A stretch of 64,000 nt of DNA from Lethocerus indicus (lineage: Eukaryota > Arthropoda > Insecta > Hemiptera > Belostomatidae): positions 8,855,393-8,919,392 of the forward strand of contig JACDQD010000002.1 in assembly GCA_019843655.1 (NCBI GenBank). Direction: 5' to 3'. The notes beneath the pieces were generated by a model, which had not been told where the DNA came from, did no database searches, and saw only the letters and a list, made by a program, of their open reading frames with translations. The position numbers and the translations under genes are program-made. Below, in pieces: positions 1-64,000 of this stretch (within the stretch, counting starts at the first letter, position 1; the number at the start of each line of letters is the position of its first letter).

Positions 1-3000
1 CCTCAATCCCCACCCATGACCCGATTCTCTATCTGCGCTTTTTTCTCCCATTATAAGATTTGTATTGTGGTTTTATACATTCTCAAATGTCAGGTATATT
101 AAGGTGTATAAAGTTTGGGTAATGTGTTTGCTGCGTTCGGAAGTTGGGAGCTTCTGAAGTTGAAGTCAGTTCCGCACTCCTATTCTGTGCCTATTATTCC
201 GCTTTAACAATTGAACCCCGCATCTCGCGTTCGTCCTGCGTTCAGAAATAAATTATCGAGCTATAGTTCGCGATTTTCACACCAAATTATGTCAACGAAA
301 ATTAAACATAAGCAGATAAAATAGTGGAGCCCAGTTTAGTGTGAATGGTTGGGGGGTGCGGGACTACCAGAGCTTTGTCAATACTGCGAGATAAGCAAGT
401 GGGACGTACTGATTGTGCGTATAGGCAACAGAATATATATTCTTTTAAGTAGGAATTTTAACCACCTTATAAGTCGTATTATTTATGTTATTCGTCCAGC
501 ATGCTACTATTTTATCTACGTGAATACATGAGAGTTAGTTAAACACAAATTTTCCATTGTTATTTCAAAAATTGTATTTCATCTCTATGTGGTCAATGAA
601 AGCGTGATAAACGATGATCAATTTCGTCTTGATTTTATAGTTAATATTAAGCATTAAAATCAGAAATAATTCCGAATCATTTATTCTTATTTTATTGATC
701 TTCTTTTCATTACATGGAAAAATCGCTCATCGTAATTGATTCCTTTCGTCATTATGTCATTTGTATGATGTACTCTGTGATCAAGTTATTCTGTCCGCTG
801 TGTAAGATAATATTGAAACAATCCCATTTTTATTTGGAAGTATTGGGGGTTTTTGATCGGGTGTTGGAATTTTTTTGGAGTAATGAGTGCCCCATTCCAC
901 TCATTAACTACTTCAATACTTGATAGTAAATCACTTTGCAAATAATTGACCGTTCTTAATTAACATTACTTATCACGACGTTCAGCCCCTCTCCCGCAAT
1001 ACTTTTTAGAATTATTATTCTTTTTGAAAACGTCGCACTAGCGTTTATTCCTAATACGCTTAATGGCTCGACAGTCAAGTATGGGAGAAAGGAGCAGTTA
1101 TTTGTAGAAGATATATAAAGCACTTCGTTTCTAAAGATAAGTAGCAATCAGAGGGCACAAATCAGTTGTAAATTTCGAGGATCATCCTCGCGTGGTGTTA
1201 GCAACAAGTTCATGATTACATTTGCAAGTTAAGGTAAACTGACAAAGGTATGTCTCTTCAGTGAGGACCGGTGTAGTCTGTCTTGCACTTGCCATTCTTT
1301 TCGACTTTGTCGAAGGAAATTAACCCCACGGTCCCAGCTTGCTTTAACTGTCCCCTACATCAAGAAAATAAGCGTACACCAACATACAATGCTAAACAGA
1401 ACTTCTCGCGAGTACTAATGCATTAACAATACACTCCCTGAGAAGGGTCTCTCAAGAAGGTGGCGGCCGCGCTGAAAATTCATTCTTGGGGAAACGCCAT
1501 TAGAATTGAATAAAAATGTCTATAGATCTGTAGTGCGCTTACGCGATGTTCTCAAACCCGCGCGTGTACTCTTCCTTCAATCGAGCATCCTATTTTTAAT
1601 TTTTCTGTTTATTTCAAAGTACACTGACATTAAGGTCACAATGTTTTTATTTATGTACGTTGCAGTATTCTTTGTAAGCATTGTCCGAAAGCGAGCCTTC
1701 CATGTATCCCTTCAGTGTTGAAGGCTGATATTCAGCTTTTTAACTCAATTAGAAGATGACAGGGAATAGTTGCTTCATTTTAATTTAATCATTCCATATT
1801 GCATAATTATTGGATATTACATTCTTATTTTATTAATGATTTTACCTCATCATGTACTGAGCCCTTATCAGTATACTGAAATTCAGACATTAGTAGTAGT
1901 GTTATTGAACCCACGTTATATCACTGGTCTCAAGTGTGCATCTGTCTGTAGCACCTGTGAAAAACACTTCAGATTGAGACATATGATTAAGACAGGATTG
2001 TGAACCTATGTATCTTCTGGGATGAATTAAATATCTTGTGCTGGTGCACATATGTACATTACTTGTACTCTGTAATAGTAGTTTGGCTTCTTGGCTTCTC
2101 TGTTTCCCCGCATATTTATAATTAACGTAATACACTTTTCTTTTCCCTACCATAATCAGTCAGTGGCTTATCATCCATTACAGGTCCGTGCAATAGCAAA
2201 CGTGGGTTTGAGCCACGTTTATTTCATTATCTTTCCTGCAGTTGATATTTGTACTTCTGTCACCTTTCTAAACGGAATTTTCAGTGGTCTGCCTTATTAT
2301 TGATCTGAAATTGTAATAAGTAACACCCTTCACTATACGAAATGAGATGGATGTATCGGCAGTTGCCCTGATAATTAAACTTCTGCAGAAGGACATTGTG
2401 TAGTTAACAACCTTGACCAACGCTCCCCACTACTTGTAGAGAACACTTCCTGTAAGGGACAATACGCTTGCTAGCTCCGTCTCAAAGTGTTAAACCAATA
2501 ATTAATTGTTATGTTTCATACATTCACTCATACATACGATAAAATTTAGGATAAGTCTCTTATGAGACTGAGTTACGCAAATTGTGAGATGAATTCTATC
2601 CTTAGAATTTTTCTCCACAGTGTTATTCATAATATTTTAAATAAATTCATAATGTAATATTAATAGCATTTGAGTAATGAATGTGTAACGAATTAATATT
2701 ATTTTCTATTTATATATTCGAAGAAGTACGCCCATTTAATTCACCAAATTCGCGAAATTCAAAAAACCAAGTTCGTGAAAGAGTTGACTTTCTTGCCACC
2801 CTCATTACCATTTGACAATGTTTGGCATTCTCTTCCGAACCGTGAATTTAATTAATTGGACGAAAGTCGTTTCCGACTCCCTACGATTGTAATTTACATT
2901 AATGAATTAATGTGATTCATATGTATTTTAACGAATTTTTAGAAATAAATTTTGATTAATTGGTCAGGATAGTAACATTAAATAGGAAGATGTTATCCTC

Positions 3001-5770
3001 AATACCATCTGTACCCTGGTAGTGTCTTTCGGTTTTCGTCGTGAGAGTGGTTGAGGGAATTTACGTAAGTGTAATGGGAGGTGAGGTGCGCCTGTCTCTC
3101 TCTTAACTTTCTCTCAGACAGTTGAAGGGCAACTTAACTACGGTCAAATGTTTCGTGAATTGGTGAATAAAACAGTGAACTATTGTACTTATGTTGAATT
3201 TACGTTAGTTTGGCTACCGGATTGATTCAAAGCTGTAGATAATCCACTCTCTGTGAAAGGATTTGTATCGAAAACTAATTTTCTTTACACATTTCCATCA
3301 GCTTAATAAAGGGGGGCCTCTGTTAATAAAGGGATTTTGAAGATTAAATTACTTTCTGTATTAAAGTACTAAAGTATTTTCTGAATGAAAGAAATAAGGG
3401 ATTTGAATTATTGTAACTGGATGTATGAGTAACTGAATCTATTTTTTTCTTTAGCCCTCCCCCCCATCCCTCGCCAATATAATTACACTATGGGTAAAAC
3501 GACCGTTTATGGTGGGTACACGTGTAACGTGGAGATGGGCTAATTTGTCGGTGGTCGGGTACAGTGCGTATGATGTGTGGATTGAGATGAGAGGATTAAG
3601 CTCGATAGTGGACTCTGGAGTGGAGGTACATTGACAACAGATGTGGTGACGTCATTGACCCCCTCCTTCTCCCTTCCTAGTTCCCTACTCGATTATTATA
3701 TCTCCATTAGGCGAGACCCTCTAATACTAATCCCTATAGACCGCCATTGCTAGTCATCCTCCTAGTATACGTACGCACCAACATAATTTTCACTCATTAA
3801 ATTAAGTTTCGAGGGTTCCCATTTTGCGAAATTAACCTATTATAAATTTCATATTACCAAAATTGACCATTTTTGTTTTTGGAATAGTTGTATATTCAAT
3901 TTCTTTTACTTGTTATTCTTCTGCAATATCTTTTTTTATATTAACAATGTAGCTATGTTAAAAGCGGTAGAGTACGTGTGTATCCTGGAGCTTTCGCCGG
4001 TATGTTCAGCCTATATGTATCTAGATCGATACTGCTAGCAGTGACGTAACGAGCGAGTGTGTATTAAAGCACATTATTTCTTTTGGTTTTCTTTTGATTA
4101 TATATTATATTACAAGTTGATTATATATTTTGAATATTAGTACAATAATGGATCGATTACTATCCGATGACCGTGGGAAATATTCTGGAGTGGAAGTAGC
4201 CATTGCCTGAGGACACACCTGCAGTGGCGTGCTAAGAATATTCGGTACTTCTTGGCTGTTTAAGGGTCGCAACAATTGGTTTTACAGGGAACCCGAAGAG
4301 AGGGGCGTGTGCGTGCGCTCGTCCGCAACTCTCCCAGGAGGATTTCCGCCACACATTAACATACAGGTGTTCCACGGTTCACTGGGCGCCCGACTTCACT
4401 AACTATGTCTGACCCTTTTGTGCAAGAGGAATCGTCGCTTATAATTGTTTTATTTCCACGTTTTAATCGTATTCCGTTCTGTCTTACACTGTGGGCAGTT
4501 ATCGTTTCCCACAGTAAAAGTGTCATTTGTTTTATTCCGGTTCGTTTTATTAACCAACCTGTTTGACTTGCTTCGAGTCAAACTATCTGGACGATTTTGA
4601 CGCTTCATTATTTTCCATACAGTCGACGCTGATATTTAACTTAGGATTAGTGTGCCAATACAGGTCAGCGAAAATTGCCGTACCGATAGTAGGAGTTGAA
4701 TTATGGTGGCCTATCGAAAGTTTATTATTTCCTTTTGGGCAAGGTATGTAATTTGAATCATATTGTCGTAGATGTCTAATCCTTTGAAGGATTTACAGCC
4801 ACCAATTTGTTTGTCCTACGCACCAAAAAAAAAATAAAAATGCGAATTACGAAACTCGCGGTATTGCTATAAAAAATTAATGAAAAGCATAAATGGGTTT
4901 TAAGAGGAACCGTTATTTCATTTGAAAAGTAAATTGAGGGATTCGAAATATATCAAACGGCCGGTAAAAAAAAATCCATCATTTAAATATCAAATATGGC
5001 GAACGCCACACCACCTGTATATATACCGGGGTTGCGAATCCTTAGCAAAATAAAACGAAACCTTCAAAAAAGCTTTACGAATAAAAACAGCCATCCATAT
5101 GCAAAAAAATGAGAATTTACGGCAACACCTTTCTTTTTGGAAAAACGATTTGTTTCTTTTTTAGGAATGGTAGATGCGGAATATGGCGATTGTAGTTGCA
5201 TTTAATGGATCTAATTATTCAAAACAGCTTCAATTATCGATTCGTTAGAATTAAATTTTTCATTGTTACTAATGATCTAATTCCCTTATTTTTATTGCTG
5301 TGAATCCACCTATAGCGTATAAACTGATTGCGAGATTATTAATTTGCGTAATGACGTTAAAAGTATTCACAGAACAAAGAACGTTTATACCCAACTTTGA
5401 TTAGTAGTTAGAGATTTCTTTGCAGTTGCTGAGCAGTCAGAATGACTTCATCCTGAGTGAGATAAACCAAATGTCTCTTATGTGCCCCCTGTGATGAATC
5501 AGACTTGATAATACTTTTGGTACATGTTTATTCTGTAATTCCCCTTTCAGGTAAGTTGTGTATCCGTACTGGTAAAATGAAGGTTGGTCCTACCCATTTG
5601 AAATATAACGCTAAATAAATACTGAATTTTACGTTATTGAAACGGTTCCCACCGTAAATCTCTTATAAACGATGTTATTGCTCCCGTCCCAGTAAATACA
5701 TCCTGCGCAATATTAAACACGCTATCAGTAAATTGTATATTCTATGTAGTGTGCTTTTCTTTTGTTCCAG
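1..5770 (+). other. presumed upstream da intron, no coding sequence recognised
   Basis: No E-protein segment or other known protein was recognised on either strand. Because the first da exon in the window begins mid-protein, this stretch is inferred to be intron leading to 5' exons outside the window. CpG frequency is ordinary, unlike the downstream gene body. It holds a NotI-type GC palindrome near 1465 and a ratchet-like AG/GTAAGT junction at 5550/5551. An alternative 5' exon could be hidden here; I could not support one. Confidence 0.6.
5541..5558 (+). promoter_or_regulatory. candidate recursive (ratchet) splice site
   Basis: A pyrimidine-rich run (TTCTGTAATTCCCCTTTCAG, ending at 5550) is immediately followed by GTAAGT at 5551-5556. 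That is a full 3' splice site abutting a full 5' splice site with no exon between them. This is the arrangement of zero-length ratchet points known from long Drosophila introns. It sits 220 nt upstream of the exon at 5771, which is closer than typical ratchet points, so chance cannot be excluded. Confidence 0.35.
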
Positions 5771-5858
5771 TACGGTTCAGAGGAGTTTGGACACGACTCG
5801 CCCAGGTACACCTCGCCCAAAGCCTCAAGTATATACCCACCTGAACCATACTACCTAG
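5771..5858 (+). CDS. da: da exon: SPRYTSPK segment
   Basis: Acceptor TTTTGTTCCAG, donor AG/GTAAGC; 88 nt read in phase 0 and leave one nucleotide. The translation [17 protein letters not shown] followed by [12 protein letters not shown] aligns with the conserved DSPGYPSSKP-type stretch of vertebrate TCF4/TCF12 and its insect counterpart, between the two activation domains. The entry frame is set by continuity with the next exon (split Glu codon G/AA). Confidence 0.9.
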
Positions 5859-7436
5859 GTAAGCATTAATTTATTCATTTTGAATATGAGTATAAGAATG
5901 CGAAACTATAGAAAAGCAGTAAACTTACTAAGCGTTTTCTATGGATTCTCTCTCTTATTGATTTATTCATTTTATATACAATCAACTGTTATTCCAGTTA
6001 CGGGTTCTACAAATTATTTTTGATCGATCCGTAATGAATTCGGTTGTCCCGTAACTAATAGTTACTAATATAAATTTAATTCATTTAATTTTATTGTATA
6101 TAAATTAATCTCAAATAATAAGGACACAACGAATTCTACTCGCCAACCCTTTGTACAGGTGCCGGTTCCGTGTTCAGTTTCCTGCGGCGGGTGACAAAAT
6201 TGTTTTTCAATCAGTTTTGTATTTGAATTGAGGTTAGCTAGTCTGACTATGTAACCTTAATATGTTGTCTACCAAATGACCTGTTAATATTTACACTGAC
6301 TATTATTTTTACCCGAATGATGTTTGCTTATTTATTAACTTATTTCATTCGAACCTTGGACTTCATAAATTTTAGTGAGGACAACATTTAATTTAGTTTT
6401 ATACAACTGGCGTAGTTGCGGGTTTTAATATCGATTCTAATTCTGATGACATAGTTATGATGAACAAAAAAGACCTTGCTAACAAACTATCTCATCGGTC
6501 GGTTGTTTAAAGGTCGAATACCAGAGTCAATGCCGTCACCGCTTACCGCCATTCGGAAGTCCCCTTTTTAATTTTCCTCTTTAGCTACTCGCTACATCTG
6601 TTATAAGAATGATGCTTTCAGTTTGCATATCTCTAACAATATTGAGTGTTTAGCTTTTGGGAAGATGACCGAAGGTGAAAATTATACCTGTTCACCCTTA
6701 TAAAGTTTATTGAAAGAATACAAATTGTTGCAAGTACAATAACGTTAAGAAAACATTTTTAAGTTCAAGGAAATAAGTTTTTAAATGTAACAAAGTGAAT
6801 GAAAAATGAAACTATTTACTATAACCCATTCTATGGTAGCTATTACGCTTATTAGTACTCTTAAGATAAAATAAATCATAACGTATTAAGAATATACGGT
6901 GTTATATTTGTATTTACCTTTCGATGAAGTGTAGGTGTGATGCTCTTTTCTCAAGTATAAGAGCCGTTTAGAGGGGTTTTGAGGATAGTTTGTCCTGTCG
7001 GCCGGTTATCAGGGCTTCTACGCCTGGATTCACCTGCAACAACCCTTTATTAACTGATTTATTGACGGTGCCATCACCGCCGCTTACTTCACTTCATCCT
7101 TTTGTTTCGCCCGGGCATTACTTCAACCCGGTATTTTCAGTCAAAATTATTATATTATTTATCCGAGCGATTGTTATTTGCACCTTCTGCAAGCTAAAGT
7201 TTTATTCGCAAACCTATGTGCTGATTATTGATAAGCTGTTTTTGTCTATTCATGTTTCTGATTCTGAAATAAGATGGTATCATTTCGGTTGGAAGTTTAA
7301 AAAGTAATTATTCTTCGACAAAAGTTTCGTTCAACCCCAGAGAAATCACTTTACGTCCTAAATTGCTCCTAATAATATTTAATGCTTTCGCATTTACTGA
7401 TTTATTGCAATAAACTAATAAACATTTAAGGTCGTG

Positions 7437-7479
<43 letters not shown>

Positions 7480-10400
7480 TGATAATGATAGGCAACATAC
7501 AGACGTTTGAAATATGCGGTGCTACTTTATTTACATTCTACATCCCCGGCTGGTTCATATGTTAAACCTCGTTCGAAAAATTTAGGTCAGCAAGTATAAC
7601 TGGCGTACTCAAATATATAAAGTATATTCGCTTTTTTCTGTTTCAGAAAATGGAAGCAATGGTGCTGAATCGTGGACGGGCCCCGGTCCTTATTACGGGG
7701 CAGGACCCACCACGACACCCTACCCAACACCACTACACCATGACTCCATGGTATGTACCCGTTAGTGAAAACATTAAAATTGCTTTTTTCGCGCTCGACT
7801 CTGATTTTATATATTTAAATGACCGATGCGGGAAATAATAAGGTTAATAAAATGCCGATAACTGGTGACTACAACGTAAGCGCTAGTTTATCTGATCAGT
7901 TAGATAATTATACCCCATGGGGAAAACGTCACCGATATTTCGAGGAGTACGATTTTCAATAATATCCATAAGTTCCTTGGGTTGATTTTATTGAGGCCTG
8001 ACCGAACTTAGATTAGACGTTATTTTGCACCTTTTTATACTGTATATTTTGTGTATTTGTTGCAGGGTTACGGCGGCCGAGTGTCACCACCGGGCAGTAG
8101 CGGGGGTGAGCCGCCGTTGCCGCCGATGTCCTCTCTACGGGGAGTGCCACCTCACTCCACCACTTCCCCCGCACCCATCTACCTCTCCCCGCCCCCCCAG
8201 CCCTCCGACACACTAGTCGGCAAGGCACTCGCTTCAGTCAGTACATTTCTCTTTATTTCCTTTATGAATAAACCTTACTCTACTACCATATTTTCACCCT
8301 TACAAATATTAAACATCCAAAGTTTTAGTTATTCTTATGTTTACAGTTTATTTGAATAAACAATAAAATTTGTTGGAGAAAAAAATCTGTGATTTACTGT
8401 TAATGAGAGATGTTTACCTGGAATAGTTATAATGACTAAATAGTTATAATACTTGCATATTCATTTCCTCTCTTGTGCTGACTCCATTGCCTTTTGGCTA
8501 GGTCAAATTATACATAATTATTTTATAACTTGTGGCTATTGCTTAGCTTCCTTGTCCGACTGGTATTGTGATGTAAATCATGGTGGTGTCCTATCAATAC
8601 CAGGTAGTATTTGTTACCAGAATTGCCAAACAGTAATGAATATTTGAAAAAAATATAGATATGCTAAATTAAATATTAGGTTTTCATTATCCAGATGAGG
8701 TTATTTAAAATGTGGACTGTGCTGAGTAGTCTTCTGTCATACCTATTATTTTTCACAGTGTAAAACTACTCATATTAGGAATATAATGTGCAAAGCATTA
8801 TTTATAATCATCAAATATTATCTGCAATCATGGTGCTTATGATATTGAGCAATGAAATTTAAATCCTGATAGTATTTAATTAGTATTTAAGTCCTGACTC
8901 ATCCAGTCATAGTAATAATTTTCTGGAGAGGTCCATTTCAGTTTTGGCCACTGTGGTGTTATAAGTTCTGTTATGGATTAGGTAGAGGGAGAAGTTAGCC
9001 AGTTTAACTAACTTCAAGTCACCTGTTTGTTCAACCATAATTGTAAAGTCAAGTGCAGATGACCATTGTCATCCTGCAGGAGTAGTTTCCCTTCTTATTG
9101 TTAGTTCATGTCTCCAGTTGAGGGGAGAAGGGGACGATTTCCTTCCAGTTGTCTCCACTCCCTTATTGTAGCCATAGCCTAAAGTCAGGCATGGAGTATA
9201 GACATCAGGCTTTCCACTCGGTATTGAGTATTAATATTCTCTCACTATAATTTATTGGTGTTCACACTAAATTGGTTTGACCTAATTTTTCAATTCAGTT
9301 GCTTTAAATAAAAGTATTTTCTTTTTTTCTACCCATATAATTAAATGTATTATTCAATACATGTAATAATTATATGAACTGAATAGACAGATATGTACTA
9401 GTATTATGTATCTGCTTTAGTAATTGTTTGTGCTTTTGTGTCAGTACAAAAGTCATAACCACAGGAAATAATTAATGAGTTTAATTCAAAATCCATTCAT
9501 TACACACTTAATTTACATTGGTCATAGGCATTATTAGGCATAATTGTCATTCTTAAGTTGACATTTGTCACTGTTCCTTACAAGTTGCAGTTGAATACAT
9601 TTTTGAAAATGCATAATGGTACTTTTATGGTGGGTACAAATTTGTGTATAAACACTTTGTTGCATATTATTCTATGGAAAGTTTTAAACCTCATATTAAC
9701 TAAATGACTTATTTCAACTTCTTTAAAGCTATGTTTTTCTTTCTGTGTTACTTATTTTATTTGTGCAACTGTTACAGATTTACCCAACTGAACAGTCAGC
9801 TAGCAGTTACAGTAGTAATCCTTCAACGCCAGTGAGTTCTCCACCTCCATTGCAACAAGGGGGTGGCGGCGGAGGTGGTGGTTGGGGAGCACCTCACTCA
9901 CCTCACTTCCCCCAGGATGCCAGAGCCGCCCCTCCTCCACCTCCATCAATACACATGGTCAGTACTTTACATTTCCAACTTATTTGCATGCTTTGTTGTG
10001 CTGTTCACTTCCTGCTGTCTGTTCCTTACATGACCGTCTCTGTTGTCCTAATCAAGTTGCTCCTCGCACCTTTTTCTCCACTATTTTATTTTCTTCAGTG
10101 TCCATTTAACATGTGTAATATGTAATAATTCTCCATATCTGAATAAAATTTCTAATTTTAACAATTCTTTTCTTTTAACTAGTATGTAAGTTTCCAATAC
10201 ATTGTGTGACCTATGAACATTTGAGGCAAAGTATGATTAGCCTTTTTTGTCATTAAACTTTTTGATTAAAGAGAGCCCTTGTAGAGATATATAAAAAGTT
10301 GACTAAAGGTGATATTTTGTTTCTGGTGCAAATTGAAATAAGTATGGGATGCATGTGTCATATATAGAATCAGCTTCTACAAACTCTTACTTTTTTATAA

Positions 10401-12348
10401 GTTCTTTTTTTTACTTCAGAAATGAGTTAGACAGAGCTTTTTATAAATAATTTTGTAGAAATATGGTAATTTGTGATGAAAATATGAAATGAAATAAATT
10501 ATCTGTAATTATGTTTGATATAGAAGATGGTGATATTAATAAACATACAAAACCAAACAGTGATTTATGTGAGTTTAATACTAGTCCTATAGTTCCTTTT
10601 CTCTCTTTTTTGTAAACCCAAATCTACTTTATTTGACCTGCGGAATAAGTTTATTTTTATTGCACATTTTAATTTTGCATGTTTCTGTAACACTTTTTGT
10701 TTGCATTGGTTTGCGTGTGTTTATTTTATGCATATTTTGTTTTATTTGTGTCTGTGTGGACAGCCTCCACAGCCTGCGGCAGCTCCTGAAGAACAGAGAC
10801 TGGATGATGCAATTGGCTTCCTTAGGGATCATGCAGAGGTCAGTTCATTGTCTAATTATTGCACTAATTATTTCCTTTTGTTTTTTTACACTGGCCACCA
10901 ACCTTTACTTTGTGTTACCACCTTTGAAAATTCCTCTTACTCTTAAACTGGTTCATATTCCTGCATGAAATTCAAGAAAACACTGTTTGTTGTTTTACAC
11001 TATATGCTCAAGAAAGTCTCATATTTCACCTAGGAGAAACTTCAAAATTTTTCAGGTATGAAAGAAATTGTATTTTCTGGCTTTTCTCATTTTGTTCTTG
11101 AAATTTAACTTTTAACATTTTTATATTTAAAGATGGAAGAAAAATTTTAAATACTAATAAATGTTTCTCATACATTATTTTTGTAAATATTGTACATATA
11201 TTCATATTTGTATATAGCTGTTATAGCCATACCATAATACAGGGCCTATTATAGGTAAACATTATTTCAGATGGAAAACTGGATGTAGCTGTCTGTGTTA
11301 ATTATTCTGGTTAAGGAAGGTCATTAATAAATCTAAGTTGTCTGTTTGGGAGTTCATGAAAGTTTGGAATACATCATTCTTGCACACTTTTTTCTCAACT
11401 TTCTGGTTTGGTAATACACTAGATCGGTTTCTAGAACAGTGCAATGATTGTACAATCAGAATGATTCATCAGTAGCCATTATACTTTACCACTTTAGTAA
11501 CAGAATGATACTGACAATTTCAAAAAGTCGAAGTCCAGTGTAAAACCAGCCTAGTGAGTGGAGACAGAAGATTGCAAGAGTGAGGTTATTTATCAATTAT
11601 GTATTGTTGATGGGAGTACAGAATACAATCTGTGATCAAAGAAGTGGGGAATTATCCAAAGTTCATGAAAACTTTAAACAATATATTTTTTTCTCTGTAT
11701 TTATTTACTGCACAAATGTGCCTGATGCCACTATGCGCGGTGAAACAATATTTTAAATCTTACTTATAGTCTATTGGTGTTATAATTATTGATAAATGTA
11801 AGCAATATAGTAGTTAAATAGAATCTACTCATGTTTTTATGCTGCAGTTGTATACAGTTATGTTCCTATATATTTCGTATAGTGCATATTTAATAGATTT
11901 ACTTTATTAAATTTATTTGAATGTTGTTACCATAATATTTCTAATCTTTCTGACTGAACAAATATGGATCTACAATTTAAAAATTGAGCTGATTAGCAAA
12001 TGATTGTATTGAGTTGGAATTACTAATAAGTCCTGTTGTATTATTTCTGCACAGGGTACAAAAATGGCTGAGAGATTAGATGATGCTATAAATGTATTAA
12101 GGAACCATGCAGAAAGCCAGTTGTTGCAACAACAGCAGCAAAACCATCCACAGCCACCACCTCAACCCACCACAGGATTACCACATTGTACACCCCCTTT
12201 ATACCACAATACTCTAGACCTGGTGGGTTTTTTTTACTTATTACTATCATCTATGAAATCCAATTATATTACCATCTACATTTACAATAATTAAAATAAA
12301 GATAGCAGTGTAATTGTTTGAAATAATGTGCTGTATCTATCTATCCAT

Positions 12349-12411
<63 letters not shown>

Positions 12412-15400
12412 TTTGAATTTGTATATAGTGGTTGATTGTAAAGAGTAGTTGTGTACTAAAATAATTCATGTATTTGTCAACTTAGGCAAGTCCTCATGCA
12501 GTGTACAGTGGCATTTCAGCTAGTGACATTGACCCTGTCAAACTAGATAGGTTGACTACAGCAAGTAAGTAAATTAAACTTAACTTATAAATTTTCAACT
12601 GCCAATATTTAGTATTTTATTAATTTTGCATGATTTATTGTTATCATGTTTTCTTGAACATTTTTAATATTAAATATATATGATTTATAAAATCACAAAA
12701 AGTATACAAATGTTTTTTTATATTTTTGTATCCTCTAGTAGAAAAACTTTAGTGGTATAGTATTATTATGTAACTGTTCTCCTGATAAATAAAAACCCGA
12801 CATATTTTATTTTTATAATTTTTCTGATATCAGTTTATAGAATTTTCATAATTAGTTATTTTTATATATTAATTATACATTATGGCAGAGTCAAAATTGG
12901 ACATTAATTATTTATTTATTTGTTTCCAGAAAAAAGAAAGGAGCCACCAGACTGTGATTCCAAACCAAGTAGTAGTGACCTAGTTGTTACATCCCCACAA
13001 CCGAATATGGTCAATAAATCTGTCAAACGTGTCAGAAGATAGTCAGTATTCATTTTTTCATATTTTAAAAGCAATGTTTCTTCTTTCAAACATGTAAGCA
13101 TTTTCTGTCAGGAGTTCTCTCTAGGGGTGTGCTAGTAGAAAAGTCAAATCACTGGAAGCAGAGTATGTACAAGTAAAATATACTCTCAGAAATATTTTGA
13201 AGTTTTAAAGATTTTATATTAAGTGGAGCAATCTTTAAATGTTTCCTTGAATAGATTTCATTTGTTTAATTACTGGACAGTCATATGAGAGAGTTCTTTT
13301 TTAATTAATTTTTTCTATCTTTTTAAACCTAACAGAAATATGGGCATTCAATTAATTTTCTTGGTGTATATTAGAGACACAATTAAACAGGCAAATTTTA
13401 AAGCCAAATACTAAGTCTGTAGTTGTAAGAATCAGTCACAATATCTTTTTTTTGATAATACACATTGGAAGAAATGTCTCTATTTCCTTTTTTGCACTAA
13501 CGATTCTTATATCTAATATTTATATGTTTATTTTCATCCTAAAAATTTGATATTTTAATGCTATTTTGGATTTTACCTGCTTTGTGCAAATTTGCACAAA
13601 GAAAAAAATTCAAGTTGTGAACTAGAGTAGAATATTTTGTTATTAATCTTGCTATACTTTGAATTTGATTGTTTTCAGGAATTGCATGAAGAGACATTGC
13701 GGGTAATTGTGCCAGTTTGGATGCCTTATTTGATGTCAAATGCACGAGTGCTATGCTGATTGTTTAGATTGTTTTATTTTCATTTTTCTGTCTCAGGCTC
13801 CTACTCAAAATCCCTGATGAAACTGCACACCTCTAGTTATGATCTCCTGTCCTATGTACCATTGGTTTTTGTGATGTGAAGATTAATTTTCAGAGTAGTT
13901 TAAATTACAACAAGCCCCATTACATGACAACTAAACATATACACACATAAAATACACATGTGCACTCGCATAAGTACACAAACTCCAAGCCAGAAAATTT
14001 TTGAAAAATGTACGAGAGTATTGTGTTTTTATAGTTGTTCGAGTGCTGAAGATGAAGATGGGGAAGACCCAAGTATGAAGGCACACAGAGAAAAAGAGAG
14101 AAGACAAGCCAACAACATCAGGGAAAGGTGAGACAGAGAGTGCTACTACCATTTCACAATCTCTTAAAATACTACATATTTTGTATTATTACTTGCCTTT
14201 AGCATGTACACATAATGATGTATATATTCTGTGAGTTCATTTATACAGACATATACACATTCACAAACAGTTATACACTCTGATCATTGTCCAATTAGAG
14301 TAGTTGCAGAACTGTAGTAGTGGTGATAGTGTCATGGTAGTTAGGATTACGTGGTAATTTTTGTCCCAAACATGTTGGCATAGCATTCGTGTTTGAATGA
14401 CTCATTGGCATTTCAAATGGCCTCGTATTTTGTAGTTTTTCATTTTCAAATAAAGATAAAATGAATCTAAAAAAAATAGACACATTAACATATACAATGT
14501 TCTAAAATTTAAAGAGTGGAAAATTGTATCCATAAACCTGTTATATATCAGGAAAACAAACATCCATGGGTTGTTGTTTTTATTATGATGGATGGTACTA
14601 AAACAGGAGAAAAATAAAAATTATCAATTGCACATACAGCTTCAAATGAAACTAAAAATACTGTAGAGAAATATTTTCAAAGAATTGGGTAAATATGTTT
14701 AAAAATGTGTAGAAATTATTGTAAAAATTTTGTACCTCGGACCAAGAGTTTCCAATATAAGTTTGATAAAACTGATAATAAAAAATTTAGAATTTAGAAA
14801 GATGAATCTTGAATTGCACAGGAATTGTCTCTGCTTTATCACTTGTGAACCTGTTAATCTGTATTTGATAATGGCGTACTCTCAGGGTCTATGTGTAAAA
14901 TGATCATTAGATAGTTGAACAAAGGTTATTTTTTGTTAAATAACTTTCCTAATAAAAAAAATATTTCTGTTAATCAGAAAATACAATTTTGAACTTAATA
15001 TCAATTAACATTATTAGTTAATGCTTAGTATCTGATGATTATTAGTTATTAACCTTTGTTAATAATCAGGTAGGGATAGGAATGTAAGGGACTTATTCAA
15101 CTGCTCCTTTTTTCTTGCCTAAATTAGATGAGTCATTACTCATTTCAGAAAAGTCGATTTGGTTTTTATCAGTTATTTGATTAAAACTACTAGAAGGAAA
15201 TACCTATTTAGCAAAGCAGTATTGTAGAATAATGTTTATGTTACTTGATGGATCTGTTCTTTCCTGTGTAATATATTAAAGGGATCAAATAATTTTTTCT
15301 CATAAATAATTTGAGTTAAAATTACTTGCCATACTCTGCTTGGTATCAGTAAATGACAAAATATAGATGCTGATCACACTATTAGCCTGCCCTTTCATTA

Positions 15401-18400
15401 CTTGGTTTCTCTCCATTGTGCAGATCTTAGAAACTGACTTTGCACCATACAGTTGCAACTGCTCTATATTGGCTTGTACCTCTTGAAAGCATTCTAAATT
15501 CAACCTGAAGCATGTTTTTGTCATAATCTGATACAATTTAGTTAACCTTTGTTGTTAGTTTTCTTGTCATGTTTCCTTGCATTTTGATAGCCATTATCAC
15601 AATAAGAATAGAAGAAAAATTGTCAGCATAATTATATATTTTGTAATATATTTTATGTATTGTGTTATAATATTGTTATTAATTTAGCCATTAAGATTGT
15701 CATAATCATGAAATTAAGTGCTTTATTAAAGTTGTTAGTAAAAATATACATTCAGTCTTATGCTATTCTTCTAATCAAAACTAGATGAGTTCTTCTAATC
15801 TACAATATTTGTAGAAATGTTGGTGCAAAGTCAGATTTCATGCTCTCTGATAGATTTTCCTCAATTTTTAAATATGTTGGTTGGAAATTTTGATTGCAAC
15901 AATGGTGTGTGCTGTATTTTATTGCTCCATTAATTTGGAAAATAATTATATTAATATAAATTTCTGAGCATACATCATAATTGCTGTAAAATGTTTCATT
16001 TTTATAAAAAATGTATTATATGTTTAATATTTAAATGAGGACAGAGTTTGATATTGGTTGACTTTTATGTTAAATAATTTTAATCCTTTATAAAGTATTT
16101 ATTATAAATCAAGGTTTTCAAAATCATTTGAAAAATTAATTAAAAATGCAACTTTTTATTATATTGGAATCTTGTGCAAATAATATTAAGGTTGTATACA
16201 TTTCATAAAATGAAAAGTAAATATTTATGCAATGAAATTTGTGATATTTGGTTAAATTTGTTAGTCAATAAAGTCTTAGAGTAAAGAGAGTACAGAAAAT
16301 TCATAATTCTTACTAAATGTTAATAATGTCAAACTTTGTCCCTACCTTGTTTTTTTTACTAATTATAACAGTAAATAGTGCTCAAAAAATAAATGGAACT
16401 GTTAAGTGAATTATGTTGTTGATTAATTAGAAATGATCTGTTCAGAAATATTTCAGATTTTAGAGATTAATTGCCAAATACTATCCATTTTAAATAGTGT
16501 ATGTAATCCGTAAAGCCTGGGCATAAAATAAGAATTCACATAAAAGGGTTTTATTTTGGGCACTGTTTCTGTTATTTTTTTCTTCAATTCGAACATCCTG
16601 TAAAACAGAATCAATTGTTAGATCTGTTATGTATAATAGATTAGTCCATTTATCTTAATATAGCGGGGAAAAAAATTCAGAGTGGCATCTATAAATTGTC
16701 CGCCATGCCTTATTTACATGTTTAAAATGTACACTGTCTGGATCAGTAATTGATATTATTATTTCCCATTCAGTATAATAGCAAATTATATTTTTGCTCA
16801 GTAACTATTTAAATAAGGTACAACAATTTGACAAAATGCTAATGTAATTAAATTATTTAAACTTTACATGATGTAAAGTCACATCTTGAAACAAGGCAAA
16901 TTTGAGCAATTATTTTCTACTAGAATAAATTTTGTGCATAAGTTAAAAATTTTAGTAGCAATATGAGATCAGATAAGTGATGTTAATTTTTATGTATAAA
17001 TGGTTTAAATGCATAAAATGGTATACCACTCTGATTATTTATTTCCCTTGTATAAAATGTAATTAAGATAAATAACTGGAAAAGTGACAATGTTGTTATT
17101 GGATGCATGTGTGTGTGTGTTGTGTACATGTAGTGAGGAAGAGGGGGATGATCCAGAATTGAAGGCACAACGAGAGCGAGAGAGGCGGCAGGCGAACAAT
17201 GCAAGGGAAAGGTAAACAACAAAACGAAAAACAGCATCTCCAATACAAGAACAACATTACATATCGTTTTGTTTACTATTGTTCCTAATTATTTTTTGTA
17301 ACGCCTTTAACAATATCATTATTGCCATGCATTGTCATCTTCACCATTCTCCTTTGACTGCTGCTGCTTACTAACTTTATCTCATTAATATTCACCCTGC
17401 CACACACACCCAGGAACAGAATTTGCTATACAGGAATATATAAATAATTATTTGATTTTATATTCCTTTTTATGGAAGATTCATAAAGGTTTTTTGAAAA
17501 ACATTATAATAAAATATTAATGTGCAGATGTGATTATATATTGTGCTCTAAGCTCTAAAAACAAACATGATACATTTAAAAATTATTTTAGGTATTTTAT
17601 TAATTGCAACCAATTTTCATGTATTTGATTAGAACATCTCTCACTTTCTAAAGCAAGAAAAGAACATGGATGTTCAGAACTATTTTTCTCACTTCAGCCA
17701 ATGTTTAATATAACAAATGCTTGCAAATTTGTTCTTAAGTGTGGCTATTTGGATTGTTACAATATAAAAGCTTTTCATTATTTCATTTTTTGATATATAA
17801 AAGATTTTGGTTTATGGGATTCTGTTAATTAATAATGGTTTCTCTTCTGATAAATGTGAAGCAGCTTTAAGTTATTGGATAATTGTTTCATCTATTCTAC
17901 TGTGACAGTTTTACAATAATGTGCATTAAAACAAGGGTGTGGAATTAACAGTTAATCATTTTTTTGTAAATTAATTTCTAAGTTATTACAAGTGTATTTA
18001 TTATTTCTAATTGCTAGTTTATGTGCAATAGAAGGAGTGTATATAAATTTATAATAAAATAGTTATCGTAGTTGTTAGCCATCAAGAATTCAGTTATTTG
18101 TCGAATCGAATTATACTTTTATCTTTTATATTATTTTTTTCATAAGTATACCAGTTTGAACAAGAAGAAAATAAAGATAGTTAAATTACAATTCTTGATT
18201 TAAATACATTACACTATGGTGTGTTTTATTATAATGGTTTATTGTTTGATATACTGGTTTCTTATCAAAACATTGTATGATTTCTTTATCGCTTTCTTAA
18301 TATAAGTTTGAAATAATTAGTCAATTATACTTATTGCTTATGAAATAATAGATTGGTTTACTTTTCAGAATAGAAAAAACCAAACTTGGAAACATTATAT

Positions 18401-18957
18401 AATTACATATATTAATTATGTTTTCAGGATTAGGATACGTGATATTAATGAGGCATTAAAGGAACTTGGTAGGATGTGCATGTCCCATTTGAAGACTGAC
18501 AAGCCTCAAACCAAATTAGGTATCCTGAACATGGCAGTAGAGGTCATTATGTCTCTTGAACAACAAGTTAGAGGTAACACATAGATAAATGGGATAATTA
18601 TGTGCACTCTTTTGTCAAACACTTTTTTCTGCACAAGCATGTGCATATATAAATCTTCAGATTATTTTATTTTGTATTCAATTTCAGAGCGTAACCTAAA
18701 TCCTAAGGCTGCATGTTTGAAGAGGAGAGAAGAGGAGAAATCTGAAGAAGGCCCTAAATTAGGCCACTTGGCTGCTATGCAAGGCCACCTCCCAGCTGCA
18801 GCACCTTTTCCTACATTACCACCTCCCGTATGTATATTTTTTGTTTGCAGAGAGAACATTTTTTTGCATAATTATTAAAGATATGAATTGTATAATAAAA
18901 TGTTTGAACTGCGTACAGGGTTCACAGGGTGGTTTGTCTCATGGAGGGCCTCAGTAG
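5771..18957 (+). CDS. da: daughterless-type E protein (class A bHLH transcription factor), 3' half of gene, multi-exon
   Basis: Nuclear class A bHLH factor that binds E-box DNA (CANNTG) as a homodimer or as partner of tissue-specific bHLH proteins such as Achaete-Scute, Atonal and Twist. Recognised from concatenated exons in family order: SPRYTSPK segment, proline/glycine linker ending GKALAS, STPV segment, AD2 helix RLDDAI..LR.HAE (two exon versions), acidic/basic linker KRVRRY, basic region (two exon versions), helix1-loop-helix2 with [16 protein letters not shown]-terminal block [17 protein letters not shown], short tail and TAG stop at 18955. Exons: 5771-5858, 7647-7750, 8066-8236, 9778-9957, 10764-10838, 12055-12222, 12486-12564, 12930-13041, 14035-14127 or 17134-17211, 18428-18573, 18688-18827, 18919-18957. 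Every junction has AG/GT borders and keeps one frame. The N-terminal AD1 half is outside the window. Exon ends are inferred without transcript evidence; family identity is essentially certain. Confidence 0.95.
5859..7646 (+). other. da intron with (AT)n microsatellite and low-complexity sequence
   Basis: 1.8 kb, CpG-replete, no coding recognised. It contains an (AT)18 array at 7439-7474. The open frame at 6990-7307 translates to no recognisable protein and is treated as noise. Confidence 0.75.
7439..7474. repeat. (AT)18 microsatellite
   Basis: Uninterrupted AT dinucleotide run inside the intron before the exon at 7647. Confidence 0.98.
7647..7750 (+). CDS. da: da exon: Gly/Pro/Tyr-rich linker
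   Basis: Acceptor CTGTTTCAG, donor ATG/GTATGT. The 104 nt complete the preceding split codon and end in phase 0. Reads [20 protein letters not shown] then a [14 protein letters not shown] tail, corresponding in position to the SDPWSSSSG region of vertebrate E proteins. Low-complexity disordered linker with no catalytic or binding motif. Confidence 0.9.
8066..8236 (+). CDS. da: da exon: LPPMSS...GKALAS segment, CpG-rich
   Basis: Acceptor TTTGTTGCAG, donor TCA/GTCAGT; 171 nt, 57 codons, phase 0-0. Contains LPPMSSLRG (compare LPPMSTFHR of vertebrate TCF4), a serine/proline-rich run, and ends in [10 protein letters not shown], which matches the conserved DALGKALAS motif that continues as IY in the next exon. 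Holds 15 CpGs by hand count, whereas the next 1,541 nt of intron hold about three. Confidence 0.95.
8237..9777 (+). other. da intron, strongly CpG-depleted
   Basis: AT-rich, no coding or known repeat recognised. CpG count is about three by eye, marking a sharp change of composition from the preceding exon. Confidence 0.8.
9778..9957 (+). CDS. da: da exon: IYPTEQ...[12 protein letters not shown] segment with Gly8 run
   Basis: Acceptor CAACTGTTACAG, donor ATG/GTCAGT; 180 nt, 60 codons, phase 0-0. [20 protein letters not shown] aligns directly with IYSPDH...[12 protein letters not shown] of vertebrate E proteins, next to the activation domain. An eight-glycine run then a WGAPHSPHF segment and five prolines follow, suggesting a flexible linker. 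Confidence 0.95.
9958..10763 (+). other. da intron
   Basis: AT-rich and CpG-poor; no gene, RNA or repeat recognised apart from short homopolymer runs. Confidence 0.8.
10764..10838 (+). CDS. da: da exon: AD2 (loop-helix) version 1
   Basis: Acceptor TCTGTGTGGACAG, donor GAG/GTCAGT; 75 nt, 25 codons, phase 0-0. Begins [11 protein letters not shown] and continues [14 protein letters not shown], the conserved amphipathic helix of E-protein activation domain 2 (RLDDAIHVLRNHA in vertebrate TCF4). The exon 12055-12222 carries a second copy of the same helix. Since both exons are phase 0 and multiples of three, either one, both or neither can be included without changing frame. Confidence 0.9.
10839..12054 (+). 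other. da intron between the two AD2 exons
   Basis: 1.2 kb, AT-rich and CpG-poor. No further copy of the AD2 helix or other coding segment found in it. Confidence 0.75.
12055..12222 (+). CDS. da: da exon: AD2 (loop-helix) version 2 with Gln/Pro-rich tail
   Basis: Acceptor TTATTTCTGCACAG, donor CTG/GTGGGT; 168 nt, 56 codons, phase 0-0. Encodes [17 protein letters not shown], closest to the canonical AD2 helix, followed by [16 protein letters not shown] and a [14 protein letters not shown] tail. Shares 11 of 16 residues with the helix encoded at 10764-10838. The GTGGGT donor is weak, consistent with regulated use or with a slightly different true end. Confidence 0.9.
12223..12485 (+). other. 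short da intron containing a long (AT)n array
   Basis: 263 nt of which about 60 are an AT/AC microsatellite at 12351-12411; acceptor CAACTTAG. Confidence 0.85.
12351..12411. repeat. (AT)n(AC)n microsatellite
   Basis: Uninterrupted AT run changing to ACACACACA at its 3' end, inside a short da intron. Confidence 0.98.
12486..12564 (+). CDS. da: da exon: linker between AD2 and basic region
   Basis: Acceptor TTGTCAACTTAG, donor AA/GTAAGT; 79 nt, phase 0 in and one nucleotide out. Reads [20 protein letters not shown] then DRLTTA. A short acidic/polar linker with no motif I can name, placed by frame continuity on both sides. Confidence 0.85.
12565..12929 (+). other. da intron
   Basis: AT-rich, CpG-free by eye; no other feature seen. 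Confidence 0.8.
12930..13041 (+). CDS. da: da exon: basic linker with putative NLS, ends in TA
   Basis: Acceptor TTTGTTTCCAG, donor TA/GTCAGT; 112 nt. Begins [17 protein letters not shown] and ends [10 protein letters not shown], the Tyr codon being split as TA plus the first base of the next exon. Two basic clusters (KKRKE and KRVRR) form a plausible nuclear localisation signal just before the bHLH. The terminal TA matters: splicing to either basic-region exon gives TAT (Tyr), whereas splicing straight to 18428 or reading into the intron gives TAG stop. Confidence 0.9.
13042..14034 (+). other. da intron, CA-rich near the exon 8A acceptor
   Basis: About 1 kb, CpG-poor. The last 100 nt contain an A/C-rich stretch (roughly 13936-13981) upstream of the acceptor TTGTGTTTTTATAG. 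No coding recognised. Confidence 0.8.
14035..14127 (+). CDS. da: da alternative exon 8A: acidic plus bHLH basic region, NNI version
   Basis: 93 nt, entering and leaving in the same phase as exon 17134-17211, donor AAAG/GTGAGA. Encodes (Y)[14 protein letters not shown] followed by the basic region [17 protein letters not shown], whose last Arg codon is completed by the helix exon at 18428. Arg, Asn and the E-box-reading Glu-Arg of the bHLH basic consensus are all present. The residue before RER is Ile where E proteins normally have Ala. The CSSAEDED lead-in resembles insect Da, so this may be the ancestral exon in position. Best explained as one of two mutually exclusive exons. Confidence 0.9.
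14128..17133 (+). other. intron between the two alternative basic-region exons
   Basis: 3.0 kb, AT-rich and CpG-poor. No extra basic-region copy found. It ends with a TG-repeat (17108-17125) directly before the exon 8B acceptor. The open frames at 14295-14483 and 15300-15536 on the minus strand match nothing known. Confidence 0.75.
17108..17125 (+). promoter_or_regulatory. UG-repeat in place of a polypyrimidine tract at the exon 8B 3' splice site
   Basis: The bases before the acceptor AG at 17132-17133 read TGTGTGTGTGTGTTGTGT then ACATGTAG. This is a weak 3' splice site. UG repeats at such positions are established targets of CELF/Bruno-type and TDP-43-type RNA-binding proteins, so regulated inclusion of the following exon is inferred. 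Confidence 0.5.
17134..17211 (+). CDS. da: da alternative exon 8B: acidic plus bHLH basic region, NNA version
   Basis: 78 nt, same entry and exit phases as exon 14035-14127, donor AAAG/GTAAAC. Encodes (Y)EEEGDDPEL followed by [17 protein letters not shown], with the canonical E-protein NNARER. It matches exon 8A at 18 of 26 aligned residues but is three codons plus two bases shorter at the acidic end and lacks CSS. Placed 3.0 kb downstream of 8A and 1.2 kb before the helix exon. Either exon completes the bHLH; inclusion of both keeps frame but changes the final Arg of 8A to Ser. Confidence 0.9.
17212..18427 (+). other. da intron before the helix-loop-helix exon
   Basis: 1.2 kb, AT-rich and CpG-poor; acceptor TTATGTTTTCAG. 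Nothing else recognised. Confidence 0.8.
18428..18573 (+). CDS. da: da exon: helix1-loop-helix2
   Basis: 146 nt, acceptor TTTTCAG, donor GAG/GTAACA. Completes the final Arg of the basic region, then [15 protein letters not shown] (helix 1), [14 protein letters not shown] (loop), [18 protein letters not shown] (helix 2). This is the dimerisation surface for homo- and heterodimers. The sequence is close to Drosophila Da throughout, which anchors the whole gene call. Confidence 0.98.
18688..18827 (+). CDS. da: da exon: post-bHLH conserved block
   Basis: 140 nt, acceptor CAATTTCAG, donor CCC/GTATGT. Encodes [18 protein letters not shown], the conserved domain C of E proteins directly after helix 2, then [20 protein letters not shown] and APFPTLPPP. 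The preceding intron is only 114 nt. Confidence 0.97.
18919..18957 (+). CDS. da: da terminal coding segment and stop
   Basis: After a 91-nt intron (acceptor ACTGCGTACAG), reads [12 protein letters not shown] and stops at TAG 18955-18957. The exon continues into the 3'UTR. If the preceding intron is retained the protein would instead end with 16 other residues (VCIFF...HNY) and stop at 18876-18878. Confidence 0.9.
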   Translation, partial: GSQGGLSHGGPQ

Positions 18958-19591
18958 CAGCACGAGATGTGACAGCCACGAGGAGAAGAGCATCGTCACA
19001 CTTCTCTGTATTCCTTTTATTACTATTGTTACTGTCCCCCTCCGCCATCATTAGCCGGAGAGGAACGTGACTCTGAAGAAGATACTTGGAGGAGAAGATG
19101 AAGTTAAAGAAGCTAAGAAAAGGAACACAACAGAATGAATTTGGGGATCTTCGCGTGTCCACACCAGTGGCTGGCAACAGTGCCGCTAAGAGTTGAGAAG
19201 AGACGACATTATAAGGCAGCTGGTGCGTGTATATTGCCTATGAAGAACTAGAACATGTGCATGTGATTCAGAGTGCGTTGATATATAATAGAGAGAAGAA
19301 CAGTGCCAACTACTGAAGACGACAACGAAGATGAAAGAGAAATGTCCTTAAAGTGCAAAGTATCAATTATTGATAAAAAAAAGAAAAGAATGAATAAACA
19401 AATCATTATTGGGCTTCCATAAAAATTGAAATCACCACCGGAATGCTGAGAAATTACGTGTCCTGTATTTTCTATATTATTGTTACCTAATATTTTTGTT
19501 GACTGTTCTGTCTCTTGACAGGTATGTGTATATGTGTATCCATTGGTGAAAGGCTTATCAATCATTCTTAGTAGTAAATGTTCTGTTGAAG

Positions 19592-19593
<2 letters not shown>

Positions 19594-19651
<58 letters not shown>
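19594..19651. repeat. (AT)29 microsatellite
   Basis: Uninterrupted AT run in the presumed 3'UTR. Confidence 0.98.
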
Positions 19652-19652
<1 letters not shown>

Positions 19653-19869
19653 CCATACTTTTGTGATGGACAGTTAGTTTTTGTTATGAGTTGTTAAACA
19701 AAGAGGAAAAAATCATTACAAGATCTCTTAAGTAAGTATTTAGTTATGTCCCGAAAAGGTTTTAATTGTTTAGAGAAATGGAATATTCTGGCAGGAAAAA
19801 TATTTCAACAGCATAATGAACTGTATTTATCTTCATCTGCTGATGATCTTATTGCTTTATTACAGCAAT

Positions 19870-19980
19870 AGTAAGTAATGTTTAATACTTATAGTAGTAA
19901 GGCTTAATACTTACATTAGTAAGTAATGTTTAATACTTACTGTAGTAAGTAATGCTTAATACTTACTGTACTAAGTAATG
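19870..19980 (+). repeat. tandem array of palindromic ~26-bp units
   Basis: Four to five imperfect copies of AGTAAGTAATG-YTTAATACTTACTGT (one copy shortened to about 22 bp). Each unit pairs AGTAAGTA with TACTTACT, so single units and neighbours can fold as hairpins in RNA. Confidence 0.85.
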
Positions 19981-21863
19981 CAGTCAGTATGTAGTAATTA
20001 GGATGAATCTAATTTTAAAAATTAAAATTCAGATATTGCTATATTATTATCTTACATAAGATTCTTCATGCATACTTTTCAATTTTTAAAAATTATATTA
20101 AAAAATTGATTTATCAATCTACTCATTTCACTTCTCTCCAGTTTGAGAAATGTTCTTTTTATTTCCATCCTTTAATTTTGTCTATTTGTGTTCAATTAAG
20201 GTTGTTATTATACAGAAGAAAATGTATGGAGCAGGACATTAAAAACAAATATTTCCTCAACAGAAGTAGAGGATATTACTTTTAAAATGAGAATTAGAAT
20301 AAAAAAATTCATCTAGAGAAATGTTTTTCAAATATTTCTAGAATGTTCCATTTTTTTTGGCAATTAATGAGAAAATGTGTGTATACCCATAGAGCTTTTG
20401 GAAGAAATCATTTTGAAGTAATAGATTAATTTCTGAATTAATATAATTGATCCTTTTCTTAAAATACTTATGAAGGGGCTTGTAACCACTCACGTTATTA
20501 TCTATTTTCTTTTACTTGCTTGTTCATGGGTTAAAACCAGTTTCAGTTTTTCACCATTGTCAGTTATAATATGTTTATTTACACAATGTATTTACACATT
20601 TGGGGTTCTTCAGTGGCAGTTGAAATGCATAAGCCCCTCACTATACTGACAATGTTGAGAATCAAAAACTACCTTAGCAGAGGATAAACAAGTGAGAGAA
20701 GACAGAAATTCGCTTAAGTGATGATATAATTAATTTTGTTTACAATAGTTTATATAAATTAGTATTTCTTTAATAACAGAATAAAATATTGTATTTATCC
20801 AGTGAATAAATGTAGTACATGACCTTCCCTTATTTTTGGAAAATTGTTAATTATCTTAAGATGTATGTGGTTATTTTTCTTCCATTGAATTATAATGCTC
20901 CTAACTCATTTCTAGTGCATTGTGTAATCTTGTATTTGTATTATTCAAAATTAATTGGCTAATCAAGTACAGAATGATAAACTTGTAAAAAGAATGGTAA
21001 TCTTATAATTCAGGACATTTTCAACTTAAAAGGATACTAAAAAAAGATTATTCCCAGGATACATACAATTATTTTATTTCAACACAATTTGTAAATAATT
21101 TAAAAGAAACTTACTGAAATGGTAAACATATACACAAATACCTATTAAATTTAAGGGACAGATTTGGTGATCAGAATTTATTGTCATTAATAATTACTGT
21201 GAAATATATATATATATAAACTGAAACCAAAATAAGCCGCTGCCATATTTTTGTGATTTTTTAATTATATCGTTCATGATTATTTTTAAGGCTCAAAATA
21301 AATCAGGTGAACATGCCCACACCTGTGATCTTGAGGTGCACACTTCTCAAAGTGTTTTTATGCCAGTGCAGAAAGTTTATAATAATTTAAACTTTTTTGT
21401 TTTTTATCAGTTTTAATTTATTTAATATTTATCTCTCAATATTTATCAGTCATTTAAAAGACACTTTTAATGAAAATTAGGATGTTCTGTGCCAATGAGT
21501 GTATTTTGTTCTTATTCTTTTTTTTATATTATAAATACTGAAAATCTGATGAGGAGAGCATGTTGTAACTCGATAGACCATTGCCATATCAAATGACTTA
21601 TTATGATTTGTATGTATTATTTTATTTTATTCTCCCCTATTGAGATTGCCTAATACCAATCAATTTTTTTGTAAATATGACCCCAAACAAAATATTATTT
21701 TAGGTTTTAGTCTCTTTTTTACTATATTTTTAAGTTTGTTTCTTAGTTGTTATTTAATGATAGATAAAGTCGCGAGGTGAGGTGGGGCACAAGTGACAAC
21801 CCTTTTTGGTCCTGAAATAAAACCTTATTGTTCTGATTTTATAAATATATGTACGTTTTAACA

Positions 21864-21866
<3 letters not shown>

Positions 21867-21912
<46 letters not shown>
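21867..21912. repeat. (AT)23 microsatellite
   Basis: AT run followed by GTATGTAT. Confidence 0.97.
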
Positions 21913-21920
<8 letters not shown>

Positions 21921-22634
21921 TTTATTTTCAATTTTTACAACACTGTACACAATGATTTTCTGTCTATTGGTTTGATTTAAATGGTCTCAGGTGCAGTTTC
22001 TGATAAATTATTTATTATAGATTATTTTTTAAATATGCCTAGTAAATTTTATTTTAAAATAAATGTTACAATGAATTTTAACTTGACTCTCCCCCTCAGT
22101 GGTGCTTTAAGGCATAGTTAATGTGCTTTTATTTATTTCTTTTTTGTAAACACAGATTATACCTTGTTATTATTTAATACTTGCCAGTATAATTTTAGTT
22201 TGTATTACAAATGTATTTACACATACATACAATATTTTGTATTCCTTTTCATCTGCGGAATTTTTTCTGAATTCTGGTTTTTATTTGGAGCTTTAAAACA
22301 AAACCGGTTCAATCAGTTGTGAAGCTGTAGCTTTATTAACACTTTGTTTATTGTAACCTTTGAATCAGTAGAACAAAATAAAGCAGAAAAAATCCGCAGA
22401 ACAATTTTTAAGGCATGAATATTTTGTGATATGGCAGCTGTATTTGTGTTATATTTTTTTATAAGAGAATGTCAGTTCTGTGTATGAAGCAGCACCATTC
22501 GCAAATTATTTCTGCATCTGATGATGGAATAGTGAAAAAAAATTGAACACTACTGTTGTCCTAATATATACAAATATGTAAATTTTATACATTGTAAAAA
22601 ATTGGAGTATTCGGTAAGCAAGTACCGAATATTT

Positions 22635-22660
22635 TATATATATATATATACATATATATA
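22635..22660. repeat. short interrupted (TA)n
   Basis: TA run with a single C interruption. Confidence 0.85.
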
Positions 22661-23079
22661 AATATAGTAAGATTGCCATACTGTGTTAATGCCCTGTCCG
22701 CCCTGTAAATACTGATAGGGACTACCACCCACCCAAATGATAGTGGAGTTTAAGTTTGCCAAATTTTCCACTTTTAAGAGATGAGGTACAATCTTGCACA
22801 GATTTTAAATTAGTAAAGAATTGTTCCACACCTCTTAGATTGTGTAAAAAACTGCTTTATTGACAGTTTTTGTTGCCAAATCAATTTTTTTAACAAGAAA
22901 GAAGGAAAATGGCACGAATTTGCCGTCCGTTCTGAAACAGGATTTTGTTGTACCTCCCGCCCCTCAACATTTACCATAAGTTTCCCCATTGCCATGTTTC
23001 CCTCAAAATATACATAATTGTAGGATTAGTGAAGGCACTAAAAGGAAGCCTTGACAACCGTGTATAAAGTACTTCTACA

Positions 23080-23101
23080 AATAATAATAATAATAATAAT
23101 T
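23080..23101. repeat. (AAT)7 microsatellite
   Basis: Trinucleotide AAT run in the presumed distal 3'UTR or flank. Confidence 0.9.
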
Positions 23102-24100
23102 ATATTGTATTTTTCATTATATACTGTATTAAAAAAAAAAAAAGTGTGTTGGTAAAAAGAAGAAATTTAGATATTAACCTGGCATTTCTTAATAATTATT
23201 CCCTTGCCCCCTTTTGTTTCTATAAACTGACATTTAACACATTTGGGAAACAAGTTTATTTTAGATTCCTTAACACCATTTCCACAGTTGCTTGCTCTTA
23301 TATTAAACATAAAGAAGTATTTGCTACATTCCAAACTTCTTGTTGCATTAAGGGAAATACTTACTTTGGGGATATCTAAATACATTACAATTGAAATTTA
23401 ATTAATGTAAAACAGAAATGAGAATAGTAACATTATTGGTGTGTCTAGTTTCCAATTTTCAACATTTACAATAATGTTAATTTTCTACTTTATTAACAGT
23501 ATGGATAATAATTACTTGACAAGAGATTAAAGTACATTGATTAAATTCAACCAATGTAATACATGTGAAGTAATAGGACTACAATCTTGTTTTAATATAT
23601 TTCATTTCAATGAATGAAAGTATGAAATATTCGTTATCTTCAACAAATGTACTGAGCCATTCCCGCAAATCTAGTATTTCTTAATGTGTCTGTTCTGGTT
23701 GGGAAATAAATACATTTAAATATTTCCATATACCAATATATCTATTAATTATTTCTGAGTTTTTCTAGACATAGCGACTCTTTTCATCTTAGCGACTCTT
23801 TTAACTCATAAAATTATCTGTAAATGGATAGTATTTTGAAAATCGTTTTCAGTTTTAATATTCAGTTTATGAGGGTGAAGATTACAAATGTAATTTATTA
23901 TTTAGATTGCCAATTGAATTTTTAGATTTTCTGTTCAAGAGGGTGGGAAATTTGTTATTCTTCACCTTACAGGTTTCCTGACTGTGCAGGCCATCCTAAT
24001 TAGATCTTACTAATAGCAATGTTTTAATTGTATATTTTGTAGTTGGTGTCGGTCCTGCAGATCTATGAAAGACTATGTCAGTGCAAGGTTTGTATTTGTA

Positions 24101-27097
<2,997 letters not shown>

Positions 27098-27485
27098 CTA
27101 ATAGTTCATTTATTTTTCAGTCTTTATGGTAAGGCAATTATTTTTTAGAATTGAACTATTCTTAATCGACCTCTTTCATTACTGTATATTAAGGTTAATA
27201 TATAGCAGGAAGCATTGAACGATGGGGATCACTACCACATCTTGACCATCCATCATACTACTTCTCGCTATTAATATAGAACTATTAATGAAACCTGAAA
27301 ATAAAAGTATATGAAATGTGGGTAAAATGTTGGTGCACGAAATATATCTTGTTGCATTTCTTTTTATTACGGTGGTTAAGGTATTAGAGAAAAAGGCGTA
27401 TTCGTATATACTAGTTGGATGGACATAACCGATCAAGACAGGCATTATGATCATTAGGTCGGATGATAAAGAGTTTGGTGTTGTT

Positions 27486-27563
27486 GGGGTTGGGGGTGGT
27501 TGTGGATGTGGGGGCGGGGTGTTAGTTTTGGGGGCGGCCGGTAGATGGTGGCCGGGGGCGGGG
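27486..27563 (+). other. G-rich island: G-quadruplex-type motif with GC boxes
   Basis: G runs of four or five at 27486, 27492, 27510, 27516, 27530, 27554 and 27560 on the plus strand, including GGGGGCGGGG (an Sp/KLF-type GC box) at 27510-27519 and 27554-27563. Stands out sharply from the AT-rich surroundings. No gene start identified next to it. Confidence 0.6.
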
Positions 27564-29140
27564 CACTGCCGTCCAGTCGTCGCCAGGCCCTCACCCTCAC
27601 TTTATCGGTATTTGCCTCTGCCTAGTAATTCTTGCGAGCGCACACCAGTGTTCTTTGTCCGTTGACAAGTGAGACCAAACGCCGGCCCAACTCCACTCTT
27701 GACTGTCGCGGAGACTCGAGCGTAAATTTCGGGTGAGCTTCGATTTAATTTGTCTTGTCGCTTATAACGTTCCCACCCTCTAAAATAGGTTGAATACGTC
27801 TCCGGGATTTTCACGATGTAGGAATTCCCGCCCCGCCGAATGTCGCGAGATTTGGTCGAGAAAATTAATTTTTCTTATTTAACTTTATTGGAACTTTAAA
27901 TATCGTTTGTAACGCGCTTCGGGAAACGTTATTCTTACGATCCGGCCCTAATTGTGCAAGTGGTAGGATTAAAAAATTACCGAGCGAGGGGTCGGAGAGA
28001 ATTCAACCGACGGTATGTAAAATACGGAGTGTGTTATACTGGGTCATAATACTCTCGGGTACGGCTGATGGCACCGATCCAGACCGGGTCGGTCATCGAA
28101 GAAATGATTGCGCAGAATAGAATAAATCAAACATTTTCCGTCAATTACGACACTGTATTGTTATATATTGAATTGTTGTACAAACGAATGGTAGAACAAT
28201 AAATGTCAATCGTCGGAAGTGTGAAATGTGTGCGAGCGTTGCAACTTTCCCATTATTCTTCGATATTTATAATAGCAAGAGTGTTTTGGTAACACTATTG
28301 TTAATAAACCTCATCACACCAGTCTAATTTTTGGCTAATTAGGTTATTTAGAAATATCTGACCAGCGTTTTACGTTACTTGAAGACAGCTTTAAGTAAAT
28401 TAGAATAACATCTTCTTTATAAAATCCCAATATTTTCCTATTTACCACAGTGGCTGTTAGGTCATAGCATGTTATTGCCAGTATACTCCAATACCAAGGA
28501 GATTTCAATTTTTGCTTTTGTAGACATTATTCTGAATATTAGTTTCTTCATTTGCTTCAAGAGTTTTTCAGTGTCTTCAGTGTCTGTTTTTCAATTTGCC
28601 AGGTAAGGAGCGCGGGAACCTCGTGTTGGTGGGTGGGGGGTCACGCCGGGTCATTCTCCCGACCTCTTCGATTCGCAAGACGGTCGATACGGTCGGCGTC
28701 GAAAAAATCGATTTCAAATCCTCCTGCAACTCGGAGCGCCAACCGGTTCGGACCTGAGAGAGATTGATAGGGAGGGAGAGAGAGGCCGGGAGCGTGCCCG
28801 GTTTGGCCCACAGCCCGTATAAATAACTTGTACATGGTCCAAATGTGCGTTGAAAATATGTTGCTCAGGCGACCGCTCGCGAACTTAATCGCGACGCTCA
28901 AAAACCTGTCCCATTTATCGATTGGGAGTTTGAACCTCCCGCCTTCCAAGTCTGCCTTCTCCTCCTGAGGCCACGATCCCCGTGGAGTAACCAAATTCGG
29001 AACTAGATCTAAACTTTTCCACCGTTTTAAGTATGCTTTTAACGGCATTTTCCTCCCAATCGAAAGTCGTACTATCAGTTAAAAATAATTTTGACCCCCC
29101 TTCTTTTACTTTCATGTGAAGGTTCTCAACGTGCAATTTT
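27564..29140. other. GC/CpG-rich block, gene not recognised
   Basis: Unusually CpG-dense for the window, especially 27564-28010 and 28600-28980. Contains an AG/GTAAGG junction after a pyrimidine run at 28602/28603 and TATAAATA at 28818-28825. The 135-residue open frame on the minus strand at 28641-29048 shows no recognisable domain; open frames in GC-rich DNA arise easily by chance. Could be a promoter, an exon of an unrecognised gene or a conserved noncoding element. Confidence 0.35.
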
Positions 29141-31100
29141 TGTTGGGTCTATTTAATATTTGAATCTATTAACGCAATAAGAGAACACCGAATTGTGCCC
29201 TACGGTAGGACTACTGCTCTGCAACGAGTACAGGCCGATTTCCTATAGTAACACAAATTTGAAAACAGGATAATGTCATGAGAAAGTGATTTCTGCTAAT
29301 AATAATGCTAATTGTATTTCAATTTTGCAATATGTTAGCTCAGGATTTTACCTAAAAGGAAGATATACTTGATTCTAGATGTTATATGGAGTTTGAGAAT
29401 ATGTATGCAACGGACTGATAGTATGTTAGTGGGATTAAGTTTTGACTGAAATTATATTACCATTCAGTAAAGTTAAACAATTAGAGAATTTTAAGGGAGA
29501 GATTATTAAGATATTGTGACCACCTCATGTAACGATGAAACATGCGATAGGTAATATTAATTTACTACTATTGTGACCTTTAATATCTTTTGAATATTTT
29601 AAAGAATATTTTAGCAACATCTTAATAGCTTTCAATAATATTAATATCCCATTAATATATCCACTACGAGTGTGCATTATTTAGGATGAGAAATATAAAT
29701 AAAAATTCATCGTAGTCAATTCCGATTATTTTTCCGATTTATTTTGTCCACACAATATTGTAGACATGTACAACTATAAATTACCGATAGACAGCCTCAA
29801 AATTAGCTTCAGGTGTAACAAATATTTCCCCTATTTTTTGTCGCTGTTAGTATAAAATAAATTTGGGTTAGGCTAAACATATTTCAATATATGAAATGTC
29901 ATTGTAGCGTTATAATTCAAAGGATAAATACAACATAAAATATTACTATAGATTTGATTACTACGACAATAAAAAAAAGAAGCCATACTGGTAGAATGCA
30001 AAAACAGAGATACGGCGCAGTTGGAGGCTAACCCGCAAAGCTAAAGTATTGCGGGACAGTGTCAGCGCCGTGACAAATAGCTGGAATCCCTTGATGACGA
30101 CGTGCCTCCCGATAAAACTCGGCGAAACACATTTTCGGTCCTTTTACCTTATATTGCTATTTCCATTATTCCCACTGGAACCTATATATACTGAATAACG
30201 GAAACCTATTAACTATTACTGAACGTCTAATTCAATGAATCCTGCGTTATATTTAACTTTCTGAAAACCGATAACAGCTTCGGTCCCTGAAAATGATAGG
30301 ATGAGAGTTCCACGGCGATGGGAAATATTACAATCATATTGATTTTGTTTTCAAAATACTCTAAATACTCGTAAACTTACAAAACGGGTTATGTTTGTCC
30401 AATTTCAATAAAATTAGAATCTTAAATCTGCATCGGAATAGTTTTCACCTGTGTGGCTCACAAAAATAAATTCTGCATTTGTTGGAGAAAAAGGTCGAAT
30501 GGTTACGGTTTTGGCCTAGTTAATATTTCTGAGACGTGATTTGCGCAGAACGTGAACACGCCGATTGGGAAATACCGGTGGAAGTCAAATCTAAAATATC
30601 TCCCGCCGACCCGCTTATAGCACGAGTTAACCGCATGAGATTCTCAAGTTAAAATAATAGTTTCGAAAATTAAGTGTGAGAATAACTCGGTAATATTCTG
30701 ACTTTAAAATAAAGCTAAATTAAAATCCAACTAAAAGTATCCATGGCTGGTGTTTAATAATTTCCATAAATGAGATGATTCCTGTTGACACTTCCTTTTT
30801 AGTTTGTGTTGATCAAATAATAACAAAAAATATTATGTACTAAAAGCGCGAAGCATAAAATCACACTGTGAAACCGATCTCTTGATCGCCACTGCACTCT
30901 AGTGCAATCACGTGATGCTCAAATGAAACAAAATTACATAGCTATTATTTATCGGTGAGAATTTGCAACGATATCAAGCGCAGATGGCCAAATTTCCGTT
31001 CAACATTGCGCTGGGAATTCTTGCGTGTTAATCGAAATTCGCCATAGAAATTAGAAAATCAGTATGGAATGGGAGCAGTTTAGTTTTAGTCGTCTGGCTG
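29141..31100. other. intergenic or intronic sequence, nothing recognised
   Basis: Mixed AT-rich sequence with ordinary CpG content; no open frame above 60 residues of interest, no tRNA-like or repeat structure noticed. Confidence 0.6.
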
Positions 31101-31139
31101 AGCATTCGTGGAAGGTTCATTGGCAATACTGATTCTCGA

Positions 31140-31400
31140 AATAAAGTGACTTCTTCGTGGTCTCACTGCCGCTGTTGCGTTCTTGCCCGTGAATCCTCTT
31201 CAGAGAAACTTTTTGTTCAAAGCAGCCATCTGGAGCTGTTTGCGCTGTATGCTTACACTGGGATGAAACTCGCAGAGGGAAAACCCTTCGATCCACTTGT
31301 CGGGTGATAGCGGATCGTTTGGAAAAACCCCTTTCCCGCGAATTGTTTGAGGGCTGCAGAGTGCTGACTGAAGAATCAGTGGGTTCAATTGGGTTCAATG
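31140..31400. repeat. copy 1 of a diverged dispersed repeat
   Basis: The stretch around 31260-31370 resembles 47996-48105 over about 110 bp by eye. Shared words include CGCAGA..AAAACCC, CTTGTC.GG, TAG.GGATCG and GCTGCA.AGT.CTG in the same order, with weaker resemblance upstream. Type of element unknown. Confidence 0.45.
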
Positions 31401-32023
31401 CAAAAACGTCTTATGTAAAAATTGCTTTGATATTCCGGGGAATACCCAGATATATAGTTCCGTCCCGCGTTTATTACGGACTAGACTTTACAGGTTACGC
31501 ACACAACTTCTGGTGACGCCTGAACTGAAATAATAACTGGGAAATCCGATAAATCCTGACAGGTTTCTATCAGCGTAGAGTGTTTTGACTTGTAGTTGTA
31601 CGCTCTAGTGGCCTTGTCGCGATAATATTAAACCAATAGTTTTATTGCAAATTGCATTCGAGCCCTATGACAATAGAAAATTTCTAATAACACTTCTATT
31701 GTTAATACCATTAAATACTATTAATAAACTTCTTTATTTTTTCCATCCTACTATAACTTCTTATTGTTTTCGTTACTGGTACACCTATTATAGGTAGACC
31801 CACCACATAAATGTAGCTATATTCGAACAATTCGATTGTCGCATAATTTTAACTTTGAAATTGGGTTGATCGGGTCACGAACCCGAGCAGCGTGGCCCAC
31901 TCCATTGGCTCCTCGCCAAGATACTTGTTTGTACAATAATAAAAAAGAAAATCGATTTTGGGCCCAATATTCCGAAATTATTGCTTCCAATACCAAACCG
32001 GGCTTATATATATTATTATTATG

Positions 32024-32025
<2 letters not shown>
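31401..32025. other. no gene recognised
   Basis: Ordinary composition; nothing supportable seen. Confidence 0.55.

Positions 32026-32069
<44 letters not shown>
32026..32069. repeat. (AT)22 microsatellite
   Basis: Uninterrupted AT run. Confidence 0.97.
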
Positions 32070-32074
<5 letters not shown>

Positions 32075-32335
32075 GACATTAGAGCATCAATAAATGGCTG
32101 CCTTATAGTTAGTATTTTGTTGAAACCTATTAGCATGTGATTAGATCCATATAAATGAACATACCTCGCATGGGACTTTATGGATAAATTACTATTCGTT
32201 TTCTTAATTATCTGTGATATGAACTGAATGTTAACATCTTGTTATCATTTTGGTATGTGAGTGGTTGGTTATTCCAACCAGAGTTTTCTGGAGATTCGGG
32301 TGTTATTTTCTGAACTTTTCCCTTGACCAACCCTG

Positions 32336-32353
32336 TTTTTTTTTTTTTTTTTT
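32336..32353. repeat. poly-T tract (18 T)
   Basis: Homopolymer run; could be the poly-A tail of a minus-strand retroposed sequence, but no element body was recognised beside it. Confidence 0.9.
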
Positions 32354-35300
32354 ATTATAATTTTTGCTAAGGCTTGTTGTCTTTTGTACGTGAGTATTTT
32401 TCTTCTTCGGAATGCTTTTGAAAATGTCTTTCTTTTCTGTAGAATTTTTTTGTATAATTATAGCCTTAGTGATCGTTTCACCAGAAAGGTGATTTATTTG
32501 ATCCAGGGAAATTAAATTTATAATTTTTGACGCCGGTAATTATTCTGCGCTTGAAACACTTTTGAACATCTCTTCCAGAGAAGAGAGGAATTTTAAAAAG
32601 AACTTCGCAACTCATCTCCTTCTTGGCACGTTATAACCGATTATTAATTGCTTTATAACGAGCCTAAAATTAATTATAAATATAGGACGGTTCCAGCGGA
32701 AAATATTTCCTTCACTTTTTAGTTTTTAAGAGTAGTTAAACTAAGTAGTTAAGAGAAGTGAAACTTTTGTTCAGTAAATCATAAAATATTAACAAAGAAC
32801 CGAAATATTATTCCCTTTCACATTTTTCTGTGATAAAAAATGTAAATCGGAAATAAACAATAATTGGAAGTGACTGATTATAATAATAGTAAATAATAAA
32901 TAACAATTAAATTATTCCGAATCGCCTAAGGGCTACTTTATTATTATTGGGGACAAGCCGCCACTACAGGAATTCTTAATATTTTGGGTTTATCTTCGGA
33001 TGACATTTATGTACCGTTGGAAACATGCCAATCGATCCATTCGCACTCGAAAATTCATAGCGCTGTCATTTACGACGGTATTAATGGTTACTAAAGACCG
33101 TATTGTTCGCAATAGGACTAGATTAATTTGCTTCTGAAGAATTGATATTTTCAAATCGTTACAAAAAGTGATCTTTTGTCTGCAATTAATCAACTTCGGG
33201 GAAACCTGTCTTCCTTTTTGGGCAGTCTACTTTTAAGTGTCCACGAAAGAAGAACAAGTGCATAAACAGTGGTTAATATTATGCCTTACCTGTATCGAAT
33301 AGTCTGATAAATGTTGGAAATTTTCGAAACTGCTTCTAATATACGAGTCAGTAATATTAATTATACGTCGTTTAATTTTACTAATAATCCGGAGCATTTT
33401 ATTATCACCATTTATTTAATTTAGTAATGTTAAAAGTTCAAAAATTAAATTATATTATATTATCATGGCACGAGCACCTAGTTTCATATATAATATTTAT
33501 AATATAATATAATTAATAATATTATAATATTTCATCCTTCTCTTCTTCGAATTGACGAATGAACAGTCTCGAATGATTATTTTTTTAATTATTGGATGGT
33601 TAAGAGAGAATTATCTCTGTGTTGGAAATTATTGTTTTTAAAAATTGATTATTAATGAAATTTGTTTATGACTGTTGGGGTTGATGTGCGTTGTCAAATG
33701 ATGCAAAGGGCAGTGGTGGTTAGATAGAGGAGATGGAGGAGGCTCTGGTACGATTATTAGTCGCTCAGTAGCGCTTTGGCTTCATTCCGGCTGGTCATTC
33801 TTAGCGCCCGCTTTCGTCGCACGGACACCCTCCTCCCAGTGCTAAACAGTGCCCGCATTTCATTTAGCATAACTGGATTCCCAGAAATAGTTCATAGCTT
33901 TTCTCAATCGCCATCGACGTCATCCAGGTCATCTTGAACGGTAGGATTGAAAACATTCTTCTGCTTCCACGATTCGCATACCCGAAAATTATATGTGCAA
34001 AATAATATGGAGACGAAAATAATTTTTCGCGGTGAGAGTAAATGTTTTGCAAAGTTGCACTCTGTTTCGCTACTCAGTGAACGTCCTTCACACTCTGCCA
34101 ATAATCCCAGAATCGTTCTAAAAATACAATTTAATTGTAGTCGTTGATTATTGTGTGGTAATAATAATTTAACGTCTCTTATCGGTCGTGTTATTCCCTG
34201 TGTTCAGCTTAACCGGTTTCGGCTCCTTGTCTTAGTAGGCGCGAGATCGATGGTGGAATACAGTAATAACCACTAATCAAGATTAGTGTATTGATCGCTC
34301 GTCATAGTACATTATTACCACTGGTAACATACGTACCATATACGCAGTCAAATATATATATTAAATACTTCCCACACACATTGTTAACACTTATGAGAGT
34401 GGCGAACCGAACTGTATAATTGACATAAACTCGGCGGCTTGTTGAAGTTGCGTATCAATTAGATGTAAATTGTTTCTTTCACGGGCGGAATTGGAAGCCA
34501 CGGACTCTTTTAAAAGAAGCCAGCCCGAGAGGGTCTTACCTTTCCAACGTCGTATTCAAAACCGAATACTCGCTTGAAAAAGCTTTCATAGGAGAAGTTT
34601 GAATGGCCGGCCATTGTCGCTCTCAGAAGTTTGCGCCCAATGTTCGAATTTGGAACGAACAATCGACTTTTAGCCCGGGTTCTTCTCCCGTTCCACGACC
34701 GTTCGCACACCCTTCCTCAGCCCTACATTTAGTTGGGCAGTTCCAGTGGGTGTGTTTAGCGTTTAAGTCTCTCGCTTCAGTGACCCGCTGAAATTTCCTT
34801 ATAAATCCTTCGATATCGGCTACAGGTCCGAGAAAGAGTTATTATAGCAAATGTAATAACTAAGCATCAAAGAATTAATCGCCTAAGGATAATATCATAT
34901 ATAGTGGAAATATTATTGTTTAAAACTTCTCGTATCCGTTCGGAGATATCGTTCAGACATATTTTCGACTAATAACAATACGTACATTGAATTAGATAAT
35001 TCGTTTATATTTAAAAATCATTTGGCTTTTAACGGATTTATCGGTAAAGATTCTAAATCCCACATATTTAGCCGAATACTTGACGCATTGATTGTAGGAA
35101 GGGCAAAAGGAAACTGTGTGGGTAAGGGTGCGGGGAGTGTCCCAGATTGGTGTTGGAATGCCCGCGAGCCATCTCGATTCGACGCGAAAACATATTTTTC
35201 CACTCCGTTTAAAAGCACGGGCCGATAGGATGGGCCCGACCACTCGCTCGAATAAAACTCCCCCTTGGCCCAGTACTGATAGCATGACCGTCGGCGGCAC

Positions 35301-38300
35301 ATTTAACGTACACTTGAAGGACTTTAACGGATTTTTTTGCGAACGATTGGAATTAGGACATTTTGCAAATTTTGTATTACGATTTTTTTTTAATAATACA
35401 AAACGGGCAATATTCTTCTACTTAAGCCCAATCATCTACATTTAAAAATTAAACTCTTCCTATTATAATTAAGCAAAAAGTGTTTACAGAAATAATAATA
35501 GAAATATGGTTAACTGTTATTCGAATTATTTAATATAACCCTCTTTCCTAGACATTTTCAATGAGTAATTGGAGGTGATTTATTTTATAGGACATAGGAA
35601 TTCTAAAGTTCCAAGTTATAAATAAACTTTTTACTGGTTCTGTTCACCTCATAGAGACTTATCTTTAACCTTTCTAATAATTTTGAAAGATGTTATTGGG
35701 GGTCTGGGAGCGTTAGTGGAATTATCGAAAGTTGCCATCATTATTTTCTCTCACCGACCGGTTTCGGCATAACGCCGAATACCTAAATATATGTGTTAGT
35801 TACGTATGTTATAACATTTTTAACACGTCATGTTAAACGCTTATGCTTACCGGGGACGGTGCGTCGATGGGGAAACTACGCGTCTTCCGTTCAGAAATCA
35901 ATTTGATAATTCTTTCGATAATCCGACTGCTTTGGACGTTCACCTAATGGTAACATGGTACGATTTTTGAGTATGGAAATGTTGTGACTGAAGAAGGCGC
36001 AATACTGATCGCGTTCCGGGGGGTCGCGAAATCGGAATCAGTGGCCATATAGTAACTGGAATCTGGCCAACGTGAAGCGTTCACTATTTCCGAGCGGCTT
36101 CGCTAAATATAAACATTTTATTTCTCTACCCCTCTTGCCGAAATCTACTCGGAGCGATATCAGATGTTTTCCTTTTTCGTGTTTACATTCGCAATTTCGA
36201 ATTTATATTCGCAATATTTTGTGATTTTAAACATTGCAATAATTGTTATAGTGCAAAACAAGGTATATTGTCCTTATCATTAAAACCACTTGAAAAAATT
36301 ATAGTTGGGGACTGCGCCCCTCGGTAAAACCCCCTGTTATCGGAACCCTGTTCCTTATAAGGCCTTTAACACTTCGTGTACGAATCCAACAAGTCAGCCA
36401 TGGACTGTGGCATGAGGAATGAGGTGCCTCCTCATTGGCATTCCAGTTAGGTGCCTATTCTCCTTAGGGAAATTGTTAAACCGGCTGTGAGCGGCCCGTC
36501 GGCCCCAAGTTTGATTTATTAAGAGAGAAAGAGCCCGCGGTGTTCCGCACCATCCTTGAGCTTCCTGCCGCTCAAAAACACGTATGACTTACGGCCTTCC
36601 GTTCGGGGCTGGCGTAAAAGGGGTACCGAGGGGTGAAAAACTTAGCAATATATACTGTTCCCGACTTGTATATACTAAATACGGACATGCTGTTCTGAAC
36701 GCGGTCCCCGGGCGACTTGTGAATTTATTTCCGCTCCCGCATAACACTGAATTCCCGAAATTCATACCTTTCGAGACCTATATTATAGTTTTTCCTCGAT
36801 AAGAAACAAGTCAGCCTCTTCTGCCGGCTTCTCGTTGTAAGATCTGACATTCTGTCATTTGTGTTACTGAATTATATTTGTATAAGAAAATAAATTATAT
36901 CTTATATATTTAGGAAGGCCTTCCATTAACAATGGTTTCAAACCTTTCCTGGTGTTAGTACAGCGCATTGTTCTTCAATCACCGTGATGTGGCTTCGGAG
37001 CTCATTATTCCAGGTTCCAATATTAAACATCCACTGGTAGGTTCCTCGTAACACAATTGCTCCATACAAGTAATCTGTTTAACTGAGTAAAGGCGGGAGA
37101 TTATAATTGGATAGTGGAATTAGCTGGAAGCTAAATTGAATTTTCCTGTTGAATTTGGGTGTCGCTAATTTATAAATTGTGAGGCCGAAATCAAGTCTAT
37201 GGTCTCGGCTTAATAGCCCATTTTGCGGTAACCTGTCTGTAATTATCCCGCCCCCCTACAAAGCGTACATTTGTCATCCCATATTGTCCACAGGGACTGC
37301 CGAACATTCGTTACAATATTTTAAAATTACTAATTTTAAAATTACAAAATTTTGGTCTTAAGTTCAAACTCGCTAGGAGAGGTATAATTATATATTGAAG
37401 AAAGTACCCGTTGTTGATTGACCCTTTGTGTAGTGTGTTTTTTCATATTTGCTTAGCCGCCGGGGTGATTTTTGCCATGAGGCTCGAGGACGTACCTGAA
37501 CGTTCGTACTATTCGAAAGGTTAATCATCCTCGGGATGGGTGCACTTGGAAGAAACATTCTGTTGTGGTAAATACTGATATCATGGGAATTACTGGCTGA
37601 GAGGTGGCCTGTGTGTGAATGTTGATACTGTTAATCCTATTTAAGTCCCAAGGCGGCTTGGCTCCTGCCCGGATATAACCGGATAGATCAACTACCTCAG
37701 AAATACATCCGTTCATGGTAGGATCAAAGGATCAGGTGATCACTTATCAGGGCGCACTTATCAGGGACTATAATATGACCCAGTGCACCCAGCCAGAAGT
37801 TTGGGCAACGAGGGTTGAAATTTACATTCCGAAGATGTTGCTGGAACTGTGTGCGAACAACGATGAAGAATGTTCAGAGGATAGGCAGAAGAAATCTCAG
37901 AAAGGCCTTTTAGTAGTTTTTAGTCAAGTTTTATCTTATTCTCTCTTTTGTATCAGCGCAACGACCCCCTCACTCAGTAGGTTGTTCGATCTGCTTTTTA
38001 TAAATATCGGGGAAATTTTTTCCCGATGGAAATTTCTTGCTTGATCGAGGTTTTTTTTATCCACCTTTGAAAGCGAGTCTCTGTTTTCGAAGGGATCCCT
38101 TCTGTGGGGCGATTATCGTGGAAAACCCCCTTCCTCCAGGTCAAGAGTCCTTTAAAACTTCGGTCTTCGATCCAAACGCGCTGGGGGCAGTGATTTTTGA
38201 ATATGTCCACTCGTGTTCAAACATCCTCACTTTGCGCAGCTGAAACTGTTTCATGTATATTTATAATTTGAACCGTTACGAAGAATATTACACCTAATTA

Positions 38301-41300
38301 ACTAGATTCGAATCAGTCCGAGTAGTTTATTCCAACTGTATCTCCTGTGCTTAACTATAAAATACACGCTAATTTCGAGCTTTATACATTTAACATTGTC
38401 TGGACTCAGTTTGGTTTCTTCCTGTTTCTTCTTCTGAATATAATTAGTGCGAATAGCCGTACAAGTTTTTGATAACTCACATTTCTTACTGCAGAATATA
38501 TTAGGCTCTTCAAACATCGATGCAACGTACTGCAGATAGCAATAAAACTCAGATGACAGAACAGCTAAATGCTAATTCACTTCGGGGCAGACGAGCTAAA
38601 GAAATAATGCATATTTAGGATTAGGCACTGGTCCAGTGTTGTCGTTTATTATTTGGCCGGTGTACTCAATCGCTTTGAGGTCAGTCCGCGCAATCGTCTA
38701 GTCCTCACAGCAAAATATTTAGTTAGATTTTTGTTTGGTCAATTCTTGAATCTTCGTGTATTAAAATTAGGCCAGATACGAGACGCAATAGACCATTTTA
38801 AAAGTATAATAACGTACGAATTGCGTTTGAAAACTTTTAACCCATTTCTCCTCAAGAAGATGTTTCGCTGCGGTACATATCACAAACAACGAAAGTCATT
38901 AGGGATTATTTTTTAATCTAGAATTATGTCCATTATTAAGCTTATTTCTCAACTTTGGGCGATATTTATTTATTTTAGTCTGATATACATATATATTTTT
39001 TCCTTGTCCTCATTTCTTCAAATAATATCTCAGCGCTATGAAATACATCGTCAAACATAGCTTACATAGTCCTGGCATACATTTCAGTGTTATTCTGTTT
39101 GCTATCCTATATTCACGGGAACAATAATAAAATGGTGACAATGTAAACGCTTCGTGATTAGTAACAAACATTTATATTGAAATTCTTTATTTCAAGGGGA
39201 TAATTAAATCTCACGAAAATTCGAGAAAGGTAGACACCACCGGGTTGTCTCAAGGCGATATTGTGCTCCGTTCAAATTTATAAAATTGGCGGTTTACCAA
39301 GACCGGTAATATGCGCCGGTGGGGGAACAATGCGCGCTTAGAATATACACAGGAGCCACCTTCTCTCCCCTACCGCTCCCTATCCCTCTTCTGCCCTCAA
39401 CAATTTGTCCTAATCGCCCATTAAATCTTATTTTTACTTCGTGTAACAACTATTAACAGCGTATAAGAACCCACCAATATGCAAAATGTCTCAATGTTTT
39501 GGAGATTTGACCAGATATCAATATTTCGAATAACGGATTTGAAGCGATAATGGAGGCAGCCGAATCACAAAAAAGAAGCCGTTATCTTCTTTCTATCTAA
39601 AGAACAATAAAATGGGTTTCAACCGTATCGCGTAATAAACATTGTTTTCAGGACAGTCGATAGGGTTTCAAAAATCATATTTTTGATTACTGAAATCTTA
39701 GTGAAACCTGTGACCTTATAATGGAACTAGTGTACAAATATGAAATGTCCATCCAGGAGGAATAATTTTATTGTTTTATTTTCAGGAAAAAGGCAGTGTG
39801 AGTTCGACCGAATAAGTGGTTCAAAGTTCCGGTTAAGTGGTGAGTTGTTTTAATGCACGAAATAACATAAATTAGTGCGCTTTGCTGTAACATATTGTAG
39901 AGAATTGTAGAACGATTTATTATCCGATTTTATTTTCAACTGTGAAACTCCATTGAACTTCGAAATATGAATTTCGAAATTTAGAACAGAATTCATTTTT
40001 CCTATAATTAAAGTCGTTCCCTGCAAAATTAAAGCGTAACTGTGTACGTCATTGAATGCGTAATGGACCAATCAGGGTTTCGTCCCCGTCGCTGTTGGCA
40101 ACTGTCCACGGTGGGCAACAAAGCCGACCTTCCCGAGTCTGTCTCTCAACTATAATAGAACAATACCACCTTCTTTTGGTCTAGGAAAATACTAGCCGAC
40201 CTTACCTCTCTTAACTATTGTTACATTAGCTCGGAATCAATGTTTTTATACTAGCATATTATTTGTTCACATTTTATATTCACCGGCATGTGATTTTTCG
40301 TAAATAAATAATTACGTTTATCTCAGCGACATTACTATAAATACATTTTCAGTCTTTTAATTTATATAAAAACATGTTTGGCTTTGTGCTACGCCTGTAG
40401 TATTTTCTGCAAGGTTTTTAGGTTAGTTGCACTCGGTTAAGATTTGTTCTACGATAAGGAGCGATACGTACGACGAAAAAGTAAGGAAAAGAATAGACGG
40501 ATAGAGGATAGATAGAATAGAGGATAGAAGTTATGAAAATCTGCAGAACACAAATCGGCAAAGAAGTAATTGACAAACGTAATTTCCACAACTCGCACTG
40601 GTGAACAAATGAAAAGTACTGCGAAGATAAGACTCGTAATCGAATAAGAGGCTTAACCTAATTCCGAGTGACCGGGAAAAAAAATCCGCACCCCAGTACA
40701 TGTGTAATGTGGGATCAGAATATAAACCAGAAGCGGAAATTGTGGTGGGAAATTGTGCTCACATGTTGCACCATTAGTGCTTATGATCAATGTAATAAAA
40801 AGCAAATGGTGACGAGAAGATGGAACCGTTTCATTCAGCCCAAAATAAGGCGAAGGGTGATCACACAGGCTGTAGTGTAATATACTGAGCAAAAACGCAA
40901 ATATAACGTATTCATACAGCTGAAGTCCATGAATTCTGAATTCATCACATTTTTCTCGACATTTTTAACCTGATGATGCCCCTAGTTTGTTTTTTATTTG
41001 CACCTGGAGTTGTGTAGGCCATTGAGAAGGAATTTGGCAAATTTCCCTCCGAAAGTGTCTACCGTCTTTCGGGTAAAGCACCTGTCAGTTCACACCTGCC
41101 CGTTCGTAATTTCGTTGTTATCTCATCAGGCGTTTGTAGACCTAGTTATTATAGTATATGCAATAAATTCCCCCTTTACTAAATATAATTTATGATCATC
41201 TAGCTCAGTTTTTCTTTTCTAATATCCGCCATATTTCCCAATTTATAACTTCTACTTCTTTTGTAAGAGATATATCAGCCCAGAGGGACGCCAACGAATT

Positions 41301-44300
41301 TAATTAATTTACGAAATTAACTGACAAATTTATTGAAATAGGAATTTCATATTTTACCTCCGCTCAGGTTGTTACATAGATAAAAACTTCAGATTTAGAT
41401 ATGATTCTTAGGTCAAAACAATTTCAGAACAAAGGCCTAGTGTAGTGAATATACTAGTATGTTGTGGTCGACTATTATGGAGATTTTCCTTTCAGTGTGA
41501 ATTAGCAAGGCACGATCGAATGATCTGAGTATTTAATGCTTTACGGTTTCGAATGTAAATGACGCCCAGCGCCCCTTGTTAGTGTATGCCGCTCGAATGA
41601 AGTTATATATCGGTATATTAAGTATCAAATTTGCTGTAAAGCCCGACAATTCAGAATACTTGTGATAATGAAGATGAAAGTTTATACGATTCTGAAGTTA
41701 GTTTGCGAGACGGCCCAAATATGTCAAGTTTAGACGTAACGTTATAAATGGAAAGGGAAAGAAGAGTAAGTCTATAGATGTGGGGTGGGACAAGGGCATA
41801 AGCCAGCAGTCACAGCTGGGACTGGCACTTTGTGAACCGGAAGCGAATTGCCTCTGCAACTGTTGTGAGAATCGTTTCCATCCGCATAATGGTATAAAGA
41901 CGCCTTTTATAACTGAGTCTGTCGCTTCTGAATAGGATATCATTCAGCAGCCTAAAAACCAGGATTTACACCACTCTCCTATTTACGGCACGTTTCTAAT
42001 AATATTTAAATATATTTAATTTATTTTATATTTTAACTTAAAAAAGGACAGTTTCTTCTTGACAAAATCTAATGACAATAACTTATAGCAACAAAGAACC
42101 TTATTACTCAGTTCCGATTAGTTGTCTTAGTTGCAGTCATTAGTTGCCGATGATTTGCATTTTGCTGTACATACTTTCCTTTTTAGAGAGTAGATATTTC
42201 ATTCTGGGTTGGATTCAAAGAAATAAATATTAAATAAAATTAAATAAACTAGTGTCATTGGTATCTGCATTACTAGGACGAGATAATTAAAAATTTAAAA
42301 TATCTTTCTTTAAATCAATAGGCTTTCAAATGTAAATGAGCTATTGCCTGTCCCCACTAACCTGAATGTATGGCAGAGAAACTCGCAGATATTCCATACT
42401 TTCGCAGGCTACCAAAAACTACATTAAACTCCAAATATTAATAAATCACTCAGAATGTATGTATCTGATGACGTACACGGAACAAGAATATGAAATGTCT
42501 GAACACCTGTATGTTTGGTAAGATATAGGCAGAATGGCCTAGAGGTGACTCCGTTCCGGGTTCATTTCATTATTTCATTAAATGTCGTTTCCCAAAGTAC
42601 TAGATGAACAGGGCGGCTCTGGGATTGTTTCAAATATTAATTATGTACACGTTTGTATTTGTATAAAGGTAAATCACATTTCACTTCCCGTAATGTAATG
42701 CTTTTATCTCTATCCACGCATCAAGCCTTATCTCGCCATATTATTTGAGTGTTTTTCCTCTTTTAATGGCAATTTTTTCTTTTTAATTTTTAGCCGCTTA
42801 ATAAGTTTTATAATTATCTCGTGGGTTGTTTGCCCGCTGGAATTACTACGGGCCAACATTGGGATCAGGTACATTTAATTAAATGTTGAAACGTAATTAG
42901 CAGTTTTAATTATTTTCTCTCTCGGTAGGAGCATAAGCGTGAGATTTAAATGTTCGGTTTGTTATCGCATTTTTAGAATTCAATTTAAGAGTATCTTACG
43001 AAGAAATATAATTTCTAATGATTACCAATAAATCGTTTTACTGGAAGAAGGTACGGCGGGTTGACCATAAATTGGATTTCACGTGATTATTTTTGAATTT
43101 TACGAATGTACAATTGTGTACATGCTTCAGTGTGTATAATCATGTAAATAAATTATAAAACATGTAAATATAATCTTCGTTGAACGAATTATTGCGAAAA
43201 GCCGAAATAGGCGTAAATAAAACGGAGACAGAAAATTAGGTAGGGGAAGAAATTGGTTTATTAAAGTTAAAAAGGATTTCTACTAAATTCGAAATAGTAA
43301 TTAGAATTAGGGAGTGACAAAATCGTTTCTAATGTTACAGAATTGATATCAACTAGCGTTAAATAAAAGTATCAGGATTACCGCAGTTTTGATTGGGAAC
43401 AAGCGAAGATAGAGAAGAGAGGGCACGAAGGGGTGGGGACATAATTTGTGGAACAGGGCCGGGTCGTGTTGGACAAGTGTTGAACTGTCAACATCAATAA
43501 TTCTATGGATCTCTGTTTTCCACTCGTTAAGACAACTGGTTCAAATCCCGCCCTTTCAGCCCTGCAATCGTAACGTTTCTTTCCAAACAGTTTAAACTAC
43601 ATTCGAGATTAATTTGCGTCAGATAGTTAAGTAAGTCAGGTAGCTAATTATAGTTATTCTGTTCAACGACGGGACATACATTGTTGTTTGAAACGTATCA
43701 CCTTATGTCCATGAGCTATCGCCGATAATTACACGAATTTTTATATGCACTTTGTACCGGTGTTTTTATAATACTATGGCAAAAATCGAAGGTCCCACAT
43801 TTCATTCTTAAAAAAAATTTTCGCGTTTATCTTATCGTCACATCCGAAATTAAATTTTTAGATCGTCATCTATCACGAATTTCTATACTCTGGGATATCG
43901 ATCTAATTAGGACAGATAAATTAGCTATTTTATAATGGCGTACCAACCATAAACAATGGGTCTTTTTTGAAATGTTATCTAGCGCAATAATTGCGGAAAA
44001 GCGCCCGGGTACGATGTGCATTTTACTTTTTTTATTTTAATCCCACCGCCGCAAAAAACGATCGGCAATTATCCTCAATTTCGTCGACCCTATCTTGTAA
44101 TCTTCGAAATGGGTCGGGGACCGGCAATCGGTTTTGAAACACGACCCTTCCGGATTGAAAGAATCACGCGAATATTATATTTGAATCGAACGCAGTACTA
44201 GGTTTATTATGCTCAAAAATGTACCCCTTAAATAGTATTGATTTCCGATACGAAATTAACTGTAGAAAAAAACGCCTTTCGATAATTCATTGTCAAAGTA

Positions 44301-47300
44301 ATTTCTTCCTTATTCCCGATGAACACAGTTTTTTAAAACAAAATAAATCATTTGTTTTTCTCATGCCAGTAAAAATACCTTTCCACGGTATTGATCAATG
44401 CTGTGCAAATTTGTCTCAGCTGTTGGTTTTTAAAAATGAACTGTCTAATAACTTAGGTCAATTATCTTCCTTATGCAGACGGATTGAATTTCACCTAGGA
44501 AAGTCGGATTTGAAAGAAAGTGTTGAGGAATTATTGGATTAATTTCAAATGTCACTGCCTTCGCGTTGGTCCTCTGTACGTATTCTGAATTGCATGGAAT
44601 CACAACGTTATTGTGTTGATTTAGTCCATTCGGTGTGAGAAATTAGCACGTCGGATGCGGGCATTTAACCTTCGTTTTCTGTTTCCGTTAATGAATATTT
44701 TTATGCGGGGAGTTGACAATAAGAACACGCGTGGAAACTGACATCATGCGTCCCCAATCGGAATAATTGGATTGCAGGAATTGAATTATTTCTTCTGTTT
44801 CGTACGCTTCGGTTTAATTCGGACAGACTTTCGTTTAATTTGTGTTTTGTTTCATTTTTCAATACTCGAAGCAAATAACTTAGTTAGTCTGTGCGCTTCA
44901 GAAAATTCCAGTTCACAAGGTTCTGTTGACGTGACCTTTGTTTTGTGCCCTATACGGCTTCTGCCTTTATTCTACTTTCCCTCCATTTAATAAATACACG
45001 ATACTGAAAACACATTACGAAACTGCTTTGCAGTTATTTCACAATTTGTTTGTCATTTGTTTATTATAATGTAAATTATATCATTAATATTTATAATATT
45101 ATATTTATATGAGCAAACTGAACCCAAACTGACTACATCGATGTTTAACCAAGAAAACGGGGATAGAAACTTGCCAAGTGCATTATAGTCGGACGTTAAA
45201 CGTAATACAAGGGAGGAATACAGGCTATAAAACAAGTCTTTATAAAAGTTCTTTACGACACTTACTGTGTTACACGGCTTTGGGATATTATTAACACGAA
45301 GGTGATTTACTTCTTTTATAACTCTTACTTGTTTGCTCTGATATCAGGTGGGAATTACCATACCCGTAGGGCCTACTGACCCTTCCTGCTTCATTCCTCG
45401 CTAATGTTATTATTGTATCATAATAAAGTTTGTTTATAGCTCTTGGTTTTCACACTTATGTCTTCATTGTTATAGAAATAGAAATCATATTATAGACATG
45501 GATATGTATACTACGCACGTCATACATGAAACCGCATTGCTATTGCACCTTATTACATACAATTTATTTTATATCTCTTTCCTAATCAACATTATTTTTA
45601 GTGTTTCGACCAATCGATCAACATTTATTTGGTTATGTATAATTTCTGAATGTTCGAAACCTAATTGAATAAACATCTATGAATTATACCATTCCTTGTT
45701 GGGTGCATAAATTAGGGATAAGAAACTTAAAACTCGAGGCAGGTTATTATCGTTTTGCGTGAAATTATTTTCGTTAACCTACTCTGTGAATCCATAACGT
45801 AACTCTAGCAACTTATCTCAAATGAATCTGATTTTCCCTAGTGACTGGTTTGGCCTCAGGGTGAACATAAAGGGATGGGTAGATCTGACCAGTGGAAGGG
45901 CTCTCGAGATAGGGAAACAGATGGCGCCTGCCAAAATCAAGAGGGCCCATTGTCTGAAATAGTGGACAAATGGAGACAAAGGAAGACAATACAATATTGT
46001 TTCGATTTAAATGGGCCCCTTTACGAGAACCGTCTGCTAGTGACGGACTACTAAGAGGACATACCTTGATCCTTGGTCATTGAACAGATAATATTGCACT
46101 ACTCACAACCAGATTTCTAAGAGCTATTCTACGGGACCTACTGGTAGTTTAATCTAGTTTTATAATTTAGTTTTGTATCAAAATGTAACATTCCGCAGGT
46201 TACATAATAAGCAAACTCGGTGCATTATCAGCTGTAAATCCAATGCAGTACATAGGTTTCAGTGGACATATTAAAATCAATTACAAATTCCTCTGTAACT
46301 ATTTAGAACTTATTAGATGTATTTTTAAGTAATGAATAATTGTTTAAAGAAATATTAAAAACACCGCGAATATAATTTTAAAAAATCCTTTCTCCGATAA
46401 AACTACAGTGAGATTTCGCACTGCGCATTGGTACCATCTTAGGTCCAATTCGAAATAGGAATTGCAGCAATATATTATTTACCATTAAATTAAGTAGTGC
46501 TAATGAACACTTATGTATTCTGAAGTTAGTAAATTTCATATCAGTTAAGAGTCATATACTGTTTCCTTTCGTTCAATCAATCGAATCTTTACACTAAAGA
46601 AAGTAGTAAAAACATTAATATTGGTTCTGTTGTGATATTGGGTTTAGTGGAGCGATGAGAAGTTCACGCTAACCCCATGGCGACTTACCCGTTTGACGCG
46701 ACCCTGTTCGGACTAATATAGTTCAGTTGGACGGGAAGCACTAACAATTTCTGCGCTTCAGCGTAGCTCAGAGTGCGGACATCGGACACAATTAAACTGA
46801 CGCTGCGGGGGTACTGAAACTGTATGCATGCAGGGGGGAGGAATCGGGTCGAAGCTGTCGAATTAAACTGTCGGGAATTGTGGCGACAACAAGTCGACTG
46901 CAGTTTATATCTCCCCGGGTAACATCAGTACCCACCTCTTGGCATGAATCGTCTGGAAAGCTACCGATGTGAAGTGCATCATGGATGAACCGTCCCATTG
47001 TAGTGTAGAAGTAGAACATTATATTTTGTTTTACTGTTTCCCCAGACTAATAATATTACTACCACCTCCTTATTACTATATCTCTCTCCTTACCACAAAC
47101 ACACATACAGACAATCGAGCAACGTTCCCATGTAACGTTTTCACGCAACCATCTTTCTGTTATTTTTATAATTTCATAACGTCAGTTTTTCGATCATAAA
47201 ACTAGTTCCAAAATCTAAGTCACGCGCACCCTGTAATATTCTAGCATGGATTATGTCAAACAACTGTGAAAATAAGGAGTCCGACTAGTATGTATACGCC

Positions 47301-47880
47301 CGAAGTTAATTATTTTCGATTTCCATAATGAGATTTAAAGTAGTGCACAAGTAGCACAGTTTCTGGCTGCAGCAAAATAACCAAATGTGTAATTGCAGTG
47401 AAGACGGTCTGCGGTTAAAGACCGTTAGAAATATATATATTTCTTTACGCATATTTCTTACTAGAAAGGAAAATAGTGGCGCAGTTTGTTCCCTGTAGTC
47501 CTTTTTTGGAATTGGGGTAAGCGGTACGAGGTTGTACGACCTCGTCGTCCACAATTCTTCTTACGTTCCTCGGATTTTTGACGTTCCCGAAACTTCGTTT
47601 CTCCGTCTCTCATACTGTCCGCAATGACTGTCGGCTCCCGAAACGGTGAATTCGGTCACGATAGTTTATTTACCCGCAGGCATTCGCTCTAATAACAGTG
47701 TCGTGGCAACAACTCCTCGGCCGGCACACGATATCGCTCCTTGAAACTTGGCATGTACGACAGTTTCGACAGTATTTTTCGTTTTATATATTTCTGGCGG
47801 GATTAGAGGTAATATTAATAACCGGGATTAAATCTTCAATATGCAATCCGAAACGATTCCTACCTAGCTCTCGTGCGTAC
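32354..47880. other. 15.5 kb with no recognisable gene
   Basis: CpG-replete, moderately AT-rich. Open frames are all about 110 residues or less and none shows a known motif. Small low-complexity patches only: a GATA-rich stretch at about 40492-40530 and an AT palindromic patch at 33440-33530. May be intergenic or a long intron of a neighbouring gene. Confidence 0.55.
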
Positions 47881-48110
47881 ACTAAATGGCATTCACGCAT
47901 TCCAGTCTCTCCGCGAATCTTCGTTACGGACACTTTTTCTCGTTTCCGAGCAAAACATCCGACCCTTGTCCCACCGCCTAGTGGCGTTCGTGTTAATGAC
48001 GGTTGGAGAAACCTCGCAGAAGTAAAACCCCTAATGTCCTTGTCCGGCGGTAGTGGATCGCTGGTAAAAAAACCTTTCTACGAATAGTCTGATGATGCTG
48101 CAAAGTACTG
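47881..48110. repeat. copy 2 of a diverged dispersed repeat
   Basis: Partner of 31140-31400, same orientation, about 16.7 kb away. In-frame stops differ between the copies, so no intact protein is implied. The 129-residue open frame at 47698-48087 overlaps it and has no recognised domain. Confidence 0.45.
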
Positions 48111-51100
48111 CCGTAATAGCGTCTCGGGTTTAGGGAGTGTTCTGACGCTTACTGTTGTCATTAGATCTGTTCTGACTTCATGGTAGAGCGGGCAGTCCAG
48201 CAGTAGGCGGGCTAATCCCACTCTTTCTCTTCCACGCGGCGCATTCCGAATCATCCGCTAGACTTCGCCTGAGCAGATAAATATTGGTCCACTCGCGTGC
48301 TTTGACGGCTGCTAGGAATCTGACACTTATTAAGAACAATATAAATCGCTTATATAAGAGAGTGCATTTAATACATTTAGTTTTTTATTCTGAATTTTCG
48401 GCCAATCGATCATGGCAACTTTTTATATTATTATAGCCCGATTGCCCCATATGATTGTTCAAGATAATCTTGACGTATTTCATTTGAAAATCTTATAACG
48501 TTGTATTGCCATGTGATAATATTTCCTCCCTGTCATTAATAATGCATCCGACGAAGAAACCGACATAACGTAGTGCTCAATTGCCTGTCGTTTGGTATTT
48601 CACGTCCCAAGTGGCAGCTGTTAGATGAATTTTTTAAGTTAAGCATCTGTCTGTAGAGCTTACCCGGGGTCGTTATTGACAGAGTTCCAAGTGTCAGCCA
48701 GTTTGCATAATTTAGAGGAAAAGGGAACAACGGAATAGCCGGAAGACCAACTCGATTGGAAACGTCTTCTTGGCAGTTGTCCTATGTCAATTATTACCGT
48801 ATATTGTCTCGCCGCAAATAAACAAACGGTCCGGGTCCTTTTAATTATTACACTGAAGGTTTGAGTTTCCACTGAATATTATATTGTTTTTATTTAATGC
48901 TTCATAATAGTGTTTTTTCACTTTTAAATACCTGAAAAGTGTGTTACACTAGGTTTAAGTATTAGAATGGATAAAAAGTATTTTCAGCGTTGGCAATTAT
49001 TTCACATCGCGGGAACACATAACAGGCGAAATTGTATAAAATTAACATAAAATCTAAATATTTCGAAGTGAGCGAGGATTGGAATTATTATTGTCTGCAA
49101 AGCTGGTCAGGATCAAATTGAAACACGAGTAATATTTTTAATAATATTAAAAAAGTTTTAATAATATTCTGCCCGAGGTGGGAAGGTTTAAATTATTTGT
49201 AATATTCTACTAAATTATCATAATTAATAAACGTGTGCTTCATCTTTGGGAATGCTGACCAATCGTCTGAACCTTCCTCATCATACTCATCAACGACCCA
49301 GAGAATAATAGCAACACTCTTATCGGCCGTCAAGCTATCTTAATAACACTTCCTGTACCACCTTGCCATAATACGTTTGCCGAATTATGACATGCAGAGA
49401 GAATTATTTGCCCACGAAAGTACTTAAAGATTTATGTGAAGTGTTGGCAATCATGAAGTCGAGCTATTCGAAGTTCTTTAAGAAATCTATTTTCGCTCTA
49501 CCGATTACTAGGGGGATAAAAAGAATAGAAACGAGCATTCCAGTCTATGTGTGCGGTTGAAAGCCTAGCGCGAGGATTCGAAGGTAAGTTAGGACTGGTA
49601 AGGGGGGATGCTGAGACTTCGGTAGTTGAAGTGGAAGAAGGAGCTCTCCCCTAATCCCTGCCAATCAGTATTTCGGGATAACTCTCGAAACTTGAATACT
49701 GTTTTTTCCACTCTGCTCTTCTCTACCCGGATTAAAAAAAACAGAACTTGTCTGCTCTTAAATGGGCACATTTCGCTCTATAAGTATTTCGCTCTAAGTA
49801 ACAAGTATCGGAAGTATTCCAATCCAACTTTAGGGATTTTTTTAGAAAATAATAATATTTAGACAATTTCGACAAGAATGTGTAAATGTCAAAATCACGA
49901 TTTAAAACTGATTTTTGTTGATTATTCGCTCTGCTGTATGCATCTCAACGCCGGCAAGTGCAAATTTAAATAAAATACTTTTTATACGTTCATGTAGTGA
50001 AAATTAAATTTTCATTAAACTTTTTGCGCCCCCTTTGAAGTTACCAGCTCTTCGCTGCTCTAGGTCAATCGCCGTTGACTACAATACAACTTTCTTTTGC
50101 TTCAAGTTTCTTTTTTATTGGACTTTTGATATTAATTTTTTGCCTTAGAAAATTTCAGGGACACACCATTCACGCACCCCTGTTGTTCTTGTATGTGAAT
50201 AAAACAATGAAGGAAATTTTAAACGTAAATTCTGTGGCAGTGTATAAATTATTGGCGCTACAATTTATGGCCCAGCCTAATATTTAAGACTCAACTCTTA
50301 CTTAGCTATTAAATAAATCCGTCCAGAAATCGTGCTGTACGAAAAATACGGCATTGCGGGCCCCCTACCTTCCCCCAAGCTATTAAAAGGCTGACGACCC
50401 GGCCTCCTAGATCTAGGACAGATCATTTAGAGCAAGATCAATGGGGAAAGTAGAAAGGGAATTTGACGCCGGAAATATACCCCCTGAACAGGGGGTCCAG
50501 TTTCTGCACGGGACTTTCTGTAACCGCCAATTTTACTATCGGTTCCCTGCATATTAATTTTCTACCATTTTAATAGTTATGAACTATATTATAAAGGCAC
50601 GACCTTATTTTTTTATAACGTTAATGAAGCTGAAAGATAATGTCTGGGAAAGTAGTTCAAATTGAAAGTAAATTGAAACAAATCATTGCTAGGCCAAATT
50701 TCCTAATACTTCATTAATAATTCACTGATGTTTTTTGTTATGAATGTTTCACACGTTTACACAAAATGAACTTTTAAAATTGATTAATTCTATATATCAA
50801 CTAAGAATAAATGTAATTTTGTTTGAGTCGTACAGTATCTTTTACGTTGTGAGCGTATAAAGCCCCGCTTCATGATGTTTTATCGTTGATGAGGCACCAT
50901 CACCGGAGTGGGATTTATGAGAGGTGGGAATGCCGGTTCAATAAGGCACTAACAAGATTAAGGATCCATCAGTTTCCGCCACCGGGCTTAGAAATACCTT
51001 ACGTTATCCTAGGTTGAAAACTCATTAAAGGTTTATTTAAGGATCGATTGGACCCTTTTTTGGACAGGTACAAATATCAGACAATGGATTTCAGGCGGAT

Positions 51101-51425
51101 ATGAAATATTGTATATTGCCAACGCCTATAAATGATCAGATATTTGTTACTATCTTGTATCCTACTTACCATCGCATACGTATACACCTAAGTTGAGTGG
51201 GTCTACAGCTTTAAAATGTCTTATAGGCCAACAATAACACAAGAAATAGATCGGAACGCGTCTTTGACTATCTCCAACGAAATCTAAATAGAATCGGTTC
51301 TCTGAAAAGCACGCTTGTGTGTATTTTAACATTTAATGTACACCAGAACTACTCGGTAGGAGATCTCGATGTTTTAAGAAACAGTAAAAATATACGTGTC
51401 CCATCCATTTTGAATGCCTTATATT

Positions 51426-51429
<4 letters not shown>
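48111..51429. other. no gene recognised
   Basis: Ordinary CpG-replete sequence, nothing supportable seen on either strand. Confidence 0.55.

Positions 51430-51483
<54 letters not shown>
51430..51483. repeat. (TA)27 microsatellite
   Basis: Uninterrupted TA run; it also creates the Tyr-Ile repeat of a spurious open frame. Confidence 0.98.
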
Positions 51484-51488
<5 letters not shown>

Positions 51489-54400
51489 ATAACGTTTTAA
51501 AGGAAACTTCTAAGATCAAAGAATGTATGACAATTTAATTTTTCTTTGACATTTGGACTCGAGCTTCTGTACATAAAATACATAGACATTTGAAGCGCAA
51601 ATAATTAAACCACTTGTAATAGTCATGAATTTATAGAATAAAAGAGCGCATAACGGTGAAAACATAATTGCGCTATATGAAAACTGACAAAAAAAATGAA
51701 AGGATTTTTTATTATTCCTCGGTTGGTATTGATGAATAATCGAGAAAGATTTATATATCTGATTAAATTTGGATTTCAAAAGAACTCTTATCACAAGGTT
51801 CTCGCAATTTACAATTCCCCCTGTTCATACCAGTGATTTTATCCTTCTTCCGGTTCTCGGCTGATTCTTTCTTGCTGGGTATTTTTTTTTAAATAAAAAT
51901 TAGATAATTAAAGTTTATAGACAAGATATTTACAAGAATTTTGGTTCATGTGATAGTCTCCAGGATTTGGACCGGATCCTACAAAATGGCCCTTGTTTGC
52001 CAAAAGCGCTAACTTTCGGTAAGCTTATCGATCGGAAAAAAATGTAGAATTTAATTCAGGATCGTTTAAACATACATCAGTCCGGGGCCGGAGAGGATAG
52101 AGATAGAACTCTCTGGAAATTTATTGCGGGGTGAATTTTGTAATTCTGGAAGAAGTTAGGGGCCCCCCAGCGAGTAGCCGGGGGGAGGGGACTTAAGGCG
52201 CCAGGAAACGCCGAAGATAAGGCCACCGCTCATAGTAAACTTCTCGAGGAAAAGTTTAGCCGAAAGTGTATCACGGATCATCTAACGGGCTTAGCTCCAG
52301 GCAAGACATTAGAGTTTTTAATGCCGGTCCAAGCCCGCTTAAGATGTTATTACTTACCAGTAGACTGTCGAAACCCCCTTTAAAACTAATTAAAAGTATC
52401 CTTCGAGGAAAAATTCGCGACTCCTTAACTTCCTATAGTTTCAGTCTAGATTTGCGTTATTCAACATGGAGATTTTAAATTATTTGGTTCACCAAATCAC
52501 ATACTGAGCAATATACACTTGGTGTAACTGAATTACAACGTCGCCCTTCGTGAAAAACCTATATAATCAGTAATATTATTATAATAAGGAGGAGAAATAC
52601 AAACAATACTTTCAAATCTGTACAAAATGAATAATTATAGGTTGAGTTTGTAATCACAGGAAAATTAGGAGTGCCACACATAGTATAGTCCATAAAGACT
52701 ATTATGAGGAATAATTTAAATTCTAGCTAAATTAATCGTACAAACTGGTAAATTAATTGCAGGCGAAAGTACTCAGCTCTCTCACCATTCCTCATTATCT
52801 CTACCTGACTCTCATTATATAAAGGCATCTCGCCGCTAGTAGTGAGCGCGGAGACCTTATAATTGCGCTTTAGGAAGTAAGAAATTGTTCAAGAACAAAT
52901 GTCCTGACTGATACCCCACGAATTCACTGAAATTATGAACATATAAATTTGGTCCCTACCAGTCCTAATACACATACATCCTTTCAAACACGAGTCCATC
53001 ATCTTTACAAATCACAATGGGAAGAATTCTCCAGTTTATTAAGTGAGGTATTAATTTTATTATTTTAAGTTGATGAGTTTTAATACTTTATAGTCGAACT
53101 ATTTTATACTACTACTATTAGTTAATATAATTTAATAGAAACTGTTATATATTTAATAACGTTCACTAGCATCAGGTATTCAGTTTAAAAAAATCTTTTC
53201 TTAATATCTGACGGTAGCTAAATAGGTATGAACCTATTAAATTAGGCAAAGGAAGTATAATCATACTCTTTTTTCTCCTCTCTCTTCACCTTGAGTAAAT
53301 CTATCTTTCGAATCAACGACATGCTAATAGAAATACAATAAAAAAAATTCGTCAACTATTATGTCTCGCACCCCCTTATTCACATGTTAAACGAAGTTAT
53401 GTAATTTTATATTTTACAATTACGGTAAGGAGAGTGGTACTAAATGGTGGTTTCACTTGTATAAAACAAAATCAACAGTAGCTATATCTACATCTGAACC
53501 TATTGCCTGGCGCGTTATCAGATAATGTGATGAAATTTACTCCCTGTAGCGAAGCGTGTACACACCCAAACTGATTGCCATATGTTCGACGAGCTTCTGT
53601 CAGTTATCAGACCCCAGCCTCTGCTATCGGTCGGTAGCAACCATCCTGTTTCAACAGAGACGCCTCCACCGCACTTATTTTATTATTGCCACTATGCTGC
53701 CTCGATTTGCAGCCATCTTATCTCAGCGTTCAGCGAGGCTCTATTTAGAAGTAGGGAATTATAAAGAAAATATTTCGAAACGGAAATTGAAAAAAGCAAG
53801 CCCGTGAGGCGGTTTCAGAGAAAAAGTATGTGCGTAGCTCGAAATTTACGAGGTCATTAAAAAACACCAGTTTCAACGACTTGGAGCGGGGACATTTATT
53901 CGTTTCACTTCCGCAATAAAGTGTAAACGTTTGAAAAGAGCCTGCGGGTTTAAATTCAAGGCCAATATCTGTGGAGGCGTACGGAATTTAGAATATACAG
54001 GACCACAGATTTGGATACCATCCATCGCGCCTTTTTTAATGAGAATTTTTTCTTGTTTCTATTCATTATGCGCGGGTTTCTGGTAATTCGTTTTCGTTCG
54101 TTCTTCGCGTTTTTAACTGTGAATGTGAAATAAGGTAATTCTATATAATTATTTATATTACGTAATGATTATTCCAACCCGATTATATTGTTATATTATA
54201 ACCCTAGAGCACGCCTTGAAGCAACCCTGCAGTGAATGGAGAAACCGTTACTGTTAACGGTAGATCGATTCAGACATCCCGAGGGAACAGTCCGGGTCAC
54301 ATGAAATCGAACCGGCAATAATGGTTATTGTCCTATGCAATGGTTATACTGGTCAAACGCGAGTGGCCCTTTTCATCGGAACCCCTTTTGTCTAACCGAT

Positions 54401-55602
54401 CGAATACTAATCGGCAAATCCGCGAATAAACAAAAATTATATGGCAAGGGGCCAGGATTTACGTTTATTCCGTGGTTGTGGGTGGTGTTGCTGAATGCCC
54501 TGGCGAGGCGGAGCCGGCGATAACTGGGCCGGGGGATTATCGTCAGGCATAATTAAATAGGCCGTGATCGACGGCAACCGTTAATGGCTGTCTGACCTTC
54601 CCTATAGTATCCTACTTATATGCTCCAGCGTCAATATTACCTCAGAGGTCAACTGTTCACAGTAAAATTGATTTAACGAAATTGATTGAAACAGCTATCG
54701 GACACAAGACGATATGAATTCCCATTCACTAAATTTTTCACTTATGTTCAACCTTCCTTTACTACTTCGATTGTTCCGAAATTAAATATTTTAACAACAA
54801 ATAGTTCAAACTAGTGAGTACTTTATAGTTATTAACGGTAACTCATAGTTATGAACCTCAGAAAAAGAGTTAACATTTGTAGGCATTATCTTAACCATTT
54901 TTCGAGACGAAGTATAATCATACTTATTCTTCTACTAGAAAAAATTATCCTGCAACTAACCCTGGTTATGCCTGTCACATAAAATAGAAGGACTAGACAA
55001 TTAAAATAAACATTGTATAATAATATAGTTTTATACAGAAACATTATATCTCAGTTAAGACTAAGGGCGAAAATGGGAGTAAGCGTTTTGTAAACTGAGT
55101 TGAGAAATTGGGGAAAAGATTGTTTGATGTGTCAACAACGGGTGAACGGTGAAAAAGGAAAGATCCCGGCTGTAATATACGGATGTACTCGGGATTGTGA
55201 AAAGTTTGAAATAGTCTCCATTTTATAATATTAGCCACAAAGAAATGAGAAATGAGAGGCCAGCAGTACAACATACCTAATAAGCCTCCTAATTTCTATA
55301 GAACGTTCAAATAACAGTTTTATAGTTGTTTTTCTTTACATTAATGGAAATATTGCCTTCGCAATATAATTGTTTTTTATATTAGGGAGTGTAAACACTC
55401 GACTGATATAACATCGTCAACATCTATAACATTATTATAGATGTCAGTTTTGTACTGTAAAATATAACCACAAGCATTAACCGTTTTAGCAACATTTTTC
55501 TTTTTGCAAGAGGAAGAAAATTATTTCCCGTATTTTCTGCCTCGAATTTGAATGAACGTTGTTGGTTACCATAGTGTTGTCATAAGAACGATACAAACAA
55601 AT
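51484..55602. other. no gene recognised
   Basis: A small GC-rich patch at about 52155-52190 (C6 and G6 runs). The 16-mer GAAGTATAATCATACT occurs at 53252 and again at 54909. Nothing else supportable. Confidence 0.55.
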
Positions 55603-55629
55603 ACACACATACACACACACACACACACA
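55603..55629. repeat. (AC)n microsatellite
   Basis: AC run with one CAT interruption. Confidence 0.95.
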
Positions 55630-57455
55630 GCATGCCGTGAGCATGCAAACCATGACCCTCATAATTGTTCAAGATTGCGTGATTTATTCAGCTCTTTTTT
55701 TCTCCGTTGAACTGATAGTGTAACGATATTCTTGCAACGATCCTATAGCAATAAGGTAGCACCACATTTGAGTCATATCAAAATAAAATGAAAACAATCC
55801 CCGAACAAAGTCATTGAGAAATTAGGGAATATTTTTACGGAATTATTATAAAGTTGGTAGTTTTAAAGATAACAGATATATACTATTACGGTGAAGATAT
55901 AATACAGATATACAGTCGATGGCAAAGTCATGTTTTCTCTCCATTAACTCTTCAAATAAATTACAACTAAATAAATTAAATTAATTTTTAACATTAGTAG
56001 CTACCTAAGAAATAATTTTTAAATTGTGGTTGGGTCCCCAAGTTCAACTGCATATTTTCTGCAGTTACTAGTCTGGCCTAACTTTCAGCGGGCCGCGGGG
56101 AATTTTACCGCTTCCTTTGTCCCGTCCGACCCTGTCCTTAGCTAATTTGTTAGTAAACACTGTTTTTACTGCTTGGATATGAGAAAAGAAGTGTTTTCTA
56201 CCGGCAATATGGTCTCTTTCCGGCGAAATAAATGTGCCGCCCCTTCTCTCTGCCTCTCTCTTTCTTAAATAAACGGTGCCTTTCCTGTTAGTGCCAACTG
56301 GCAGGTAGGAATTTGGCTAATGTGTAGGAAAATTAGAGTGGGCCTGGCTGGGGTGGTCTAAACTGGGCAGACATTAGCATTATAAGATTTAGAATAACAA
56401 GTGTACTATATTTTATATAATAAAATAATAATATATTCTTAAATAATATATAAAGAGTATATTCTTATATCCATTTTAGTGAGGCACGTATTTTATATTG
56501 TACTAAAATGCGAAAGCTATCGTCAATAAAATACAAACACAGTTTCATAGCAATAAGATATTTCTGAAATATTTATTCAATTTTACGTTAAATGTTCGGT
56601 TTATAACCATAATTATTATGTATCAAATCTACTGTAAAACATGGCTGAATTACAATATGAAATTTCACTATACATAATATACGTGAGCGCAAGTATATTC
56701 CTAAATAATATACAGCGGAAAATCCTCCGGTGCTTGTGGCTGTTTGAGCCTTTTGGATTTTCGACCTCGAAAAGTTTTACCGCCCTCTTGGTGCATCAAA
56801 GAACAAGCGGATTTATGCGAAAAATAAAAATACAATTCTGTGATGGAAAAAGGCGTCTTCGGTGTGGCCAGTTTTCAGAGCAAAGCATACTTTAGCTTGT
56901 TGTAAAGCGCAGGCACGTTAGCTTGAACAATATACCGGATCGAAAATTGAGGACAGATTTCGGATGCTATTAAAACGCATCGCCATTCTTAAATCATGGA
57001 AAAAACAACTCAATTGGAAATTTACCGGGTCGTGCATTCAATAAATCGTGAACAGTATCCCATACAACCGACGGATTGAAGAAATGCGGGAACACAGAGG
57101 GGCGTTTGAATTTATTCATCGATTTTTGAACTTTTAATTTAAAGCCCCGCCGAATACCGCCGTTTTACTGTCCTGGAAATTTCAGAACCGTGGGAGGACA
57201 ATTAAAAATAATTACCTGGAGGAAATTCAACTGCGTAAGTCGAGGACGGTACATTAGGAATTTAGACTACTTCGAGATGATTTATATACGTTATGCCGGC
57301 GAAAATTAACCCGGGCGGGTTTAGGGATTTGGACGGTAGCAATTTCATTATTGTTAATTGCGCTGGCTTGTCAGCCCTTACCTGGTTCAACTTCAAATAC
57401 GGGCCAACTCATTTCCTCTACCGTCCAACAATTTTAATTTTCTCCCACTATTTAA

Positions 57456-57458
<3 letters not shown>
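55630..57458. other. no gene recognised
   Basis: Ordinary sequence; open frames lack recognisable domains. Confidence 0.55.

Positions 57459-57502
<44 letters not shown>
57459..57502. repeat. (AT)22 microsatellite
   Basis: Uninterrupted AT run. Confidence 0.98.
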
Positions 57503-57504
<2 letters not shown>

Positions 57505-58779
57505 TTCGATTACGCACTACTATATTAGTACGATTTATTGTTTTATAGCATTTAAATTTTGTTTTAAATCATTCCGCTGAATACGAGCAATGAACTGACA
57601 ACTAGGTTACTTAATGGTTATTCAGAATTGTTGGATCACAACCGGTTTTGCTGCTACCTTTGGTAATGTTGTGCAACTATTACCAGGTGGGTAGGACGGT
57701 CATTGTTGGCACAGTTTACGAATTCAAGGTGAAGCAGCGATCAGGAATGATTAATAGAGAAAGTGATGTTTTTATATCGTCTATGTTTGGATACGAAGAG
57801 CCGAATACTCGTCATTTGCAGGAATGCCTCCCTGATCGATGGTACGGTAGACGGCCGGCGAACTGATGGTCTACTCACCACCGGGAGTGCATAATCCAAC
57901 CTCAATGGACCGAGCTAACCGGACGGCCCAACTTCGGTCTCCTATTTCCGAATTCAATTATAAGTTCCAACATATTTTTAAAGCCTCAGACCAACGGGAA
58001 GGATTTCGGTCCATTGATCAACCAACGCAAGTATCACACTAAAACTTTCTCGGCTAGTAATTTTACCTGTTAATTGAAGTAGCTAACTATTTGTAACATT
58101 CCCTTCGGAATATATTAATGTCCGTTATTATCATTTTATCAGATTCTAAGCTAATATGCGTAGGTTCATAACATAATAACACAGAAGTATTTCGCCATAC
58201 GGTCTATTAATCTATAATATACTCATCGCGTCCATTTACAGACTCCTATCTGAAGCGATAAATCGTACGGGGGGTTTACGTAGGTACAATTGAGGGAACG
58301 CATGATAGAAACTTTTCAAGTATTTCACTCGATCAATTAGCAACTGCTTGCATTCTGTAATTTATGAATCATAAAAATGTCAATACAAATTCCTTATTTT
58401 TACACGTCCAATTTATAATTCCTTAATTTCACGATAACCACAGCCAACATTTATCAGAATATTTTTTTTAATCAATATATTTAATTGCTGGCCAGGTTGG
58501 ATTAAATAATAAAATAGTCTGTATGCCTAAAGTTTCATGAAACTTTATCACAGTTACCGTGCCACAATTTTCTTGCGGTACATTATTATAAGTACGTCGT
58601 AATTTATCATTGAAGAAACTCCGGAATACATTATCGTCAAGCGATCCTTTCAATAAGTTATTCCCTAGGCGCCTCGATTCAATAGGGCGGCCGGCAATTC
58701 AATAGAAGTACGAAAGTTATCCAATTAGCATTTTACGAGCTTTTGAAAATGGAGAGTTCGGAAAGAGCCGGCGACGGTG
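57503..58779. other. no gene recognised
   Basis: Ordinary AT-rich sequence leading into a CpG-dense block. Confidence 0.55.
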
Positions 58780-59090
58780 GAAATGAGACGGGCATAAAAC
58801 TTGGGGCGCCGATACGGCATTGCAACAGTGCAATAGCGCCGTTGCAATAAAGCGTTCTCTTTGGGGAGCGGCAATAAAGACCGTTTTCGCGAATACTGGC
58901 GACCTTGCGGCGCGCGTCGAGCCGCCCTAAACGGATGCGAAACGGCCCACGTACGCGAAAGCGCGAGCACGAGTTCGAGAATAGTTTCCGCGCCTTGACA
59001 GACCGCAATACCATTCGTATTCTCGTCTGTTTATTCGGACGTCCGTCGAAGTTGAAGCGCTTTCAAGTTGTAGCGCGTCGGCAGGAATGA
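58780..59090. other. CpG-dense block (CpG-island-like)
   Basis: Very rich in CG dinucleotides, including GGCGCGCGTCG and GCGAAAGCGCG. Includes an inverted repeat ATTGCAAC (58819-58826) / GTTGCAAT (58841-58848). Both strands are open over 60-90 residues but no protein family is recognised. Possibly a promoter or regulatory element of an unseen gene. Confidence 0.45.
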
Positions 59091-60004
59091 ACTGGCGACT
59101 TTCAGAAGAAATATGGGCGAGTTATAAATAAAATCCATTACTCAACGCGAGGAAACGAATGAAGCCAACGTAAATAATTAGTGAAAAATAATCGCGTTAT
59201 AAATGATGCGCTATAAGCGTATTTAAAAATTTAAATTATCTTTAAATACAAAATCACATCAATGACCAACATTTGTAGCATACTAATTGTACAGTATGTA
59301 GTTACATTATATATTTAATGCAAGTAAGAAATGCTTTCATTCATTTAGTTAGTGAACTGAATGTTGTGGAACGTCTTTCACAGTAATATAGTTAAGTTAG
59401 TTTTCGTAACATTCGTTGTAAACACTTATTTTGTAATCAAGGTTGCCTCCCAGTCATAGATGGTGCTAGTTTGTAGCGATGCCAGGCTGTGAGATTTGCG
59501 ACACGACATTTGAGTTTACGGCCCAGGGATTCATCCCGAAGCTTGTCGGGGGTTGACGCTCCGAACTAGTTTATTGTAATAACGCAGGTTATACGTGATA
59601 GCGATGCCTGCGGTCTGAATTATTGCAGGGCTCGTGGGCGGACAGAGCTCCACGACAGAGGACTGTTCGCGGTAAATTCTGCACGCGGGAGGACAGCTTC
59701 AGTTTGGGAACTTGGGTTGTACCGACGTGCATACATCAAAATTACTCAACTTCCAAACAACCATGTGTTCGTCGACAATAATCATTGGAGATCCGGTCTA
59801 AGAATAATTCGTATTATTTACAATCACTAATTCTTGTCTTATAATAGCGAGTACATTTTAAATACCGTTCGAGCATAAGAATGTGCAATAATATTTTTCC
59901 ACATTAAAACAATCGATATTAATTCTGGATCTTTCCTAAACAATTTCTATTTAGAGCGGCTGAAAATTTTGTTTCTGGTTTATTATAGAATTGTTGAATT
60001 AAGC
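59091..60004. other. no gene recognised
   Basis: Nothing supportable seen. Confidence 0.5.
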
Positions 60005-60228
60005 GTTATAAACACCGTATATGAACATTACCGATATACTATTAATTGCCCTTTTGAAATGTACGATACTCCCAAAATATAGTTATTCTGGCTGGAAATG
60101 TCGTCAACCGAGGCGGGTTTATTAACTTGTAAAATTAACCGGGTTATAAACTCCCCTTATGAACATTATAGATATAGTTTTAATTGCCCTTTTGAAATAT
60201 ACGATACTGCTCAAATATAGTTATTCTG
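60005..60228 (+). repeat. 86-bp direct duplication, 138-bp period
   Basis: 60005-60090 and 60143-60228 are the same length and differ at about 12 of 86 positions by hand alignment, with 52 bp between them. Both start GTTATAAAC and end ATATAGTTATTCTG. Confidence 0.85.
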
Positions 60229-63200
60229 TTTTGTTAATTGCGCTGAGCTCTAATTAGCCTTAATTAGGGCATAGAGTGAAGGAGGGATGACGGCCGAATG
60301 GAATTATCTGGATTAACGCGAGGTTTCCTTTCTTATTCACAGTGGGGCTTGTTATCAACAGGCTACGGATCTCTGGCTGAAGCTGACAGACTCTTAGGCC
60401 TTCCTCGCTCTCGGGTCGGATCAGCATTCTACCCTTATTCCTTCCTTTATACCCCTTCAAACGGGGCTTTGCGTTTTTCCGCCCTACCTAAGCTCGTACT
60501 TTCCTGGATTCGTGGAATGCGCCAGAAATAGTTCGACTTGTCTGACGGATATATACGACGGCGATGGTCGATAAATAAGACATTACAGTCGAAAAGGCGT
60601 AATTCTTGTTTTTAAATTGGCTTCCGATCGTCCCCAACACTCTTGGCTCTGTAAACAAAAGGCGAGGCATCGTAAACATAAATGACTCCGCATTTAACTA
60701 TTCATCATCTGAAATGCAAGCGTCTGAGATCGAATTTCAATAATCTTACACCACTTGTGAATTCAGTTTTCCAATTTAGCGAACTTTGAATATTCTGCAA
60801 ATAACGAATCCTTGTAGTTTTTTGTATTTTACCTCGCATATTACTACGGAAAAGGCCTACCTTTACAATAGTAAACTCAAAACGAAAGTAAACCATCCTT
60901 TGAGGTTGTTATATTTTGATAAAAATAAATAATTTCCAATTGCACGTTACAAATAAAAATTATATCTTTTCGTGTAAGATTGTTTTAAGTCAACCAAATT
61001 AAAGAATACTTCCTCACCTCCTCCTATTTCCATTTCCCAGTTGTAGGGGCGTTTGAAAAAAGAGAAGGGCATAAAATTATCAAAAGAAATTATTACTTTT
61101 AATTTATTCAAGAGTCTACTTTTCCTTAGGGCTGGAGCTAATTGCATATTTGATGGCGCGAATTAAAACGCCATGCATAACTTCCAGCCGCTTTCAGATT
61201 ATATCAAGGCTAGTCAGTCGGTATAATACTTGTGTTTATTGGCTCTACTTTAAATACTTAAATAATTCTATATTATCATCATAATCAGATAAAAGTTACC
61301 ATTAACATACAGTTGTGTAGAGTATAGAGAGAAACGTCGAATAACATTCAGTCGAAGGATATTATAGCAGTTTACTCTACCGCTCATACTCTGATGAATA
61401 CCATTGCTTAACATGGGATGGGAAGGTCTCGAGGGGGTTAAGGGCCCAATATGTAGGCGGGATTGTGCAGGGGGCGAGTTGCATTCATGCGTGAAATGGT
61501 TAGGAGGTGGACGGGCTGTTTACATGACCCGATGCCCCCATAAATACGCTTGCCGCGATGGCCCATTTCAGGCGGCAGGAGGTTACCCAGTTGAAATTCA
61601 TAAACCGTTAACTTGATTCTCGCCGTTTTGCACCCCAGCGGTAATTAAAACAGAATAAAATTACCGATCCGTGTTTGTCCGACGAAACAGAGCGAAAGAA
61701 AGTATATTCATTATTACCTCGTTGTCTAGTTGTTTTAATAACTTATGTCGACAATTTTTTGGGACCTACTGTGCTATCATTACTTTAAAAGGGTGTACTT
61801 GTTTTATATTTTTAAATCATTTATCTATTTATATATCCTATAATATTACATATTTTAAATACTTGGGTTAAAATTCTTATATTTCCGTGCATCATTTGTC
61901 TCATTATTGGTTCTATTATACGTATTATAATTTTTTTTATTTTGAACTTCGCTTTAAGAAATGATGTACTTAATAGTTTAAGTTGTGCTTCCATTGTATT
62001 ATTATTTAGGAAGCCTATAATTCTATGCTGAACACTACTTATAAACATTCCTAAGGATCTGTTGGGATATGTTGATTAAGCTATACTTCTCTAGAAGGTG
62101 TAGGGAATCTAGATGGGGAAATGTTTATTCGACGAATCACACCCGAACTAAAAGAAGAGATTTAGTAGTTTTAATTCTGAAGTAAAATACACAATAAATC
62201 CCTAAATCTAAAGTCCGAAGTTTTAATGGGCCCCTTAGTCTTTCTCCCTTTTTTTGTTGGGATTCAGGCCTAAGAAATGGGCCTGAAATCGACAAAGCGG
62301 TGGGAAAACTTCAGGCGAATATTCCCTAATGTATGTTTTATATATTACGAATTTTTGTGCGTTTCTTCGTAGTTTTATATTGTCGTTGGTAAAGAGACTG
62401 GAAAGATAGAAATAATTCTTTAAAGTGCCCCTGGGAAATTTCGGGGAACATTGTCGCTAATGGGGCGGCTACAGGGACAAAACTAACGATTGCGTTATGG
62501 GCCCGAGATTTTCTCTCAACGCAAAAATAATTTGATAATATTTTAACCCCAACTCTCAATATAATAGTCGCTTTTCGACGTTTGTAGCCAATTTAATAGA
62601 ACATTCATTTACCGAACCGTCATAATTCAAGTAGTAATTGTCTTTTGATTTTCTACTTTATTATGGCCCATGGAATGGGTAGTATTAATATGGATTTATA
62701 GTCTTTAAGTTATGTGGATGGAATCATATACGGGTGGATAATTTAAAGGGAAATGAACTCTGTTAGCGCCACCAAATGTTTAGTGTTTTGTAGAGTAGAC
62801 AATTACCTACTTTCTCGGGGAAAAAAGGTTGCTCAATAATTTGTTCATTCCCTCCATTAACCAAATTTGATAATAACCCAACCAAAGGTCACGGGTTGTA
62901 TCTATTGTAATAATAAAACATTTAGGAATAAAAAATGCAATAAAAACTTTTTTTTTTAATTTATAGTAATTATTCTATTTCGTAGATTAGTTTAGATTTC
63001 TTATAATTCATTACCGTAATTATTTATAAACTTACTGTCAGAACATAGATATTATTTCTCGGGCCACTATATTTTTGCACCTGAAATGTTATTCACTGAA
63101 ATGTTAATGGCAGAATTCGTAGATTGTGTAGAAATGGGAGGTGAACTGAATTGAAGCTTACCTTAATCAGGATCAGTGTCCAAGATAGAGTTCCGGTGTG

Positions 63201-63429
63201 GGTAAAATATCGCCAAATCGTGCCGAGTCCACACGGAGTTGGAGGGGGAGCCGGGATATCTCCTAACACGTGACTTCCCCTCTCAGGAAATATCTTCGTG
63301 CCCAGATTCCAACCTCAATGTAATTTGAATGGACCCCATATCTCACAGCAGTGACATCGTTTAGTGAATGGATCATCTTCCCATCGATAATTATTCCAGT
63401 TACTAGCTTTTATACCCGGCCTTACTTGG
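60229..63429. other. no gene recognised
   Basis: Ordinary CpG-replete sequence; open frames up to 77 residues without recognisable domains. Confidence 0.55.
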
Positions 63430-63538
63430 GGGATTCACATCAATGAGAATGCATGCACGCTGAAAGTTTGGTGGAAATCGGTTCAGCCGTTTGGAAATTC
63501 ATAGCGAACACACACATTTGATAAATATTATATAGATA
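63430..63538 (+). mobile_element. probable 3' end fragment of a non-LTR retrotransposon
   Basis: Contains GGTGGAAATCGGTTCAGCCG followed by TTTGGAAATTCATAGCGAAC and an ACACACA stretch, ending ATTATATAGAT. This arrangement (AAATCGGTTCAGCCGTTT, CATAGCGAACACACA, TATATA-GAT terminus) is familiar from 3' tails of dispersed insect non-LTR (RTE-like) elements. Family assignment is from memory of the pattern. No reverse transcriptase is present, so this would be a dead 5'-truncated copy. Confidence 0.4.
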
Positions 63539-63730
63539 TCGTTAGAAAATACCGCATTGAATTGCAAGTCACCGCAACATATCTATACATATATACCCAT
63601 TAACATTTATTATCTCTATTAGAGGGGGAATTTTAATTCAACCAATAAGAATAAAAGGTAGAGCTTATATAGCTATAAGTTATAGCTAAGAAGCGGACTG
63701 ATTTTTACAAGCACGGCGTACCTGTTCCGT

Positions 63731-63762
63731 AAGCCAGCAATACACAAGTGTATTGCTGGCTT
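63731..63762. repeat. perfect 15-bp inverted repeat with 2-nt spacer
   Basis: AAGCCAGCAATACAC (63731-63745), AA, GTGTATTGCTGGCTT (63748-63762). Imperfect pairing continues outward (CGGCGTAC near 63715 with GTAAGCGCCG near 63771), giving a hairpin of about 70 nt. Confidence 0.9.
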
Positions 63763-64000
63763 TAGTATCAGTAAGCGCCGTAATTCTGTATTAATACGTT
63801 TATTCGGAAATATTTATTTTATTTGATTGCAGGTTGAATTCAAAACAATGTTAACTCATTTGTGGTATTATTATTTTAAATTGTGATGGTCTGGTACGCA
63901 AGACAGTATAAAACATTCACATCTTTCAAATAAAGAAAAATTTACATGTAGTTAATGATATGGCTGATATTATTATGAATATTAGTTACCAACACTTAAA

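Follow-up and report, generated by a model that had tools for sequence, protein, structure and literature searches.

The closest described counterpart of the locus reported here is the vertebrate E-protein gene TCF3, in which splicing picks exon 18a or exon 18b to give the E12 or the E47 version of the DNA-binding domain; the accessible text of the two sources describes these exons as mutually exclusive (PMC12585103, PMC11286708). Human TCF4 offers a second parallel, since its plus and minus isoforms, as far as the accessible text describes them, differ by an RSRS motif ahead of the bHLH domain (PMC3137626). There too, alternative splicing acts just before an E-protein basic region, but through a 12-nt alternative donor rather than a duplicated basic-region exon. 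For insects, RNA-seq and PCR revealed two exons of daughterless (da) that are switched between the wet-season and dry-season forms of Bicyclus anynana, with an absolute delta-PSI of 0.84 (PMC9218548, accessible part). In Cotesia vestalis, 19 da isoforms were reported, one of them female-specific; the accessible part of that article does not state the identity of the exons involved (PMC8228208).

The window (the whole 64-kb stretch of Lethocerus indicus DNA that was analysed) contains the 3′ part of a da gene on the + strand, in which we recognised 13 exons between positions 5771 and 18957. Both the E-protein basic region and the characteristic tail are present, which identifies the gene as a Daughterless, or class I (E-protein), bHLH member. 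The earliest exon recognised, z (5771..5858), matches proteins P0108 and P0149. Exon a (7647..7750) has an open frame with AG/GT borders, and exons b (8066..8236), c (9778..9957), e (12486..12564) and i (18688..18827) were recognised by their frames and by matches to relatives. The last coding exon, j (18919..18957), ends with a TAG stop. The N-terminal da exons of relatives (MATSDDEPMHLYEVF...) found no match in the 64-kb window by tblastn, and da seems to start to the left of it. For ten long ORFs that lie between 27 and 59 kb, Pfam gave no match at E ≤ 0.01, and the window yielded no Rfam match at the gathering score and no tRNA.

Two exons, g1 (14035..14127) and g2 (17134..17211), lie between common partners. 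The upstream partner, exon f (12930..13041), ends with AGA AGA TA in phase 2; the downstream partner, exon h (18428..18573), encodes the HLH. Each of the two encodes an acidic lead-in followed by a basic region whose final Arg is split. The original prediction had assigned an E-protein basic region to each, and its coordinates, AG/GT borders and phases (entry in phase 2 from f, exit in phase 2 into h) proved exact. The borders read gtttttatag|TTGTTC and GGAAAG|gtgaga for g1, and gtacatgtag|TGAGGA and GGAAAG|gtaaac for g2. In both cases the entering codon is a Tyr opened in f (TA|T), and the leaving codon is an Arg closed by the opening G of h (AG|G). The predicted identity of 18/26 residues was recovered as 17/25 whole codons plus the common split Arg.

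The aligned whole codons of g1 and g2 are identical at 53/75 nucleotides, and third positions account for 13 of the 22 differences. The pair forms a 79-nt direct repeat, the longest of the 25 repeat families in the f–h interval, and a tblastn search of the window with g1 hit g2 at E=1.6e-10. The likeness of g1 and g2 is not due to chance. A Nei-Gojobori comparison, over 25 codons only, gave a saturated pS of 0.76 and a pN of 0.19, and this low pN beside a saturated pS fits old purifying selection on the pair. Among the matches listed, the closest protein is that of Ranatra chinensis (P0025), which matches g1 at 94% over 31 residues and exon f at 89% over 36 residues; g2 matches P0149 at 93% over 27 residues.

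The likeness to mammalian TCF3 drawn in the original prediction is supported: as far as the accessible sources describe exons 18a and 18b, they and g1/g2 are tandem homologous exons of the same gene family that span a lead-in and a basic region. The two systems differ in extent. Each TCF3 exon carries a basic region together with an HLH, whereas da duplicates the basic half only and keeps its HLH in the separate exon h, so that g1 and g2 do not form a pair of the E12/E47 type. That the dimerisation half is constant had been predicted as well, and h is indeed single: when HLH1 sequences of crustaceans or annelids were run against the window by tblastn (five queries), no second HLH exon was recovered.

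The joins f–g1–h, f–g2–h and f–g1–g2–h are all open frames, and the g1 and g2 joins to f and h score 46.3 and 47.9 bits against the Pfam HLH model (cut-off 20.7). Joining f directly to h creates a TA|G stop, because the Tyr codon TA|Y at the f border and the Arg codon AG|R at the h border combine to TA|R; the same split codons give Ser (AG|Y) at the g1–g2 join. They therefore guard against skipping both exons, not against including both. The introns measure 993 nt (f–g1), 3006 nt (g1–g2) and 1216 nt (g2–h) and are all GT-AG, so neither splice-site crowding nor spliceosome incompatibility would enforce exclusive use. Pairing between introns gave no clear signal, the best score for pairs A–B, B–C and A–C being equalled in 2, 44 and 60 of 60 shuffles; with an ungapped score, first-order Markov shuffles and three pairs tried, this signal is weak at best. 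Judged from the sequence, g1 and g2 have everything expected of tandem homologous alternative exons: matched phase, homology, neighbouring position and usability of each alone.

Three protein searches, from which the best 120 of 6021, 6601 and 6635 matches were taken, gave 218 distinct proteins: 140 named insect, 7 unnamed insect-like, 41 crustacean, 1 annelid and 29 vertebrate. The 140 named insect Da proteins represent 94 species in 9 orders (Hemiptera, Thysanoptera, Phthiraptera, Hymenoptera, Coleoptera, Diptera, Lepidoptera, Trichoptera and Phasmatodea), with order and species assigned by hand from names; chelicerates, myriapods, mosquitoes and Drosophila are absent from the proteins compared. 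Among the matches listed, 102 of the 140 are double forms with g1 and g2 in tandem (from 70 species), 35 are g1-only, 2 are g2-only and one, Popillia P0001, has its HLH copied twice, counts that are not frequencies because they come from 90% identity clusters and chosen queries. For the most part, the double forms come from gene prediction. Two double forms of Lygus hesperus (P0029, P0072) are entries without a genome contig, which we take to be transcriptome-derived. Five g1-only proteins from the unnamed insect-like set (P0081, P0117, P0118, P0120 and P0217) are encoded by uninterrupted frames 1.2 to 2.0 kb long, on contigs that measure 1.7 to 2.4 kb. Because the da exons of the window extend across more than 13 kb, these five are probably spliced transcripts. 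Five species (Bemisia, Daktulosphaira, Melanaphis, Aphis and Lygus) are listed with double as well as g1-only forms. The two g2-only named forms are ant gene models (P0151 and P0154). Six of the seven unnamed proteins are g1-only, and the seventh, P0149, has the basic region of g2 without that of g1, yet carries an extra stretch at g1's place; neither this insert nor the Lygus stretch preceding g2 found a convincing match in the window. All three kinds of Da are thus present among the listed insect proteins, the g2-only kind thinly.

Looking for both exons in other insects, as had been proposed, therefore found the tandem pair in listed proteins of 70 species and confirmed that it is more general than the original prediction claimed. 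That prediction knew of no described insect da with this arrangement. Among the papers listed by searches of the open-access literature, we found no description, subscription papers lying mostly outside the search; a paper on sex determination in stag beetles lists da and is, in its accessible part, silent on these exons (PMC4802893). Predicted database proteins, however, carry the pair in nine orders.

We conclude that g1 and g2 are likely to be old tandem alternative basic-region exons of insect da. After f, the spliceosome would take up g1, g2 or both in that order, followed by the constant HLH exon h, and the resulting proteins would differ in how they read DNA. On the best reading, up to three DNA-binding forms of Da could arise in this way, from exons that are alternatives yet probably not strictly either/or. 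Anatomy and conservation lend good support to the alternative use of two DNA-reading exons, for which a function is proposed below. Some points call for caution. The double forms are mostly gene models, in which alternative exons can be strung together by the gene builder, as appears to have happened in the 29 listed vertebrate proteins. The g2-only forms are thin among the listed proteins, and 24/102 double forms encode Arg instead of Ser at the g1–g2 join. The vertebrate proteins are models with two successive basic-plus-HLH copies; most are named TCF3 or E2-alpha and one, P0003, is named TCF4. At the site aligned with A553 of human E47, three of them carry V, I or T in one copy or both.

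The vertebrate models would also fit strict mutual exclusivity, as for E12 and E47, with the double forms of insects as annotation artefacts or rare mis-splicing. So would the stop that follows when neither exon is used, and so would the mutually exclusive seasonal splicing in Bicyclus if it concerns g1 and g2. The two Bicyclus exons precede a shared exon, as g1/g2 do, and show mutually exclusive use (PMC9218548); the amplicons of ~85 bp would fit exons of ~93–96 nt, the size expected of g1/g2 there if the borders are as here (from P0094). The accessible text of PMC9218548 does not state which part of the protein these exons encode, and equating them with g1/g2 is a guess on our part. We nevertheless regard strict exclusivity as unlikely, given that both basic regions occur in 102/140 listed insect proteins of nine orders, that the two Lygus double entries lack a genome contig, that the introns are long and GT-AG throughout with g1 and g2 joined in frame, and that intron pairing gave no clear signal. 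The mutual exclusivity put forward in the original prediction thus survives in part: the exons are phase-matched, probable alternatives of which at least one is needed to avoid a stop. Its strict form fares less well, because inclusion of both exons in one product, which the prediction had set against exclusivity, is what most listed insect proteins, albeit mostly gene models, display and what the frame of the window allows.

The residue at the g1–g2 join bears on another possibility, that g2 is an optional cassette after an always-included g1 and that a g2-only Da is never made. The join encodes Ser, as the split codons predict, in 78/102 double forms and Arg in 24/102, and 20 of these 24 are beetles. 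With Arg in 20/21 beetle double forms, beetle g2 seems to be purine-initial, in which case a direct f–g2 join would give a TA|R stop there, if beetle f ends in TA. The rarity of g2-only forms among the matches listed (2/140 named, 1/7 unnamed) agrees with such a cassette. Against it, f–g2–h is fully open in the window, P0149, P0151 and P0154 carry the basic region of g2 without that of g1, and g2-only isoforms may hide in 90% clusters led by longer double forms. We consider this account improbable, more so than strict exclusivity.

The two basic regions differ consistently at one site, which corresponds to A553 of human E47 (numbering of the alanine scan in PMC11286708, accessible part). When the double forms are sorted by place, copy 1 carries V at this site in 100 and I in 2 (both from Lygus), and copy 2 carries A in 102/102 (70 species); in the single forms and the column table, g1 and g2 were assigned by this very residue, and only the 102 double forms test it independently. 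Isoleucine also occupies the site in the g1-only forms of Ranatra, Lygus, Apolygus, Cimex, Rhodnius and Halyomorpha, and likewise in g1 of the window. Within the 17-residue segment, g1 and g2 also differ at the third position (V/H/A/I versus Q/L/A/M), and the rest is nearly the same, with minor K/R changes. That one of the exons is a decaying, functionless duplicate is very improbable, for although the pyrimidine tracts are poor at both acceptors (9/18 each), decay is largely contradicted by conservation, both copies being open and nearly invariant in the 70 species with listed double forms and keeping their difference at one site in 102/102 of them.

According to the accessible part of the E47 alanine scan, R547, R548, N551, R554, E555 and R556 are essential, as are R558 and V559, and A553 was left out (PMC11286708). 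Both g1 and g2 carry all six of the essential residues encoded there; the positions of R558 and V559 fall in exon h, where the window has Arg and Ile. With the six residues present in both exons, g1-Da and g2-Da should both bind DNA, and the residue difference between them may represent a tuning of that binding. Under the preferred reading of alternative basic-region exons, the two proteins would form dimers with the same partners and, as such, bind E-boxes, and their affinity or target choice could differ through V/I versus A at the A553 position and through their unlike acidic lead-ins. In the double form, g2 would read DNA, since only g2 is continuous with helix 1 and the last Arg of the g1 copy is mostly lost (RES), and g1 would form a charged insert just ahead of the basic region. 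Vertebrate E12 reportedly has an inhibitory domain, to which this insert would be comparable in place.

Crustaceans present a different arrangement. A basic-region pair of the g1/g2 type is absent from all 41 listed crustacean proteins; each has one basic region, with A at the A553 position in 40/41 (NNARER) and Q in one barnacle (NNQRER). HLH2 only is found in 35/41 and HLH1 only in Penaeus indicus P0184 and Cherax P0200, and four gene models string both; two HLH exons are likewise joined in the annelid model P0144. The TCF12-like E-protein of decapods belongs to the same family as insect da, has apparently the same border (RER|IRIRD) and likewise has one half of its bHLH in two versions, but there the HLH half is alternative and the basic region is single. 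Which part of the bHLH varies in E-protein genes thus appears to depend on the lineage: insects vary the basic half, decapods the HLH half and vertebrate TCF3 both together.

Tissue factors such as Achaete-Scute and Atonal act as partners of Da. If the DNA-reading half of Da is indeed switched, target choice would change across many pathways at once and partner choice would stay untouched. The exons of da cleanly separate DNA reading from dimerisation, which the TCF3 pair of vertebrates does not, and decapods would provide the natural opposite, with the HLH switched and the basic region constant. To our knowledge, da of Drosophila has only the A-type form. It is possible, if rather doubtful, that Da in most insect orders, rather than being a single universal proneural partner, is a spliced switch under seasonal, sex-specific or tissue-specific control, with two or three DNA readers on a dimerisation domain that stays constant, that decapods mirror it and that Drosophila lost it. 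Such a switch would have gone unseen so far because of its loss in Drosophila. In their accessible parts, a survey of ant bHLH genes gives da a single basic-region intron and counts one E12/E47 member per species (PMC3527142), and a planthopper survey counts one E12/E47 member (PMC5126786); a second DNA reader would therefore have been left uncounted in both.

The window contains a second tandem pair, exons d1 (10764..10838) and d2 (12055..12222), both in phase 0/0 and both encoding the E-protein motif LDDAIxxLRxHAE. Neither this pair nor the stop at the f–h join was mentioned in the original prediction. By motif patterns, d2 occurs in 139 of the 147 insect or insect-like proteins listed (66 with d1, 73 without), d1 alone in 2, and neither in 6. 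With d1 missing from 73/139 of the listed proteins that have d2, d1 looks like an optional cassette. The tandem LDDAI pair is also found in the ostracod model P0008 and the annelid model P0144, so the d duplication may be older.

In beetles, the residue at the join between g1 and g2, the tandem basic-region exons of da, is Arg and not Ser in 20 of the 21 double-form proteins (those containing both exons) among the matches listed. With an Arg at this join, splicing the common upstream exon f directly to g2 would produce a stop codon, provided that the last two bases of exon f in beetles are TA. Given an exon f with this ending, a Da protein carrying g2 only may be impossible in many beetles.

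Besides g1 and g2, da has a second tandem pair of duplicated exons, d1 (10764–10838) and d2 (12055–12222), both in phase 0/0, which together encode the LDDAI motif twice, one copy in each exon. Among the matches listed, 73 of the 139 insect or insect-like proteins that bear d2 lack d1.

The insect-like protein P0149 carries an unexplained stretch, CSSADEEDPQILNIVKGDRKRVAFIS, at the expected place of g1 (residues ~400–430), followed by the g2 basic region; this stretch was not found in the 64-kb window. Three fish E-protein models (P0056, P0128, and P0157) have, in at least one of their bHLH copies, V, T, or I at the position of human E47 A553, where they resemble insect g1. In two decapod proteins among the matches listed (P0184 and P0200), the basic region is unchanged but is followed by another HLH, HLH1, and lobster, ostracod, barnacle, amphipod, and annelid models (P0002, P0008, P0035, P0058, and P0144) have two HLH exons in series.

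The window also contains six pure dinucleotide arrays, all AT except for one TG, of 18 to 35 copies each (7439–7474, 12351–12403, 19594–19650, 26984–27095, 51430–51483, and 57459–57502), two of which lie in da introns.
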